Shown here piece after piece: positions 1 to 64,000 of a DNA stretch of 64,000 nucleotides (positions are counted from its first letter, which is position 1; the number at the start of each line of letters is the position of its first letter). The notes under the pieces were generated by a model. That model had not been told where the DNA came from. It did no database searches and saw only the letters and a list, made by a program, of their open reading frames with translations. Made by a program: the position numbers and the translations under genes. This DNA is from Aquisalinus luteolus (GTDB taxonomy: Bacteria; Pseudomonadota; Alphaproteobacteria; Caulobacterales; Parvularculaceae), in contig NZ_VCJR02000001.1 in assembly GCF_009712425.2 (NCBI RefSeq), forward strand, positions 1,616,001 to 1,680,000. The letters run 5' to 3'.

Positions 1-547
1 AGGCAATAATTTTCTGGATATCGAAAAACAAGGTTCCCTGAGTTTCGTCGGAAAACCCGTGAGGGCGACCAAGGGCATTCTTCTTGGAAACACCGGCTAT
101 TGAGAATGGCTGACAGGGGAAACCCGCAAGCAAAACATCGTGCTCGGGAATCAATGAAGGATCAGCCCCATACGGACGAATATCGCCCGCAAAGACATGA
201 TCATCACCATCCTGAAAATTGGCCCGGTATGTTTGCTGGCTGAACTTGTCCCATTCGCTTGTAAAGACACATTTGCCGCCAATACCCTCAAAACCAATGC
301 GCAACCCACCGATACCCGCAAAAAGATCAATGAACCTGAAGTCGGCGGCAGGCTTCAGCGGCAATTGCGGCTTCATGTCCGCTTCTACCTTCAGGACACG
401 CATATCCGGCAATGGAGCCTTTTGTTCGCCCAGATCATATCGTCTGATCTGACGCTCGGATTTGTCGAGCAACACAGCCGTTTCGGCAATGGTCAGTTCG
501 GCTTGCTCACGCAAACGGCGAAAGTCGGAGATGTCATTTGTTCTCAT
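1..547 (-). CDS. DNA (cytosine-5-)-methyltransferase, N-terminal part (runs off window)
   Basis: Transfers a methyl group from S-adenosylmethionine to C5 of cytosine in a specific DNA site. Translating the minus strand from the ATG at 547 gives about 182 residues before the window edge. Residues 1-45 look like a small helix-turn-helix ([20 protein letters not shown]). They are followed by the SAM-binding motif I ([16 protein letters not shown]) and motif IV with the catalytic Cys ([11 protein letters not shown]), then [18 protein letters not shown]. The remaining motifs and the target-recognition domain lie outside the window. A second ATG at 558 opens only a four-codon frame, so 547 is the start. 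The gene is visibly more AT-rich than its neighbours, which suggests a mobile restriction or solitary methylase module. A cognate endonuclease, if any, would be to the left. Family call is sure; target site is unknown. Confidence 0.93.
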
Positions 548-572
548 CTTGTTCTCATAACCTCTGGGAAGA

Positions 573-600
573 TTTATGACAAGATGTCCTGATTTGTCCC
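573..600 (-). promoter_or_regulatory. Candidate promoter with operator-like palindrome for the methyltransferase
   Basis: On the minus strand GGGACA (595-600) and CATAAA (573-578) are 16 bp apart, a weak -35/-10 pair about 26 bp upstream of the start codon. The spacer lies within an imperfect palindrome with outer arms GACAA (578-582) and TTGTC (594-598). A palindrome between the promoter hexamers is where an autorepressor would bind, and the methylase itself begins with a helix-turn-helix. Autoregulation is inference from this layout only. Confidence 0.3.
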
Positions 601-993
601 GCCTGCAAAAGATTCTTGTAGGGAAGTTATCCCCGCCCCTCGCACCGCCACCATACTCCCGTCCACGCGCCGGTGAGGATCGGCGCTGAGGGGATGGCTC
701 CCGCCGGTGACCTGCCGGCGGCCCGTCCCATCAGGTTCCGGATCGCATGAGAGGGTGTGCGCAAGCTTCGCATCGTCGGTCCGGGCGGTGTTCCGTGGTT
801 TAGCACTGCGGACCGGAGAGCCGCGTATCGGCCCGGCACCAGATCACCGCCGTGGGAGTGGGCTCTGCCCATACCTCTAGATATTCTGAAGGGCACCGCC
901 CCGCTTCCACGGGCCCCCTTTCATCGCGCTGGAGCGTTAGCGAAGGCGGATCGGTTAAACGCTCGCAGCCCATCGGCTGGCGGCGTATTCAGT
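601..993. other. Gene-free GC-rich stretch with strong stem potential
   Basis: No open frame here looks like a real protein on either strand. The DNA is rich in complementary GC blocks. The clearest is a hairpin at 778-814, where GGTCCG..GCGGTG pairs with CACTGC..GGACC around a 13-base loop; GGGCTCTGCCC (862-872) is another short palindrome. I compared it by eye with SRP RNA, RNase P RNA, tmRNA, 6S RNA and the TPP, FMN and cobalamin riboswitches and found none of their signature blocks. It may be an unassigned structured RNA or the decayed edge of a mobile element. Confidence 0.35.
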
Positions 994-1087
994 GCTTGCC
1001 CTTCGTGGGCCGCTGCGCGGCCACCTCAGGGTGAGGAGGAAAAAGCCTCATCCTGAGGTGCTCCGCAGGAGCCACGAAGGACGAGGC
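994..1087. repeat. Pair of inverted REP-like palindromic repeats
   Basis: Two copies of one palindromic element face each other. Copy B (1046-1087, plus strand) begins CCTCATCCTGAGGTGCTCC and ends CACGAAGGACGAGGC. Copy A (994-1036, minus strand) begins CCTCACCCTGAGGTGGCCG and ends CCCACGAAGGGCAAGC. They are separated by nine A/G-rich bases. The CCTCATCCTGAGG...CGAAGGACGAGG pattern is a dispersed intergenic repeat of many alphaproteobacterial genomes, comparable to REP/BIME units. Such pairs can stabilise mRNA ends or mark insertion-prone DNA; here they lie between two genes transcribed leftward. Confidence 0.75.
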
Positions 1088-1107
1088 GAGGCCAGAAAAA
1101 GAAAAGT

Positions 1108-1154
1108 CTCGCCAAGTGCCTGTATGGCACATTGTGCCTTACAGGCTTGGTGAG
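1108..1154. repeat. Long near-perfect hairpin
   Basis: CTCGCCAAG and GCCTGTATGGCACA on the left pair with TGTGCC, ACAGGC and TTGGTGAG on the right, around a two-base loop and with only small bulges. The stem covers most of 47 bases. No T-run follows on either strand, so it is not an ordinary intrinsic terminator. It could be a miniature element, a processing site or an attachment-type palindrome. Confidence 0.7.
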
Positions 1155-1159
1155 CAATC

Positions 1160-1246
1160 GTTTTACAGCCGCGAATTTGTCAAGGCTATAACCGCTTCGC
1201 GGCGCGGGCGCAGCCCGCGGCCTTGACTAACTCGTGGCTGTGAAAC
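1160..1246. repeat. Imperfect inverted repeat with GC-rich inner hairpin
   Basis: The left arm 1160-1185 (GTTTTACAGCC..TTGTCAAGGC) is complementary, with a few mismatches, to the right arm 1220-1246 (GCCTTGACTAA..GGCTGTGAAAC). The loop holds a second palindrome, CGCGGGCGCAGCCCGCG (1204-1220). The structure ends 17 bp from the stop codon of the leftward M14 gene. It resembles a non-autonomous miniature transposable element with long terminal inverted repeats, but no target duplication was recognised. Confidence 0.6.
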
Positions 1247-1262
1247 ACCCCGCAGCTCTCAC

Positions 1263-3911
1263 CTACCGCACCCGCGCCGGGGCCAGCACTACGGCGTTGG
1301 CGAGCAAGAGGTTCAGGCCGTTGAGATAGGCGCGGGTCGTCGGGCTCTGGGTGAAGCCGATGACGAGGCCGTCGCCCTGACGCTGCGCCATCACAAACGG
1401 CTTGTAGGCGAGCTGCGCGCGGTTCTCTTCCCACAGATAGCCGCTGAGCAGCATGTCGTCGGCCTGCGCGAAACGGAACACGTTCGTGCCGTCGCCATCG
1501 TTCAGCGGGCGGTAAATGTCGGCGCCGGTCACCAGCACGTTGGCGCCGTCATAGCCCGCCGCCAGCCAGTGATCGGTGTTGGCGACGGCGCGCAGGATGA
1601 CGCCCGGCACGTCCTCCGGCCGCTCCTGCGTGTTCCTGATCTGCGCCTCATAGGCTTCGTCGGAGTCGAGGATCGTGCCCGGGGCGCGGCTGCCTTCCGC
1701 GTCTTCCTTGCGCTTCTCTTCGTCCTCGGTTGCGGCATATTCCAGCTTGGTCGAGAGCAGGCCGTAATCCTCGCTCGCCAGCATGCTGACGCTGCCGGAG
1801 ATAGCAACGAGCACGCCGCCATTGCGCACAAAGGTCTTGATCGCATCGGCCCGGCCTATCTCACCGGCAAGGCCGCCATAATTGTCCGGCAGGATCAATA
1901 CATCGTACTCGGACAGATCGGCCCGCGCCAGGCTCGACGCCCTGATCGGCGTCACCGGCAGGCCGAGGTCGCGCTCCAGCACGAAGCGGGTGTTCCCGGC
2001 GGAGGTGGCGTCGGTCCCCTCGCCCCACGCCATCGCGATGCGCGGCGCTGTCATCGTGGCGAAGGCAGAGCTGCCGAAGTTCGGGCCGTCCTCGACCCAG
2101 CTGTCGTTCATCGGCACCAGTTCCGCGCCGATGCGCTCGGCCATGCCGCGCAGCTTTGCTGCCATGTCGCCGGGATTGCCCGCTGCCGGGAACACGACCG
2201 TGCCAGCAGGGAAAACGCGCCCGTCCTTGGTGAACGGCTCGTCCGTCGTCCGGCCTTGCAGCCCAGCCCTGAGCGCGGCGATGACCAGCCGTGCCTGCCC
2301 GCTATCGGTCCACGGCACGATCTGGCCGTAGGAGCCGCCGGGTGTGGTCATCGCAGGGATCGGATCGTCCGCCGAAACCGCCGTCGCCGACCCCAGCGCC
2401 ACCGTCGCGCACTGGCGCGCCTCGACGCCGTCCATCAGCGGCAGCGACCATGCGGTAACATCGTAGAGCTCGTGCCCGAGGTCCCGCTCGCGGCGGCTTT
2501 CCTGCTCCTCGACAAAGTCAGGCGGCAGGTCCGTCGACGGGCTGAGCAGCGTACGGATCAGGCGGCCCTGTGGCTGGGCGCCATCGACGATCAGCGCGCC
2601 CGCGTCATAGGCTGCGCCACAATGGCGGCTGCCCGCCGGTGCCCGCTGCACCTCGATGCCCTGCGCCACCAGCCGCCTGGCAAGGCTTTCGGCCTCATAC
2701 CGCCCGCTCGACAGATCGAAGACATAATAGCGCTCGGCCCCCGAGGCCTCGCTGATCGCGGAGCGGCGATAGGCCCCGTAATCGCGCAGGAAGTCTTCCT
2801 TGTTGCGCGCCACGGTTTCCAGTGTCGCCAGTGAGGAGAGAACATTGTTCCGTACACCCTCAGCATAGGTCAGCTCGGTCCCGTCCCGCCGCTGCCAGAC
2901 GAGGCCGCGCGGCGATGCCTGCTCGAAGGTCATGGCGACTGCGCCGTTCAGCGTCGGCCACATATCCCCGTACCCGGGATAGAAGGCATCATAGACCTCC
3001 CGGGTGAAATAAGGCACGCCGAACTCATCGAAGTAGCGGGCCATGTTCTGGCCGAGGCGAACCTGCGTCGCGCGCTGGTCATCGGTGATGTTGGGGTTGA
3101 ACGGGTCAGCCGACGGCGGGAAGAAGTAGGTCGAATCCCCGCTCATCTCGTGGCTGTCGACATAGACGACCGGATGCCATTCCAGCACCGCGGCGACCTT
3201 GCCCTTCGTTTCCGGCTGGGTCATCGCGAACCAGTCGCGGTTGAGATCGAACATGTAGTGATTATAGCGCCCGCGCGGCCATGGCTGGTCATGCTCCGCC
3301 GCATAGCGGTCGCCCTGCGCTTCAAGGCCTCGGGTGGAGATGAAGCTCTGCACAAAGCGATTGCGCCCGTCCGGGTTCTGGGCCGGGTCGATGATCACGA
3401 TCGTGTTGTCAAGAATGGTATCGACCAGCGCGTTCCCTTCGGCGGCAAGCAGGTGATAGGCCATGAAGACGCCGCTGTCGGGCGGCGTGATCTCGTCGCC
3501 ATGGACACCATAGGACAGCCAGACGACGGCTGGCGTCTCGTCCAGTTGCGAGTCCGACAGCGCTTCACCGGACGCCAGTGTCGACAGGTCAGCCTGGATA
3601 TCCTCGAGCCGCTGCATGTTCTCCGGCGAGGAAATGATCGCATAGGTCAGATCGCGGCCCTGCCAGGTCTCGCCATAGGATCGGACCTGCATGCGGGTTG
3701 GATCGGCTGCCGCCAGCGCCTCGAAATACTCCACGATCTCGGACGGCGTGGTAAGCTCCTCGCCATGGTCATGACCGATGACCGCTTCCAGGGTAGGAAT
3801 GTTGTCGCTGTAGTCAGCCGAAGGGTAGGTCTGCGCTGCAGCTGTGGTGGCAAGACTTGTTGAGAGGCTGGCGGCGCAAGCCATGCCAGCGAAAAATCTG
3901 ATCAGGTGCAT
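1263..3911 (-). CDS. Secreted M14-family zinc carboxypeptidase-like protein
   Basis: Predicted periplasmic or secreted metallopeptidase of 882 residues. The start at 3911 is chosen because GGAG lies seven bases upstream and the protein then opens with a signal peptide (MHLIRFFAGMACAASLSTSL..AAAQ). The zinc ligands of the M14 fold are visible: H137 and E140 in SYGVHGDE and H254 in VDSHEMSG, with substrate-binding arginines in NPDGRNRF and DLNRDW. The catalytic Glu may be in MTFEQASPRG. Residues 500-880 form a further region lacking M14 motifs, with LILPDNYGGL and a late GxVIGFTQSPTTRAYL segment resembling the glutamine-amidotransferase-like tail of other large M14 proteins. It stands alone, divergent from the CBS gene. 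Probable role is degradation of exogenous peptides or cell-wall peptides; the substrate cannot be read from sequence. Confidence 0.88.
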   Translation of the reverse strand: MHLIRFFAGMACAASLSTSLATTAAAQTYPSADYSDNIPTLEAVIGHDHGEELTTPSEIVEYFEALAAADPTRMQVRSYGETWQGRDLTYAIISSPENMQRLEDIQADLSTLASGEALSDSQLDETPAVVWLSYGVHGDEITPPDSGVFMAYHLLAAEGNALVDTILDNTIVIIDPAQNPDGRNRFVQSFISTRGLEAQGDRYAAEHDQPWPRGRYNHYMFDLNRDWFAMTQPETKGKVAAVLEWHPVVYVDSHEMSGDSTYFFPPSADPFNPNITDDQRATQVRLGQNMARYFDEFGVPYFTREVYDAFYPGYGDMWPTLNGAVAMTFEQASPRGLVWQRRDGTELTYAEGVRNNVLSSLATLETVARNKEDFLRDYGAYRRSAISEASGAERYYVFDLSSGRYEAESLARRLVAQGIEVQRAPAGSRHCGAAYDAGALIVDGAQPQGRLIRTLLSPSTDLPPDFVEEQESRRERDLGHELYDVTAWSLPLMDGVEARQCATVALGSATAVSADDPIPAMTTPGGSYGQIVPWTDSGQARLVIAALRAGLQGRTTDEPFTKDGRVFPAGTVVFPAAGNPGDMAAKLRGMAERIGAELVPMNDSWVEDGPNFGSSAFATMTAPRIAMAWGEGTDATSAGNTRFVLERDLGLPVTPIRASSLARADLSEYDVLILPDNYGGLAGEIGRADAIKTFVRNGGVLVAISGSVSMLASEDYGLLSTKLEYAATEDEEKRKEDAEGSRAPGTILDSDEAYEAQIRNTQERPEDVPGVILRAVANTDHWLAAGYDGANVLVTGADIYRPLNDGDGTNVFRFAQADDMLLSGYLWEENRAQLAYKPFVMAQRQGDGLVIGFTQSPTTRAYLNGLNLLLANAVVLAPARVR

Positions 3912-4221
3912 AGATACTCCAAGCTGTTCCAACGGCTAATCCTGAGAAACGGTCCGCATGACCCGGACCGATACGCCGCCACCCCGTAAAGGAATCACCC
4001 TGTTTTTATGGAGTTTTTCGGTGACACGATAAAGAAAAACATGAAAACGCGCCTGAGGCCAAACGGTATTTCACGAATCTTCGCATCCCTTGTGGCGACC
4101 GAAAATCGCGCCTTTGTTCCCCGCCGTGGCACAAATTGGCGTCCTTCCGCTGGCCGCTTGCGCGAACTTCCCCGTGTGTTACGCCATTCCCATCACAAAG
4201 CCACAAAGGAAGGTCCTCGCG
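3912..4221. other. Divergent intergenic region, M14 peptidase / CBS
   Basis: About 310 bp between two divergent genes. It must hold both promoters. An open frame in phase with CBS extends upstream to 4090 but has no family similarity and starts without a ribosome binding site, so I treat it as untranslated. I see no riboswitch; in particular no SAM-II-like block precedes the sulfur genes. Confidence 0.4.
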
Positions 4222-5607
4222 ATGACGGAAACGGAATTCGGCCCGGTCTATGACAACGTGCTCGAAGGCATCGGCAAGACGCCGCTGGTCAAGGTCTCCG
4301 CCATCGATACCGGCCCGTGCGAGCTTTACCTGAAGCTGGAGAGCCAGAACCCGGGCGGATCGATCAAGGACAGGATCGGCATCGCGATGATCGAGGCGGC
4401 GGAGGCCGATGGCCGGCTGAAGCCCGGCGGCGCGATCGTCGAGGCGACCGCGGGCAATACCGGCCTCGCCCTTGCACTGGTGGCAGCCCGCAAGGGGTAT
4501 TCCCTGACCATCGTCGTGCCCGACAAGATGGCGCAGGAAAAGATCTTCCACCTCAAGGCTCTCGGCGCGAAAGTGCAGCTGACCCGTTCCGATGTCGGCA
4601 AGGGGCACCCGGACTATTATCAGGATGTCGCCGCCCGTATCGCGGAGGAGACCGGCGCCTTTTACGTCAACCAGTTCGCCAATGCGGCAAACCCGAAAGC
4701 CCATGAGGAACTGACCGGACCGGAAATCTGGGGCCAGATGAATCACGATGTCGATGCGGTCATCGCCGGTGTGGGTTCCGGTGGCACCATCACCGGCCTG
4801 TCGCGATACTTCGCCCGTGTCTCGCCAGATACGGAATGCATTCTCGCCGACCCAAAAGGCTCCATACTGACGGATTACGTCAATACAGGACAGATCCCGA
4901 ACGAGGTCGGCTCCTGGCTTGTCGAAGGCATCGGCGAGGATTTCATCCCTGATACCTGCGACCTGTCCAAGGTACACAAAGCCTATTCGATTACCGACGT
5001 GGAGAGCTTCGAGGCAGCGCGGGAGCTGCTGCGCAAGGAGGGCATCCTCGGCGGATCATCGTCGGGCACGCTGTTCGCGACTGCGCTGAAATATTGCCGT
5101 GAGCAAACCGAGAAGAAGCGCATCGTCGCCTTCGTCTGCGACCGCGGCGACAAGTACCTGTCGAAGATGTTCAACGACCACTGGATGTACGACAATGGTT
5201 TCATCAAGCGCCCACCGGCAAATGACCTGACCGACCTCATCTCCCGCCGCCATTCAGAACAGGCGACGATCACCTGCAAGCCGGGCGACACGCTGATGCA
5301 GGCCTATGGCCGGATGAAGCTTTATGATATTTCGCAGCTGCCAGTGCTGGAGGATGGCCAGATTGTCGGCCTGCTCGACGAGGAAGACCTGCTGTTCTCC
5401 GTCGTCCGCGACAAGGACCGGTTCCGCTATCCGGTCTCCTCGGCCATGACCGACCGTGTAGAGACGATTGATGCCAAGGCATCGCAGGAGGACCTGTTGC
5501 CGATCTTCGCCAAGGGCCGCGTCGCGGTCGTGTGTAAGAATGGCACATTCGAGGGGCTGATCACCCGGTCAGATCTCCTCTCCTATCTCCGCCTGCAGAT
5601 TTCCTGA
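4222..5607 (+). CDS. Cystathionine beta-synthase with C-terminal CBS domain pair
   Basis: PLP enzyme that condenses homocysteine with serine (or cysteine-synthase-like substrates) to cystathionine, the first step of reverse transsulfuration. It has 461 residues from the ATG at 4222, which is preceded by AAGGAAGG. The PLP lysine is K49 in SQNPGGSIKDRIG; the phosphate-binding glycine loop is GVGSGGTITG, and the family signature GGSSSGT is present. Residues about 345-461 are two CBS motifs (a Bateman module), which in related enzymes binds adenosyl ligands and tunes activity. The domain order fits cystathionine beta-synthase better than CysK/CysM, which lack the tail. A PLP gamma-lyase gene follows after 13 bp, so the two form a transsulfuration operon. 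Confidence 0.9.
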   Translation: MTETEFGPVYDNVLEGIGKTPLVKVSAIDTGPCELYLKLESQNPGGSIKDRIGIAMIEAAEADGRLKPGGAIVEATAGNTGLALALVAARKGYSLTIVVPDKMAQEKIFHLKALGAKVQLTRSDVGKGHPDYYQDVAARIAEETGAFYVNQFANAANPKAHEELTGPEIWGQMNHDVDAVIAGVGSGGTITGLSRYFARVSPDTECILADPKGSILTDYVNTGQIPNEVGSWLVEGIGEDFIPDTCDLSKVHKAYSITDVESFEAARELLRKEGILGGSSSGTLFATALKYCREQTEKKRIVAFVCDRGDKYLSKMFNDHWMYDNGFIKRPPANDLTDLISRRHSEQATITCKPGDTLMQAYGRMKLYDISQLPVLEDGQIVGLLDEEDLLFSVVRDKDRFRYPVSSAMTDRVETIDAKASQEDLLPIFAKGRVAVVCKNGTFEGLITRSDLLSYLRLQIS

Positions 5608-5620
5608 TTGGGAGCCAACC

Positions 5621-6787
5621 ATGTCCGAGAAGAAAAACCGCCCGTCCTTTGCCACCCGCGTCATCCATGGCGGCCAGCAGCACGACCCGACGACCGGCGC
5701 CGTGATGCAGCCGATCTACCAGACCTCGACCTACGCGCAGGAAAGCCCGGGCAAGCACAAGGGTTTCGTCTATGCCCGCGGTCACAACCCGACACGATTT
5801 GCCTATGAACGCTGCATCGCCGACCTCGAAAACGGCACGCGCGGCTTTGCCTTCGCCTCCGGCATGGGCGCAATCTCGACCATGCTGGAAATGTTCCCGG
5901 CAGGCAGCCACATCATCGCCACGGACGATGTCTATGGCGGTACATTCCGCCTGTTCGAGCGTGTGCGGAAGGACTCTGCCAATACATCCTTCTCCTATGT
6001 CGATTTGACCAATCCGGAAAGTCTTCGCGATGCGATCAGGCCGGAAACGAAGCTGATCTGGATCGAGACACCGACCAATCCGCTTCTGAAGGTCATCGAC
6101 ATCGAGGCCGTGGTGAAGATCGCGCATGAGGCGGGCGTGACCGTCGGTGTCGACAACACCTTCGCCTCGCCCTATTGCCAACGCCCGCTCGACCTTGGCG
6201 CGGATATTGTCATGCATTCGGCGACCAAGTTCCTCAACGGCCATTCCGATGTCGTCGCCGGCGTGCTGGTGGTCAAGGATGACGAGCGCGCCGAAAAGCT
6301 CGCTTTTCTGCAAAACTCCGTCGGCGCGCAGCTCGGCCCGCAGGACTCCTTCCTGGCTCTGCGCGGGGTCAAGACGCTGGCCCTTCGCATGGAACGCCAC
6401 TGCCAGTCTGGCCTTCGTATCGCCGAATGGCTGGAGGCGCACCCGGCGGTCGAGCAAGTGCTGCATCCGGGCCTGGAAAGCCACCCACAACACGCCATCG
6501 CCACGAAACAGATGGATGGCTTCGGCGGCATGATCACGATCTACCTGAAAGGCGGGCTCGAGGCGTCACGTACCTTCCTTGAGCGTGTACGGATTTTCAC
6601 TCTTGCCGAAAGCCTTGGCGGGGTGGAAAGCCTGATCGAGCATCCGGCGATCATGACCCATGCATCGATCCCGAAGGAACGGCGCGAGGAAATGGGCATC
6701 GCCGATGGCCTCGTACGCATCTCCGTCGGAGTCGAGGATTGCGACGACCTGATTGGTGATCTCGAACAGGCACTTGAAGGCCTCTGA
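5621..6787 (+). CDS. Cystathionine gamma-lyase / Cys-Met metabolism PLP enzyme
   Basis: Member of the Cys/Met-metabolism PLP family of 388 residues, full length. The PLP lysine is K203 in HSATKFLNGHSDVVAG, and the tyrosine/arginine phosphate-binding region YARGHNPTRFAYE is near residue 50. Family members include cystathionine gamma-lyase, gamma-synthase and methionine gamma-lyase, and sequence alone separates them poorly. Lying 13 bp downstream of a cystathionine beta-synthase, and probably co-transcribed, it most likely cleaves cystathionine to cysteine, 2-oxobutyrate and ammonia. The ribosome binding site is the GGGAG just after the CBS stop codon. Confident in the family, less so in the exact reaction. 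Confidence 0.88.
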   Translation: MSEKKNRPSFATRVIHGGQQHDPTTGAVMQPIYQTSTYAQESPGKHKGFVYARGHNPTRFAYERCIADLENGTRGFAFASGMGAISTMLEMFPAGSHIIATDDVYGGTFRLFERVRKDSANTSFSYVDLTNPESLRDAIRPETKLIWIETPTNPLLKVIDIEAVVKIAHEAGVTVGVDNTFASPYCQRPLDLGADIVMHSATKFLNGHSDVVAGVLVVKDDERAEKLAFLQNSVGAQLGPQDSFLALRGVKTLALRMERHCQSGLRIAEWLEAHPAVEQVLHPGLESHPQHAIATKQMDGFGGMITIYLKGGLEASRTFLERVRIFTLAESLGGVESLIEHPAIMTHASIPKERREEMGIADGLVRISVGVEDCDDLIGDLEQALEGL

Positions 6788-6885
6788 GAGCACCACATCA
6801 CGAAAGTGGCAGAAATTATCGCCATGAACGAAACCCGACCTAAGTGTCTTGCGTAGATACAACAAGCAACCAGGTGGGGAACGTC

Positions 6886-8955
6886 GTGAAACCATTATTT
6901 TTGTCAGCCAGCCTGACGACGCTTTTCCTTGCCATGCCTGCATTTGCGCAAGGAACGACACAGGAAACACAAGAGAAGACTGAGCCACATCGCGACGAAA
7001 TCTTTGTCTGGGGCCGCGATATCGACCTGATCGGCGAGGCCGGCGCCGCCTCGGAGGGTGTTGTCGGGTATGATGATTTCTCGACCCGCCCGCTGTCCCG
7101 TCCAGGAGAACTGGTCGAAGTCATACCCGGCATGATCGCGACACAACATTCCGGCACGGGCAAGGCGAACCAGTATTTCCTGCGCGGTTTCAATCTCGAT
7201 CACGGTACGGACTTTTCCGCCAGCGTCGATGGTGTGCCGGTCAACATGCGCACCCATGGCCACGGCCAGGGATATCTCGACCTCAACTTCATCATCCCGG
7301 AAATCATCGAGCGGGTCGAATATTCAAAGGGTCCCTATTTCGCCGACAAGGGCGACTTCTCCGCAGCCGGGTCGGCAGCGTTTTCAACCTATGACGTCCT
7401 GCCGCAAAATTTTGCTGAGCTACAGCTTGGTGAATTCGGCTTTGTGCGCGGGGTTGGCGGCGCTTCCTATGACCTCGGTGGTAAGGACCTGACCCTCGCT
7501 GCTGAAATCGAGACCTATGAAGGCCCGTGGGTGAAGGACGAGAACCTCGAAAAAATTAACCTGCTGGCAAAGCTCGGCTGGGGTTCGCCATCCGCCGCGT
7601 ATGAAATCACCCTGATGGGCTATGACGCCAGCTGGGATTCGACCGATCAGATCCCGTCCCGCGCCGTGGAAAGCGGCATGATCGACCAGCTAGGTTTCCT
7701 GGAACCGGATGCAGGCGGCTCGACAAGCCGCTATGGCATCACCGGTGCCGCCGAATGGGCCCATGACGGCAACCGGACGACCAACGCCAATCTCTATGCG
7801 CTCAGCTATGACCTGGAGCTGTTCTCCAACTTCACCTATTTCCTCGACGATCCGGTCAATGGTGACGAATTCGAACAGCTGGACGAACGCACTGTCTATG
7901 GCGGCAGCATCGAACATGCCATCCCCACCCGTCTCGGCGACATGCCGGTCACGGTCCGCCTTGGCGCACAGACCCGTTATGACGATATCGGCGACGTCGG
8001 CCTGTTCAGGACCGCCATGCGCGAGCGCCTGTCGACCGTCAGGCGCGATAGCGTCGAGGAAATGAGTGCTGCCCTGTATGGCGAGGCGGAAATACAGCTC
8101 ACCCCGCGCCTGCGCGCCATAGGCGGCCTGCGCGGCGACTATTACGATGTGTCGGTCGATGCCCGCAGCGAACCGCAAAACAGTGGCGATGCTGACGATT
8201 CCCTGTTCTCGCCCAGTATTGCCCTCGCTTGGCGGGCAACCGATGTGCTGGAGCTCTATGCCAATTACGGCGAAGGGTTTCACTCCAATGATGCCCGCGG
8301 CGCAACGATCAGCGTCGATCCCAATGACGGCATGGCCGTCGATCCCGTTCAGCTGCTGGTTCCCGCGCAAGGCAGCGAGATTGGTGCCCGGTTCGAGAAC
8401 GGTCCGATCAAGGCAACGCTGGTCTTTTTCCAGCTCGATCTCGACAGCGAGCTCGTCTTTGTCGGCGATGCAGGCACGACAGAACCGAACGGCGCAACGG
8501 AGCGCACAGGGGTTGAGGCGACACTGTTCTGGGAAGCGACGGACTGGCTCGTTTTTGATGCCTCAGCCGCCTACACAGATGCGTCCTACAGGGATGAGCC
8601 CGGCGATGCCGATGAAATTCCCGGTGCAGTCGAGAGTGTCATCGGGGGCGGCGCCGTCGCGACATGGGGTGACCTGACCGCCAGCCTGCGCGTGCGCCAT
8701 TTCGGTGAGGCACCGCTCACGGAAGACGGATCGGTTACCAGCGACGCAACAACACTGGTCAATCTGGGCACGTCCTATGATTTCGGCAGGGTCAGTGTCG
8801 GTCTCGATATCCTCAACCTGTTCGACAGTGAGGATAACGACATCACCTATTTTTATGAATCGCAGTTGGCGGGAGAAGCATCCCCCGTCGCCGATATTCA
8901 CTATCATCCGGTCGAACCGCGCCAGGCGCGGCTCGTCCTGAAAACCAGTTTCTAG
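6886..8955 (+). CDS. TonB-dependent outer-membrane receptor
   Basis: Outer-membrane beta-barrel transporter of 689 residues, driven by TonB/ExbBD. I start it at the GTG at 6886, because GGTGGGGA lies just upstream and the protein then opens with a clean signal peptide (MKPLFLSASLTTLFLAMPAFAQ). The in-frame ATG at 6844 would put 14 hydrophilic residues before it. The plug domain covers about residues 45-170 (LRGFNLDHGTDFSASVDGVP, then HGHGQGYLDLNFIIPE), and the rest is barrel ending in the canonical aromatic residue (LVLKTSF). It converges on the phytase gene, with 21 bp between the stop codons. The histidine-rich HGHGQ stretch in the plug is typical of one TBDR subfamily, but the ligand is unknown. 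Confidence 0.9.
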   Translation: MKPLFLSASLTTLFLAMPAFAQGTTQETQEKTEPHRDEIFVWGRDIDLIGEAGAASEGVVGYDDFSTRPLSRPGELVEVIPGMIATQHSGTGKANQYFLRGFNLDHGTDFSASVDGVPVNMRTHGHGQGYLDLNFIIPEIIERVEYSKGPYFADKGDFSAAGSAAFSTYDVLPQNFAELQLGEFGFVRGVGGASYDLGGKDLTLAAEIETYEGPWVKDENLEKINLLAKLGWGSPSAAYEITLMGYDASWDSTDQIPSRAVESGMIDQLGFLEPDAGGSTSRYGITGAAEWAHDGNRTTNANLYALSYDLELFSNFTYFLDDPVNGDEFEQLDERTVYGGSIEHAIPTRLGDMPVTVRLGAQTRYDDIGDVGLFRTAMRERLSTVRRDSVEEMSAALYGEAEIQLTPRLRAIGGLRGDYYDVSVDARSEPQNSGDADDSLFSPSIALAWRATDVLELYANYGEGFHSNDARGATISVDPNDGMAVDPVQLLVPAQGSEIGARFENGPIKATLVFFQLDLDSELVFVGDAGTTEPNGATERTGVEATLFWEATDWLVFDASAAYTDASYRDEPGDADEIPGAVESVIGGGAVATWGDLTASLRVRHFGEAPLTEDGSVTSDATTLVNLGTSYDFGRVSVGLDILNLFDSEDNDITYFYESQLAGEASPVADIHYHPVEPRQARLVLKTSF

Positions 8956-8976
8956 AAACCGGCGCTGCCGGGCGTC

Positions 8977-10044
8977 TTATTCCAGCCCCAGCGCCGCCTT
9001 CACGTCACGCCAGTCTACGATCTTGAAGTTCTGGGTCGCGCCGCGGTTGAACCCGTCCTGCGCGACCAGCACGCCTTCCGGATAGTCCGGACCCAGCGGT
9101 GCGGAGCTGACCGCAATACCGTCCGTCTCCTGCGCACCATCAATGCCGGTTGCCTCGCTGGCGGCAATGCGGAACCGCCCACGGAATTTGTTATCCCCGT
9201 CAAGGTCATAGACCGCATAAGAGTCATTGCCCTGTGAAGAGATGACGAGATAGCTCGCCGCATCGCTCTTGTAGAGCGCGACACCCTCGACATCGCCGGT
9301 GATGCCCGACGCGCCATCGATCTCGTCGATCAGCTCCGGCGGCGTATGTTTCAGGCCCTCGGAGGAAGACGCAACCGCCGTTTTCCAGACGCCACGCATT
9401 TCCTCGCCAATATAGAGCGTGCCCGTGGCATCATCAACGACACAGCCTTCCAGCTGGGTGTCCAGCTTGATGCGGCCGATCCGCTCCTGCAGCGTTTCCA
9501 CGCCATTGGAGGAGATCAGCTTGTGGGCATCGACCTCGCCGGTCTTGTAGGTGATGAAGACGATCAGGTCCGTGCCAACCTGCCCCATGCACATGCCATA
9601 GGGCTCCGGCAGGTCAGCCGGGAAGGACCCGAACACGTCACCGCCATCCAGGTCGATCTTGAACAGGGTCACCGTATCATCCGTACGGTTGGTGGCGGCG
9701 CCAAGATCGCCTTCCCACAGGCCGACCGTCACGCCCTGGCGCAGATCGACATTATTCAGCCGACCCGCTGGGATGAATTGCTGGATCGCGCCGGACAGGG
9801 TGTAGATGCCGAGGCCAGCCTGCTTGTCCGTGCCCAGAATATAGCTGGACGCGGGATCAGCGGCATTGACCCAGATCGCCGGATCATCCGCCGCATCATC
9901 GGTCGATTCTACCGGCACGGTCTCCGCCTTGGCATAGACGACCGGAACGTTTGGAGCGTCATCATAGACCAGCGCGTCGCGGTCGGTGGCGCAGGCTGCA
10001 AGAAGCGCAATTGCGCTGATCCCGAAAAACTTCTTCATTCTCAT
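8977..10044 (-). CDS. Beta-propeller phytase (myo-inositol-hexaphosphate phosphohydrolase), lipoprotein
   Basis: Calcium-dependent phytase that releases phosphate from phytate outside the cytoplasm. The 355-residue protein begins with a lipoprotein signal (FFGISAIALLAAC, lipid-anchored Cys18). It carries the family's opening block DAADDPAIWVN followed by SYILGTDKQAGLGIY. Blade motifs include AGRLNNVDLRQGV, EPYGMCMG, LEGCVVDDATGTLYIGEE, DVEGVALY and the late QETDGIAVSSAPLG. Length fits the family. It lies 89 bp downstream of a TBDR gene on the same strand, an arrangement known for beta-propeller phytases of aquatic proteobacteria. Phosphate released at the cell surface, or inositol phosphates, could enter via the receptor. 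Start could be Met1 or Met3; GGAGAG precedes both. Confidence 0.92.
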   Translation of the reverse strand: MRMKKFFGISAIALLAACATDRDALVYDDAPNVPVVYAKAETVPVESTDDAADDPAIWVNAADPASSYILGTDKQAGLGIYTLSGAIQQFIPAGRLNNVDLRQGVTVGLWEGDLGAATNRTDDTVTLFKIDLDGGDVFGSFPADLPEPYGMCMGQVGTDLIVFITYKTGEVDAHKLISSNGVETLQERIGRIKLDTQLEGCVVDDATGTLYIGEEMRGVWKTAVASSSEGLKHTPPELIDEIDGASGITGDVEGVALYKSDAASYLVISSQGNDSYAVYDLDGDNKFRGRFRIAASEATGIDGAQETDGIAVSSAPLGPDYPEGVLVAQDGFNRGATQNFKIVDWRDVKAALGLE

Positions 10045-10103
10045 CTCTCCAGAAATGTCAGGGCGCGTCCCATGGTGGTGACGCGCCCCGCTTGAAAAGT
10101 AAA

Positions 10104-10125
10104 GGGCCGGAGGGAGGCCCGGCCC
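10104..10125 (-). terminator. Intercistronic hairpin between TBDR and phytase
   Basis: Read on the minus strand, GGGCCGG and CCGGCCC form a stem with an eight-base loop just past the TBDR stop codon, followed by TTTACTTTT. The T-run is broken, so it may terminate only part of the transcripts, or protect the upstream message, and leave phytase expressed at a lower level. Confidence 0.5.
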
Positions 10126-10133
10126 CTACCCCA

Positions 10134-12986
10134 TTAGTAAGTGAATGTGAAACCGGTCTGGACCGACCAGCCATACTCTTCATATTGCGACAGGTAATCG
10201 CCATCTTCGGCCCGGAACACCGCCTTGAACGGTTCGTCGGTGATGTTCTTCAGGTCGAGATAGTATTTGAACTGATCGTTGATCCGCACCTTGCCCGAGA
10301 AGTCGAGCTGGGTGTGGTCGAGGATGACCCGGTTCGGATCGCCATCGAGGCCATACTCGTCGATATATTCGTCGCGATAGGACATGGCGAGACGCAGGTC
10401 GAAGATGCCCTTGTCATAGCCAAAGATCAGGTTACCGACATTCTCGGACTGCTGCGGCAGCGGCTGGTCACGACCATCGACAGTCGTTTCCCCGTCGACA
10501 TAGGTGTAGTTGGCACCGATGATAAAGCCATCGAATGGAGCCGGCAGCATGTCCAGTGCCTGCTGGTAGTTCAACTCGATCCCGAACAGCGTCGCCTCGT
10601 CCACGTTCATCGCATAGGTGAACTGGAACTCCTCGACGGCGGAAAGGTCGTAATTGTCCACGAAGGGCACACCGTTCAGGCGATCCGCATCATCCGGCAG
10701 GTCGCCATCGACATAGACCGGTACGATATAGTCTTCGATGGTCTTGTAGAAGATACCACCGGAAATGACCGACTTGTTGCCTGGATAATATTCGAGGGTG
10801 AAGTCGAAGTTATCCGCTTTCTGGCGGTCGAGATCCGGATTGCCCAGCTCGGCTTCGACTTCGTTGTCGTCATTCTGTTCAATCGCAACAGACGGTACGA
10901 CACTGCCGATATTCGGGCGAACGATAGAGGCGTAGTAGCCAGCACGGGAGATGAAATCAGGAGTGATTTCATAGCGTGCATTAAAGCTCGGAAGGAAGTC
11001 TGTGTAGGAATCTTCGCTGCTCAGCTCTTCAATGATGACAGTGTCTTCTGTCTGAACTACGCCATTCACTTCCGAATCTTCCTCGGCGAGGAACACCGAA
11101 TTGCCCGTTGCATCGAATTCGGTCTGTTCGACACGCACGCCACCGATCAGCCGCAACTTGTCGATATCAACCTTGCCCATAACATAGGCAGCGTAGATAT
11201 CTTCGTTGGCAGAGTAATCACTGACATTGGAATTGATCGCCGTGTCGATCTCGTTCAGTTCCCACTCATCGATCCTGTCGAAGAAAAGGTCACGCAGGCC
11301 TGTCGGATTTACCGCCGGACCGAAATTGTCGAGGCCGTAATCAACCATGGTCGTTGCATCGGCCAGGGTCACGTCGAAGTCCGGTTCCCAGACTTCCAGA
11401 TCCAGCTCATAGCCCTTATCACGCTGGCTCATCTTCGCGCCAAATTTGACATAGCCCGGATATCGGCCGAAATCGACATCGCGACGCAAATTGGCCTGCA
11501 GCGTGAACTCTTCGTCCTCGGTGATACCGTTGGTGCGCTCCAGTTCATCGAGCTCGTAATTGCTCGCATCATAGAAGGCGGTTTCTGTCGCCGCATCGCC
11601 AAAAGCGAGAACCGGGAAGGACGGGTCGGTTACATCGACGGCCCAGATCAGGTCCTCGTCGAACTCCGCCCGGAAGCTGGTGTCGAGACGCTCCGGCTCT
11701 TTTTCCTCAGCATGGGAATAGGATGCCGACCAGTCGAAGACCATGCGGTCGAACAGGTGTTCACCACCGGCGACAATCGCATAGATATTTTGCTTTTCCT
11801 TGCGGTCTTTCAGGTCGCGGTCGACCTCGAATTCATCCTGCTCAAAATAAGCAACGCCGCCTTCGGCACGGTCGAAGTCGAGATCGTCATAAGGCACCTC
11901 GATACGCGAACGGAATTCCTGGTCCTGAAACTCGGAATAGACCGTGTGCAGGTAGACAAGGTTCCGATCATCGAGCTGATAATCAAGGTTCAGGGCAGCG
12001 GACAGGCGCTTGCGGGTGACCTGATAGTCGCGAAGCTCGAACTCTTCGGGATAGGCAAGACCGCCCTCCTCGATCGCTTCGCCGTCATTTTCCTTGTTCT
12101 CGGACCCGAACGGACGGTTCTGCCAGGAGATGGAACCGGCAACGCCGAATTTGCCATCCATGTAGTTGTTGGCAAAGGTCGCGGAAGCCTTCTCGCCATA
12201 TTCTTCCTGGATATTGGAGTAGACCGTGCCGAGCTTTGTCTTGAACAGCATGTCGTTCTGGTCGAGGCCGGACAGTGTCTCGATTTCGATGTTGCCGCCG
12301 ATGGAGTCGCCATCCATGTCCGGCGTCAGCGTCTTGGTGATGATGATGTTCTTCAGGAGGTCGGAATCGATGACATCGAGTGGCACCTGGCGGGCATCTG
12401 CTTCCGGCGACGGCACGCGCACGCCGTTCAGGGATGTGGAGTTCAGGCTTGGATCGAGACCGCGAATGGAGATGAAACGCCCCTCGCCCTGGTCGTTCAA
12501 CACGTTGACACCGGCTGCACGGCGGGCGGCCTCGGCAACGTTTTCGTCCGGCAGCTGACCAACGGCGTCTGAGGAAAGCACGGTGATAACGCCGTCTGCA
12601 TTTTTCTGCTGGTTCAGGGCGCTGTTCAGGGCACCGCGCTGGCCGATGACGACGATCTGGTCTTCGGTCTCGAAATCAGCGCCATAAGCGATAACGAGGT
12701 TTTCCGTGTCCGCATCGCTGTCCAAAGTGACGCTGACCATCTCGTTCGCGCCGCCGACATAGGAAATCATCAGCGTATACTCGCCGGCAGGCAGGCCGGT
12801 CAGGCGGAAGGAACCATCGCGCTGCGTCGTAACCTTGCGGCCGGTTTCCTGAACGGTGACCTCGGCATCGGCAAGCGGATAGTCGCCATTGGCGTTGGTG
12901 ACGGTGCCGTTGATCGTGCCGGCATAGGCGGTCGACAAGGCAAAAACGGAGGCAGCCCCCAGAAAGGCGAGAGTCTTTTTCATCAA
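10134..12986 (-). CDS. TonB-dependent receptor with N-terminal carboxypeptidase-regulatory-like domain
   Basis: Outer-membrane transporter of 950 residues. After the signal peptide (to about residue 22, STAYAG) comes a CarboxypepD_reg-like beta-sandwich of about 75 residues (GTINGTVTNANGDYPLADAE..GEYTLMISYVGG). A plug follows (LPDENVAEAARRAAGVNVL..ISIRGLDP..TLTPDMDGDSIGG), then a long barrel ending in TGFTFTY. The DMDGDSIGG plug signature marks the large receptor group common in Caulobacter-like bacteria. AGGGGAT precedes the start codon. Its gene lies directly upstream of the phytase on the same strand and has a candidate Pho box in its promoter, so a role in uptake of inositol phosphates or a phosphate-containing nutrient is the best inference. 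Confidence 0.92.
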   Translation of the reverse strand: MMKKTLAFLGAASVFALSTAYAGTINGTVTNANGDYPLADAEVTVQETGRKVTTQRDGSFRLTGLPAGEYTLMISYVGGANEMVSVTLDSDADTENLVIAYGADFETEDQIVVIGQRGALNSALNQQKNADGVITVLSSDAVGQLPDENVAEAARRAAGVNVLNDQGEGRFISIRGLDPSLNSTSLNGVRVPSPEADARQVPLDVIDSDLLKNIIITKTLTPDMDGDSIGGNIEIETLSGLDQNDMLFKTKLGTVYSNIQEEYGEKASATFANNYMDGKFGVAGSISWQNRPFGSENKENDGEAIEEGGLAYPEEFELRDYQVTRKRLSAALNLDYQLDDRNLVYLHTVYSEFQDQEFRSRIEVPYDDLDFDRAEGGVAYFEQDEFEVDRDLKDRKEKQNIYAIVAGGEHLFDRMVFDWSASYSHAEEKEPERLDTSFRAEFDEDLIWAVDVTDPSFPVLAFGDAATETAFYDASNYELDELERTNGITEDEEFTLQANLRRDVDFGRYPGYVKFGAKMSQRDKGYELDLEVWEPDFDVTLADATTMVDYGLDNFGPAVNPTGLRDLFFDRIDEWELNEIDTAINSNVSDYSANEDIYAAYVMGKVDIDKLRLIGGVRVEQTEFDATGNSVFLAEEDSEVNGVVQTEDTVIIEELSSEDSYTDFLPSFNARYEITPDFISRAGYYASIVRPNIGSVVPSVAIEQNDDNEVEAELGNPDLDRQKADNFDFTLEYYPGNKSVISGGIFYKTIEDYIVPVYVDGDLPDDADRLNGVPFVDNYDLSAVEEFQFTYAMNVDEATLFGIELNYQQALDMLPAPFDGFIIGANYTYVDGETTVDGRDQPLPQQSENVGNLIFGYDKGIFDLRLAMSYRDEYIDEYGLDGDPNRVILDHTQLDFSGKVRINDQFKYYLDLKNITDEPFKAVFRAEDGDYLSQYEEYGWSVQTGFTFTY

Positions 12987-13028
12987 TATCCCCTGCGGTT
13001 AAACTCTAACGCGGGGCTATTGCGCCGG

Positions 13029-13061
13029 TATTGTTACACCGGATTGACACTTGCGTGACGC
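13029..13061 (-). promoter_or_regulatory. Candidate Pho box (three 11-bp direct repeats)
   Basis: On the minus strand three 7-mers, GCGTCAC, GTGTCAA and GTGTAAC, start exactly 11 bp apart. This spacing and the xTGTCAx core match the PhoB direct-repeat pattern (CTGTCAT-like 7-mers with 4-bp spacers). The array ends 43 bp before the TBDR start codon, and a weak -10-like CAATAG follows about 6 bp after the array. With a phytase downstream, phosphate-starvation control makes biological sense. The third unit deviates most from consensus. Confidence 0.55.
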
Positions 13062-13127
13062 TTTCGTTTCAAAAGCGTACACTGTGCCACTAGTGCGCAC
13101 ACGGTGCGATTGGCGGTGGAAAATTTT

Positions 13128-13502
13128 TTAGGCGTCGGCGACTTCCTGTTTAACCGGAACGATCGTCACGCTCTCGCCGCAACCACAGGCATCGGTCTGA
13201 TTCGGGTTGTTGAAGACGAATTTCGCCGACAGTTTTTCGACCTGATAGTCGATCTCGGTGCCGAGCAGGAAAAGGATCGCCTTCGGATCGATATAGATGG
13301 TGATGCCGTTTTCCTCGACCACCTCTTCTAGGGGCTCCGGTGCCTCGGCATAGTCCATCGTATATTCCATACCGGCGCAGCCGCCGTTTTTCACGCCGAT
13401 GCGCACGCCGGTATAATTCTCCGCAGCTTGGTCCATGATCTCGCGCATGCGCCCGGCGGCGGCATCTGTCAGCGTGACGGCTTTTTTCTTTACTCGTGCC
13501 AT
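13128..13502 (-). CDS. sufA: A-type iron-sulfur carrier protein (SufA/IscA/ErpA family)
   Basis: Small (124 residues) A-type carrier that accepts Fe-S clusters from the SufBCD scaffold and passes them to apo-enzymes. The three ligand cysteines are visible: one in VKNGGCAGMEYTMDY and two in TDACGCGESVTI. It is the last gene of the leftward iscR-iscS-suf operon. Its ATG at 13502 shares one base with the stop codon of sufT, indicating translational coupling. The N-terminus MARVKKKAVTLTDAAAGRM fits the family start; longer in-frame upstream sequence overlaps sufT and is not used. Confidence 0.93.
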   Translation of the reverse strand: MARVKKKAVTLTDAAAGRMREIMDQAAENYTGVRIGVKNGGCAGMEYTMDYAEAPEPLEEVVEENGITIYIDPKAILFLLGTEIDYQVEKLSAKFVFNNPNQTDACGCGESVTIVPVKQEVADA

Positions 13503-13921
13503 TACATGAATCCCAGTTCCAGCTTCGCTTCGTCCGACATGCGGTCCGGTGTCCAGGGCGGGTCGAACACCATGTTGACCTTCGTCTTGTTCACGCCCTC
13601 CACATCGGTGACGGCGTTCTCGACCCAGATCGGCATTTCGCCCGCCACGGGGCAACCCGGCGCGGTCAAGGTCATCTCGACCTCAACATAGCCGTCGTCG
13701 AAATCTACCTTATAGATGAGACCGAGTTCATAGATATCAACCGGTATCTCCGGATCGTAGACGGTCTTCAGCGCCTTGACGATCTCGGTCGTGATCTTGT
13801 CGATCTCTTCCTGGCTCATCTCCTTGCCCGAGCCTGACAGGGCCGCGCCTTCCGTCGGAATATCCGAGGCAGCTGGCTCGGCCGGTTTCTTCAGGTCGAT
13901 CATGTCGTGCGTGTCGCTCAT
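13502..13921 (-). CDS. sufT: SufT-like Fe-S assembly factor (MIP18/DUF59 family)
   Basis: 139-residue protein of the MIP18/DUF59 family, which helps mature Fe-S proteins in bacteria and eukaryotes. The N-terminal 45 residues are low-complexity. The DUF59 domain follows with ALKTVYDPEIPVDIYELGLIY, then LTAPGCPVAGEMP (the conserved Cys) and VVFDPPWTPDRMSDEAK-type C-terminal signature (VNMVFDPPWTPDRMSDEAK). The ATG at 13921 overlaps the sufS stop codon by four bases (ATGA), which fixes the start. The position between sufS and sufA is the usual alphaproteobacterial one. Confidence 0.92.
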   Translation of the reverse strand: MSDTHDMIDLKKPAEPAASDIPTEGAALSGSGKEMSQEEIDKITTEIVKALKTVYDPEIPVDIYELGLIYKVDFDDGYVEVEMTLTAPGCPVAGEMPIWVENAVTDVEGVNKTKVNMVFDPPWTPDRMSDEAKLELGFM

Positions 13922-15153
13922 GCGAATAACTCCTGCGCCTTGTGCAGCGCCTTGACGAATTGGTCGATATCTTCGTGTGTGTTGTAGGCGGCAAAGCTCG
14001 CCCGGCCTGTCGCCGTGACGCCGAGGCGGCGCATCAGCGGCTGGCAGCAATGATGCCCGGCGCGAATGGCGACGCCCTGCCGGTCGAGTACGGTGGAAAC
14101 ATCATGCGGATGCGCGCCGTTCAGGTTGAAGGCGATCACCGGGCCTTTGTCTGCCGCGCTGCCATAAAGGTCGATCCAGTTGAGACCGGTCAGCGCTTCC
14201 ATCGCGTGGTCGGTCAGCGCCCGCTCATGGGCGCGCAGGCCGTCAATGTCCTGCTCCATCATCCAGTCGAGCGCGGCGCCCAGCGCGATCGCCTCGGTGA
14301 TCGGCGGCGTGCCCGCCTCGAACCGGTGCGGGGGATCGTTATAGGTGACCTCTTCCATGCTGACTGTGTCGATCATCTCGCCGCCGCCACGGAAAGGCGG
14401 CATGGTCGCGAGAACCTCCTTGCGGCCATACAGCGCGCCGATGCCATTGGGCCCATAGATCTTGTGCCCGGTCAGGACATAGAAATCGATGCCCTGCGCC
14501 TGCACGTCCACCGGTCCGTGTACGGCATGCTGGCAGCCATCGGTCATGAACAGCGCATCATGCTCATGGGCGATGGCGGCCATCTCTTTAATAGGCGGCG
14601 TTGCACCCAGCACGTTGGACAGGCCGGTGATGGACGCGATCTTGGTACGCTCGGTGAAGTGTGCCCTGAACGCCTCAAGGTCGATATTGCCGTCATCGTC
14701 GACATCGACCCATTTGATCACCGCACCCTTGCGCTCGCGCAAGAGGTGCCAAGGCACGATGTTGGAATGATGCTCCATGACGGAGAGGATGATCTCGTCG
14801 CCCTCGCCTATATGCCATTTACTGTCAGAGGGGGCACCCAGCGACTGCGCGACGAGGTTCATCGCGTCCGTGCCGCCGGCGGTGAAGACGATTTCGTCAC
14901 GGTCAGCGGCGTTGACGTATTTAGCAACGCTGTCGCGCGCCTTTTCGTAATCCGCCGTCGCCTTGTTCGACAGGTAATGCAGCCCGCGATGGACATTGGC
15001 GTAGCCACCGGTCAGCACCTCATTGATCCGGTCAATGACGATCTGCGGCTTTTGTACCGAGGCTGCATTGTCGAGATAGGCCAGCGGCTTACCGTAAATC
15101 TCGGTCTTCAGGATCGGGAACTGCGCGCGGAAGGATGTGACGTCGAAGCTCAT
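13918..15153 (-). CDS. sufS: Cysteine desulfurase SufS (group II)
   Basis: PLP enzyme of 411 residues that removes sulfur from cysteine and hands it, as a persulfide, to the SUF scaffold. Recognisable features are the N-terminal AYLDNAASVQKPQIVI, the PLP-binding lysine in VLTGHKIYGPNG, and the catalytic cysteine region RAGHHCCQPLMRRLG near residue 369. The short group II loop separates it from IscS-type enzymes such as the one encoded farther upstream in the operon. Its start overlaps the sufD stop codon by four bases, and its end overlaps sufT. No sufE gene is seen inside the operon, so another sulfur acceptor must be encoded elsewhere. Confidence 0.95.
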   Translation of the reverse strand: MSFDVTSFRAQFPILKTEIYGKPLAYLDNAASVQKPQIVIDRINEVLTGGYANVHRGLHYLSNKATADYEKARDSVAKYVNAADRDEIVFTAGGTDAMNLVAQSLGAPSDSKWHIGEGDEIILSVMEHHSNIVPWHLLRERKGAVIKWVDVDDDGNIDLEAFRAHFTERTKIASITGLSNVLGATPPIKEMAAIAHEHDALFMTDGCQHAVHGPVDVQAQGIDFYVLTGHKIYGPNGIGALYGRKEVLATMPPFRGGGEMIDTVSMEEVTYNDPPHRFEAGTPPITEAIALGAALDWMMEQDIDGLRAHERALTDHAMEALTGLNWIDLYGSAADKGPVIAFNLNGAHPHDVSTVLDRQGVAIRAGHHCCQPLMRRLGVTATGRASFAAYNTHEDIDQFVKALHKAQELFA

Positions 15154-16361
15154 CGCGTTCCTCCATCAGTCTGCTGATCCAGCCACGTCTCGATCAGCGC
15201 CGTCAGGCGGGCTTTCACGTCGTCGTCAGAGATATGCTCGAACGCCTCAGCGACGAAAGCCTGCACCAGCATGGCGCGGGCCTGTGCCTCGGTCAGGCCA
15301 CGCTGGCGCATATAGAACAGCGCCTCTGTGTCGAGCGCCCCGGCGGTATTGCCATGGGCACACTGAACATCATCCGCATAGATCATCAGCTCCGGCTTGG
15401 CGTCGACCTCCGCCTCGTCGGACAGGAGCAGCGCGTTATGCGCCATGCGGGCATCGGTTTGTTGCGCATCTTTGGCGACATAGAACCGGCCCTGGAACAC
15501 GCCGCGCCCCTTGTCGGCGAGCACACCCTTGTACAGCTCCTCGGTCACGCAGCCGGGCACCGTGTGGCCGACATCGGTGGTGTTATCGAGATGGCGGCGT
15601 CCGGAAAGCAGGTAAGCCCCGTTGAGCACGGCCCGGGCGCCCTCGCCCTCATGCAGCACCTGCGTCTCCAGCCGGCACAGTTTCGAGCCGAAGCCGAGCG
15701 TACCTTGCGTGAAGTTCGCCTCAGCGGCCAGATTGGCCATGGCGAAGTGCACCTGCACGGCGTCATCATTCGCCTGCTGAAGGATCAGCCGTTCAAGGCT
15801 CGCGCCCTTGGCCAGAGTAAAGCGCATGACACCATTGGCGAACCACGCGTCCTCGCCGCCTTCGAGGCTTTCCACGACACTCGCCTCGGCGCCCTCCTCC
15901 AGCACGACCTGCACGCTGGTATGGTGCATGCCGCTGCCCTCGGACAGGAAGCGCAGATGGATCGGGCGGTCGAGCTTGCCCGACACAGTCAGCACATAAG
16001 TCGCCTCGGCCTTTTCCGTCGCGATATTCGGCAGGTTTTCCCGGAACAGTGGATAGCCGCCGCCGCGCGACAGCGTCACGCCGTCGGGCAGGCTTGCAGG
16101 AGCCTGGGACAGATGGCCATTGGCGAACAGGAATTCGATCGGCTGGTCAAGCGCCAGCAGCGGCGCGCGGGACGAGACGGACTGCACTGAAGGCTGCTTT
16201 TCCTCGCGCAGGGCGGCGCGCACATCGGTCCATTTCCAGCGCTCGTCGCGGCGCGACGGCAGGCCGGTATCGGACAGGATAGTGCCCACCTCGCTGCCTT
16301 CTGCAGGCATCGAGGCAATCAGCGCTTTCTCGAATTCCGTGAACTGGTGGTTTGGTCTCAT
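15150..16361 (-). CDS. sufD: SufD, component of the SufBC2D scaffold
   Basis: 403-residue right-handed beta-helix protein that pairs with SufB and binds SufC to form the Fe-S assembly scaffold. The core is recognised by DRPIHLRFLSEGSG, SVVESLEGGEDAWF, LNGAYLLSGRRHLDNTTDVGHTVPGC, ELYKGVLADKGRGVFQGRFYVAKDAQQTDA and LLLSDEAEVDAKPELMIYADDVQCAHGNTAG. The conserved C-terminal histidine of SufD (CAHG) is present. It follows sufC by three bases and overlaps sufS by four, so the block is translated as a coupled unit. Sequence divergence at the N-terminus is normal for SufD. Confidence 0.95.
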   Translation of the reverse strand: MRPNHQFTEFEKALIASMPAEGSEVGTILSDTGLPSRRDERWKWTDVRAALREEKQPSVQSVSSRAPLLALDQPIEFLFANGHLSQAPASLPDGVTLSRGGGYPLFRENLPNIATEKAEATYVLTVSGKLDRPIHLRFLSEGSGMHHTSVQVVLEEGAEASVVESLEGGEDAWFANGVMRFTLAKGASLERLILQQANDDAVQVHFAMANLAAEANFTQGTLGFGSKLCRLETQVLHEGEGARAVLNGAYLLSGRRHLDNTTDVGHTVPGCVTEELYKGVLADKGRGVFQGRFYVAKDAQQTDARMAHNALLLSDEAEVDAKPELMIYADDVQCAHGNTAGALDTEALFYMRQRGLTEAQARAMLVQAFVAEAFEHISDDDVKARLTALIETWLDQQTDGGTR

Positions 16362-16364
16362 GAT

Positions 16365-17114
16365 TTATGCGGCACTCTGAATATATTTGTCATAACCATG
16401 CTCTTCGAGCTCGCGGGCGATCTCCGGCCCGCCGCTCTCCACGATGCGGCCACCGGCGAGCACATGCACGCGGTCCGGCTTCACATAGTCGAGCAGGCGT
16501 TGATAGTGGGTGATGACGAGGAACCCGCGCGAGCCATCGCGCATCTCGTTGACGACCTCGCCGACCATTTTCAGCGCGTCGATATCGAGGCCGGAATCCG
16601 TCTCGTCGAGAATGCCGAAGCGCGGCTCCAGCATCGCCATCTGCAGCATTTCCATGCGCTTCTTCTCGCCGCCGGAAAAGCCGACATTGAACGGGCGCTT
16701 CAATTTCTCGTCCGACAGGCCGACGATCTTCGCCTTCTCGCGGATCGCGCGCAGGAAGTCGGCGGCGGTTACTTCGTTCTCGCCCCGCGCCTTGCGCTGG
16801 GCGTTGAGGGCAGTGCGGATGAAATTCATCGTCGCGACACCCGGGATTTCCAGCGGATGCTGGAACGACAGGAACAGGCCCTTGGCCGCCCGTTCGTTCG
16901 GGTCCATCTCCAGCAGGCTTTCGCCGTCGAGGGTAATGTCGCCATGGGTGACCTCGTAATCCTCGCGCCCGGTAATGGCATAGGACAGGGTCGACTTGCC
17001 GGAACCGTTCGGCCCCATGATGGCATGAACCTCACCCGCCGGAACCTCCAGCGACAGCCCTTTGAGAATTTCCGTCTCATCGACGGTGATGTGCAGGTTT
17101 TCGATTTTCAGCAT
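16365..17114 (-). CDS. sufC: SufC, Fe-S assembly ABC-type ATPase
   Basis: 249-residue cytosolic ABC ATPase that powers the conformational cycle of the SufBCD scaffold. The Walker A motif is GPNGSGKSTL, the signature is FSGGEKKRMEMLQ, and the Walker B and catalytic Glu appear as FGILDETDSGLDID, the SufC-type variant. Length is typical. Its ATG lies seven bases inside the 3' end of the GIY-YIG gene, whose last codons (GAAGGTGCAAGACT) also supply the ribosome binding site. Thus the intervening gene does not disrupt sufC translation. Confidence 0.96.
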   Translation of the reverse strand: MLKIENLHITVDETEILKGLSLEVPAGEVHAIMGPNGSGKSTLSYAITGREDYEVTHGDITLDGESLLEMDPNERAAKGLFLSFQHPLEIPGVATMNFIRTALNAQRKARGENEVTAADFLRAIREKAKIVGLSDEKLKRPFNVGFSGGEKKRMEMLQMAMLEPRFGILDETDSGLDIDALKMVGEVVNEMRDGSRGFLVITHYQRLLDYVKPDRVHVLAGGRIVESGGPEIARELEEHGYDKYIQSAA

Positions 17115-17917
17115 AGTCTTGCACCTTCGATATTAAAAACTGGAACTGGCGGACCCAAAGCATCTTTCTCATTCAACCATTTACATTGCCACTGTGAACT
17201 TACATCAAATGGCGTCCAGCGCTTACCTATAAACTCTCGATACTGAGAACTTGGAAGTCCATTAAACTCCCATCTACGCCGATTATTTTCAGACTGAACT
17301 TGATGCCAATTAGTGATTTCGTAAATTTCACGGATGACCCCATTGGCAAAACTCACAGCAAACTGAATGTTTCTTCTATTTTCTTTGGTTGGATCACAAA
17401 CCCAAGAAGAACGGGACACTTCATATAACTTATCCGCATCAATAAGACTGAACTTAGTAGGCCTAGCTTCGGCAAAACGGGCACGCGGATAAACAACGAT
17501 ACATGGGAAGTCGATTTTAATCTCTTCCGGTGACAAGGCTGCGTTTAGCTCTCCCACATCACTTGCGCCATATTTGCGATCGCGATCACCTTTCCGCTCG
17601 TTCATGGCCAAAGGATATAAATCAATAAGAGCCGTCTCGACTGCTCGCGCCTCATTATCCGAAAGCGAATGCTGTTGTATTACGATGTGTACGTTTTTGC
17701 CTGATGCCCAAACATCCGAAATGGCTTGTTCTTTTCTGGTCAAAGTTTTGCCAAGCCGCATAGCTTTTTCAGTATCGGCAAGATGCTGGAATACTCTATC
17801 GTGTTGCCCTCTACCGATATAAAAAGTATCACCGCTTTCAGGGTGTACGTACCGATAAACATAGCAGCCTAATTTCTCTGCGACGCCACAATCAAATTTT
17901 CTTAGCGGGTTCAGCAT
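17108..17917 (-). CDS. GIY-YIG nuclease-like protein inserted between sufB and sufC
   Basis: 269-residue protein, not part of the classical SUF set. Residues 15-112 form a LEM-3/COG3680-type GIY-YIG domain: YVY (19-21), FYIGRG (32-37), R41, H45, then NEARAVETALIDLYP containing the likely metal-binding Glu (E94) and the MNERKG block (N106). Residues about 140-248 form a second domain (SRSSWVCD, NIQFAVSFANGVIREIYEI, NRRRWEFNGLP, FIGKRW) that resembles PUA/EVE-like folds; this is inference. The ATG at 17917 shares one base with the sufB stop codon (a GTG three bases earlier is possible), GAGGGGAG precedes it, and the 3' end overlaps sufC. Base composition is clearly more AT-rich than in all neighbours, a sign of acquisition. 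Function unknown: nuclease, mobile passenger or repair factor. Confidence 0.85.
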   Translation of the reverse strand: MLNPLRKFDCGVAEKLGCYVYRYVHPESGDTFYIGRGQHDRVFQHLADTEKAMRLGKTLTRKEQAISDVWASGKNVHIVIQQHSLSDNEARAVETALIDLYPLAMNERKGDRDRKYGASDVGELNAALSPEEIKIDFPCIVVYPRARFAEARPTKFSLIDADKLYEVSRSSWVCDPTKENRRNIQFAVSFANGVIREIYEITNWHQVQSENNRRRWEFNGLPSSQYREFIGKRWTPFDVSSQWQCKWLNEKDALGPPVPVFNIEGARLC

Positions 17918-19473
17918 CACCCGACGCTCCCCTCGAGGCTGACCTCGAGCAATTTCTGGGCTTCGACGGCAAATTCCATCGGCAGCTGCTGCAGAACGTC
18001 CTTGCAGAAACCGTTTACCAGAAGCGACACCGCTTCTTCCTCGTTCAGGCCGCGCTGCATGCAGTAGAACAGCTGGTCCTCCGACAGGCGCGAGGTCGTC
18101 GCCTCGTGCTCCAGCACGGCGCTGGAGTTTTTCGCCTCAATGTAAGGCACGGTGTGGGCGCCGCACTGGTCGCCGATCAGCAGCGAGTCGCATTGCGTGA
18201 AATTGCGCACGCCCGATGCCTTGCGGTGCACCGAGACGAGCCCGCGATAGGTCTGGTCGGAGAAGCCGGCGGCGATCCCTTTGGAGATGATCCGACTCGT
18301 CGTGTTCTTGCCCAGATGGATCATCTTGGTGCCGGTATCGGCCTGCTGATGATTGTTGGTGATGGCGATCGAATAGAACTCGCCGACCGAGTTGTCGCCG
18401 CGCAGGATGCAGGACGGGTATTTCCAGGTCACGGCGGAGCCGGTCTCGACCTGCGTCCACGAAATCTTGGATCGCGCCTCGCGGCAGTCGCCGCGCTTGG
18501 TCACGAAATTATAGATACCGCCCTTGCCGTCCTTGTCGCCGGGATACCAGTTCTGGACGGTGGAATATTTGATCTCGGCATCCTCCAGCGCGACCAGTTC
18601 CACGACGGCAGCGTGCAGCTGGTTCTCGTCGCGCATCGGCGCGGTGCAGCCTTCGAGGTAGGAGACGTAAGCGCCCTTGTCGGCGACGATCAGCGTGCGC
18701 TCGAACTGGCCGGTATTGGCCTCGTTGATGCGGAAATAGGTCGACAGTTCCATCGGGCAGCGCACGCCGGGCGGGACGTATACAAAAGTGCCGTCGGAGA
18801 AGACCGCCGAGTTCAGCGTCGCGAAGAAATTATCCGACGTTGGCACGACCGAGCCGATATATTTCTTCACCAGCTCGGGGTGCTCGCGGATAGCCTCGGA
18901 AATCGACATGAAGATGACGCCCGCCTTCTCCAGCTCCTTCTTGAAGGTGGTGGCGACGGACACGCTATCGAACACCGCATCGACGGCGACCTTCTGTTTG
19001 GCGGTGCCTTCGCCGCCAACACCTGCATCGGTGCGTGCCTCGCCCGGTGTCTGGCCAGCGCCCTCGACGCCGAGCAGCACTTCGGCTTCCTTCAGCGGAA
19101 TGCCGAGCTTCTCGAAATCGGCGAGGATTTCCGGCGGCACGTCGTCGATGGACTCATATTTCGAGCCGGTCTTCGGCGCGGCGTAGTAATAATGGTCCTG
19201 ATAGTCGATGGCCGGATATTTGACGTGGGCCCAGGTCGGCTCCTCCATCTCCTGCCAGCGCTTGAACGCCTCCAGCCGCCAGTCGAGCATCCATTGCGGC
19301 TCTTCCTTCTTGGCGGAGATGAAGCGCACCGTGTCCTCGTTCAGGCCCTTTGGCGCCTTCTCGGTCTCGATATCGGTAATGAAGCCGTGCTTGTAGGTCT
19401 CCAGCTCTCGGGTCACGTCGACCGTGGCCTGGTCGATCCCTTCCTTCACGACTGTTTCTTTTACCTGTGACAT
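17917..19473 (-). CDS. sufB: SufB, Fe-S cluster assembly scaffold
   Basis: 518-residue core scaffold on which [Fe-S] clusters are built by SufBC2D. Recognised by [122 protein letters not shown] and [20 protein letters not shown]. The conserved cysteine in LEGCTAP and the C-terminal region are intact. It lies 12 bp downstream of the iscS-like gene. The next gene, the GIY-YIG protein, starts on its stop codon. It is full length, so the insertion is strictly intergenic. Confidence 0.96.
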
Positions 19474-19485
19474 CTCAATCGTCCT

Positions 19486-20664
19486 TTACGCTGCCGTTGT
19501 GGCCGAGACGGCCGTGGCGCGTTTTGTGGCGCGGGCATAAGCCGCGCTCCATTCCTTCAGAAATATTTCTGCCGCATCGTCCGGCGTATCAAATCCCAGC
19601 GAGACCCGGATCGAGCATTCCGCTTCCTGTGGGCTCGCGCCCATGGCGGTCGTGACATGGCTCGCCGTCACCTTGCCGGAGGAACAGGCAGAGCCTGCCG
19701 AGATCGCGATCCCGGCGAGGTCGAGGGCCATGATCTGGGTCTCGGCCCGGAAGCCCGGTCCGGCGAAACAGGTCGTGTTCGGCACACGCGGCGCGTTCTC
19801 GCCGAAGATCTTCAGCCCCGGAATATCCATCTGCTTAAGCCCGGCCTCGATCCTGTCGCGGATCGCTTCGAGGCGCTTGGCGCCATCGATATCGATCTCC
19901 CGCGCCGCGGCGGCAAACCCGGCAATGGTGATGATGCCCTCTGTCCCGGCCCGGCGGCTCATCTCCTGCCCGCCGCCACGCACCAGCGGCGCGAGAGGCA
20001 CGGCGGGCTTGGTCAGCAGCGCGCCGGCGCCTTTCGGGCCGTTGATCTTGTGCGCCGAGACGGACAGAAGATCAGCTTGCAAGTTATTGAAACTGATCGG
20101 CATTTTACCAAATGCCTGCACCGCATCGACGAACAGGTAACCGCCCTTGGCAAAGATAGCCGAGGTGACGCCGGAAACGTCCTGAATGACGCCGGTTTCA
20201 TTGTTCGCCAGCATCAGGCAAACCATGAAAACGCCTTCCTTTTCAGGGTCATAGTCCGCGAGGCGGGATTTCAGCCAGTCCGTATCGGAACGGCCATCGG
20301 CGAGCGTTGGTATAATTTCCAGAGCGAGGCCTTCCGCTTCCAGCGCGCGGGCGCAGCGCAGGGTCGCGTTATGTTCGATGCCGGACACGATCAGCCGGGT
20401 CACCGGCTCCTTCTCGCGACGGGCCATGCCATAAAGCGCCATGTTGATCGCCTCGGTGCCGCCGGAGGTGAAAATGATCCCCTCCTTCGGCGCATCGCAG
20501 GCAGCGGCGATATCGGCGCGGGCCGCCTCGACCAGCGCCTTGGCCTTGCGGCCCTCTTCATGGACGGAGGACGGGTTGCCGGCGTCCATGGCCGCGATCA
20601 TCGCCTCTTTCACGGCAGGCTTGATCGGCGTTGTTGCATTATGGTCGAGGAAAAGTCGGCTCAT
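19486..20664 (-). CDS. IscS/NifS-like cysteine desulfurase (group I)
   Basis: Class V aminotransferase-fold PLP enzyme of 392 residues. The N-terminus LFLDHNATTPIKPAVKEAM, the PLP lysine in VSAHKINGPKGAGALL and the catalytic cysteine loop AGSACSSGKVTASHV identify a group I (IscS/NifS) desulfurase, distinct from SufS in the same operon. It delivers cysteine sulfur, possibly to Fe-S assembly or tRNA thiolation. Its ATG overlaps the iscR stop codon by four bases, so both are translated together. The iscR-iscS-sufB order is common in alphaproteobacteria, which lack a complete isc operon. No IscU is encoded here. Confidence 0.92.
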   Translation of the reverse strand: MSRLFLDHNATTPIKPAVKEAMIAAMDAGNPSSVHEEGRKAKALVEAARADIAAACDAPKEGIIFTSGGTEAINMALYGMARREKEPVTRLIVSGIEHNATLRCARALEAEGLALEIIPTLADGRSDTDWLKSRLADYDPEKEGVFMVCLMLANNETGVIQDVSGVTSAIFAKGGYLFVDAVQAFGKMPISFNNLQADLLSVSAHKINGPKGAGALLTKPAVPLAPLVRGGGQEMSRRAGTEGIITIAGFAAAAREIDIDGAKRLEAIRDRIEAGLKQMDIPGLKIFGENAPRVPNTTCFAGPGFRAETQIMALDLAGIAISAGSACSSGKVTASHVTTAMGASPQEAECSIRVSLGFDTPDDAAEIFLKEWSAAYARATKRATAVSATTAA

Positions 20665-21125
20665 TTCACCACCTCCAGCGCCTCGATCGGCTCACCCACC
20701 ATGGCCCGGCCCAGCACCTTTTTGTCGGTGATATCAGCCAGCGTGACCGAGGACAGGAAGACGTCGATATGGCGGCCCAGTTCGTCCCACAGGTCATGGG
20801 TCAGGCAGCGGGCTGTCGTCCCCGCGCAGCCGATATGCTCGCCCGGCTGACAGGCGGTGGTGCGGATCGGCTCGTCGACCGCGCGGACAATATCCGACAC
20901 GCGGATCTCCGCGGGCGCGGCAGTCAGTACGTAACCGCCAGTCGCACCGCGGCGGCTCTCGACCAGTCCGGCCTTGCGAAGCTTGGCGAACAGCTGCTCC
21001 AGGAAGGTCGCCGAGATTACCTGACGCGCCGCGATATCGGACAGCGCCACCGGCCCGTCATCGCCAAAGGCGGCGATATCGGCCAAGGCCGTCACGGCAT
21101 AGCGCGCTTTCGCGGTCAGTTTCAT
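20661..21125 (-). CDS. iscR: Rrf2-family regulator, IscR-like [2Fe-2S] repressor
   Basis: 154-residue winged-helix regulator that senses Fe-S status and controls the operon it leads. The N-terminal helix-turn-helix is typical of the family (MKLTAKARYAVTALADIA, ISATFLEQLFAKLRKAGLV, RGATGGYVL). Cluster ligands are plausible at C92, C100, C107 and H110 (CQPGEHIGC..RCLTHDLW). The cysteine spacing is slightly longer than in E. coli IscR (92, 98, 104, H107). It is the first gene of the iscR-iscS-suf unit. A candidate operator overlaps its promoter, which fits autorepression by the holo form. Confidence 0.92.
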   Translation of the reverse strand: MKLTAKARYAVTALADIAAFGDDGPVALSDIAARQVISATFLEQLFAKLRKAGLVESRRGATGGYVLTAAPAEIRVSDIVRAVDEPIRTTACQPGEHIGCAGTTARCLTHDLWDELGRHIDVFLSSVTLADITDKKVLGRAMVGEPIEALEVVK

Positions 21126-21224
21126 CTGCTGGACACTCCTTTAATGTGCGTCTTGTCCGTCTTTTGTGGAAATCGGGAAAAAACGTGGTATAGCACCAGC
21201 TTCACCCTGCTCTTCCTTGATCGG

Positions 21225-21257
21225 GATGTAGGAAACCTGACCAGAACAGTCAACATT
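21225..21257 (-). promoter_or_regulatory. Candidate iscR-suf promoter with type 1 IscR site
   Basis: On the minus strand TTGACT (21248-21253) and TACATC (21225-21230) are 17 bp apart, about 100 bp before the iscR start codon. The -35 region sits inside AATGTTGACTGTTCTGGTCA (first 20 bases of 21233-21257). This agrees at about three quarters of positions with the E. coli type 1 IscR consensus, including the GACT and GTC half-site cores at the right distance. Holo-IscR binding here would block RNA polymerase. Confidence 0.5.
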
Positions 21258-21359
21258 AACCAGCGGCTTATGAGCGAGTTTTCGGGCTATGTCACCCCCA
21301 ATCCTGACCGGGTCAGTCAGGCTATCGCCTCTCACCAGCCGCGCAGGTAAGTTTCAATC

Positions 21360-22025
21360 ATGCCAGAAGTAATTTTTGCCGGTCCGGAAGGCCGCCTTGA
21401 AGGCCGTTATCAGAAGGGAAAAGGGGAAAATGCGCCGATCGCACTGATCCTGCATCCCCACCCCCAGTTCGGCGGCACCATGAACAACAAGCTGTGCTAC
21501 GAGATGTATCACATGTTCGCCCGCCGCGGGTTTGCCGTACTGCGCTTCAATTTCCGCGGCGTTGGCCGTTCCCAGGGCGAATATGATCAGGGCCAAGGCG
21601 AGCTGTCCGATGCCGCAACCGCGCTCGATTACCTGCAGTCACTGAACCCGAACGCGCCCTTCGTCTGGGTCGCCGGTTTCTCTTTCGGCTCGTGGATCGG
21701 CATGCAGCTGTTGATGCGTCGGCCGGAGATCGTCGGCTTCATCTCGGCTTCGGCCTGCGCCAATCTCTACGACTTCACCTTCCTTGCGCCCTGCCCGTCA
21801 TCCGGCATCGTCATCCATGGCGAGAATGACCGGATCTGCCCATGGCAGGAGACAGAAGACATGGTCGCCAAGACCCGCACCCAGAAAGGCCGCAAGGTCG
21901 AATTTGCCATGGTGCCCGGCGCGGACCATTTCTTCGAGGCTAATCTGGAGGACTACATGAAAGTCGCCGAGGGCTATCTCGACAGGCGTCTGCAGCAACC
22001 GCCCGAGGGAGAATATTTCGACTAG
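21360..22025 (+). CDS. Alpha/beta hydrolase (COG2945-type esterase-like)
   Basis: 221-residue cytosolic alpha/beta hydrolase. The oxyanion region LHPHPQFGGTMNNKLCYEM and FNFRGVGRSQGEYDQGQGE are hallmarks of the COG2945 group. The nucleophile elbow is GFSFGSW (catalytic Ser), and likely acid and His residues are in GENDRICPW and GADHFFE. Substrate is unknown. It is divergent from iscR, with 234 bp between the start codons, and it is followed after 78 bp by an unrelated lipoprotein gene. No signal peptide is seen. Confidence 0.85.
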   Translation: MPEVIFAGPEGRLEGRYQKGKGENAPIALILHPHPQFGGTMNNKLCYEMYHMFARRGFAVLRFNFRGVGRSQGEYDQGQGELSDAATALDYLQSLNPNAPFVWVAGFSFGSWIGMQLLMRRPEIVGFISASACANLYDFTFLAPCPSSGIVIHGENDRICPWQETEDMVAKTRTQKGRKVEFAMVPGADHFFEANLEDYMKVAEGYLDRRLQQPPEGEYFD

Positions 22026-22103
22026 ATCAAACTGCGCCCGGGTCTTCCGGTCCGGGCGCAAACCGGTTCATTCTGGGGGGAAGGTTTTAGTGACGGAGAC
22101 GAC

Positions 22104-23957
22104 ATGAAGACGCATTTCCTGGCGGGCGCTGCCCTGATGATGCTGGCTGCCTGCAGCCAACCCACTGCGAAGGAACAACCGGCGCAGGAGACGCCGCCAG
22201 CCGGCCAGCAGCAAATGTGGAGCGAGCAACTGGACGCAGACCTCGTCGTTTTCCTCGATAACGCCTGGGAAGAACAGCTCGCCCTGTCGCCGGAAAGCCA
22301 GACCTATTACGGCCGCAAGACGATGATGGACCAGTGGGACGAGCGCACGCCCGCCGCCGCCAATCGCCGCCGCGACCTGCTAGAACGCCAGATGCTGGAG
22401 CTGACATCAGAGTTCCAGCGCGATGCCCTGAGCGAAGAAGGCAAGCTCAACTACGACCTCTTCCTCTATGACCTGCAACAGGAACTGGCGCTCGACGATT
22501 TCCGCAAGCACCGCTTCCCGCTGTCGCAGTTCCGCGGCATTCATTCCTCGATCCCCGTCTTCCTTGCCAACTACCACAAGATCGAAACGGTCGAGGATGC
22601 CCGCAACTACATCCTGCGCGTCTCCAATATCGATACCGTGCTCGATCAGGCTGGGAGCCAGGTCGAGGCCGGCGGCAAGAACGGCTACACCCTGCCGGAA
22701 TTTTCCTATCCGCTGATCGCCGAGGCGGCCCGCAACGTCATCACCGGAGCGCCCTTCGACAATGGCGATGACTCGCCGATCCTCGCCGCCTTCAAGTCGA
22801 AGCTGGAAGATCTCGACGCCAGCGACGAGGTGAAGACCCAGCTGATGGAAGACCTGCTCGGCACATTGCCGGAGGTCGAGACCGCGTATCAGGACTTCAT
22901 CGCCCGCGTGAATGCCGTTGGCGAGACTGTCGAGGGCAATTACGGCGTTGGCGGACCGAATGGCGGCAAAAACGGCGATGCCTATTACGCAGTCCTGCTG
23001 GAGAACTACACCACCACTGAAATGACGGCAGACGAGGTCCACGAGCTTGGCCTGTCGGAGGTCGCCCGCATCCATGAAGAGATGCGCGCGATCATGGCCG
23101 AGGTCGGCTTCGACGGCACGCTGCAGGACTTCTTCGACTATATGCGCACAGCCGAGCAATTCTACCTGCCGAACACGGATGAAGGCCGCGAAGCGTATCT
23201 GGAACTTGCCCGAGGCTATACGGACAATATCCGCCCGCGCCTGCCCGATCTCTTCGTCACCCTGCCGGAAGCCCCGGTCGAGGTGCGCCGGGTCGAGCCG
23301 TTCCGCGAGCGTGCCGCCGGCAAGGCGTTCTATAACCAGCCTGCGCCCGATGGCTCCCGCCCCGGCATTTTCTACGCCAACCTCGCCGATATGGGCCAGA
23401 TGCCGACCTACCAGTTGGAGGCGCTCGTTTATCATGAAGCGATCCCGGGGCACCACATGCAGCGGGCGATCCAGATCGAGATGGAAGGCCTGCCGAAGTT
23501 CCGCCAGTTCGGCGGCTTCACGGCGTATACGGAAGGCTGGGGACTATACTCCGAATATCTAGGCAAGGATCTCGGTTTCTACGAAGACCCCTATTCGGAT
23601 TTCGGCCGCCTAGCCATGGAGCTGTGGCGTGCTGCCCGCCTCGTCGTCGATACAGGCCTGCACTCCAAAGGCTGGGAGATGCAGGAAGCGATCGACTATC
23701 TGATCGAAAACACGCCGAACCCTGAGGGTGACTGCGTCAAGGCGATCGAGCGCTATATCGTCTATCCGGGCCAGGCCACCGCCTACAAAATCGGCATGAA
23801 CAAGCTGCTGGAACTGCGTGGCCGCGCTCAGAATGCCCTCGGCGAGGATTTCGACATTGCCGAATTCCATGACCGCATCCTCACCGCTGGGCCTGTTCCG
23901 CTGGAAATCCTCGAGCGCCGTGTCGATGAGTGGATCGCCGAAAAGCAGGACGCATAA
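22104..23957 (+). CDS. DUF885-family lipoprotein, putative zinc peptidase
   Basis: 617-residue periplasmic or membrane-anchored lipoprotein (lipobox LAAC, Cys17) of the DUF885 family. The family shares the sequence YHEAIPGHHMQ, here with H444, E445, H450 and H451, which suggests a gluzincin-like metal site. The downstream FGGFTAYTEGWGLYSEYLG block is the second conserved signature and may supply the third metal ligand. Length is typical. Members are annotated as peptidase-like but few have been assayed. GGAG precedes the start codon. Together with the M14 and S9 proteins in this window it suits a peptide-scavenging lifestyle. Confidence 0.88.
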   Translation: MKTHFLAGAALMMLAACSQPTAKEQPAQETPPAGQQQMWSEQLDADLVVFLDNAWEEQLALSPESQTYYGRKTMMDQWDERTPAAANRRRDLLERQMLELTSEFQRDALSEEGKLNYDLFLYDLQQELALDDFRKHRFPLSQFRGIHSSIPVFLANYHKIETVEDARNYILRVSNIDTVLDQAGSQVEAGGKNGYTLPEFSYPLIAEAARNVITGAPFDNGDDSPILAAFKSKLEDLDASDEVKTQLMEDLLGTLPEVETAYQDFIARVNAVGETVEGNYGVGGPNGGKNGDAYYAVLLENYTTTEMTADEVHELGLSEVARIHEEMRAIMAEVGFDGTLQDFFDYMRTAEQFYLPNTDEGREAYLELARGYTDNIRPRLPDLFVTLPEAPVEVRRVEPFRERAAGKAFYNQPAPDGSRPGIFYANLADMGQMPTYQLEALVYHEAIPGHHMQRAIQIEMEGLPKFRQFGGFTAYTEGWGLYSEYLGKDLGFYEDPYSDFGRLAMELWRAARLVVDTGLHSKGWEMQEAIDYLIENTPNPEGDCVKAIERYIVYPGQATAYKIGMNKLLELRGRAQNALGEDFDIAEFHDRILTAGPVPLEILERRVDEWIAEKQDA

Positions 23958-24032
23958 AAAGCATCTTGCCGGACAGGTGCACTTCGGACACTATCCGCCA
24001 TTGCCCGTATAAAGGGCTTTGGCGGAGATGTT

Positions 24033-24494
24033 ATGAAGCGTTTACTCACCACACTGACAGCTTGCTGTGCCGGCCTCACCACCCTGCCGGCTGGAGCCGT
24101 GACGCAGGAAATTCAGGACGCCTACAATACCTTTAGCGCCTGCTCTGGCACTCTCGATGCCAGCATCAATCTCGGTCTTCAAATTTTTACAGATGCGATC
24201 AGGTCGGACAATACGGAAATCTCTGATAAAGCCGACACGATGCTTCAGGCGCTTTATGCCAATCAGGATAGGTTCAGCGATGGCTATGAACTGTTCGAGC
24301 TGGCTTTCCCTGACATTGACATGGAATTGGCGGACGCATTTTACGACGAGCAGATCACCAAGTTTGATTACCTGTATGAGGTGGAGATCACCGAGCGGGT
24401 TACGCAATGGTCCGAAGTCGGTGGCTTGAACCCCGAGGCCTGCGCCCCGCCCTTCAATTTCCTCGTCGAAAAGGCAGAGGAAATCCTGTACTAG
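24033..24494 (+). CDS. Small secreted protein of unknown family (paralogue A)
   Basis: 153 residues with a clear signal peptide (MKRLLTTLTACCAGLTTLPAGAV) and GGAG seven bases upstream of the ATG. I do not recognise a named domain. The mature part begins TQEIQDAYNTFSACSGTLDASINLGLQIF and has a second cysteine near the C-terminus (NPEACAPPF), so one disulfide is likely. The same framework EIQxAYNTxxxCxGTxDxSIxLxxxI occurs in the next gene. The two genes are tandem, 131 bp apart, and diverged. The protein is acidic and probably helical and periplasmic. Confidence 0.8.
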   Translation: MKRLLTTLTACCAGLTTLPAGAVTQEIQDAYNTFSACSGTLDASINLGLQIFTDAIRSDNTEISDKADTMLQALYANQDRFSDGYELFELAFPDIDMELADAFYDEQITKFDYLYEVEITERVTQWSEVGGLNPEACAPPFNFLVEKAEEILY

Positions 24495-24625
24495 CTCATC
24501 TCAACCAAGGTCTTGAACGCCAACTAGCCTGAAGTTCGCCTGACTTTCCGTGCCTACGCTCATGCCCTGAACAGGGGATTGGGCGTCGGGGCCTATGACC
24601 TTTAATATGCCGACGGGAGGTTATC

Positions 24626-25102
24626 ATGATCAGATTATTCAAATGTGCCGTCCTTGCAGCAAGCCTGCTTGCCAGTCAGGCATTCGCAGCCCCGGCAGAG
24701 ATCCAGACTGCCTACAACACCATGCGCGGCTGTGAGGGCACCGTGGATGGCAGTATAGCGCTTGCCAACCGCATCCTGACGACGGCGCGGTCGCAGGGCA
24801 AGGCCACCACGGTGAGCGCCCTGGAGAATTCCATCGCGAGCGGACAAAAGCTGAAGGACACGATCGAGGCCGGCAAACCGGCCATCAACTGGGCCAATCC
24901 GAATATAGATGTCGTCGCCGGAAATACGGCTTACAACACGGCCTATGCCCGCTTCTCAGCCTATTTCTCGCAGGATACATCGACCCAGTATTATTTCTGG
25001 CGAGCCAACGGCGCGGCTGATACGGCCCGATGCACAGCGGCCTACAAAGTTCTGTATGACGATTTTCAGGCCAAAAAGGCGGCTGCGGAATCAAGACAGT
25101 GA
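24626..25102 (+). CDS. Small secreted protein of unknown family (paralogue B)
   Basis: 158 residues with a signal peptide (MIRLFKCAVLAASLLASQAFA) and a strong GGGAGG ribosome binding site. The mature start AAPAEIQTAYNTMRGCEGTVDGSIALANRIL matches paralogue A closely. Both proteins also share a central PxID element, a downstream Tyr/Phe-rich helix and a late Cys (ADTARCTAAYKVLYDDF), giving one conserved Cys pair. The middle is otherwise dissimilar, so the duplication is not recent. The last 12 bases overlap the convergent LytTR gene. No function can be assigned. Confidence 0.8.
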   Translation: MIRLFKCAVLAASLLASQAFAAPAEIQTAYNTMRGCEGTVDGSIALANRILTTARSQGKATTVSALENSIASGQKLKDTIEAGKPAINWANPNIDVVAGNTAYNTAYARFSAYFSQDTSTQYYFWRANGAADTARCTAAYKVLYDDFQAKKAAAESRQ

Positions 25103-25957
25103 CAGAGCATCCCGATAGCGGCGGCTGACCGGCACTTCCTCACCGAATTGCAGGATAGCGATCTGGTCGCCATCGCCGGTCGGCCTGACTTCCCGCAGGC
25201 GAGCCTTGTTCACCAGCCATGACCGGTGGGTACGGACGATGTCCGCGCCTGACGCCTGCAATTGTTCATCGAGCGCCGTCAGGGTGATGCGGGCCAGATG
25301 CATCTTCCCGCCGGCGCTGATCTCGACGTAATTTCCCGCTGCCCGGGCCCAGTCGACCGCATGGGCATCGAGAAAGATCATGCTGCCACCGCTTTTCAGC
25401 GTGATGCGGCTCGACCGGCCCGCCTCTGCCCGCGCCGTCTCCACCTCACGGCGCAGCTCGGCCATGTGGCGGAAGGCATAGATGACGGCAAGATAGAGGA
25501 TGAAGGTCAGCAGGTCCTTGCGATACTCATACAGCAGTTCCAGCCAGAACCCGCCTGCGCGGCTGAAGCTGTACTGGCCTTCGAACAGGACCGGATAGAG
25601 CACCTTCCGGATCGTGACCATGCCCGCAATATGCAACCCCGACCAGCCGACGGATGCCAGCGCATAGATCGGCAGGACAGACTTCCACTCCTGCAGCGAC
25701 AGCGGCCAGCGCCGGGTCAGCCACAGCAGGACTGGAAAAAGAGCGAACAGGACAACGATGCTGGAGCCGTCGAAGAACACGAACTGGTGCCAGCGCGCCG
25801 GGTCGCCGGCATAGGTGCCGTCAGTCATTTCCGAGACGATATCGACGAGGAAGAACCCCAGCGTGATGATAATCACCGCGAGCCACGCCCACATGTCCGT
25901 GCGCCGGTCACGCGCCTGCTCGGCCTCTAGCTGGGGATGATGTCTCTGCTCACTCAT
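25091..25957 (-). CDS. Membrane-bound LytTR-family transcriptional regulator
   Basis: About 288 residues from the ATG at 25957; an in-frame start at 26050 is possible and neither has a strong ribosome binding site. The N-terminal half has about four predicted membrane helices (AWLAVIIITLGFFLVDIV, SIVVLFALFPVLLWL, a segment near SVLPIYALASVGW, and LLTFILYLAVIYAF). A short linker helix leads to a LytTR DNA-binding domain (residues about 190-288: FLDAHAVDWARAAGNYVEI, DIVRTHRSWLVNKARL, VPVSRRYRDAL). There is no receiver domain, so the membrane part probably senses or is modulated by a membrane signal. It is divergent from an acyltransferase gene, which is a plausible target. Confidence 0.87.
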   Translation of the reverse strand: MSEQRHHPQLEAEQARDRRTDMWAWLAVIIITLGFFLVDIVSEMTDGTYAGDPARWHQFVFFDGSSIVVLFALFPVLLWLTRRWPLSLQEWKSVLPIYALASVGWSGLHIAGMVTIRKVLYPVLFEGQYSFSRAGGFWLELLYEYRKDLLTFILYLAVIYAFRHMAELRREVETARAEAGRSSRITLKSGGSMIFLDAHAVDWARAAGNYVEISAGGKMHLARITLTALDEQLQASGADIVRTHRSWLVNKARLREVRPTGDGDQIAILQFGEEVPVSRRYRDALSLS

Positions 25958-26166
25958 TGTCCGGATAATCGCGCGGGTTGGCTGGATTGGGCAAGAAAAA
26001 GCAGGAGAATTTCGCCCCACGAGACCTGTCATTCGTCCCATGAGCCCCAAAATCCGCCCCTGACGAGCGGCATCGACCGCTTGTCGCCCCTGCGGCCCGT
26101 TTCCTGCCCCGGAGGGAATGACAGGAAAAATGCGCCGGGATGAGATAGGCCAAAAGGAGAAGCCTG

Positions 26167-27411
26167 ATGTCCCTCACCAACCCGTCCACCACTGCCCCTG
26201 ACGGCAGCAGTCGCCGCTACGATCTTGACTGGCTGCGCGTCATCGCGTTTGCCATCCTCATCTTTTATCACATCGGCATGTTCTACGTGACGTGGGACTG
26301 GCATGTGAAAAGCCCCCATGCCGGCACCGCGCCGGAATTTATAATGCAATTGGTCAATGCGTGGCGGCTGGCGCTTCTCTTTCTTATTTCCGGCATCGCC
26401 CTTAGATACGTGACCGACAGGGGCACCCTTGGCCGCTTCACGGGCAAGCGCACCCTCCGCCTGATCCTGCCGATCCTCTTCGGCATGGCTGTGGTCGTCG
26501 CGCCGCAGAGCTATTTTCAGCTGCGTCAGGCCGGCGTTATAGAGGCAGGCTTCGGCGCCTTCTATGCCGACTATCTCAGTTTCGATCCGGCGGTGATGGA
26601 GCGCTGGCAGCTGATCGTGCCGACCTGGAACCATCTCTGGTATGTCGTCTATCTGATGGTCTACACATGGATCGTGGTCTTGCTGATCAAGCCACTCAGG
26701 GCTCTCTCCCTGCTGATTGAGCGCTTGCCCCGAAAGGCATGGCCGCTCCTCCTCATCGTTCCGGCCCTGCCCTTCATTCTCTATCGCTTCACCTTGGTCA
26801 CCCGGTTCGAGACGACCCACGACCTCATCTGGGACTGGGCCAATCACGCCAATTCGCTGACCATCCTGCTGCTCGGCTTCGTTCTGGCGAAGAATGAGGG
26901 CTTCTGGCGTGCCGTGCGCAAGGCGCTGCCGGTCACGCTGGGCCTTGTCCTCATCAGTGCCCTGATCTTCAGCCATTTCTGGCAGGACGACGTGTTTGAG
27001 ACACTGCTCGACCAGCCGGTAGCACTCGCTGCAATCCGCACCCTGCGCGTTCTCTATGCCTGGTGGGCGATCCTCGCCATTCTCGGCCTCGGGCAGCGCT
27101 TTCTCAATCACGACAGCCCGGCGCGGGCGTATATGACCAACATGATTTTCGGCTGGTATATTCTGCACCAGACGATCACCGTCGCTGCCGGATATTATCT
27201 GGCAGAGATGTCACTGCCTGCCGGGCTGGAATTCCTGCTGGTATCAGTCGCCACCATTCTCGGCTGCCTGATCGGGGCAGAAGCGATCCGCCGTTCCGTC
27301 ATCCTGCGCCCCTTCTTCGGCATGCAGTCAAAGAGGGCTATTTCCAAGGCGCGTGATGGTGATGCCCGCCGGTCAGGGCGTGGGGCACCCGCGTCGTCTT
27401 CGGCCAGCTGA
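26167..27411 (+). CDS. Membrane acyltransferase, acyltransferase-3/OpgC-like family
   Basis: 414-residue polytopic inner-membrane protein with about ten hydrophobic segments. The N-terminal signature RRYDLDWLRVIAFAILIFYH and LALLFLISGIALRYVTDRGT with RTLRLILPILFG is that of acyltransferase-3 proteins, which O-acylate glycans, lipids or antibiotics at the membrane. AAGGAGAAG supplies the ribosome binding site. The last 74 bp overlap the 3' end of the convergent anmK gene. The acceptor cannot be predicted. The divergent LytTR gene upstream may regulate it. Confidence 0.85.
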   Translation: MSLTNPSTTAPDGSSRRYDLDWLRVIAFAILIFYHIGMFYVTWDWHVKSPHAGTAPEFIMQLVNAWRLALLFLISGIALRYVTDRGTLGRFTGKRTLRLILPILFGMAVVVAPQSYFQLRQAGVIEAGFGAFYADYLSFDPAVMERWQLIVPTWNHLWYVVYLMVYTWIVVLLIKPLRALSLLIERLPRKAWPLLLIVPALPFILYRFTLVTRFETTHDLIWDWANHANSLTILLLGFVLAKNEGFWRAVRKALPVTLGLVLISALIFSHFWQDDVFETLLDQPVALAAIRTLRVLYAWWAILAILGLGQRFLNHDSPARAYMTNMIFGWYILHQTITVAAGYYLAEMSLPAGLEFLLVSVATILGCLIGAEAIRRSVILRPFFGMQSKRAISKARDGDARRSGRGAPASSSAS

Positions 27412-28477
27412 GCGGTAGTTTCTTCAGGGAGCGCACGGCGAGATAGGCGAAGCATTCCGCTTCCAGATGATCGCCGCGCCAGCCGACATCCTCTGCTGGC
27501 CGGACCGGCGCATCCAGCCGCTCGGCCAGCATCTCCATGAGAACCGGGTTGTGCCGTCCGCCACCGACAACGATCCACTCGGCGGGTTCCGCGGGCAGCA
27601 GGGCAACGGAGCGCTTGATGCATTCCGCGGTGAACGCCGTCAGCGTCGCCGCGCCATCTTCGACGCTCATCTCTTTCACGGCGTCATATTTGAAATCATA
27701 GCGGTCGAGGGATTTCGGTGGCTTGCGGCGCAGATACGGGTTCAGCGCCATCAGACGGACGGTATCTTCATCGACCGTTCCTGCGGCGGCCAGAGCCCCG
27801 TCCGTGTCCATCGCCTCGCCGGTCTTAAGGTCGACCCACTGGTCGACGAGGCCATTACCCGGTCCACAATCGAACGCGACCATGTCGGCCGGGTTTGCGC
27901 CCGCCGGAATGAAAGTCAGGTTCGATACGCCACCTAGATTCAGTACACAGAGCGGCTGGTCGTGCTCAAGGCTCTTGGCCAGAGCCGCATGATAGGCCGG
28001 TGCCAGCGGCGCGCCTTCACCGCCTGCAGCCATGTCTGCCATGCGGAACTGGTCGACGACGTCGATGCGCAATTCCTTCGCCATCACATCGCCAGAGCCG
28101 ATCTGCCATGTCCGGCCCTTGCTGGCACTGTCCAGCGGCGGCCGGTGCAGGATCGTCTGGCCGTGAAAACCGATCACGTCGATCTCGTCGCGGGACAGAT
28201 GGTTCTGTTCCATCAACTTCTGAACGGCTTTGATATGGGACGTCGTCACTTCGCTGACGGCCTTGGCGATTTCCTCGCCGCCTTCCCGCCCCTCCAAAGC
28301 AGCCTTGATCGCCCGGCGCACCCAGATCTTGGTATCGCGCTCATAGGGGTAACTCAGCACCGGACCCCAGTCGTGGATCTTGTGCCCGTCAGTCCTGAGC
28401 ACGGCCACATCGATCCCGTCGAGCGATGTACCGCTCATCAGGCCGATCGCTGTCATGATGCGTTCTGTCAGGCTCAT
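27338..28477 (-). CDS. anmK: Anhydro-N-acetylmuramic acid kinase
   Basis: Cytosolic kinase of 379 residues that hydrolyses and phosphorylates 1,6-anhydro-MurNAc to MurNAc-6-phosphate during peptidoglycan recycling. It is recognised by the N-terminal nucleotide-binding loop AIGLMSGTSLDGIDVAVL, FHGQTILHRPP, GDVMAKELRIDVVDQFRMADMAAGGEGAPL, CVLNLGGVSNLTFI, AFDCGPGNGLVDQW and VVGGGRHNPVLMEMLAERL. The C-terminus ends in a His cluster (GGHHHHAPWK) encoded within the overlap with the acyltransferase gene. The start may be Met1 or Met8 at 28456. It is divergent from a secreted-protein gene and near tyrS, a frequent anmK neighbour. Confidence 0.95.
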   Translation of the reverse strand: MSLTERIMTAIGLMSGTSLDGIDVAVLRTDGHKIHDWGPVLSYPYERDTKIWVRRAIKAALEGREGGEEIAKAVSEVTTSHIKAVQKLMEQNHLSRDEIDVIGFHGQTILHRPPLDSASKGRTWQIGSGDVMAKELRIDVVDQFRMADMAAGGEGAPLAPAYHAALAKSLEHDQPLCVLNLGGVSNLTFIPAGANPADMVAFDCGPGNGLVDQWVDLKTGEAMDTDGALAAAGTVDEDTVRLMALNPYLRRKPPKSLDRYDFKYDAVKEMSVEDGAATLTAFTAECIKRSVALLPAEPAEWIVVGGGRHNPVLMEMLAERLDAPVRPAEDVGWRGDHLEAECFAYLAVRSLKKLPLSWPKTTRVPHALTGGHHHHAPWK

Positions 28478-28540
28478 ATCGATTGCTGGTCCCTGCGGAA
28501 GTGATAGAATGACTGTAAAATGTTCCGCGGGAGGAAGACA

Positions 28541-29269
28541 ATGAGAGCGTGCCTGATATCAGCTGTTATCACAGCCATTATCCCCTTCCATATGCCTGCC
28601 AATGCCCAGAGCGATGAGATCGTCGTGACCGGCACCCGCCTGTCGCGCTACGAGGCCGACATCATTCCGGCAGTGACCCTGACCCGGGATGCGGACTTCG
28701 TCCTGAAAACCTATTCCATCGTCTGCGACACCCGCGACAGGGCAACCCGCCTGCGTGAATTGACCGGCACACTGGAAGACCTCATCGCCAAGGCTGACCG
28801 GCGCTCCGATATCGAGCTCTCCATCATCGAAGAATATGACGACAATTACGACACGCTCTATTTCCCGCGGCCATTCGACAAGGTCGATCCGGACAATTTC
28901 ACGTCCCAGTATGGCCGGACGGACACCAGCATGCTCTCTGTCACCATCAAGACGCCGGTGACGGACAGTTTCTCCACTCTCGATCAGGCGGAAGAACTCA
29001 TCGAAGATTTCGTCGATACGATCAGGCTGCAGGGCCGGACGGAGTTCCTGTCGGGTGAAGAAGTCCAGCTCTCCGTGCGCAATGTCGAGCGCTACCGGCC
29101 GGAATTGCTCGCCGCCATTCTCGCCTATGCCCGTCAGACCGCCGGTACGCTGGAAGGCACGGAGACGGAGATCGCAGGCCTCGAACAGGTTGTCCGCTGG
29201 GAGCGCGCCGGGCCAATGGAGCTGACGCTCTACCTGCCCTACAAGCTGTCGGTCTCTCTGGAGAACTGA
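28541..29269 (+). CDS. Secreted protein with SIMPL-like architecture (tentative)
   Basis: 242-residue periplasmic protein; the start at 28541 is chosen because GGGAGGAAG lies just upstream and the signal peptide [22 protein letters not shown] follows. The mature chain opens [18 protein letters not shown], a string normally seen at the start of TBDR plugs, but no plug or barrel follows. The later layout, with alternating strands and the helix [25 protein letters not shown] then a C-terminal strand [15 protein letters not shown], is reminiscent of SIMPL/DUF541 proteins. This is inference; it could be an unnamed family. Confidence 0.6.
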
Positions 29270-29354
29270 CAGGCTTGTTCAACGGCAACACACGTTCTGG
29301 ACCTGCCAGCCGGTATCGCCTATAGCCATCCGGATCATTCCGGAAGGCAAGATA

Positions 29355-30623
29355 ATGAGCGAGTTCAAATCCGATTTCCTGCGCATCCTGAGCGAGCGCG
29401 GCTTCATCCACCAAGGTACCAACCTTGAGGCGCTGGACGCCCTTGCGGCGAAGGAATCGATCACCGGCTATATCGGCTTCGATGCGACGGCAACGAGCCT
29501 TCATGCCGGCTCGCTTGTCCAGATCATGCTGCTCTACTGGCTGCAACAGACCGGTCACCGGCCGATCGCCCTGATGGGCGGCGGCACGACCAAGGTCGGC
29601 GACCCGACTGGCAAGGACGAACAGCGCAAGCTGCTGACCGATGCCGATATCGAGCGCAACATCACCGGCATCAAGCAGGTCTTCAAGAAATTCCTGACCT
29701 TTGGAGACGGCAACGGTGAAGCCGTCATGGTCAATAATGACGACTGGCTGTCGCAGCTCGGCTATGTCGAGTTCCTGCGCGATTACGGCGTGCACTTCAC
29801 GATCAACCGTATGCTGGCCTTCGATAGCGTCAAGCTGCGGCTGGAGCGTGAAAGCCCGATGACGTTCCTGGAATTCAACTACATGCTGATGCAGGCCTAT
29901 GACTTCCTGGAGCTGCAGAAACGCTATGGCTGCGTCCTGCAGATGGGCGGTTCGGACCAGTGGGGCAATATCGTCAACGGTGTCGAGCTATGCCGCCGTG
30001 TCGCCGCTGCCGCCGGCGATGATTCCGAGCAGGTCTTCGGCGTCACCACGCCGCTATTGACCACCGCCTCAGGCAAGAAAATGGGCAAGACAGAGGGCGG
30101 TGCCATCTGGCTGAACGCGGACATGCTCTCGCCTTACGATTACTGGCAATACTGGCGCAACACGGAAGATGCCGATGTCGGGCGCATGCTGGCGCTCTTC
30201 ACCGCCATGCCGATGGACGAGGTCCGCCGCCTTGCCGCACTCGAAGGGGCCGAGATCAACGAGGCCAAGAAGGTGCTGGCAACGGAGGTCACCGCCATGC
30301 TGCACGGGCGCGAGGCTGCGGAAGACGCCGCCGAGACCGCCCGGCGCACCTTCGAGGAGGGCTCGTCCGCCGGCAATTTGCCATCTGTCAATGTCGCTGC
30401 CTCTGCGCTGGCCGAAGGCCTGCCCCTGCTCGATCCATTCCTGGAAACGGGCCTCATCGCCTCCAAGGGCGAAGGCCGTCGTCACATCAAGGGCGGTGCC
30501 CTGAAGGTCAATGACGAAGCCCTGTCGGAGGAGCGCCCTCTGGGTACGGATGATGTCAGGGATGGTGCGATCAAGCTTTCCATCGGCAAGAAGAAGCACG
30601 CGCTCGTCAAGGTCGCGAGTTAG
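29355..30623 (+). CDS. tyrS: Tyrosyl-tRNA synthetase
   Basis: Class I aminoacyl-tRNA synthetase of 422 residues that charges tRNA-Tyr. The HIGH-like motif is LHAGSLVQ, the tyrosine-binding pocket includes [12 protein letters not shown] and [14 protein letters not shown], and the [12 protein letters not shown] and KMGKTEGG (KMSKS-type) motifs are intact. The C-terminus from about residue 355 is an S4-like RNA-binding domain ([18 protein letters not shown]). GGAAGG precedes the ATG. Length is normal. The gene appears single and essential. Confidence 0.96.
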
Positions 30624-30643
30624 AAACCCCGGACCGGCAGGGG

Positions 30644-33600
30644 TCAGTACTCGCCGGTCTGTTCCAGTTGCTCCCGGAAGACCGAGAGATTGTCGCGCAG
30701 CAGCTTCATCTGCTCTGCACTGGCCGTGTATTGTCTTTTCGCGCCCGCATTCGCGGCCTGCTCTTCAGCGGCCAGCACAGCCTCTTCCAGCAATTCAGCC
30801 GTCGATGGCTGCCCCCCTCGGATTGGCTCGAAAATGCGCCGGAAGATTCCGGGGGTGAACAGGGACAGCGCGTTCACCGTGACCGTCGGGCCCGCGACCG
30901 GCCCATCGATCATGTAGGAGAACGCAACGACGCCTTCGCCCTTGCGCGAAACCAGCAATTCACCGAAGCCCGGAATGTTCCCGAGCATGGAATTGACCCC
31001 ATAGGCTGGCGCGACCGCACCATTGATATCGAAAGAGTCATCGGCAAAATCGACATTGCCGCCAACAGACACGCCGAGCGACGGGCCGGTGGCGCGGGCA
31101 TCGATGATACTCATCTCGCCTTCATCATACTGAACGTCGGCGATGACTTCGGTAAACTCGATACCTTCACCCGACAGAATATCCGACAACCCGGTCAGCG
31201 ACCCGGCGGAGAGAAGCCGCGCGATCAGCGGCGCATTGGCGACGCGGAAATCCTGTGCCGTCAGTGTACCGGCGACCGGCCCATCAGTCAGCAGGGTCGC
31301 ACGATAGGCCGCTGTACCGCCTTTTATCGAGGAGATGTCGAACAGCCCGCCTGCAACAGCGCCGAGATTGTCCGTCTCCACCACAAGCTCGCGGCCGATA
31401 TTCTGTTCGCTGTTTTCCAGCGTTACGACGAAGGCGCCCTGCTCCTCGAAATCGCCTGACATTGCCACATCACGCAAGCTGCCGCCGGAACGAGACAGTA
31501 GCGCATCATAGCCATTGACGACGACCCCCTTGTTCAGCTCCAGCCGGTCGAGCTTGACCGACAGGCGCACATCCTCGGGCATCATGGAGCCACTGTCATC
31601 ACCGCCACCGCTGCCAGTGAACAGATTGTCGCCGAACAGGTCGATATTGGCATAGCCCCCCTGGATATTCGCGGCGATCGTGTCCCCTTGGCGGGCAAGT
31701 CCGATCCGCAGGTCCGCGCGGTCCCGGATAAACAGGCGCTGAACCGATGCCTCGACCAGCTCGCCATCGGGCTGCAGCTCGGCGCTTGCGAAGATGTCGA
31801 GGTCTTCCGTATCGAGACTGACCTTTTCAATATCCCAGTTGCTGCCCTCCACACCCTCGACCGGCGGCACCAGCGCGATGTCCAGCGCCCCGCGCGCACC
31901 GGCAAGCTTGTTATAGTTCAGCATATCGAGGCTGATCTGCGCGCCCGTCAGATCCGCGTTCAGGGAGATGTCGTCATAGACGTCACCGGTCTGATGCGCC
32001 GTCAGACGGAAGGGCACCTGCCCGCGCAGGTACTGGCGCACTGACATGCCCAGATCGTCAGCATTTTGAGAATCGAGGGTCCCATTCGCAACCAGGTTGA
32101 TATCCGGCACTTCCTCGAAGGTCCGTGTCCACACATAATCTACCGGCAAGCCGACAAGGGACGCGTTGCCGGCAACTCGCATGCCAGCCTCGTCAAGCTC
32201 CAGCGTGCCATCGGCATTCTCGACATCATAGGCGCCGACAATGTCTTCTATGAATACTTCAGTAAATGTACCGGAGCCGGAGAATTCGTAATCCTCCTCC
32301 GGCACATAGGTCAGCTGCGGCCGCATCAGCTCGAAATCGAACGTCGCGTTCCCCGCGAACCGGTCGGGCGAAAAGCCAGCCTGTTCAAGGAAGCGCAACG
32401 GCTCCTCGTCAATGATCGACAGGATATCCTGCAGGCCGCCATCGAGACTGGCGCGGAAATAGGCAGGCGCTCCTGCGGGCATGAATGCCGGTATGTCGAC
32501 CTCCCCTTTCGGCACGGCCACGGAACCGATCCGGGCCGTGTCAGTCGACAGGTAGAAGGAATTCCCTTTGAGTGTACCAGTGCCCCGCGCATCCGTGATC
32601 GGCGTCATGCCCGGCACGTAATAGGCCGTTGCCCGGTCAAAGGCGAAGGACAGGGTCATCATCTCCTCGCCCAGCGCCGTTGCGGGCCTGATTGCGCCGC
32701 GCGGCATATCCATCACAAAATTAATCTTGCTGATGCGGGCCGACGGCAATTGCTCATCAATCCATAAGCGCGCATCGGGCGCAAGGATCAGCGGCCAGCC
32801 ACGTAGCACTTCCTGCGGCGAAAGCGTGCCCGTGATCGTGGCATCGGCGATCACACCGGTTGACTGGCCCTCTTCCTGAGGCAGCAAAACCTGCAGCGAA
32901 CCGTCAATCGTCTCGCCGAAATAGCTGGCCGTCAGTTCATCGAAGGTCAGATGCAGTCCCGGCACATCATATCGTCCGGCGAATTCACTCTCGCTGATCG
33001 CCAACGGTTCGGCCGTAATGCCCGGTAAGTCGATGACGAGGTTCTGTGCGGCAAGGTGGAATTCAATCACCTCAGGCTCGAGGCCTGCCCCTTCCGCCAC
33101 CGCGCCGAGGCTGACAAACCCGCGCAGATTTCCTTCATTGCCGCTGATTGCGTAATCGAGCTCGTCGATGGAAAAGGTCCGCCGCTCCGGCAGGTAATCC
33201 GCCTTCAGCATGACCTGCGAAATCGGTATTGCCATCTCGCCAATACGCAAGTCGCCGTCGATCATGGTCAGGTCGATGCGGCTGGACTGGATCTCGCCGG
33301 TAAAGTCGGCTGTAGCCTCAAGACTGCCGGACAGGGTCGCGCTGATCCGCTCACCAGCGCTGCGTCCGGCAATCATGCTGACAAGATTGGAGACCGGTGC
33401 CGACTGGGTCGTTACTTTCAGCGTCATCTGCTCGCGGCGTTCGTTCAGGGCCCCATTCAACCGTAGCCACGCTTCCTCGCCTTCGACACGAAACGGGGCA
33501 TCGAGGGACATCTCGAACCCGCTCGTCGTCTTCCATACCTCGGCCTTGGCACCGCTCGTGCGCCAGACCTGCCCGGTCATGTTATCGGTGAAGGTAACCG

Positions 33601-34159
33601 TCGTATCGCTGAGCACGGCACCCTCGAACAATGTGTCGAGCGCGTAGCCGCCATCCTCACCGAACAGGCTCTCCATGAAATTGCCGCTCTCGGACAGATC
33701 CTCTTGCGATTGCTGGCGGATGATGCCGAAATCGATCCGGCCTTCCTCTGTGCGTGTTACCGAAAGGACAGCGCCGGAGATATCGACATAGCGCGGCATG
33801 GCCCGCCCCCGGATCAGGTCGCCCGTGCGCAGGCGGAAAGCTACCTGCGGCAGCTGGACAAGGTCCTGCCCGTCCGGGGCGGAGACCATCAGGTCCTCGA
33901 CCACGATCCGCAATGGCCCGGCCTTGCCTTCACCATCCTCGATATCCCGCTGCAGGCGCAGGGTCCCGATCGCGACATCGCTGCCATCGCTCAGGCGTTT
34001 CTCGAATGCATAGGCAAGCGGCGTAGACATGAGATTCAGCGACAGGCCACCATGGGAAATCTTCCAGTGAGCGAAAAAGGCGAGCCCCGCCAGCAAGGCG
34101 ATGCACACTGCCAGACCCTCGAAAAAGAGGAGACAAGCTTTGCCCAGTTTCGCTTTCAT
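30644..34159 (-). CDS. AsmA/YhdP-like giant envelope protein (DUF3971 type)
   Basis: 1171 residues from the ATG at 34159, preceded by GGGCGGAAA; the longer frame to 34282 begins with a rare codon and hydrophilic residues. A single N-terminal membrane helix (LLFFEGLAVCIALLAGLAFFAHW) anchors a very long beta-rich periplasmic region. The C-terminal AsmA-like block is visible (LIARLLSAGSLTGLSDILSGEGIEF, DARATGPSLGVSVGGNVDF, AVAPAYGVNSMLGNIPGFGELL, VVAFSYMIDGP). YhdP, TamB and relatives are thought to bridge the periplasm and move phospholipids to the outer membrane. It ends 21 bp from the convergent tyrS gene. Confidence 0.85.
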   Translation of the reverse strand: MKAKLGKACLLFFEGLAVCIALLAGLAFFAHWKISHGGLSLNLMSTPLAYAFEKRLSDGSDVAIGTLRLQRDIEDGEGKAGPLRIVVEDLMVSAPDGQDLVQLPQVAFRLRTGDLIRGRAMPRYVDISGAVLSVTRTEEGRIDFGIIRQQSQEDLSESGNFMESLFGEDGGYALDTLFEGAVLSDTTVTFTDNMTGQVWRTSGAKAEVWKTTSGFEMSLDAPFRVEGEEAWLRLNGALNERREQMTLKVTTQSAPVSNLVSMIAGRSAGERISATLSGSLEATADFTGEIQSSRIDLTMIDGDLRIGEMAIPISQVMLKADYLPERRTFSIDELDYAISGNEGNLRGFVSLGAVAEGAGLEPEVIEFHLAAQNLVIDLPGITAEPLAISESEFAGRYDVPGLHLTFDELTASYFGETIDGSLQVLLPQEEGQSTGVIADATITGTLSPQEVLRGWPLILAPDARLWIDEQLPSARISKINFVMDMPRGAIRPATALGEEMMTLSFAFDRATAYYVPGMTPITDARGTGTLKGNSFYLSTDTARIGSVAVPKGEVDIPAFMPAGAPAYFRASLDGGLQDILSIIDEEPLRFLEQAGFSPDRFAGNATFDFELMRPQLTYVPEEDYEFSGSGTFTEVFIEDIVGAYDVENADGTLELDEAGMRVAGNASLVGLPVDYVWTRTFEEVPDINLVANGTLDSQNADDLGMSVRQYLRGQVPFRLTAHQTGDVYDDISLNADLTGAQISLDMLNYNKLAGARGALDIALVPPVEGVEGSNWDIEKVSLDTEDLDIFASAELQPDGELVEASVQRLFIRDRADLRIGLARQGDTIAANIQGGYANIDLFGDNLFTGSGGGDDSGSMMPEDVRLSVKLDRLELNKGVVVNGYDALLSRSGGSLRDVAMSGDFEEQGAFVVTLENSEQNIGRELVVETDNLGAVAGGLFDISSIKGGTAAYRATLLTDGPVAGTLTAQDFRVANAPLIARLLSAGSLTGLSDILSGEGIEFTEVIADVQYDEGEMSIIDARATGPSLGVSVGGNVDFADDSFDINGAVAPAYGVNSMLGNIPGFGELLVSRKGEGVVAFSYMIDGPVAGPTVTVNALSLFTPGIFRRIFEPIRGGQPSTAELLEEAVLAAEEQAANAGAKRQYTASAEQMKLLRDNLSVFREQLEQTGEY

Positions 34160-34350
34160 TCGTTTCCGCCCAATGTGCTGCAAGATGTGCCGCAGCACGT
34201 AACTGTGTGATACTAAAACAGTCTTGGCGAAATGCCGCAACTGCCGAAAAATCGCCCTGACGCCCGGTGACGCCGCTTTCAATAGCTGGTCACGAAAAAT
34301 GACCCGCTTATATCCTCACCATCGATCAACCATGTTGTGGAGGATGATGC

Positions 34351-34821
34351 ATGACCAAACCGGAAACCGGCGACAAGGCACCTGAATTTACCCTTGCAAG
34401 GGATGACGGCGAAACTGTGACATTATCCGACTATGCCGGTCGCACGCTGGTCTTGTACTTCTACCCGAAAGACGACACGCCGGGCTGCACCAGGCAGGCG
34501 ATCGGCTTTACCGAGCATGCGAAAGACTTCGAAAAAGCCGGCGCGGCGATACTCGGCGTCTCGAAAGACACCGTCGCAAAGCACGAAAAATTCAAGCAAA
34601 AGCATGAGTTGGGGATCGATCTTGCCTCCGATCCGGAGGGTGAAACGATCGAGGCCTATGGCACATGGGTCGAGAAGAACATGTATGGCAAGAAATACAT
34701 GGGTATTGACCGATCGACGTTCCTCATCGACGGCAAGGGGGTCGTGCGCGAGGCGTGGCGCAAGGTTCGTGTACCCGGCCATGTCGAGGCCGTTCTCGAT
34801 GCAGCAAAAAAGCTGTCCTGA
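34351..34821 (+). CDS. bcp: Thioredoxin-dependent thiol peroxidase (Bcp/PrxQ)
   Basis: 156-residue atypical peroxiredoxin that reduces peroxides with thioredoxin. The peroxidatic cysteine is in FYPKDDTPGCTRQAIGFTE; the second Cys usual five residues later is replaced by Ala-Ile-Gly, so this is probably a one-Cys-type or otherwise resolved Bcp. The family blocks APEFTLARDDGE, LGVSKDTVAKHEKF, LASDPEG and YGKKYMGIDRSTFLIDGKG are present. GGAGG lies upstream of the start codon. A ferritin-like gene follows 53 bp later, which suggests a shared role in oxidative or iron stress. Confidence 0.94.
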   Translation: MTKPETGDKAPEFTLARDDGETVTLSDYAGRTLVLYFYPKDDTPGCTRQAIGFTEHAKDFEKAGAAILGVSKDTVAKHEKFKQKHELGIDLASDPEGETIEAYGTWVEKNMYGKKYMGIDRSTFLIDGKGVVREAWRKVRVPGHVEAVLDAAKKLS

Positions 34822-34874
34822 TCGCGATCGCCATCTGACAAGAGCCATAGACAGGGATTGGAGGATATCCAGCA

Positions 34875-35678
34875 GTGACCAGTATCTTCGATGCCGCGAC
34901 AAGCGTCCTCCGGGCATCCGATGCCAGCGAGAAAGCCCGCGCCGGCCGCGAAGTCCACGACAGCTGGGCAGCGGGCGATATCGATATGAATCCGGGTACC
35001 AGTTCCCTGCCCGAGCGGCCAGGCCGGCCGGAAAGCCCCGTACTTGTACCGCCTGCGCATGTGCCCAAACGCAAGGTTGGCACCCCGGAAGGCCGCATCG
35101 CCCTGCTCCATGCCCTGACCCATATCGAGCTGAATGCCATCGACCTTGCTTTCGACATGATCGCCCGCTTCGGGCCTGGCGTGCCTGACGATATCCGCCA
35201 TGAGTTCATTACCGACTGGCTGACGGTCGGTGACGATGAATGCCGGCACTTTCTCATGCTGTCAGACCATCTGCAGGCGCTGGGTTCATCCTATGGTGCG
35301 CTTCCCGCCCATGACGGCCTGTGGGAAGCTGCGCTGAAGACAACCGACGACGTCATGGCCCGTCTCGCCATCGCCCCGCTGGTGCTCGAAGCCCGCGGTC
35401 TCGATGTCACGCCCCAGATGATAGACAGTCTGCGTCATGCCGGTGATGCAACCAGTGCCCAGATCCTCTCTGTCATCTATGAAGACGAGATTTCCCACGT
35501 CGCCATTGGCGCGCGCTGGCTAAAGGAGCTATGCAGCCGGGCCGGATTCGACCCTCGTGAGCGCTTTCAGGACTATGTCCGTGAACGCTTCCCCGGCGGG
35601 CTGAAATCGCCCTTCAACCACGAAGCCCGCGAAATGGCCGGTCTGGAACGAAATTTTTACCTTAATCTGACAGAATAA
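34875..35678 (+). CDS. DUF455-family ferritin-like protein
   Basis: 267 residues, starting with GTG preceded by GGAGG. The family is recognised by VPKRKVGTPEGRIALLHALTHIELNAIDLAFD, WLTVGDDECRHFLMLSDHL and ILSVIYEDEISHVAIGARWL. The Glu and His residues in HIELNA, DDECRHF and YEDEISHV lie at the spacing of a carboxylate-bridged di-iron ferritin-like four-helix bundle. DUF455 proteins are usually linked to tRNA hydroxylation or unknown oxidation chemistry. It follows bcp by 53 bp and the two may be co-transcribed. No signal peptide is present, so it is cytosolic. Confidence 0.88.
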   Translation: MTSIFDAATSVLRASDASEKARAGREVHDSWAAGDIDMNPGTSSLPERPGRPESPVLVPPAHVPKRKVGTPEGRIALLHALTHIELNAIDLAFDMIARFGPGVPDDIRHEFITDWLTVGDDECRHFLMLSDHLQALGSSYGALPAHDGLWEAALKTTDDVMARLAIAPLVLEARGLDVTPQMIDSLRHAGDATSAQILSVIYEDEISHVAIGARWLKELCSRAGFDPRERFQDYVRERFPGGLKSPFNHEAREMAGLERNFYLNLTE

Positions 35679-35832
35679 ATTTGTTGTAAGTTGCGTATAA
35701 CGCCTCGCTGTGGCCTCTATGCCGCAGGCAGATATTACTTTTCGCACAGAAAAATAGTTAATGGCGTCATATCCCTGTTGCGCTTTTTCGCCATATTTGT
35801 TGCAATGTAACAACTGGGTGAGTGGTTCGCCT

Positions 35833-35862
35833 TTTGCAACGGGGACCCGAGAGCGTTGCAAA
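35833..35862. promoter_or_regulatory. Perfect inverted repeat in the M23/bactofilin leader
   Basis: TTTGCAACG (35833-35841) and CGTTGCAAA (35854-35862) are exact reverse complements with a 12-base spacer, 26 bp before the M23 start codon. A second, weaker palindrome TTGTT..AACAA lies at 35797-35813. The 210-bp interval contains no gene. Either repeat may be an operator, or the first may form a leader hairpin near the ribosome binding site. Confidence 0.5.
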
Positions 35863-35888
35863 GGCAGCAGTAAAGGGCACAAGAACGA

Positions 35889-37229
35889 ATGAGCCGACAA
35901 ACTGGCAAGGTGATGAGGGTCCTGGGGCGTCTCTTTAGAGAACGCCAGATTTATCACCGCAGCGACGGCGTTGTCCGTTTTATCAAGCTATCCATGCGCA
36001 CCCAGATTGCGCTTGCTGCCGTGCTCGGCGTTGCCCTGTGCTGGGTCGCCTACTCTTCCGTCAACGTGGTCTTCAAGGAACAGATCATCCTCGCCAAGGA
36101 CAAGGAGCGCCGCTCCATGGACACGGCCTACCGCCGCAAGCTGTCCGATGCGCAACAGGCCTATGACGAGATCAACACGCTGAACGTCATCTTCTCCCAG
36201 GAATTCGACGCAGCCATTTCCCAACTCGAGAACCGGCACGAAACCCTGCGCGCCATCGTCAACAACAAGCGGACGCTGGACCAGGAGATAGAGACCCTGT
36301 CGCGCACGCTGTCGACGATCGGCGACCCCAGCGGCAATGTCATGCCGAACGGCAACCGCGTCATGGTCGATGCCGTCGGCCGCGAGCCGACACCGCGCCA
36401 GTCACGCGAAGCGCGCATCAGCGAGCAGGCCCTGCGCGAGGTGATGTCCCACGAAATCGTCACCGGTCTCGAGAATACAGTGCTCGCCGACATGCGCGTC
36501 CAGACCGCAGAGCTATCTGCCCGCCAGATGGTGCTGATGGCCTCCGTTGAAGAAGAGGTTCGCGCCAAGAGCGCGGAGATTGCCCGCATCCTTGACTACA
36601 CTGGCGTCAATTCCGGTTACATCCTTGCCCGCGCCAATATCAGCGGGGACAAGGTACAGCTCGCCGAGGTCGATTTCCTCAATGGCAAGGGCGGTCCAGA
36701 TATCAGCCCCGACAATCCCAGCGGCCTGCCATCCGTCTATTATCAGAGTGCCAACCGCATTTCCCAGAGCATGCAGGAACTGAATGTCCTCGCCAGTGCC
36801 CTGAAATCGGTGCCCCTCTCCACTCCAGTCATCAAGCCTCATCGCAAGACCAGCCAGTTTGGCCTGCGCTCAGACCCTGTGAACCGATCCCGCATGCAAC
36901 AGCATCTCGGGCTCGATATCGCCGCGGCCTGGCGCTCGCCGATCGTCGCCACAGCACCGGGAGTAGTCAAATATGCGGGGAACCGCTATAACGGCTTCGG
37001 GAACTATGTGGAAATCGATCACGGCAACGGTTTTGTAACGCGCTACGCGCATATGGATTCGTTGAAGGTCCGAACAGGGCAAAAAGTCGGTCTTCACGAT
37101 GTAATAGGGTATCTGGGGAATACAGGGCGGAGCACGGGGCCGCACTGTCACTACGAAATTCTCTACCAGGACAAACAAATCGACCCCATGCGTTTTATTG
37201 AGGCAGGTAGATATGTTTTCGAAAGCTAA
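35889..37229 (+). CDS. Membrane-anchored M23 (LytM) peptidoglycan peptidase, LmdC-like
   Basis: 446-residue type II membrane protein. A short cytosolic N-terminus and a membrane helix (RTQIALAAVLGVALCWVAYS, about residues 37-56) precede a long periplasmic coiled coil (about 75-140). The C-terminal LytM domain has its zinc ligands H339 and D343 (QQHLGLDIA) and H419/H421 (GPHCHYEIL), so it should be catalytically active as a DD-endopeptidase. The 3' end overlaps the bactofilin gene by 17 bp. In Hyphomonas neptunium a LytM protein of this architecture (LmdC) works with the bactofilin BacA in stalk and bud morphogenesis; I infer the same partnership here. Confidence 0.92.
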   Translation: MSRQTGKVMRVLGRLFRERQIYHRSDGVVRFIKLSMRTQIALAAVLGVALCWVAYSSVNVVFKEQIILAKDKERRSMDTAYRRKLSDAQQAYDEINTLNVIFSQEFDAAISQLENRHETLRAIVNNKRTLDQEIETLSRTLSTIGDPSGNVMPNGNRVMVDAVGREPTPRQSREARISEQALREVMSHEIVTGLENTVLADMRVQTAELSARQMVLMASVEEEVRAKSAEIARILDYTGVNSGYILARANISGDKVQLAEVDFLNGKGGPDISPDNPSGLPSVYYQSANRISQSMQELNVLASALKSVPLSTPVIKPHRKTSQFGLRSDPVNRSRMQQHLGLDIAAAWRSPIVATAPGVVKYAGNRYNGFGNYVEIDHGNGFVTRYAHMDSLKVRTGQKVGLHDVIGYLGNTGRSTGPHCHYEILYQDKQIDPMRFIEAGRYVFES

Positions 37230-37917
37230 GAACGAGGCCGACAATCAAGGGCTAGTAGAGATTGGTGACGCGCCCGACGCGCCGCAACCGAAGAAGCCTG
37301 CCAAGCAGGAACGGAACAACCGCCTTGCCGGTAACAATCGCCGCAATACCGGCAATGCACCGAGTGTCCCATCCCTCATCTCCAGCGACGTCGTCATCAA
37401 GGGCTCTATCGAGGCCGAGGGCGAGGTCCAGTTCGATGGCGTGATCGAAGGCAATATCGGTGCAAAGGGCCTCGTGATCGGCGAAGGGGCTGTCGTCAAT
37501 GGCGAGGTCATCGCTGACAAGGTCAAGGTTTCCGGCACGGTCGAGGGCACGATCCGCGCCAACCTGGTCGAGCTGGCCATGTCCGCCATCGTCAAGGGCG
37601 ACATCATCCATACCGCGTTGTCGATCGAAAGCGGTGCCCGTTTCGAAGGCTCCTGCCGTCACTCCGACAACCCGCAGGAAGATGAAGGCGGCGAACAGAC
37701 GTCAGGCCTGAAGCGCAGCCAGCCACGCACCGTTGCCGCAGTCGAAGAGCCGGCTCCGGTCGAGGTCAGCGCTGATGCTGAGGAGGAGGTCGTCTCGGTC
37801 GAAGCCGAAACCGAGGAGGCTCCGCGTCCGCCGGTACTGAAGTCCCTGCAAGGCTCCGGCGGTCAGCGCCCGGCTTCACCGTTCCTCAACCGGGGTGGCA
37901 AGCCGGACCTGCGCTAA
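37213..37917 (+). CDS. bacA: Bactofilin, polymer-forming cytoskeletal protein
   Basis: 234-residue cytoskeletal protein starting at the ATG at 37213 inside the 3' end of the M23 gene, with GAGGCAGG as ribosome binding site. Residues about 55-155 form the bactofilin beta-helix (SLISSDVVIKGSIEAEGEV, VIEGNIGAKGLVIGEGAVV, VKVSGTVEGTIRA, LELAMSAIVKGDI-type rungs). It is flanked by disordered ends; the tail is acidic, then proline/arginine-rich. Bactofilins polymerise without nucleotide and recruit peptidoglycan enzymes to defined cell sites. Overlap with the M23 gene implies co-production of scaffold and enzyme. Confidence 0.93.
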   Translation: MFSKAKNEADNQGLVEIGDAPDAPQPKKPAKQERNNRLAGNNRRNTGNAPSVPSLISSDVVIKGSIEAEGEVQFDGVIEGNIGAKGLVIGEGAVVNGEVIADKVKVSGTVEGTIRANLVELAMSAIVKGDIIHTALSIESGARFEGSCRHSDNPQEDEGGEQTSGLKRSQPRTVAAVEEPAPVEVSADAEEEVVSVEAETEEAPRPPVLKSLQGSGGQRPASPFLNRGGKPDLR

Positions 37918-37947
37918 GGCGTATTTCAAACTCAGAGTTCAAGCAGA

Positions 37948-37974
37948 AGGCCCTGATATTTCAGGGCCTTTTTC
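37948..37974 (+). terminator. Intrinsic terminator after the bactofilin gene
   Basis: AGGCCCTGA (37948-37956) and TCAGGGCCT (37961-37969) pair around the loop TATT and are followed by five T residues. The distance from the bactofilin stop codon is about 30 bp. It lies immediately downstream of the convergent amidohydrolase stop codon, where the minus-strand side lacks a clear T-run. Confidence 0.9.
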
Positions 37975-37979
37975 ATTTC

Positions 37980-39149
37980 TCATATATCCGCCTTGCAGAT
38001 GGATGGCGCCGTATAGTCCATGTTCAGGATCGAGAAATAGCTCCCACCAAGGGCAATGTTTCGGAAAGCCTCATCATCGACATCCTTAAGGATATCGCTG
38101 GTCACATCCAGTTCCTCGGCATAGATGTCACCATTCTTTACATGAGCGGCAACGAAATCCGTACCCGGCAAGATGCGCTCGCCATAGCGGTTGAAAAAGT
38201 CGACATAGGTCGCGCGCGTATCCGCCTCGACGAAATAATTGTCGTAGACAACGCGCCAGGAGATATCGAGCCAGAGGTTGGCGTTGTCAGCCATCATGCC
38301 TTCAAGGATCTCGATATGGCGCGACGCCGACAGTGTCGTCAGCTCCTTTGACAGGCCCAGATGCATCCAGACGATCTTGTTATCTGGATAGCTCTCAAGC
38401 ACATACTCCATCAGCTCCAGATACTTCTCCGGCTCGACATCATTGCCGAGGTCGGAATGGATGGCGATGGGAATATCGCGTTCGCGCAGCGTCGCCATGA
38501 AGGGTGCCCAGTTGTCGATATCATCTCTTGTCGCCGGCTCATGGTCATTGCCCATCAAGGCGTGCTTGACGAGGTTCACCTCCCCCATCCAACCGAACAT
38601 GTCCGGGTATTCCCTGTCGAGGAACGCGATCTGTTCGGGCACTTCCTCCGGGTTGGCAAGGTCAGGGAACGTCATGGACAGGGTGACGACAACCCCTTCC
38701 GGGTCGTAGTCGAGCAGGTTCTGGGCATTGGCAAAATCGTTCTTCATGCTCGGCAACGCCGGCGTGCCAACGCAATCGAGATAGTATTCACAGGATGAAT
38801 CGACCGGCAGCGACTGGCCGATCCCGTAGGCATTGACGAACAGAACGCCATTGTCGCGGAAGTACCCCATCAGCTCCTCGAACGGTACCGGGGCGCCGCC
38901 AAAGGGGCGGAAATGGTTATGGGTATCGACCACCGCCGTATAGGGCATCATCTCACGGTCATAGCAACCGTTATAGGCCGGATCGAACATTGCCAGTGTT
39001 GGCAATGACTTGGCTGCTTTTTCTGACACTGTTTGAGTCGCTGCAACAGCCTCCATACCTGAATCCACAGACTGGCCTTTGCTGTCGACAGCAGCACAGG
39101 CAGAGGCCAGCACGAGCATGCTGGCGGTCGCGAGATAATTGATTTTCAT
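37980..39149 (-). CDS. Lipoprotein amidohydrolase (metal-dependent hydrolase, TIM barrel)
   Basis: 389 residues from the ATG at 39149, chosen for the GGGAGG just upstream and the lipoprotein signal (LATASMLVLASAC, Cys18). The TIM-barrel amidohydrolase fold shows as AVVDTHNHFRPFGG (H77 and H79 as metal ligands), IPIAIHSDLGND, IVWMHLGLS and ILPGTDFVAA, matching the amidohydrolase-2 (ACMSD-like) order HxH...H...H...D. An envelope location is unusual for this family. Substrate is unknown. It is convergent with the bactofilin gene and 91 bp downstream of prfB. Confidence 0.87.
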   Translation of the reverse strand: MKINYLATASMLVLASACAAVDSKGQSVDSGMEAVAATQTVSEKAAKSLPTLAMFDPAYNGCYDREMMPYTAVVDTHNHFRPFGGAPVPFEELMGYFRDNGVLFVNAYGIGQSLPVDSSCEYYLDCVGTPALPSMKNDFANAQNLLDYDPEGVVVTLSMTFPDLANPEEVPEQIAFLDREYPDMFGWMGEVNLVKHALMGNDHEPATRDDIDNWAPFMATLRERDIPIAIHSDLGNDVEPEKYLELMEYVLESYPDNKIVWMHLGLSKELTTLSASRHIEILEGMMADNANLWLDISWRVVYDNYFVEADTRATYVDFFNRYGERILPGTDFVAAHVKNGDIYAEELDVTSDILKDVDDEAFRNIALGGSYFSILNMDYTAPSICKADI

Positions 39150-39240
39150 GTGTAGTCCTCCCCTCATCCAGCCTCGATCTTACGAAGCACCGGAGGGCAG
39201 GACAACCACCTGTTCAGGGGAAGAGCTCAGCGTTGGGCTA

Positions 39241-40348
39241 TCAGGACTCGCCCGTCACCCGGTGGGCGAGGCCCGCCGCGAGGAATTCATCGAGGTCGCC
39301 GCCCAGCACCTGGTCCGGGCTGCCGCTTTCGACATTGGTGCGCAGGTCCTTGACCATCTGATAGGGCTGCAGCACGTAAGAGCGTATCTGGTGGCCCCAG
39401 CCGATATCGGTCTTGGAATCTGCCTCGGCCTGAGCCGCCTCCTCGCGCTTTTGCAGCTCACGCTCATAGAGCCGCGCTTTCAGCATATTCCACGCGGTCG
39501 CCCGGTTCTTGTGCTGGGAGCGTTCGGACTGGCATTGCACGACGATACCGGTCGGGTTGTGGGTGATGCGCACCGCGCTGTCCGTTGTGTTGACGTGCTG
39601 GCCGCCGGCACCGGAGGCGCGATAGGTATCGACCCGGCAATCGCTTTCATTGATCTCTATCTCGATGCGATCGTCGATTTCCGGATAGACCCAGATTGAA
39701 GCAAAGGAGGTATGCCGACGGTCAGCAGAATCGAATGGCGAAATCCGAACGAGGCGATGCACGCCGGATTCGGTCTTCAGCCAGCCATAGGCATTCTCGC
39801 CCTTGATCAGCAGGGTTGCAGACTTGATGCCCGCTTCGTCACCGGCCTGCTCCTCGATCACATCGACCTTGTGGCCGTGCTGCTGGGCCCAGCGCATATA
39901 CATGCGCATCAGCATGGAAGCCCAGTCATTGCTCTCCGTACCGCCGGCACCGGGATGGATTTCTACATAGGCGTTGTTAGCGTCGGCCTCGCCGGACAGC
40001 AGCGCTTCGAGCTCGGCCTGGCCTGCCCGCTTGCGCAGGCTTGCGAGGATATCCTGCGCCTCGTCAAGGGCGTCATTGTCACCCTCCTCTTCCGACATCT
40101 CGGCCAGCGCCAGCGTGTCATCGAGCTCGGTCTGGATCTCGGTCAACGCGGTGATGGCATTGTCGAGGCGCGTGCGCTCGCGCATCAGTACCTGTGCATT
40201 GTCAGGATCGTCCCAGAGGGTCGGGTCCTCTGCCTTGGCGTTCAGTTCGTCGAGACGGGCTTTTGCGACATCCCAGTCAAAGACGCCTCCTCAGCAGATC
40301 CAGGGACGCCCTGATCTGCTCGGCATGATTGAGTATTTCCGCACGCAT
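39241..40348 (-). CDS. prfB: Peptide chain release factor 2 (programmed +1 frameshift)
   Basis: Release factor that recognises UGA and UAA. The gene is in two frames: 23 codons from the ATG at 40348 end at an in-frame TGA (40277-40279), and 345 codons follow in the +1 frame to 39241, giving 368 residues, normal for RF2. The codon-recognition tripeptide SPF ([13 protein letters not shown]) and the catalytic GGQ ([14 protein letters not shown]) are present. The shift site is the classical Shine-Dalgarno-like AGGAGG followed by CTT TGA C, so RF2 scarcity favours its own synthesis. GAGGAG upstream of the start is the ribosome binding site. The order amidase - PBP1A - prfB is typical for alphaproteobacteria. 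Confidence 0.97.
40276..40291 (-). promoter_or_regulatory. prfB programmed frameshift element
   Basis: On the minus strand AGGAGG (40286-40291) precedes CGT CTT TGA C (40276-40285). The internal Shine-Dalgarno-like sequence is three bases from the slippery CTT, as in E. coli (AGGGGG-TAT-CTT-TGA-C). It promotes +1 slippage at the TGA when RF2 is limiting. Confidence 0.96.
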
Positions 40349-40390
40349 GGGGCCTTGTAGCTCCTCGTTTCAGGTTACCGCGAAGGGCCG

Positions 40391-43066
40391 TCAGTAAAGG
40401 CCGCCGAGATCGTCGTCAACGGTTTCCTCGGCATTGCTCTCATCCACATAAGTGCCGCTCATATTGCCACTGTAGGAGCCATCGATATTGTCCTCGGCCT
40501 TGAAGGCTTCGAGAATCACATCGGACTGGCCGGGCCGTGCCGGACGGCCTGTCTTGGCGTCGACACGCACGAGGCGGATGCCGGAGGGAACGCGGAACGG
40601 CAGGGCCGGTTCGTCCTTCAGCGCCTCGGCCATGAACTCGCCGAAGATCGGCGCGGCGACAATACCACCGCCCTCGCCCTGCCCCATGGAAGCCGGCAGG
40701 TCGAAGCCGACATAGATGCCGGCAGCAAGGTCGGGCGAGAAGCCGACGAACCAGGCGTCTTTATAGTCGTCCGTCGTACCGGTCTTGCCGGCGATCGGCT
40801 TGTTCGGCACAGCTTCCAGTATCCTTGTGCCAGTGCCGCGCTGAATGACGCCTTCCAGGATAGAGACCATCTGATAGGCCGTGCGAGGATCAATGACCTG
40901 GTCGCGCAAGTCAGCGACATAAGGCTCGTTCTGGCCGTCCCACTCTTCGACATTGCACTCGCCGCAGGCGCGGGTGTCGCGCTTGTAGATCGTCTCGCCA
41001 TAGCGGTTCTGGATGCGGTCGATCAGCACCGGCTCGATCCGGCGCCCGCCATTGACGAACATGGAATAGGCGGATGTCAGGCGCGGCAGGCTTGTCTCGC
41101 CCGCCCCCAGCGAAATCGCCAGTTCCCGCGGCAGCGTGTCTGATACGCCGAAGCGCTCGGCATACTCGATGATCGTATCGATGCCGACGTCCTGCGCCAG
41201 ACGCGCGGTCATGGTGTTGCGCGACTTCTCGATGCCGAGGCGCAGGGTCGATTCGCCATAGAATCGCCCGGCGATGTAGTTGCCCGGCTTCCACCAGTCA
41301 TTGCCAAGGCTCGGCGCCACGAATGGCGCATCGAGAACGATCGAGGATGGCGTATAGCCATTGTCGATCGCGGCGGCATAGACGAACGGCTTGAAGGTCG
41401 AGCCCGGCTGACGGTTGGCCTGCGTCGCGCGGTTGAACTCCGACAGGCCAAAGGAAAAACCGCCGACCATGGCGAGCACTCGGCCCGTATGCGGGTCCAT
41501 CACCAGCATGCCGCCATTGACGGCCGGCACCTGGCGCAGGGCAAACTGGCCATCGACCGTTTCCCCGGCATCGTTCACGAACGGCTCGACATAGACGACA
41601 TCACCGGTTTCAAGAACCTGGCTGAGGTTGGTTACCTGTGGGCCAAGCGCATCGACATTGACGTAGGAGCGCGCCCACGTCGCCGCTGCGAGCGGGATCG
41701 TCGCGCGCGTTCCGTCAGCCATGCCGATCGTTGCGGAACGCTGGCTGACGTCCAGCACCAGCACCAGCTGCCAGGGCGCGAGGTCTTCGGCAAACTTGTT
41801 GGCGTCGGCAAGGCGCTGGATTTCATCCTTCAGTGCCCTCTGCCATACGAAGGGGACTTCCTCGCCCTCTCGCACCTCGACATCGGCACGTTCCTCCAGG
41901 TCGGCAGGCAGGTCGAGCGTCGAGACCTCACCACGCCAGCCGTGGCGTTGGTCATAGACGACCAGCCATTTGCGGAAGGCTCGGTTGGCCGCGCGCTGCA
42001 GGCGCGGATCGAGGGTAGACCGGACTGATAACCCGCCATCGTAAAGCGCCTCGACGGAATAGCGCTCACCGACCTGGCGGCGCACTTCCTCGGCAAAATA
42101 TTCCATGTCGGACGAGCGCGCGCCGAGCGGCGGTGCGATGACGGCGCCGAGCGGCTCGGCCTGCGAGGCGTCCCGCTCCTCCTTCGTAATATGCCCATCC
42201 TCATACATCCGGTTGATGATCCAGTTGCGGCGGGCAATGGCTCGGTCTTCATTATAGACCGGGTGATAGTTACTCGGCGCCTTGGCCAGAGTGGCCAGAT
42301 AGGCAGCCTCGGCAATATCCAGTTCTTCCAATGACTTACCGAAATAATTTAGGGCAGCTGCAGCCACCCCGTAAGAGCGGTTGCCGAGATAGATTTCGTT
42401 CAGATAGAGCTCGAGTATCCGGTCCTTGGTAAAGGCTTTTTCCATGCGCCGCGCGATCAGCATCTCCTTCACCTTGCGCTCGATCTTCTGCTCGGAGGTC
42501 AGCAGAAAGTTCTTTGCGACCTGCTGGGTGATGGTCGAGCCCCCCTCAAGCGGGCGGTCGTTCAGGATGTTGGAAATGTTGTTGATGTTGGCGCGGACGA
42601 TGCCGACATAGTCGAGTCCGGAATGGTCATAGAAGCCCTTGTCCTCGGCTGAGATGAAGGCGTACTTGACCGCCGGCGACATCACTTCGACCGGTACAAA
42701 CAGGCGCCGTTCGCGCGCAAATTCGGCAACCAGCGTACCGTCGCCCGCGTGGACACGGGTCGTGACTGGCGGCTCGTACTCCTCCAGCTGCTCATAGGGC
42801 GGCAGGTCGAGGCCGGAAACATAGATAAAGGCATAGATCAGGACAGCGACACCGGCGACGGCACCAACGGCGGCAAGACCACCGATGATCTTGAGGGTCA
42901 CACGTGCCCAGCCAGGCAGCGCGGGTAGCGAAAAGCCGAAGCCGCGCTTCTCTTTCGACGCTGGCTCCTCTACAGGCCTGCTCGCGCGCAGCGGCTTGTC
43001 CGGGTCATCATAGGACGCTTGTCGTGTCTGTCCGGAAGAGATCGGAGGATTCTTTTTGTCAGTCAT
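40391..43066 (-). CDS. mrcA: Bifunctional penicillin-binding protein 1A
   Basis: 891-residue inner-membrane enzyme that polymerises and cross-links peptidoglycan. A proline/charge-rich cytosolic tail precedes a membrane helix at about 58-82. The glycosyltransferase-51 domain has its catalytic Glu in ISAEDKGFYDHSG (E141) and GGSTITQQVAKNFLLT. The transpeptidase domain has the active-site S556-K559 (GSTFKPF), the SRN motif (SRNTMTARL) and KTG (GKTGTTDDYKDAWFVG). A PBP1A OB-like region lies between the two. The acidic C-terminal tail is unremarkable. Its gene lies between the amidase and prfB genes. Confidence 0.95.
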   Translation of the reverse strand: MTDKKNPPISSGQTRQASYDDPDKPLRASRPVEEPASKEKRGFGFSLPALPGWARVTLKIIGGLAAVGAVAGVAVLIYAFIYVSGLDLPPYEQLEEYEPPVTTRVHAGDGTLVAEFARERRLFVPVEVMSPAVKYAFISAEDKGFYDHSGLDYVGIVRANINNISNILNDRPLEGGSTITQQVAKNFLLTSEQKIERKVKEMLIARRMEKAFTKDRILELYLNEIYLGNRSYGVAAAALNYFGKSLEELDIAEAAYLATLAKAPSNYHPVYNEDRAIARRNWIINRMYEDGHITKEERDASQAEPLGAVIAPPLGARSSDMEYFAEEVRRQVGERYSVEALYDGGLSVRSTLDPRLQRAANRAFRKWLVVYDQRHGWRGEVSTLDLPADLEERADVEVREGEEVPFVWQRALKDEIQRLADANKFAEDLAPWQLVLVLDVSQRSATIGMADGTRATIPLAAATWARSYVNVDALGPQVTNLSQVLETGDVVYVEPFVNDAGETVDGQFALRQVPAVNGGMLVMDPHTGRVLAMVGGFSFGLSEFNRATQANRQPGSTFKPFVYAAAIDNGYTPSSIVLDAPFVAPSLGNDWWKPGNYIAGRFYGESTLRLGIEKSRNTMTARLAQDVGIDTIIEYAERFGVSDTLPRELAISLGAGETSLPRLTSAYSMFVNGGRRIEPVLIDRIQNRYGETIYKRDTRACGECNVEEWDGQNEPYVADLRDQVIDPRTAYQMVSILEGVIQRGTGTRILEAVPNKPIAGKTGTTDDYKDAWFVGFSPDLAAGIYVGFDLPASMGQGEGGGIVAAPIFGEFMAEALKDEPALPFRVPSGIRLVRVDAKTGRPARPGQSDVILEAFKAEDNIDGSYSGNMSGTYVDESNAEETVDDDLGGLY

Positions 43067-43244
43067 GCCCTGTCTACACCAGCAAGTATCGGCTTAATCA
43101 ATCATGGCCAGCTCTATCTGAACTGGCGCAAGGGTGGCAGCAGCCGTCTGCGAATACCAGTCCCCAACACTTCCTCTAGCCGAAAAAAACGGCATGAGCG
43201 AGGCTGAACACACCGGATGAGGAAAGCGTAAGAAAAACAGGACT

Positions 43245-44771
43245 TCAGCGAGCGCCATCGACCAGAGACGCATGACGCACAGGGGGCAAGGTCGCCATGT
43301 AGTCGTCTATCGCATCGGCGACATAGGTCATAGCGCCCTTGCGCCACTCTTCCCTGATCAGGTTGGCTTCATCATGGATATTGCTCATGAAGCCCAGCTC
43401 CAGCAGCACAGCCGGTACGTCAGGCGCCAGAAGAACCTTCAGATTATCCTGGCGATGGGTGTTGTTGACCATCGGCACCCGACCGTTCAGATGCTCGATC
43501 AGGTGATTGGCAAGCATCGCCGACTGTTCCTGCACACGCGACATGGACAGATCGGCAACGATCTGGCCGATATCGGAATCAAGGGTCGAGAGGTCGACAT
43601 TGGCGACGACCGATTCGCCATTTCTGACGCCCTGAGTGATCTGGTTGGCGAGGCGAAGGTCGCCCTTCTTGGACAGGGTATAGACCGAGGCACCGCGCAC
43701 ACCGGCATTGGCAATCGAATCGGCATGGATGGAGATGAAGAGGTCTGCCGCTTCCTTGGACAAGCGCGGCATACGGTCTTCCAGTTCGATTTTCACATCC
43801 GTGTCGCGGGTCATGACGACCTGATAACCGCGCGCGGTAAGAATGTTCTTGAGCTGCTGGGCCGCAGCAAGGGTTACGGTCTTCTCGTAATTGCCGTTCT
43901 GGCCGATGGCACCCGGGTCCCTGCCACCATGGCCGGCATCGATGATCACCTTGCGGCCATTACCGCCGTTCCGCATGCTGGCGGTTCGAGTTTCTTTTTG
44001 GGCGCTGTTGGGAGCCGGCTTTTGTGCCAGCACGCTCGGCTTGATACGTGGGACGGGCAGATTGTCGAGCGCGGTAAAACTCTGGGCACTGGCCAGAGCG
44101 GCCTTTGCTATTTGCTCGTCATCGCTCTGATTGTGCTGTATTTTTTCTTGTTCTTCAGGTAGCTTCACAGCCTCATCGACTTTCGCCATCACAGCCGGCT
44201 CACCTTCTATGACAGGGTCCAGTCGCACACCGCCACGCATGGGTCCATATTCCATAGACAGCTTGGTGGAAAAAGCCGATTCAGACGCATTCGTCATGTC
44301 GATGACCAGTCGGTAGTGGCCTGTATCGCCCTTCGGATCGATCAGGAAAACCGCATGGGGCACAGATGTGCGGGTGAGATCGAAAGACAGGGTCGCGAGG
44401 CCGTCTTCGCTGCCGCTATAGGCATAGGTGCCGATATGGCCGATCCCCTCGCCCGCGCCAGCCTCGAAGCCGCCAATGTCGAACGCGGCCTGATCGATTT
44501 CCAGCGCCAGCTGCTTGCCGCCCTCAGGCGTGCGGCGCAGGAAGGCACGGTAATGGGGATCTGTCGTGATATCGAGTACGATACGGGTGCGCCCGTTTTC
44601 GCCGAGGCCGAAGCGCACATCGAACACTTCCGGGCCGTTTGCGGCCTGTGCCAGGGTGAAAACCATCGAGGATACGACACCGGCAACCGCCGCCATCAGT
44701 AACACGATGGCACGGGCCAGCCCTTGCGGGAGCCGTATGGTAGAAGCAATCATCATTAACGCCGGGACCAT
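43245..44771 (-). CDS. amiC: N-acetylmuramoyl-L-alanine amidase with AMIN domain
   Basis: 508-residue periplasmic amidase that cuts the sugar-peptide bond of peptidoglycan, mainly during cell separation. A hydrophobic leader (AIVLLMAAVAGVVSSMVFTLAQA) precedes an AMIN targeting domain at about 45-150 (VFDVRFGLGENGRTRIVLD). The amidase-3 domain follows, with zinc ligands in VIIDAGHGGRDPGA, the Glu in NGNYEKTV, SIHADS, and LELGFMSN carrying the catalytic Glu. A Q/E-rich linker joins them. The start at 44771 is uncertain; ATGs at 44756 and 44753 are alternatives and none has a strong ribosome binding site. Confidence 0.93.
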   Translation of the reverse strand: MVPALMMIASTIRLPQGLARAIVLLMAAVAGVVSSMVFTLAQAANGPEVFDVRFGLGENGRTRIVLDITTDPHYRAFLRRTPEGGKQLALEIDQAAFDIGGFEAGAGEGIGHIGTYAYSGSEDGLATLSFDLTRTSVPHAVFLIDPKGDTGHYRLVIDMTNASESAFSTKLSMEYGPMRGGVRLDPVIEGEPAVMAKVDEAVKLPEEQEKIQHNQSDDEQIAKAALASAQSFTALDNLPVPRIKPSVLAQKPAPNSAQKETRTASMRNGGNGRKVIIDAGHGGRDPGAIGQNGNYEKTVTLAAAQQLKNILTARGYQVVMTRDTDVKIELEDRMPRLSKEAADLFISIHADSIANAGVRGASVYTLSKKGDLRLANQITQGVRNGESVVANVDLSTLDSDIGQIVADLSMSRVQEQSAMLANHLIEHLNGRVPMVNNTHRQDNLKVLLAPDVPAVLLELGFMSNIHDEANLIREEWRKGAMTYVADAIDDYMATLPPVRHASLVDGAR

Positions 44772-45285
44772 GTTTACTAGCTGAATCCTGAATTTGCTAG
44801 GCGCACAATGCCCTGAGTCTCATTCACAGGACCCGAAAATTAACGATAGTGGAAACTTCGTTAACACCGCCTTAACACCTTGCAAACGGGTCGATGATAA
44901 TGTCAGGACAGGATAAAATTGTTCTATTGTGCTTTAGGGCGATGTAGGGCAATTTGTCGAGATGAGTTTCCAAGCTGGGCGCAAACGATGAGTTGCTCCC
45001 TGCACGGGATGAACGGTCGCAGGTTCCGACGGCCGCGCGGCGCTCTTAAGCGCGCGAACAGGACACACAGAATCCAACCGGGGCCGGTCCATCTCGGTCA
45101 GGCTCCCACAGGGAATAGCTTTAGACCCGCCATGATTTCTCCCGCCACAGACATGCTGCAGACCGAGGCCCCGCTGATGCGGAGCGCTGCTGCGCATGCG
45201 CTTTTGCGCCCTGTGTTCCGGAGCCATGGCCATAACACGACCAGCCGCGAGCCGGAGCCGGCCGCGCGCTGCGGAGCTCAATTAC
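44772..45285. other. Divergent region upstream of rne with candidate promoter (44872-44901, plus)
   Basis: 514 bp between the amidase and rne start codons. TTAACA (44872-44877) and GATAAT (44896-44901) are 18 bp apart on the plus strand and could start an rne transcript with about 380 bp of leader. GC-rich complementary blocks near 45035-45055 and 45260-45275 could fold. RNase E genes often carry long leaders that the enzyme itself cleaves for autoregulation; that is family knowledge, not shown here. No credible gene is present. Confidence 0.4.
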
Positions 45286-48003
45286 ATGCCCAAGAAAATG
45301 CTTATCGATGCGAGCCACCGGGAAGAGACCCGTGTGGCGGTCATCTCCAACGGAAAAGTCGAAGACTTTGATTTTGAATCTGAATCAAGAAAGCCGCTAA
45401 GAGGAAACATCTATCTCGCCCGGGTTACCCGGGTCGAACCGTCGCTCCAGGCCGCCTTTGTCGAATATGGCGGCAACCGGCACGGCTTCCTCGCCTTCTC
45501 CGAAATCCATTCTGACTACTACCAGATCCCGGTTTCCGACCGCGACATCCTGCGCAAGGCTGAGGAACTGGAGGCCGAACTCGCCGCACAGATGGTCGCC
45601 GAGGAACAGGAAGACCTCGATCTCGATGACGATAGCTTCGACGACGAGGATTCTGGCGACACATCTTCCGGCAAGGCCGACAAGTCAGGCGATGCCGAGG
45701 ACGCATCTGACGATGACGATGATGATTCGGATGCCGATATCGAACTAGTCGACACCTCGAACGAAGAAGTCGAGAGCCTCGGTGACGACGACGAAGACGG
45801 CTATAACGACGATGACAGCTACAAGGACCGCGCCGCCCTGATCGCCGATGCGACCAGCGAGGAAGCCAGCGAAGCTGTCGATGATGAAAACGACGACAGT
45901 GATTCCGTCAAAGGAAAATCTAAGGCGAAGCCGGAGAAAAGCCTCGAGGAGCGCTATCGCGAAGCCCGCCGTGAGCGCGTCAGGCTCTTGCGCAACTATC
46001 GCATCCAGGAAGTCATCAAGCGTCGCCAGATCCTGCTCGTTCAGGTCGTCAAGGAAGAGCGCGGCAACAAGGGTGCGGCGCTGACCACCTATCTGTCGCT
46101 CGCTGGCCGCTATTGCGTGCTGATGCCGAACACCTCCCGCGGTGGCGGCATCTCCCGCAAGATCACCAATGGCGCCGACCGCAAGCGCCTGCGCAAGACC
46201 ATGAGCGAGCTGGAGATCCCGCCTGGCCTCGGGCTGATCATCCGCACCGCCGGGTCGAAGCGCACGAAATCCGAGATCAAGCGCGATTACGACTACCTTC
46301 TCAGGCTGTGGGAGAACATCCGCGACCTGACACTGCGCTCCATCGCGCCGTGCCTCATCTATGAGGAAGCGAGCCTGATCAAGCGCGCGATTCGCGATCT
46401 CTATGACAAGGACATCTCTTCGATCCTGGTCCAGGGCGAAGCGGGCTATCGCGAGGCCAAGGACTTCATGAAGATGCTCATGCCGTCCCACGCCAAGAAC
46501 GTGCAGCCCTATCGCGACCAGGTGCCCATGTTCCTGGCGACAAAGACCGAGCAGCAGCTCGATGAAATGTACCAGCCGGTCGTGAAGCTGAAATCGGGCG
46601 GCTATCTCGTCATCCAGCAGACCGAGGCGCTGATCTCCATCGACGTCAACTCGGGCAAGGCCACGAAGGAGCGCAATATCGAGGCGACGGCGCTGAAGAC
46701 GAACTGCGAGGCTGCTGTCGAGGTTGCCCGCCAGTGCCGCCTGCGCGACCTTGCCGGTCTCGTCGTGGTCGACTTCATCGACATGGAGGAGAACCGCAAC
46801 AACCGTACGGTCGAGAAAAAGCTGAAAGACGCGATGAAAACCGACAGGGCCCGGATCCAGCTCGGTCGTATATCGACCTTCGGCCTTCTGGAAATGTCGC
46901 GCCAGCGCCGCCGCTCCGGCATTGTTGACGGTACGACACGCCAGTGCCCGACCTGTCATGGCGCCGGGGCGATCCGCTCCCATGAAATGGCGGCCCTGCG
47001 CATCCTGCGCTCGATCGAGGAAGAGGCCCTTGCCGGTCGTGCCGGTGTCATCGCCGCATCGACCTCGACCGAAGTCGCCCTCTATATCCTCAACAACAAG
47101 CGCGAATGGCTGAACCGGATCGAGGAAACCTATGCCCTTACGATCGAGATCAATGCCGATCCGGACAAGGCGGGCGATACCTACGAGATCGAGAAGCGCG
47201 GCCCTGCCCGCGAGATGCCGGCTCGCGCCGCTGTGGTCACTGCGGACCTTGCAGAGATGGACGAGCCTGAGGCAGATGCCGTGGACGAGGAGGAAGACGA
47301 CACCTCCTCCGATGATAGTGACGAAGACAGTGGCGATGAAAAACCGCGCCGTCGCCGTCGCCGTCGCGGACGCGGAAAATCCTCCGGCGACAATGCCGAG
47401 GCTCGTGGCGACAAGCCATCTTCCGACTCTGACAGCGATGAGGAAGAAGAAGAAAAATCCAGCAAAAACAATGGCTCATCGGACGATGATAATGAGGATG
47501 GTGGCGGTCGCCGTCGTCGTCGCAGGGGTCGTCGTGGCGGTCGCCGCAACCGCAAACGGAACAGCGACACCGAGGCTGGGTCTGATGACAAGACTGACAA
47601 TGACGGCCAGAAAGATGCCGCATCGGAAGACACGGCCGAAAAGGCAGCCGTGACGGAACCAGCTGAAGCATCCTCCGATGATGACCCTGCCAGCAAGCCG
47701 GCCAATGATGCCAATGGTGATGCCAGCGGTCATGAAGAGAGCGTTGAAAAGGCGGCTGTAGCGGAAGAGCAAAAGCCGGAGCCGACAGCAGAACCGGAAG
47801 ACAAGGCCCCGGTAACAAATCCGGATGCCGAGCCTGAACAGGCCGCGGCAGCCTCAACCGAGGACGATGTCTCTCCAGCGGGTTCTGAGCCGGAAGAAAA
47901 GAGCGAAGAAAAGAGCACTGCCAGCCCGACAGCCGGTAATGACGACGACGACGACCGTCCAAAACGGACCGGTTGGTGGCAGCGCGCGCTTGGCAAGGAC
48001 TGA
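45286..48003 (+). CDS. rne: Ribonuclease E
   Basis: 905-residue endoribonuclease and RNA-degradosome scaffold. The start at 45286 gives the family N-terminus MPKKMLIDASHREETRVAVI; the frame extending to 45196 is arginine-rich and non-homologous. The S1 domain is split by a highly acidic Asp/Ser/Glu-rich insert (about residues 98-235), common in alphaproteobacterial RNase E. Catalytic aspartates are D453 (ISIDVNSGK) and D496 (VVDFIDME), and the zinc-link is CPTC (554-557). These are all about 150 residues later than in E. coli, which measures the insert. The C-terminal third is disordered, with Arg clusters (PRRRRRRRG) and acidic stretches that bind RNA and partners. Confidence 0.96.
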   Translation: MPKKMLIDASHREETRVAVISNGKVEDFDFESESRKPLRGNIYLARVTRVEPSLQAAFVEYGGNRHGFLAFSEIHSDYYQIPVSDRDILRKAEELEAELAAQMVAEEQEDLDLDDDSFDDEDSGDTSSGKADKSGDAEDASDDDDDDSDADIELVDTSNEEVESLGDDDEDGYNDDDSYKDRAALIADATSEEASEAVDDENDDSDSVKGKSKAKPEKSLEERYREARRERVRLLRNYRIQEVIKRRQILLVQVVKEERGNKGAALTTYLSLAGRYCVLMPNTSRGGGISRKITNGADRKRLRKTMSELEIPPGLGLIIRTAGSKRTKSEIKRDYDYLLRLWENIRDLTLRSIAPCLIYEEASLIKRAIRDLYDKDISSILVQGEAGYREAKDFMKMLMPSHAKNVQPYRDQVPMFLATKTEQQLDEMYQPVVKLKSGGYLVIQQTEALISIDVNSGKATKERNIEATALKTNCEAAVEVARQCRLRDLAGLVVVDFIDMEENRNNRTVEKKLKDAMKTDRARIQLGRISTFGLLEMSRQRRRSGIVDGTTRQCPTCHGAGAIRSHEMAALRILRSIEEEALAGRAGVIAASTSTEVALYILNNKREWLNRIEETYALTIEINADPDKAGDTYEIEKRGPAREMPARAAVVTADLAEMDEPEADAVDEEEDDTSSDDSDEDSGDEKPRRRRRRRGRGKSSGDNAEARGDKPSSDSDSDEEEEEKSSKNNGSSDDDNEDGGGRRRRRRGRRGGRRNRKRNSDTEAGSDDKTDNDGQKDAASEDTAEKAAVTEPAEASSDDDPASKPANDANGDASGHEESVEKAAVAEEQKPEPTAEPEDKAPVTNPDAEPEQAAAASTEDDVSPAGSEPEEKSEEKSTASPTAGNDDDDDRPKRTGWWQRALGKD

Positions 48004-48032
48004 TATTTCCTTGACCGGACGAATTCATGCGA

Positions 48033-48064
48033 AAGGCCTTCCCCCACCGGGAAGGCCTTTTTCA
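48033..48064 (+). terminator. Intrinsic terminator after rne
   Basis: AAGGCCTTCCC and GGGAAGGCCTT form an 11-bp stem with a five-base loop, followed by five T residues. It lies 30 bp past the rne stop codon and separates rne from the M48 gene. Confidence 0.92.
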
Positions 48065-48159
48065 TTGCAGCAGTTTAACCTGACGACTTTAGGCAAATGT
48101 TCGATTTTCGACACAATCGGGCCTAGACTGGCCTGAAGCAGCAAGGGCAAGACCACCGC

Positions 48160-49590
48160 ATGATAGCTTCCAGACTCGCGAAACTTTTGAAGATCACCGC
48201 CGCAGCGGGGATGGCGCAATTGATGCTGATGGCATCGGCCCATGCGCAGTCGGCCCTTCGCGATGCCGAGATAGAGCAATTCCTGTCCGACTATTCCCTG
48301 CCCCTGTTCGAGGCCGCGGGCCTGCCTGCGGAGCAGATCGAGATCCACATCATCGGCAGCCCCGACCTGAACGCCGCTGCAGGCAACCTCCACATGTTCG
48401 TGTTTACCGGCCTGATCACGGAGGCCGACGTACCTAACCAGATCGAAGGCGTCATCGCCCACGAGGCCGGCCACATCGCCGGCGGGCACAGCCAGCGCAC
48501 CCAGGAAGCGATCCAGAGTGCAACGCGACCCATGATGATGTCGCTGGTGCTCGGTACCGTCGCGATCCTCGCCGGCGCGCCCGATGCCGGCATGGGGCTG
48601 ATCGGCCTCGGCCAGCAGGTCGGCACGTCAAATTTCCTGCGCTATTCGCGCGGCCAGGAATCAAGCGCCGACCAGGCCGGGCTTGCCTATCTCGAGGCCA
48701 CCGGCACGTCCGGCAAGGGCCTGATCGATTTCTTCCGCAAGCTGCGCAACCAGCAGCTCATCTCGTCCTATTACGATCGCGCCCAGTACTATTCGACCCA
48801 CCCGATGGCCAATGACCGGATGAGCATCTTGGAGCGCAAGGTGAAGGAGTCGCCCTATTACGAGGTCGAGGACACCGAGGAAGAAATCCAGCGCCTGCGC
48901 ATGATCCAGGCCAAGATCAACGGCTTCATGCTCGATCCTCAGGCGACGATGCGCAAATACCCGCTTTCGGATCAGTCCAGGCCGGCCCGCTACGCCCGTG
49001 CCGTTGCCTATTACCGCGATGCGCAGCTGGACAAGGCGCTGACCGAGATCGACCGCCTGCTGGAAGAGGAGCCGGAGAACCCGTTCTTCTTCGAGCTCAA
49101 AGGCCAGATGCTGTTCGAGCACGGCAGGATCAGCGAATCCATCGAGCCGCACCGCAAGTCGACCGAACTGGCGCCGCAATATGCCCTGCTGAAGATCAAC
49201 CTCGCCCGCGCCCTGGTCGCGACGGAAAACCGCGAACTCAACGGGCAGGCCATCGACATTCTCAAACTGGCGCTCAACATGGAGAAGGACAATTACTTCG
49301 GCTGGACCGAGCTTGCCCGCGCCTACAGCAACCAAGGCGATGACACCATGGCCTCGCTGGCAACGGCGGAGGCCTATTTCCATGTCGGCGCCCCGCATCT
49401 GGCCCATCGCTTTGCCACCCGCGCACTCGACAAGCTGCCCGAGCAGACGGTCGAATGGCGCCAGGCCAGCGACATCGTCAATGCAACGCGTGACGACGCC
49501 CTGCGCTACCAGCGCAACAATCCGGACAGCAATCGCCCGGGCCGTTTCAGCATTTCCGGTGACACCTCCCTGCCCGCCTATCGCCGCTAG
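48160..49590 (+). CDS. Periplasmic M48 metallopeptidase with TPR domain (BepA-like)
   Basis: 476-residue exported zinc protease. A signal peptide (to about residue 30, MASAHAQ) precedes the M48 domain with HEAGH (H101, E102, H105), followed by GGHSQRTQEA and RGQESSADQAGLAYL, where the Glu/Asp ligands lie. From about residue 270 the chain is helical with TPR-like repeats (YARAVAYYRDAQLDKALTEI, FELKGQMLFEHGRISES). BepA of E. coli has the same order and controls assembly or degradation of outer-membrane proteins such as LptD. With the many TBDRs encoded here this quality-control role is plausible. It may be co-transcribed with the DsbA-like gene. Confidence 0.92.
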   Translation: MIASRLAKLLKITAAAGMAQLMLMASAHAQSALRDAEIEQFLSDYSLPLFEAAGLPAEQIEIHIIGSPDLNAAAGNLHMFVFTGLITEADVPNQIEGVIAHEAGHIAGGHSQRTQEAIQSATRPMMMSLVLGTVAILAGAPDAGMGLIGLGQQVGTSNFLRYSRGQESSADQAGLAYLEATGTSGKGLIDFFRKLRNQQLISSYYDRAQYYSTHPMANDRMSILERKVKESPYYEVEDTEEEIQRLRMIQAKINGFMLDPQATMRKYPLSDQSRPARYARAVAYYRDAQLDKALTEIDRLLEEEPENPFFFELKGQMLFEHGRISESIEPHRKSTELAPQYALLKINLARALVATENRELNGQAIDILKLALNMEKDNYFGWTELARAYSNQGDDTMASLATAEAYFHVGAPHLAHRFATRALDKLPEQTVEWRQASDIVNATRDDALRYQRNNPDSNRPGRFSISGDTSLPAYRR

Positions 49591-49718
49591 ATTTCGAGAA
49601 GACGTTTCGCGCTGCCGCTATGCGCCTGACTTCTCCGTGAATGGCGCAAAGAAGGCTTTCCTTTATCCGGCAAGCCGGTACACACTGCCTGCCTGATCCC
49701 GAATTCCAGAGAGTTTCG

Positions 49719-50504
49719 ATGACCTACAAGACCGCCCTTCTTACCGCTGCCGCCATTGTTGCCGCTGGTGCCCTTGGCTATTCGCTCATGTCCTCCGGCA
49801 CGGCGCAACAGGACATTGCGGGCAAGGACCGCGAGGCGATCGAACAGATCATCCGGGAGTATCTTGTCGAGAACCCACAGGTGGTGATCGATGCACTCGA
49901 CCGCTACAACGAGCTTGAGGCCCTGCGCGCCGAGGCCGAAGCGATGGCCGGTCTCGACGTCCACCTCGCAACGCTTATCAGCAGCGAGGATGCCTATGCC
50001 GATGGCGCCTCCGTCGAGGACGCAAAAGTCTATGTCGTAGAGCTCTTCGACTATCATTGCGGCTTCTGCAAACAGGCCACGGACTATGTCTATGACCTGC
50101 TGGCCGAGGAGGATGACGTTCGCGTTGTCTTCCGCGAACTGCCGATCCTGCGCGAGGAATCCGACTATGCCGCAATGGCCGCCCTCGCTGCCCGTGACCA
50201 GGGCAAATATCGCGACTTGCACTTCGCCATGATGAACGCCTCCGGCATCCTGACCAGGGAGCGTATCGCAAAGATCGCAGCCGATAACGGCATCGACGTC
50301 GAGGCGATGGAAGACAGGATAGACGAAGCTGAATACACAGATGTTCTCGGCCGAACCCGGAATATCGCGATCGATATCGGCGTGACCGGCACTCCGGCTT
50401 TCGTCGTTGCTTCTGCAGACGGAAGCTATTCGCGCATGATCGGCGGATGGCAGCCTGAGACGCTTTCAGAAAGTATCGAGGAAGCCCGCAAGGCAGGCAT
50501 CTGA
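49719..50504 (+). CDS. DsbA-family thiol:disulfide oxidoreductase (ScsC-like)
   Basis: 261-residue exported thioredoxin-fold protein. An N-terminal membrane or signal segment (TALLTAAAIVAAGALGYSLM) is followed by a charged helix (REAIEQIIREYLVENPQVVIDAL) that in ScsC-type proteins drives oligomerisation. The active site is C114-G-F-C117 (YHCGFCKQA), and the cis-proline loop is GVTGTPAFVV. DsbA enzymes usually have CPHC; CGFC together with the helix suggests a disulfide isomerase or reductase role. It starts 128 bp after the M48 gene, so both may serve folding of envelope proteins. Confidence 0.9.
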   Translation: MTYKTALLTAAAIVAAGALGYSLMSSGTAQQDIAGKDREAIEQIIREYLVENPQVVIDALDRYNELEALRAEAEAMAGLDVHLATLISSEDAYADGASVEDAKVYVVELFDYHCGFCKQATDYVYDLLAEEDDVRVVFRELPILREESDYAAMAALAARDQGKYRDLHFAMMNASGILTRERIAKIAADNGIDVEAMEDRIDEAEYTDVLGRTRNIAIDIGVTGTPAFVVASADGSYSRMIGGWQPETLSESIEEARKAGI

Positions 50505-50636
50505 AGCCTGTTAGCTGACTGGCATTATCTTTCAATTTCATCGACTGAATTGACGTATAAGGACGGTTCGTCACAGCATTTGTGCGTTCGTCGCTTTCTC
50601 CATACCGCTTATCGTTCTTCTGCGGACTTCATGGAA

Positions 50637-50660
50637 CTGTCATGATGACTTAACTGTCAT
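50637..50660 (+). promoter_or_regulatory. CTGTCAT direct repeat upstream of a TBDR gene
   Basis: CTGTCAT occurs at 50637-50643 and 50654-50660, starting 17 bp apart, with GATGAC between them making short palindromes (GTCATGATGAC). The 7-mer equals the Pho-box half-site but the spacing is not the canonical 11 bp. About 111 bp separate it from the TBDR start. The surrounding 267-bp interval holds no gene. Confidence 0.35.
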
Positions 50661-50771
50661 GGAACCTTAGGGGGCAACACCGGTCGTCAGGCCGGACGCC
50701 AACGGATATTCCGCATGCCAACGATCATGCGGGGACCGTCTTTTATTCTATTCTTCAACATGAGGGTTTGT

Positions 50772-53700
50772 ATGAACTTTTCCTTTACCAAGAAATCGCT
50801 TTTGGCAACCAGCGTCCTTGCTGGACTTTCAGCGATGATGATCACGCCGGCCACGGCACAGGATAATGACGATAACGGCGAACAGGCCGATGGCGCGCAA
50901 AGCGATGTCATCGTTATCACCGGTTCGCGCATCCGCCGCCCGGACTATGAATTCTCCAATCCGGTCACATCAATCGACGAAGGCACGATCGAACGTTCCG
51001 GCGCCACGAACATGACTGATTTCGTCCAGGAAGTTCCGGCCCTGGTCAACTCGATCGACAGCGAGGACTATGCGTCGACCGCAGACCAGGCTGGCGTCGG
51101 TCTGAACCTTCTTGACCTGCGCAATCTTGGCCCGGAGCGCACCCTGGTGCTGGTTGACGGCCGTCGTCATGTTTCCTCCGAACCCGGTACAGCAGCGGTT
51201 GACATCAACACCATTCCCGTCGGCCTGATCGAGCGCATCGAAGTGCTGACCGGTGGTGCATCCGCCGTATACGGCGCAGATGGCGTGACTGGCGTTGTCA
51301 ACTTCATCCTGAAAGACGACTATGAAGGTTTCAGCGCCCGTGCCCAGACCGGTACGTCGCAACAAGGCGGTGGCGAGAACTCCTTCATCAGCATGGTGGG
51401 TGGCAAGAACTTCATGGATGGCCGCCTGAACATTACCGGTGCGCTGGAAATGTCCCTGACGGAGTCCGTCAACCAGAACGACCGACGCTATGCCCAGTTC
51501 GGCCGTCGCGAAATCCTGATCAGCAATCCGGATGAGCCGAGCACCTTCGGTGGCGCGAACGATCCGAACATCCTCGACAACATTTTTGCAACCGGCGTCA
51601 CCTATATCGACACATCACCCATCGGCGGTGTTTATACAGACCCCGACTTCGGCGATGCGCTGGCTGGCAATGATTTCACCGGCAATGGTGATCCGTGGCA
51701 GGACGGTGTCTATGCCGGCGGCTTCCTGGCTGTTGGTGGCGACGGCTCCCTGCTGGATGGCTTTGTCGACCAGCTGCTGCCTGAGCTTGACCGGACAACG
51801 GCCTATGGCTCTTTCAACTACGAGGTAAACCCGACGCTGAACGTCTTCGGTGACCTGAAATATGTCAGAACCTCCACTCAGTTCATCGCTCAGCCAACCT
51901 TCGACTACTTCCTCGAAGTGCCGTTCGACAACCCTTTCATTCCAGATCCCATTCTTGCCGATGCCCTGCCAACCGGCGGTCCGTTCGGGGCAGACACCGT
52001 ATACGTCGCAAGGGACAATTTCGACCTCGGCAATACCGGCCGGGATATCGAGCGCGATACATGGCGCGGCGTTCTGGGTGTAGAGGGTGAGTTCTGGTCA
52101 GACTGGTTCTATGAGGCGTCGTACACCTATGGCCAGACCAAGGAAACGAGCGAGTATTACAATGACCGCCAGGCCGACCGCTTCGCCGCGGCGATCGATG
52201 CCGTAAGGGATCCGTCTACGGGTGAAATCGTCTGCCGCTCCGACCTCGACCCGACGGCAATCCCGTCCGGCAATCTCGACGATGATTCCCTCTGGGGCAC
52301 GACGTTCACGCCGGGTGCGAATTCGGGCTGTGTGCCGGCAGATATTTTCGGTGCCGACATTTCGCCGGAAGCCCGCGCATGGATCAACACGACCACCGTC
52401 AGCGACGCAACGATCAAGCAGGAAGTCTGGAACGCTTATGTGACAGGTGATTCCTCGCGCTGGTTCGAGCTGCCTGCCGGCCCTGTCGGCGTTGTCTTCG
52501 GTGTCGAGTATCGTGAGGAGCGCGCGGAAAACAACGCCGCCCCGATCGAAGAGGAATCGGCAGCACTTGGCTATGACATCACATGGTCAGGCCAGGCGAC
52601 CGACACAGTCGGCGAATTCGATGTGTTCGAGTATTTTGCCGAGGTCGATGTACCGATCATCCGCGATGTTCCGTTCATCCAGGAATTGCGCCTTGATGCC
52701 GCCTATCGCGGTTCCGACTACTCCACGACTGGCCGGTCAGAAACATGGAAAGTCGGCGGTGTCTGGCAGGTGAATGACTTCATCCGCTTCCGCGGCACGA
52801 CGGCCCAGGCGGTTCGTGCGCCGAACATCAACGAGCTGTTCCTGCCGCAGTCGCAGACTTTCGAACTGCTCGATGACCCCTGCACGGTCGTCAACCTGGA
52901 CGCACCTGAAGATCCGGCAGTCGAGGCACTGCGCCTGCAGAACTGTACGGCTGATCTCGGCTTCAATCCGCAGGATACCGGCTTCAACCCGAACGTATCC
53001 TCCGCGATCGAAGGCCGTGTTGGCGGCAACCTGGATCTCGATGTCGAGACCGCGATGACCGACACCTATGGCTTTGTGCTGCAGCCGAGCTTCATCGACA
53101 ACCTGACCATCTCTCTCGATTACTATGACATCGAGCTTGAGGATGCGATCCAGTTCTTCGAGGCTCAGACCATTGTCGACAAGTGCTATGACCTGCCGCG
53201 ACCGAACCAGTTCTGCCCGCTCGTCACGCGCGACACCGCCGGCGATGGCCGCCTTTCCGGCTTCCAGCAGTTCGCCGTCAACGTCGCATCCTACACCACA
53301 AGCGGCTATGACCTGTCGGTGCGCTACAGCCTCGACCCGCAGGCAAAAGGCCTGACCGAGCGCAATATCGGCCAGTTCGATTTCGGGCTCATCGCCAACA
53401 AGCTGAATGACCTGACATTCGTCGAGCTTGAGGATGCCCCGAACGACCAGCTGGTCGGCGATCCGGGTGTACCGGAGTATCAGGCAACCTTCGACCTGCT
53501 CTGGACAAGCCCTGACGAAGTCCTGCAACTGAACTATGGCTACAGCTGGTTCGACGAGACCCAGCGTTTCGAGCCGGGCAATATCGAGGACAATCCCGAT
53601 ATCGTCGATTCGGACTACTACAACTTCTCTGCCCGCTCGGTGCACGATGTCCAGGCGCGGTTCAACCTGTCCGACCAGTTCTCGGTCTATGGCGGCGTGA

Positions 53701-53801
53701 ACAACCTGCTCGACCAGGAGCCTGATCGCGGCAGCCTGAACTACCCGGTCAATCCGCTCGGCCGGTTCTACTATCTCGGCGTGCAGATCAACACGAACTA
53801 G
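50772..53801 (+). CDS. Large TonB-dependent receptor
   Basis: 1009 residues from the ATG at 50772, preceded by GAGGG and followed by a signal peptide (LLATSVLAGLSAMMITPATA). The plug domain is clear: VIVITGSRIRRPDYEFSNPV, LRNLGPERTLVLVDGRRHV, IERIEVLTGGASAVYGADGV. The remainder is a beta-barrel with long acidic loops ending FYYLGVQINTN; the terminal residue is Asn rather than Phe. This subgroup is abundant in Caulobacter-like and other oligotrophic alphaproteobacteria. The neighbouring receptor and S9 peptidase suggest peptides as cargo, but the ligand is unproven. Confidence 0.93.
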   Translation: MNFSFTKKSLLATSVLAGLSAMMITPATAQDNDDNGEQADGAQSDVIVITGSRIRRPDYEFSNPVTSIDEGTIERSGATNMTDFVQEVPALVNSIDSEDYASTADQAGVGLNLLDLRNLGPERTLVLVDGRRHVSSEPGTAAVDINTIPVGLIERIEVLTGGASAVYGADGVTGVVNFILKDDYEGFSARAQTGTSQQGGGENSFISMVGGKNFMDGRLNITGALEMSLTESVNQNDRRYAQFGRREILISNPDEPSTFGGANDPNILDNIFATGVTYIDTSPIGGVYTDPDFGDALAGNDFTGNGDPWQDGVYAGGFLAVGGDGSLLDGFVDQLLPELDRTTAYGSFNYEVNPTLNVFGDLKYVRTSTQFIAQPTFDYFLEVPFDNPFIPDPILADALPTGGPFGADTVYVARDNFDLGNTGRDIERDTWRGVLGVEGEFWSDWFYEASYTYGQTKETSEYYNDRQADRFAAAIDAVRDPSTGEIVCRSDLDPTAIPSGNLDDDSLWGTTFTPGANSGCVPADIFGADISPEARAWINTTTVSDATIKQEVWNAYVTGDSSRWFELPAGPVGVVFGVEYREERAENNAAPIEEESAALGYDITWSGQATDTVGEFDVFEYFAEVDVPIIRDVPFIQELRLDAAYRGSDYSTTGRSETWKVGGVWQVNDFIRFRGTTAQAVRAPNINELFLPQSQTFELLDDPCTVVNLDAPEDPAVEALRLQNCTADLGFNPQDTGFNPNVSSAIEGRVGGNLDLDVETAMTDTYGFVLQPSFIDNLTISLDYYDIELEDAIQFFEAQTIVDKCYDLPRPNQFCPLVTRDTAGDGRLSGFQQFAVNVASYTTSGYDLSVRYSLDPQAKGLTERNIGQFDFGLIANKLNDLTFVELEDAPNDQLVGDPGVPEYQATFDLLWTSPDEVLQLNYGYSWFDETQRFEPGNIEDNPDIVDSDYYNFSARSVHDVQARFNLSDQFSVYGGVNNLLDQEPDRGSLNYPVNPLGRFYYLGVQINTN

Positions 53802-53825
53802 GATCTGTGCCAGAACGACACCACG

Positions 53826-53858
53826 AGGGAGGGCCTGGGTCAGGCCCTCCCTTTTTTT
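53826..53858 (+). terminator. Intrinsic terminator after the TBDR gene
   Basis: AGGGAGGGCCTG (53826-53837) and CAGGCCCTCCCT (53841-53852) are perfectly complementary around a three-base loop and are followed by six T residues. It lies 25 bp after the stop codon and isolates the next TBDR gene as its own unit. Confidence 0.95.
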
Positions 53859-54209
53859 CGATGAAAAAACCATATGAAAATATCGTTGGGAATGATGTTT
53901 TCAGCAGAAATATCTCTGATCTGCCCGTTTCACCCTCTTTAACACCCTGCCGAGTGTCGCTCGTGAACCACAGAGCTTTATAACACGCTCTCCAAAGCTG
54001 ATGGAAATTAGCACAATATTGCGCTGCAGGTGCGAAATGCGGTGCTTTATTGCATCGCGGCATAGTCTTGTGTTTTCTCAGTAACACCTGCCTCGTGTTA
54101 CGCAATCACACTTCACAAAACTGTTGTACACGCATCCCGACACAATTACGGTCGGTTAATGGTACGACCATGGGTTTCCAAGATTCAATCAAACCGTAAG
54201 AGGGTAAAT
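53859..54209. other. TBDR promoter region with repeated TAACACC...GTGT operator-like motif
   Basis: 350 bp without a gene. Two related inverted motifs occur: TTAACACCCTGCCGAGTGTC (53939-53958) and GTAACACCTGCCTCGTGTTA (54081-54100, followed by C). In the second, GTAACAC and GTGTTAC are perfect arms around seven bases; the first is a degenerate copy. They are about 140 bp apart, so a dimeric repressor could bridge them by looping. The region is AT-richer than average, fitting a strong promoter. Confidence 0.5.
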
Positions 54210-57200
54210 ATGGGTGCTTTAGACCTTAAAAAACTACTTCTCGGGTCCTCACTGCTGGTGAGCGCTGCTGCGTTCTCCACCATCCCGTCTGCCTACGCGC
54301 AGGACGACGATGACGTTGAGACCATTGAAGAAACTGAAGAAGAACAGGCGACTCCTAGTGGCGATCTGATCGTCGTCACCGGTTCGCGTCTTCGCCGTTC
54401 CGAGTATGACAGCCCGAAACCCCTGCGGGTTCTGCAGGCTGAAGAAGCTCGCGAAGAAGGCCTCTTCACGGCTGCCGACGTTCTGCAGTCTTCCTCGATC
54501 GCTTCCGGCGTTCAGTTCGACGCGACCTTCACCGGTCTCGTAACCGACTCCGGTCCGGGTTCCTCGACCATCAACCTGCGCGGCCTTGGTGCCGACCGCA
54601 ACGTCGTTCTGCTGAACGGCCGTCGCCTGGCTCCGGCCGGTGTCGGTGGTGCGCCGACCCGTCCCGACCTGAACCTGCTGCCGTCCGGCATCATCTCCCA
54701 GTACGACGTACTGCTTGACGGTGCTTCCTCGGTTTACGGTTCCGACGCTGTTACCGGCGTTATCAACGCCATCATCCGCACGGACTTCGAAGGCGTCGAA
54801 ATGCGCGCCAACATGTCCAAGCCGGAGCATGGCGGTGGTGAAGAGCTGCAGCTGACCTTCACGGCCGGCACGACCAGCGACCGCGGCAACATCCTGTTTG
54901 GTGCAGAGTACTATCAGCGCGACGTCGTCAAGCGCGGCCAGCGTGGTTTCACGCCTTGCGAACGCGACATCGAGATCAACCCGGAAACCGGCGAGACCAA
55001 CAGCTACTGCCAACAGCAGTCCTTTGGCTCCATGGTTCTTGATCCTCTGAACGCTCTTTACGGCGACTTCCAGAACAATGGTATCGGCACCGGCTTCGGT
55101 CTGTACTACTTTGACTTCGCTGCTGGCGATGGCTACTTCTACGTCCCGAACAACAACCAGTTCGGCGGCCCGGGCAGCTTCGGCGGCGTAACCAACCTCG
55201 CCGATCCGACTGGTGATCCGGTCATCGGTATCAGCTCGCCGTTCGTATACGAGAACGCATACAACGCGAACCGTTTCTCCGATGACTTCGACCTGATCCA
55301 GGGCGTCGAAACATTCTCCGCTTACTCTGGCGGTGAATACGAGCTGACCGACAGCGTCACCTCCTACTTCGAGTTCCTGTATTCCAGCCGTAACTCGGAA
55401 ATCGATCAGGGTGCCCAGCAGATCTTCCCGGCTGTGAGCTGTCTCAGCCCGAACATCGCGAACCATCCTGACCTGTCCCAGGCTCCGGTCTGTACGACTC
55501 CGGGTGTTCCGGACAGCCTGCGCGAGCTGGTCTTCACGTCCTTCATCGACGCGACCGGCAACACGGCCCAGGTCGAGGTTTCCCAGGCCCGCTTCGTCGG
55601 TGGCCTGAAAGGTGACCTTGAGTTCCTGATCCCGTCCGGCAAGTTCGTGTCCGATGGCAACTTCGGTGTTAACGTCGACAACTGGGTATGGGACGCTTAC
55701 GCTTCCTATGACCGTTCCAACGGTAACCTGTCCGCTATCGCCGTCAACGAAGAGCGTATCGTTGCAGCAACGCGGAACCTGACCCAGAATTCCGACGGTT
55801 CGTATTCCTGTTCGCCGACAATCGATGGCGACCTCTTCGGCTTCATCTCGCCGGAGGATTGCGTTCCGCTCGACCTGACGGATCCGTCCATCTACATTAA
55901 CGGCGCCCTGCCCCAGGACTTCCTGGACTACGCCGCTGGTAACGCGACCAACCGTACGGTCATCGACCAGCAGCTGGTCAACATCGCCCTCTCCGGTGAT
56001 GTATTCCGCCTGCCGGACGGCGTTGTACCGTTCGTCTTCGGTATCGAATATCGCGAAGACCGCATCGAGTCCTACAACGACTACCTGACTTCTTCGGGTG
56101 CCGCTCCGTCGGTTGCTCGTGAAGGCAACACATTCGGTACGACCGACCTGATGGAATTCTTCATGGAAACCGAACTGCCGCTGCTTCGTGGCCGTCCGCT
56201 TGCTGAAGAACTCACCCTCAACCTGTCGGCCCGCTGGACTGAAGAGAAGAACTTCGGCGCCCTGTGGACCTACGCTGCGAACGTCAACTACCTGCCATAC
56301 GACTGGCTGCGTTTCCGCGGTACCTATGGCACGACCTATAAAGCCCCGAACCTGCGTCAGCAGTTCCTGGCTGGTCAGACGGCTTTCGCCGGTGCCTTCG
56401 GTGACCCGTGTATCGCATCGACTTTCGACAACTATTCGCCGGAAGATCAGGCGATCATCCGTCCGAACTGTATCGCTCAGGGCGCTGACCCGGATACTCT
56501 CGGCCAGGGTGGTGCGACGTCCATTCCGTTCACACAGGGCGGTAACGGTCAGTCGCTGAACGCAGAAACGTCCGAAGGTTACACCCTTGGTGTTTCCATC
56601 GAGCAGCCCTGGTTCGACCGCTTCGACCTTCGTGGTTCGGCTACGTACTACTCGTACGAAATCGAAAACTCGATCGTGTCGCCGTCGGTTGGCTTCATCC
56701 TCAACGACTGTCTCGTCGAGTTTGAAAACCTGTCGAGTGCCTTCTGCTCGCGTATCCAACGCCTGAACACGGGTGATCCGAGCCGGAACTTCATCTCCGA
56801 CATCGACGCTTCGTTCCTGAACTCCGGTTCTGAAACGGCTGTCGGCGTAGACTACTCGATCAACTTCGACATGGACTTCGTGTTCAACGAGAAGCCGCTG
56901 GACCTGAGCCTCAGTGCTCGCCTGAACAACACCCTGGAACGTGAAGAAGTCATCCTCGATGTCTTCCAGGACTACCTTGGTGAGTTCGGTACGCCGAAAT
57001 GGCGTGGTGACTTCCGTGCTCGTGCGGATTACGGCGATTTCGCCCTGATCTGGACCACGGACTACATCGGCGAAGTCGAAGACAGCACGCTGGATCCGCT
57101 CCGTGAGGCTTCGGATGTTCAGTATGACTTCCGTACTTGCGGCACGATCACCAACGATCCGACGACTGGCCGGATCACCGGTGTCGATCCGAGCACCTGT

Positions 57201-57449
57201 CAGGCTGTGACTGCCGGTGTTGGCTTCCGCGACAAGGAAGAAGCTGGCGAATACTTCCTGCATGACCTTGCACTGAACTATTCGCTCGATACCTGGAGCA
57301 TCACCGGTGGTGTCCGGAACATCTTCGACACCGAGCCGCCGCTGGTTGACGCCGCTTCCATCCCGTCGACGCTGGCCAACGTGCCGCTCGGCCGTGGTTA
57401 CGACGTCTTCGGTCGCTCCTTCTTCCTGTCGATCGTCAAAGACTTCTAG
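54210..57449 (+). CDS. Large, probably highly expressed TonB-dependent receptor
   Basis: 1079 residues from the ATG at 54210, which has AGAGGG at good distance and a signal peptide (LLLGSSLLVSAAAFSTIPSAYA). The plug is shown by LIVVTGSRLRRSEYDSPKPL, INLRGLGADRNVVLLNGRRL and YDVLLDGASSVYGSDAVTGV; the barrel ends with SIVKDF. Codon choice differs from most neighbours, with GGT, GCT, CGT, GTT and TCC far more frequent, the pattern of strongly expressed genes in GC-rich bacteria. An S9 peptidase gene follows beyond a terminator, suggesting import of peptides which that enzyme would then cut. Confidence 0.94.
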   Translation: MGALDLKKLLLGSSLLVSAAAFSTIPSAYAQDDDDVETIEETEEEQATPSGDLIVVTGSRLRRSEYDSPKPLRVLQAEEAREEGLFTAADVLQSSSIASGVQFDATFTGLVTDSGPGSSTINLRGLGADRNVVLLNGRRLAPAGVGGAPTRPDLNLLPSGIISQYDVLLDGASSVYGSDAVTGVINAIIRTDFEGVEMRANMSKPEHGGGEELQLTFTAGTTSDRGNILFGAEYYQRDVVKRGQRGFTPCERDIEINPETGETNSYCQQQSFGSMVLDPLNALYGDFQNNGIGTGFGLYYFDFAAGDGYFYVPNNNQFGGPGSFGGVTNLADPTGDPVIGISSPFVYENAYNANRFSDDFDLIQGVETFSAYSGGEYELTDSVTSYFEFLYSSRNSEIDQGAQQIFPAVSCLSPNIANHPDLSQAPVCTTPGVPDSLRELVFTSFIDATGNTAQVEVSQARFVGGLKGDLEFLIPSGKFVSDGNFGVNVDNWVWDAYASYDRSNGNLSAIAVNEERIVAATRNLTQNSDGSYSCSPTIDGDLFGFISPEDCVPLDLTDPSIYINGALPQDFLDYAAGNATNRTVIDQQLVNIALSGDVFRLPDGVVPFVFGIEYREDRIESYNDYLTSSGAAPSVAREGNTFGTTDLMEFFMETELPLLRGRPLAEELTLNLSARWTEEKNFGALWTYAANVNYLPYDWLRFRGTYGTTYKAPNLRQQFLAGQTAFAGAFGDPCIASTFDNYSPEDQAIIRPNCIAQGADPDTLGQGGATSIPFTQGGNGQSLNAETSEGYTLGVSIEQPWFDRFDLRGSATYYSYEIENSIVSPSVGFILNDCLVEFENLSSAFCSRIQRLNTGDPSRNFISDIDASFLNSGSETAVGVDYSINFDMDFVFNEKPLDLSLSARLNNTLEREEVILDVFQDYLGEFGTPKWRGDFRARADYGDFALIWTTDYIGEVEDSTLDPLREASDVQYDFRTCGTITNDPTTGRITGVDPSTCQAVTAGVGFRDKEEAGEYFLHDLALNYSLDTWSITGGVRNIFDTEPPLVDAASIPSTLANVPLGRGYDVFGRSFFLSIVKDF

Positions 57450-57477
57450 GATCGTGAGAAGCTAGACTAACAATTGA

Positions 57478-57506
57478 GGGGGCCCGGATAATTCCGGGCC
57501 CTTTTC
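57478..57506 (+). terminator. Intrinsic terminator after the second TBDR
   Basis: GGGCCCGGA (57480-57488) and TCCGGGCCC (57493-57501) pair around four bases and are followed by TTTTC. It lies 30 bp downstream of the stop codon and upstream of the S9 peptidase. Confidence 0.9.
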
Positions 57507-57561
57507 ATTTCTCAACGTATTAATTAGTCGGGATAACCGACCCCACTGTCTGGAGTATGAA

Positions 57562-59553
57562 ATGACCTTCAATCGTTTAATCGCGGCTGTCATGGTCTCG
57601 GCTGCCAGCCTCTTCGGCACTGCCCTGACGGCAAATGCCCAGGAAACGCTGCCTTACGAGGCTTTTGCACAGGACCCCACCATTACGAACGTAGAGGTTT
57701 CCCCTGACGGGCGCTGGCTGTCTGTCGTTCAGCGCAATTCCATCGACGGAGACCCGTTCCTCGGAATCTACGACGCTCAAGACCTGTCCAAGGGCCGCAT
57801 TCGTACCTACGGTGCCCGCGGCATGAGCGTGAACAGCGCGCGATGGATCAATGACGACTTTCTGCTCGTCGTTTTCACCCAGCAATTCAGTGAGGGCGAA
57901 GACACATACCGTATTTCCAAGATCGCTTCGATCCACAGGGAGCGCGGCAGCTTTATCGATATCCCGAAACTCCAGTTCGACCGCCGGACCCAGGGTGCCG
58001 CCGCTGCTGAACTTGAAAAGCGCGCTGGTGCCGCTTCAGTTATCTCCACCCTGCCTGCGGACCCTGACCATGTCATGATCAGTTATGTTGCCAACGCCAA
58101 TGGCGTGCGGGCAATCGCGAAGGTCAGGATCGATTCCGGTGTGATCGTGTCGGAAACGACCGGTAACACGCGCTATGGCGGTTATGGCGTCGATGCCGAA
58201 GGCGATATTCGTTTTGCCAGCTATACCGACCGCAGCACAGGTGAAGAGGTTTTTGTCGCTCGTATCAAAGGCGAAACCGAGTGGATCGAGATCGGCCGAA
58301 GTGGTTCCGGTGGCGATGCCATCAGCCAGGTCTTCAGCCCGCTAGGCTTCCTGAACGCCGACAACCCGAACGAGCTGTTCGTCGTCTCCAACCACGATGC
58401 CGATACAGCTGGCATTTTCGCTTTTGACCTTGCCAGCCAGGATTACACCGAGCTGTTATTCCGCCATCCCAAATATGATGCGGCAGGCATTGTCACGATC
58501 CGTGATCCGGAAGACCGGCTTCGCCAATACCTCACGGGCTTTGCCTATGACGGTCGTGGCGGCGAGGTTTACTGGATCGATCCGGCAGAAAAGGCATTCA
58601 ACGAAAATCTCGATGAATTGCTGCCGAACGCCAATAACGACATGATCTCGGCCTCCCACGACCTGTCCGTCCGGGTTATCCGGTCCAACGGTCCGCGTAC
58701 GCCGAGCACATATTACCTATATGACGAAGCAAAAGGCGGTCTCCAGCTGATCGGCAAATCCATGCCGGCCCTGACGGAGGAAGCCCTGTCGGACATGGAA
58801 TTCGTCACCTACACGGCACGCGATGGCTATGAAATTCCCGCCCTCGTCACCGTACCGGATGGCGAAGGCCCATTCCCGTCAATCGTGATGCCTCATGGTG
58901 GTCCGACCGCTCGTGACTACTGGGGTTTCGACCTGTGGTCGCAGCTCTTTGCCCATCACGGCTATGCTGTCATCCAGCCGCAATACCGCATCTCCACGGG
59001 CTTCGGTAAGAAGCACCTGCAGGACGGTTTCGGCGAGTGGGGCATGCTGCAACAGGACGATATCGACGATGCCGGCCAGTACCTGGTCGATCAGGGCATC
59101 GCGGACCCGGATCGCCTTGCGATCATGGGCTGGTCTTATGGCGGCTACTCGTCCTTCATCGGCTCTGCCCGTGACCCGAACCCGTACAAATGTGCGATCC
59201 CTGGTGCTGGCGTAGGCGATATGGAACAGTTCCGCGCATGGCTCTATTCCGGCGGGTCGCGGAATGACCCCCTCACCCAGTACCGCAACACGGTAGAGGG
59301 CCTGAACCCGCTCGATCTGGTCTCCAGCGTCGATGTGCCGGTCCTCGTCATTCACGGTACGGAAGATGAGCGCGTGCCGATCAGTCACTCCGACAAGTTT
59401 GCCGCCGCCCTTCAGCGCGAAGGCAAGGAATACAAATATATCAAGCTGGACGGTGCCAACCATTTCTTCGGGACCATCTATTACGAACACTGGATGGAAA
59501 TGTTCCCGGCGATGATCGACTGGCTAGACAACACTTGCGGCCTGAAAGAATAA
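57562..59553 (+). CDS. Secreted S9-family prolyl oligopeptidase-like serine peptidase
   Basis: 663 residues with a signal peptide (LIAAVMVSAASLFGTALTANA). The N-terminal half is a degenerate beta-propeller; the C-terminal half is the alpha/beta hydrolase peptidase domain. The triad is readable: S525 in GWSYGGYS, D602 in HGTEDERVP and H634 in GANHFFG, with the oxyanion block PHGGPTARDYWGFD. Related enzymes are dipeptidyl or acylaminoacyl peptidases. It follows a highly expressed TBDR after a terminator, so it has its own promoter but probably the same physiological task: using peptides taken up from outside. Confidence 0.93.
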   Translation: MTFNRLIAAVMVSAASLFGTALTANAQETLPYEAFAQDPTITNVEVSPDGRWLSVVQRNSIDGDPFLGIYDAQDLSKGRIRTYGARGMSVNSARWINDDFLLVVFTQQFSEGEDTYRISKIASIHRERGSFIDIPKLQFDRRTQGAAAAELEKRAGAASVISTLPADPDHVMISYVANANGVRAIAKVRIDSGVIVSETTGNTRYGGYGVDAEGDIRFASYTDRSTGEEVFVARIKGETEWIEIGRSGSGGDAISQVFSPLGFLNADNPNELFVVSNHDADTAGIFAFDLASQDYTELLFRHPKYDAAGIVTIRDPEDRLRQYLTGFAYDGRGGEVYWIDPAEKAFNENLDELLPNANNDMISASHDLSVRVIRSNGPRTPSTYYLYDEAKGGLQLIGKSMPALTEEALSDMEFVTYTARDGYEIPALVTVPDGEGPFPSIVMPHGGPTARDYWGFDLWSQLFAHHGYAVIQPQYRISTGFGKKHLQDGFGEWGMLQQDDIDDAGQYLVDQGIADPDRLAIMGWSYGGYSSFIGSARDPNPYKCAIPGAGVGDMEQFRAWLYSGGSRNDPLTQYRNTVEGLNPLDLVSSVDVPVLVIHGTEDERVPISHSDKFAAALQREGKEYKYIKLDGANHFFGTIYYEHWMEMFPAMIDWLDNTCGLKE

Positions 59554-59573
59554 TCCGCATACACCAACACATA

Positions 59574-59603
59574 AAAACCCGGCTCATCGAGCCGGGTTTT
59601 TTG
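59574..59603. terminator. Bidirectional terminator between the S9 peptidase and thiG genes
   Basis: AACCCGGCTC (59576-59585) and GAGCCGGGTT (59589-59598) pair around three bases. T-rich tracts occur on the 3' side of both strands, so it can end the rightward S9 transcript and the leftward thiSG transcript. Confidence 0.92.
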
Positions 59604-59649
59604 TTCGCATCAAGATAATCTCTTTATCCAGAAAAACACTGGCAAACAG

Positions 59650-60423
59650 CTAGATCAGCCCTGCCAATGGCGAGGACGGATCGGCATATTTCTTCCGGCC
59701 CATACGCCCGGCCAGATAGGCCTCGCGCCCGGAGATGACCGCATGCTTCATCGCGCGCGCCATCCTGATGGGATCCTTCGCCTCGGCAATCGCCGTGTTC
59801 AGCAACACGCCGTCACAGCCAAGCTCCATGGCAATCGCGGCATCCGATGCCGTGCCGACGCCCGCATCGACCAGCACCGGGACCTTGGCCTGTTCCACGA
59901 TCAACCGGATATTGACCGGGTTTTGGATGCCGAGGCCCGAGCCGATCGGCGCGCCCAGCGGCATGATTGCGCAGCACCCAACCTCTTCCAGCTTGCGCGC
60001 ATAGACCGGATCGTCGGTGCAATAGACCATCACCTGGAACCCGTCCTTGATCAGCAGCTCGGCTGCCTTCAGCGTCTCTGCCATATCCGGATACAGCGTC
60101 TTCTGGTCGGACAACACTTCCAGCTTCACAAGATCCCAGCCGCCGGCCTCACGCGCCAGCCGAAGTGTGCGGATTGCGTCCTCCGCCGTGAAGCACCCGG
60201 CCGTGTTCGGCAGATAGGTATATTTCTCCGGCGAGACATAATCGACCAGCATCGGCTTGTCGCGGTCGGTCAGATTCACGCGGCGCACGGCAACAGTCAC
60301 GATCTCGGCGCCGGACGCCTCAGCCGCTGCCGCGTTTTCCGCGTAATCCTTGTACTTGCCGGTGCCGATAATCAGCCGGGAAGAGAATTTCCGTCCGGCA
60401 ATTTCAAATGTGTCGTCTGTCAT
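59650..60423 (-). CDS. thiG: Thiazole synthase ThiG
   Basis: 257-residue TIM-barrel enzyme that builds the thiazole phosphate of thiamine from deoxyxylulose phosphate, ThiS thiocarboxylate and dehydroglycine. Recognised by [52 protein letters not shown] (Schiff-base lysine region), [58 protein letters not shown] and [14 protein letters not shown]. It starts nine bases after thiS, so the two are co-transcribed. No other thi gene is in the window. Confidence 0.97.
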
Positions 60424-60432
60424 ATCATCAAA

Positions 60433-60633
60433 TTACCCGCCGCCTACGAATTGAACGATCTCGAGGCGGTCTCCATCGTTGAGTTCGGTCGAACCAAAGG
60501 CCGATTTCGGCACGATTTCAAGATTGCGCTCGACCGCGATTTTCCTTGGCTCAAGGCCGAGATCGGCCAGAAGCCCATCGACCGTTGCCGGCGCGGGCAG
60601 CTCCCGCACCTCTCCATTTACAGTTATTTTCAT
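60433..60633 (-). CDS. thiS: Sulfur carrier protein ThiS
   Basis: 66-residue ubiquitin-fold protein ([20 protein letters not shown]..) ending in GGG, whose C-terminal glycine is thiocarboxylated to donate sulfur to the thiazole ring. The extra third glycine is a small variation on the usual GG end. It is the first gene of the leftward thiSG unit and is divergent from aroQ, with 78 bp between start codons. I see no TPP riboswitch in so short an interval. Confidence 0.94.
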
Positions 60634-60698
60634 GAATGCACCCTATCCTGTTGAATTACGGCACAAATTCACGCAATGCTGCGTTATCGAAAACATGG

Positions 60699-60712
60699 TA
60701 TAGACATAAGGA
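60699..60712 (+). promoter_or_regulatory. Candidate aroQ -10 element, possibly leaderless transcript
   Basis: TATAGA (60699-60704) ends seven bases before the aroQ ATG at 60712, so a transcript started at the usual distance would begin at or one base before the A of ATG. The -35 region is unclear. There is no well-spaced ribosome binding site; AAGG touches the ATG. Leaderless messages are common in alphaproteobacteria. Confidence 0.4.
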
Positions 60713-61158
60713 TGAGCACACCGGAAGTCCATATCCTCAACGGCCCGAACCTTAACCTTCTGGGCACGAGAGAGCCTGAAATCTACGGCGCTGATACGCT
60801 GGCAGATATCGAACAGATGTGCCTGCAGGTCGCGGACGATCTGGGCCTCGCCCTCCTGTTCCGCCAGACCAATTCGGAAGGCATGCTCATCGACTGGGTG
60901 CAGGAGGCGGGCAAGAGCGCCGAGGTGCTGATTATCAACGCCGCCGGTTATACCCATACTTCTGTCGCCCTGCATGATGCGCTGAAGGCGCTGCAGATCC
61001 CGGCGATCGAACTGCACCTGTCCAATATCCATGCCCGTGAGCCGTTCCGCCGCCATTCCTATGTCAGCGCCGCTGTCGACGGGATCATTTGCGGTTTCGG
61101 TGCCGATGGCTATCTGTTGGCCCTTGACGCGGCTTCGCGGCTCATTGAAAAAGCCTGA
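60712..61158 (+). CDS. aroQ: Type II 3-dehydroquinate dehydratase
   Basis: 148-residue shikimate-pathway enzyme that dehydrates 3-dehydroquinate; type II forms dodecamers. The family signature begins the protein ([21 protein letters not shown]), with the catalytic Tyr near residue 27 and the later conserved [36 protein letters not shown] and [11 protein letters not shown]. Start at 60712 is chosen because upstream in-frame residues are non-homologous. It leads aroQ-accB-accC, a gene order seen in many bacteria, tying aromatic and fatty-acid synthesis into one unit. Confidence 0.95.
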
Positions 61159-61181
61159 ACATCAACCAGAGAAAGCCGCTC

Positions 61182-61661
61182 ATGCCCACAAAGAATGACA
61201 TGACTATGAAGACGGAACTGGAGTGGATTCGCGCGTTGGCCGACGTCCTGACCGAGACCGGGCTGACCGAGATCGAAATCGAGAAAAACTCCGTGAAACT
61301 GCGCGTCGCCAAGGGCGGCATGATGGTCAGCGCTGCGCCTGCTGCCGCGGCACCGGCGCCTGCCGCAGCCCCTGCTGCCGCACCGGCCGAGGCCGCTGCG
61401 CCGGCGCCTGCAAATGCCGCCAGCCATCCGGGCGCCGTCAAATCGCCAATGGTCGGCACGGCCTATATGTCGCCGTCGCCGAATGCCGATCCGTTCGTTT
61501 CCGTCGGCTCAAAGGTCAAACAGGGCCAGACGCTGATGATCGTCGAGGCCATGAAAACGATGAATGAAATCAAGGCGCCGAAAGAAGGTACCGTGAAGGA
61601 AATTCTCGCCCAGGATGCCGAGCCCGTCGAATATGGCGAGCCGCTGATGATCATCGAATAG
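61182..61661 (+). CDS. accB: Acetyl-CoA carboxylase biotin carboxyl carrier protein
   Basis: 159-residue BCCP that carries CO2 on biotin between biotin carboxylase and carboxyltransferase for malonyl-CoA formation. The N-terminal domain ([23 protein letters not shown]) is joined by a typical Ala/Pro-rich linker (about residues 53-85) to the biotinyl domain, with biotin-accepting K125 in [10 protein letters not shown] and [18 protein letters not shown]. It follows aroQ after 23 bp and precedes accC. GAGAAAG is the likely ribosome binding site. Confidence 0.96.
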
Positions 61662-61725
61662 GCTTACCCTCGAACAGGCCCGCGCGCCCGGTGTGCCGCG
61701 GCCAACGGAAAGGTGCCGACCCGGC

Positions 61726-63078
61726 ATGTTTGAAAAAGTCCTCATCGCCAACCGTGGCGAAATCGCCCTGCGTATCCATCGCGCGTGCAAGGAGCTTGGC
61801 CTGCAAACCGTAGCAGTCCATTCCACTGCCGATGCCAACGCCATGCATGTAACCCTCGCAGACGAGAGTGTCTGTATCGGCCCGCCAGCGGCGAAAGACA
61901 GCTATCTGAACGTCGCCGCGATCATTGCGGCTGCAGAGATCACAGGCGCGGATGCGATCCACCCGGGCTATGGCTTCCTGTCGGAGAACGCACGCTTCGC
62001 GGAGATCGTCGAGGCCCACGACATCACCTTTATTGGTCCCTCGCCCAGCCATATCCGTGTCATGGGCGACAAGATCGCCGCGAAAGACACGATGGGCAAG
62101 GCCGGCATCCCGCTGGTGCCGGGCTCCGATGGCGGCATCACCGATGCCGATCACGCGATGAAGATCGCACGGGAGATCGGCTTCCCGGTCCTGATCAAGG
62201 CTGCCTCAGGCGGCGGCGGGCGCGGCATGAAGCTGGCCCGCGAGGAAGGCGACCTCGCCAATGCCATTTTCACCGCCCAGTCGGAAGCAAAAGCCGCCTT
62301 TGGCGACGACGCTGTCTATCTTGAAAAATATCTCGAGCTGCCGCGCCATATCGAGATCCAGATCGCAGCCGACACCCACGGCAATGTCGTCCAGTTCGGC
62401 GAGCGCGACTGCTCGCTCCAGCGCCGTAACCAGAAGGTCCTCGAAGAGGCCCTGTCACCGGCCCTGACGCCGGAACAGCGCGCCGAGATCGGCGAGATCA
62501 CCCGCGCCGCCATCGAGAAGCTCGGCTATCGCGGAGTCGGCACGATCGAATATCTCTACGAGAACGGCCAGTTCTATTTCATCGAGATGAACACCCGGAT
62601 CCAGGTGGAGCATCCGATCACGGAACAGGTCACCAATACCGACCTGATCCGCGAGCAGATCCGCATCGCCGCCGGTGAAAAGCTGTCGATGAAGCAGGAA
62701 AACATCAAGTTCCAGGGCCACGCCATTGAATGCCGCATCAATGCCGAGGACCCGCGCACCTTCACGCCGTCGCCCGGCAAGATCACGGATTTCCATGCCC
62801 CTGGCGGCATCGGCGTGCGTTTCGATTCTGCTGTCTATACGGGCTATACGATCCCGCCCTATTACGACTCCATGATCGGCAAGCTGGTCGTCTTTGGCGA
62901 CAGCCGCGAGCTGGTTCTGGCGCGCCTGCGCCGGGCCCTGTCTGAGACGGTGATTACCGGCATCAATACCACTATCCCGCTTTTCCTCGACCTGCTTGAC
63001 GAACCTGCCTTCCAGAAGGGTGACTACAACATCCACTGGCTGGAACATTGGCTTGAGGAAAAGCACAAGTCGGACTGA
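61726..63078 (+). CDS. accC: Acetyl-CoA carboxylase biotin carboxylase subunit
   Basis: 450-residue ATP-grasp enzyme that carboxylates biotin on AccB. Start at 61726 gives the invariant N-terminus [21 protein letters not shown]. Further signatures are [19 protein letters not shown]-binding [39 protein letters not shown]-type [21 protein letters not shown] and [13 protein letters not shown]. Length is normal. It lies 64 bp downstream of accB, completing the aroQ-accBC unit. The following gene is unrelated. Confidence 0.97.
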
Positions 63079-63225
63079 CCCGACGACTGACAGCTAACGG
63101 TTTTATCCACATTTTTCACCCGACTCACGGCAGGGTGGGTTGTTAACCATGTTTGAGGCACCACCTCAGCAATGTGTTAACCCGTAACGGGCATGATGCC
63201 CTTTCGAGCAAGCGCGGGAGCAGGC

Positions 63226-64000
63226 ATGGATACGGGGTCGCAGGCCGTAAGGCTGACCAATGTCGACATTGATAATGCCCTGGATAACAACCACTTCCAG
63301 GTCATTTTTCAGCCGATCTTCGATCTCGCTGATGGCTCCCTCATGCGCGTTGAAAGCTTTGTGCGCTGGACCCATCCGGGCCTCGGCGTACTGCCGCCCG
63401 GTGCCTTCATCTCCTTCTTCGAATCACAGGGCCGGATGGGCGAACTGACCCGACACGTGGTCACGACCGCCCTCGACGATTACATCGCCTGGCGCGGCAC
63501 GGACGGTCCGGGCCTCTCGATCAATCTTGCCCAGTCGGATGTGACCGAGCCGGACTTCGCCAAATGGTTCACCGCCACATTGAAAGACCGCAAGTTCCCG
63601 GCCCGCCTGATCACGCTGGAATGCCCGGCACTGCCCTCCACCATTTCCGTCAAGGACGCCGCCAAGCACTTCACCCGCCTGCGCAAGACCGGCGCAAGGC
63701 TTGCCATAGAGGTCCGCGGACGCGCCAACGACCTGTTGCGCACCATCGACCCGTTCCCGTTCGATGAACTGAAGACCGGCGGGTCAGCCATCCTGCGTTT
63801 TGCCCGCACCATGCGCGGCGGGCCCGGCCTGACCGCCATTTCGGAGCTGCTTGATCTGGCCAAGGCCAATAATGCCGGCATCATTGCCGTCGGGGTCGAG
63901 GACCAGCCGTCGCTCAAGGCCCTTGCCGGTCTCGGCTTTACCGGCGCTCAGGGCAATTATCTCGCCACCATCCGGGCGCTCGATTCCGTCGAGCCACGCC
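63226..64000 (+). CDS. Degenerate EAL-domain protein (runs off window)
   Basis: At least 258 residues, open at the right edge. The start at 63226 has GGGAG nine bases upstream; an in-frame ATG at 63193 is possible. The chain is a stand-alone EAL-like fold (FQVIFQPIFDLADGSLMRVESFVRW, SINLAQSDVTEPDF, ITLECPALPS). The EAL triplet is ESF, the central DDFG loop is replaced by EVRGRAND, and the acidic ExTE motif is altered to ECPA; K in LKTGG and E in GVED remain. Loss of several Mg-binding residues argues against c-di-GMP hydrolysis and for a sensor or adaptor. There is no signal peptide or GGDEF domain in the visible part. Confidence 0.82.
   Translation, partial: MDTGSQAVRLTNVDIDNALDNNHFQVIFQPIFDLADGSLMRVESFVRWTHPGLGVLPPGAFISFFESQGRMGELTRHVVTTALDDYIAWRGTDGPGLSINLAQSDVTEPDFAKWFTATLKDRKFPARLITLECPALPSTISVKDAAKHFTRLRKTGARLAIEVRGRANDLLRTIDPFPFDELKTGGSAILRFARTMRGGPGLTAISELLDLAKANNAGIIAVGVEDQPSLKALAGLGFTGAQGNYLATIRALDSVEPR

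Follow-up and report, generated by a model that had tools for sequence, protein, structure and literature searches.

An intact, diverged relative of the CMoRE/PD-T4-3 nucleases predicted in a variable gene slot between sufB and sufC of Aquisalinus luteolus

A stretch of 64,000 nucleotides from Aquisalinus luteolus (the window) was analysed, and all coordinates refer to this stretch. The features described are on its minus strand, where the gene order is iscR, cysteine desulfurase, sufB, a GIY-YIG open reading frame (ORF) and sufC. The product of the first gene (20661..21125) is an IscR-like Rrf2 regulator that passed the Rrf2 superfamily cut-off; its best match, TIGR02010 (IscR), was below that family's own curated cut-off. 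The NifS/IscS-type cysteine desulfurase (19486..20664) matched several NCBIfam families, all below cut-off, the best being TIGR03402 (NifS). Genes sufB (17917..19473) and sufC (16365..17114) were identified by NCBIfam matches above cut-off. The names of sufD (15150..16361), the sufS-type cysteine desulfurase (13918..15153) and the sufT-like and sufA genes come from a reading of their translations; sufD and sufS served as search queries.

The GIY-YIG ORF (17108..17920) is intact and encodes 270 amino acids from a GTG start codon, or 269 from the ATG at 17917, which is the codon directly after the GTG. The final base of the TGA that ends sufB doubles as the A of this ATG (TGATG). At its 3' end the ORF reads ...CTATGCTGA, and its stop falls 7 nucleotides inside sufC, so that its last 7 nucleotides overlap the start of that gene. 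The GC content of the ORF is 0.44 compared with 0.60 for the locus, and its third-position GC is 0.37 compared with 0.83 for sufB and 0.80 for sufC. These results confirm the first-pass annotation, which had placed an AT-rich gene exactly between sufB and sufC.

Profile and alignment matches assigned the ORF to a family of GIY-YIG endonucleases related to PD-T4-3/CMoRE. The PADLOC PD-T4-3 profile PDLC04031 was matched at E 7.8e-34 (protein residues 7-215, profile positions 4-199 of 256), PHROG 5356 at 6.5e-36 and Pfam LEM-3_GIY-YIG at 8e-13; no NCBIfam family matched the protein. Among PDB sequences, 9u7u (7.9e-24) and 9u75 (2.4e-23) were matched. PDB 9U7U and 9U75 are structures of CMoRE, the new name of PD-T4-3. 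Passages of PMC12923530 describe CMoRE as a type IV restriction enzyme that is encoded by one gene and cleaves phage DNA carrying 5hmC and 5ghmC; it has a GIYxY-YIG motif and a C-terminal sensing domain, and in most members also an acidic lid.

Residues Y20, Y22, Y34, G36, G38, R42, H46, E95 and N107 (numbered from the GTG start) are all present in the window protein. In a 19-row alignment of the window protein with 16 relatives and two partial chains from the PDB, these columns hold the same residue in every row, with the exception of a gap at Y20 in one relative (L228). The catalytic residues from Y20 to N107 (Y20, Y22, Y34, R42, H46, E95 and N107) are encoded at 17600..17863. The catalytic set of Tyr, Arg, Glu and Asn that had been read as intact from the sequence (Y20, Y22, Y34, R42, E95 and N107) was thus upheld. 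The alignments show the predicted product to be that of an intact, diverged CMoRE/PD-T4-3 relative with a complete catalytic set and, as far as sequence can place it, the protein is a new and distant member of the family. It resembles CMoRE in being encoded by a single gene of similar length and in having an N-terminal GIYxY-YIG domain, all catalytic residues and an alignable C-terminal half. It differs in its low identity to the solved structures (25-26%), in the missing acidic inhibitory lid, in the position of its gene within a housekeeping operon and in having a target that is predicted only. Since identity to 12 aligned family members is only 21-31%, the target preference may differ from that of the family. 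A role in phage defence is suggested by family membership.

Where CMoRE has its acidic lid (DDDE/DDDD), the window protein has the loop LADTEKAMRLGKTLTRKEQA (RLGKTLTRK, 17732..17758), which has a net charge of +2 and no acidic run. This loop is also neutral or positive in several of the 16 aligned relatives. According to passages of PMC12923530, the acidic loop over the active site restrains the cutting of ordinary DNA, and it is found in most CMoRE members, not all, and is not a required feature. The C-terminal part (17108..17530, approximate limits) aligns over much of its length with the modification-sensing half of CMoRE; the predicted structure of this part is of low confidence. In the AlphaFold model the N-terminal domain is fairly confident and the C-terminal part poor (mean pLDDT 60.7). 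The four best Foldseek matches of the model were all CMoRE structures (E 1.6e-13 to 1e-12) with a TM score of just 0.32, a low value that we attribute to the uncertain C-terminal part. Foldseek also gave weak matches to YTH domains, with E values of 0.37 at best, which were discarded as not significant.

Relatives of the protein are sporadic. Counting the window's own genome in each case, the protein was matched in three of 100 relatives and in nine of 398 genomes of the order, and the PD-T4-3 profile in 10 of 385 genomes of the class. No close orthologue was found in the family searches. Family relatives were also found in records of phages (17) and plasmids (42), and 214 stretches of viral contigs match the family query A4, which excludes the window protein. 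Two further scans gave pattern matches of which none was a relative: 13 from the contig scan with the GIY-YIG protein and four from the viral-contig scan with L227. Eighteen family loci were checked for their neighbours, including the window's own (L231); two of them (L233 and L234) gave weak GIY matches and one (L232) none by tblastn. In the flanks of the 17 other loci (up to about 1.5 kb on each side, less at contig ends), no match to SufB, SufC, SufD, SufS, IscR or the desulfurase was found by tblastn at 1e-10. The nuclease family is mobile, and no tie to suf was seen in the flanks checked at these 17 loci. Because its family is sporadic and those loci have no suf flanks, we consider the window gene an acquired passenger and not a suf component.

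Comparison with the closest genome found (G004, locus L004) showed the same junction without the gene. SufB and SufC of this genome are each 96% identical to those of the window, and identity is 98% over 609 columns. Its sufB and sufC are separated by 19 bp, a spacer that by eye is unlike any part of the window gene, and no match to the window GIY-YIG gene was found in this genome, which is 92% complete. A cargo cluster of short-chain dehydrogenase type is common to three further members of the genus (G005, G001 and G002), and the fifth genome (G003) gave no match to SufB or SufC. Nucleotide differences between the window and the closest genome are raised near the junction (21/120 compared with 200/2307 overall), a level reached by 18 of 730 overlapping windows. 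This peak hints, not strongly, at a possible import by homology of the flanking DNA; the comparison of these two sequences revealed no donor for recombination through flanking sufB or sufC DNA. The first-pass annotation had offered a mobile gene that left sufB and sufC intact as one of two options, and this option is favoured by the closest genome without the gene, the AT-rich composition, the sporadic family and the relatives in phages and plasmids.

Analysis of the junction across the window's order indicated that the slot is more unusual than the gene found in it. SufB and SufC were each searched in 149 genomes and each matched in 142. A total of 134 junctions including that of the window were measured; 15 of the 149 genomes were dropped for want of a match or because the genes were on different contigs. 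Gene pairs were dropped when they were not both on the fetched stretch, when the gap was under -300 or when the desulfurase match was under 35% identity. A gap of at least 250 bp was found between sufB and sufC in 110 of the 134 junctions, and 19 junctions were under 120 bp. The same gap was found in 1/125 sufC-sufD, 7/132 sufD-sufS, 0/106 iscR-desulfurase and 19/127 desulfurase-sufB junctions of the order, 17 of the last group in the window's own family. These gaps are compared by their counts, because Fisher and binomial tests would take genomes that are related to be independent. The sufB-sufC junction, which had been described as strongly conserved, instead varies more than any of the other four operon junctions that were measured in the order.

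Outside the order, 172 genomes were sampled across the class and yielded 103 junctions from 102 genomes, with the order's own two left out; 12 of the 103 had a sufB-sufC gap of at least 250 bp. In a set of 80 named loci, picked by SufB similarity and not randomly, gaps of this size were found at 21/80 sufB-sufC, 1/73 sufC-sufD and 1/45 desulfurase-sufB junctions, and sufD-sufS was also open (10/76). The slot therefore belongs mainly to the window's order, and cases elsewhere are scattered.

Occupancy and content of the slot have changed repeatedly. On a quick SufB+SufC tree, which holds 127 of the 134 rows after seven truncated rows were left out, occupancy at a 120 bp cut requires at least 14 changes. 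For the label of the first cargo gene, which has 49 states in 116 labelled rows, the minimum is 69 changes; when singleton clusters are removed, it is 36 changes for 16 states in 83 rows. Same-strand cargo ORFs of at least 75 amino acids numbered 173 and formed 64 clusters at 104 loci, the window gene being a singleton; 34 of the 207 cargo ORFs of this length lie on the opposite strand and were dropped. Among the cargo ORFs of at least 75 amino acids at the 133 other sufB-sufC junctions, no relative of the window gene was found. These results show that the position holds unrelated and often exchanged genes across the order.

Pfam searches at E 0.001 were carried out on 172 cargo ORFs (79 from the window's family and 93 from other families), and the window ORF was scanned apart. 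Counts for the window's family and for the other families were 22 and 4 for RidA/L-PSP, 19 and 3 for Cupin_2, 0 and 10 for glyoxalase, 5 and 5 for DUF4440, 4 and 9 for SnoaL_2, and 3 and 0 for short-chain dehydrogenase; DUF559, Barstar and ParE were matched once each. Recognisable cargo thus consists mostly of RidA, cupin, SnoaL-like and glyoxalase genes, and recognisable nucleases are rare; many cargo ORFs have no Pfam family match and may conceal nucleases. Matches to the PADLOC profile PD-T4-2_B among the cargo (22/79 and 1/93) were read as the common RidA/L-PSP domain and not as defence genes, a reading based on the Pfam RidA/L-PSP totals of 22 and 4 and not on per-protein overlap. Several RidA and cupin cargo proteins have starts that by eye resemble signal peptides, and such starts do not point to a function in the assembly of Fe-S clusters in the cytosol.

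Nuclease-like cargo was identified in 4 of the 21 occupied junctions of the named set, by Pfam family counts with loci assigned by reading the sequences. One is a small GIY-YIG protein in Rhizobium bangladeshense (L154) and the others are of DUF559 type, in Aurantiacibacter, Croceicoccus and an uncultured Erythrobacter (L183, L192 and L196). The Rhizobium protein shares the GIY-YIG domain and the junction with the window protein; it differs in being of Pfam PF01541 type and, at 113 amino acids, is too short to hold a CMoRE-like second domain. Nuclease-like cargo in the order set consists of the window gene together with a single glyoxalase-DUF559 ORF (L136). The earlier impression of nuclease-like genes at this junction in other alphaproteobacteria was therefore correct as to their existence, but such genes are sparse.

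Extra genes at this junction have appeared in print as single cases; the literature searches turned up no account of a variable slot as such, and a search on insertion into operons found nothing. In Caulobacter crescentus, also an alphaproteobacterium, passages of PMC11475020 mention in passing a small ORF between sufB and sufC, at the same junction as the window gene but annotated as an ADP-ribosylglycohydrolase, and report that the tested junctions of the isc-suf operon are co-transcribed and that its expression rises in iron starvation. In Muricauda olearia, passages of PMC5484670 place the gene momL between intact sufB and sufC, report its co-transcription with suf and call the location unique; this unrelated gene differs from the window gene in encoding an AHL lactonase and in having a bacteroidete as host.

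The position of the window gene suggests that it is expressed from the suf operon, and co-transcription is likely because the Caulobacter crescentus operon is co-transcribed. A promoter scan of 16300-21400 gave two sites where 2.0 were expected. One of these (17309-17282) lies inside the ORF and could serve sufC. The silence of the scan elsewhere says little, because no site was found upstream of iscR either. The final sufB codons (LEGSVG), GAGGGGAG, are Shine-Dalgarno-like and lie 9 nucleotides 5' of the ORF ATG, and an AAGG inside the ORF lies 9 nucleotides upstream of the sufC ATG; ribosomes would be expected to use both. A sufB stop followed by TG, giving an ATG overlap, was found in 54 of the 110 occupied junctions. 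Overlaps of this kind between stop and ATG are common in operons generally. GGGAG or GGAAG occurs in 88/110 occupied and 11/19 nearly empty junctions, so that this Shine-Dalgarno motif does not set the occupied junctions apart.

The explanation that we consider probable is that a relative of PD-T4-3/CMoRE was acquired into the sufB-sufC cargo slot, is expressed from the operon, acts in a CMoRE-like manner and is linked to Fe-S assembly by shared expression alone. The gene would be a recent arrival, with phage or plasmid DNA as its possible source, and would be transcribed with the isc-suf operon and not from a promoter of its own. Translation would occur by re-initiation at the sufB stop through the Shine-Dalgarno sequence in the final sufB codons, and the 3' end of the gene would pass ribosomes on to sufC. 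As in CMoRE, the C-terminal half may sense phage DNA that is hypermodified, probably at cytosine, for cleavage by the GIY-YIG domain; nuclease and Fe-S assembly would have only their expression in common.

Three other explanations were weighed. The gene may be a neutral passenger that has no present function and is heading for loss, as its occurrence at the junction in one genome only, its absence from the closest genome and the high turnover of the slot would allow; we consider this unlikely, since the ORF and all its catalytic residues are intact and the ORF overlaps both neighbours in a coupling position. Rather less likely is a free-standing homing-type endonuclease that spreads itself by cutting cargo-free sufB-sufC junctions. 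Such an enzyme would account for the exact insertion, the cargo-free junction of the closest genome and the raised differences beside it, and 4 of the 17 phage records name their relative a putative homing nuclease. Against it, the family that matches best is that of a restriction enzyme, the 17 other family loci lack suf genes in the checked flanks, the cargo at the junction is mostly not recognisable as nucleases, the divergence peak is modest with no donor visible, and the cargo ORFs of at least 75 amino acids at the other 133 junctions include no relative. The idea that the nuclease was recruited for iron or Fe-S stress, with IscR controlling it through the operon, is just as improbable, for in spite of the IscR-like gene at the head of the operon and the response to iron starvation described in passages of PMC11475020, the nuclease is at the junction in one genome among 134 junctions, the other checked loci have no suf link and the other cargo belongs to unrelated predicted families.

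The same observations count against the second option of the first-pass annotation, a nuclease tied to Fe-S status, given that the 133 other junctions yielded no relative and the checked flanks of the 17 other loci no suf gene. That annotation had also held that a functional link would be unlikely if the gene were absent from all relatives and degenerate in sister strains, or if the catalytic Arg and Glu were not conserved. The gene is indeed absent from the junction in relatives, which makes such a link unlikely, but the residues are intact.

Beyond the acquisition itself, we tentatively propose, as a possibility somewhat short of even, that the sufB-sufC junction of this order is a standing cargo port in an essential operon. 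The ribosome-binding site built into the final sufB codons would allow promoterless arrivals to be expressed at once, they would be kept beside indispensable genes, and a phage-defence nuclease would have made use of it. If this is true, the junction would be a landing site for defence genes unlike islands linked to integrases or tRNA genes. With the window enzyme, a family that has been proposed for use as a tool in detecting 5hmC gains a distant, lid-less predicted relative. A fixed junction of an Fe-S operon often gains and loses unrelated genes, while most other junctions of the operon are tight. The slot thus offers a testable case of promoterless expression of foreign genes, and of why one junction tolerates insertion and its neighbours do not.

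Nuclease-like genes were also found between sufB and sufC outside the order to which Aquisalinus luteolus belongs, among the named suf loci selected by SufB similarity. In Rhizobium bangladeshense (L154:7518-7856) the gene in this position encodes a 113-amino-acid protein whose small GIY-YIG domain was attributed to this locus by eye on the basis of the Pfam count. It represents another type of GIY-YIG protein at this junction, besides that of A. luteolus. DUF559-type proteins, likewise labelled by eye from the Pfam count, occur between sufB and sufC in Aurantiacibacter (L183:7738-8268), Croceicoccus (L192:7818-8345) and an uncultured Erythrobacter (L196:8195-8728).

Analysis of other cargo at this junction within the order revealed that RidA-family genes are the commonest (25 loci, e.g. 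L016:5358-5795); some of them, the L016 gene included, have a signal-peptide-like segment at their start, an unusual feature in this family. The largest cargo was found at locus L080 (genome G080), where sufB and sufC are separated by 7733 bp containing several ORFs and the cargo within the suf operon includes a 1128-amino-acid trypsin-like autotransporter. The sufB-sufC slot of L131 (4610-5771) contains a gene for a ParE-like toxin, possibly accompanied by a small partner, next to a glyoxalase-type gene.

The gap between the cysteine desulfurase gene and sufB is at least 250 bp in 17 of the 45 junctions of family f1, the family of A. luteolus, with a maximum of 667 bp, and sufD-sufS spacing is about 1.06-1.13 kb in several Rhodobacterales-type named loci, such as L143, L161, L162, L172, L176, L180 and L182.

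Foldseek comparison of the structure model of the window nuclease (17108-17920, minus strand) gave faint matches to YTH modified-base readers that were not significant (E 0.37 and worse). Unlike CMoRE, whose lid is acidic, the window nuclease has a basic stretch (17732-17758, minus strand) in the place of this lid, which predicts weaker self-restraint or some other control.
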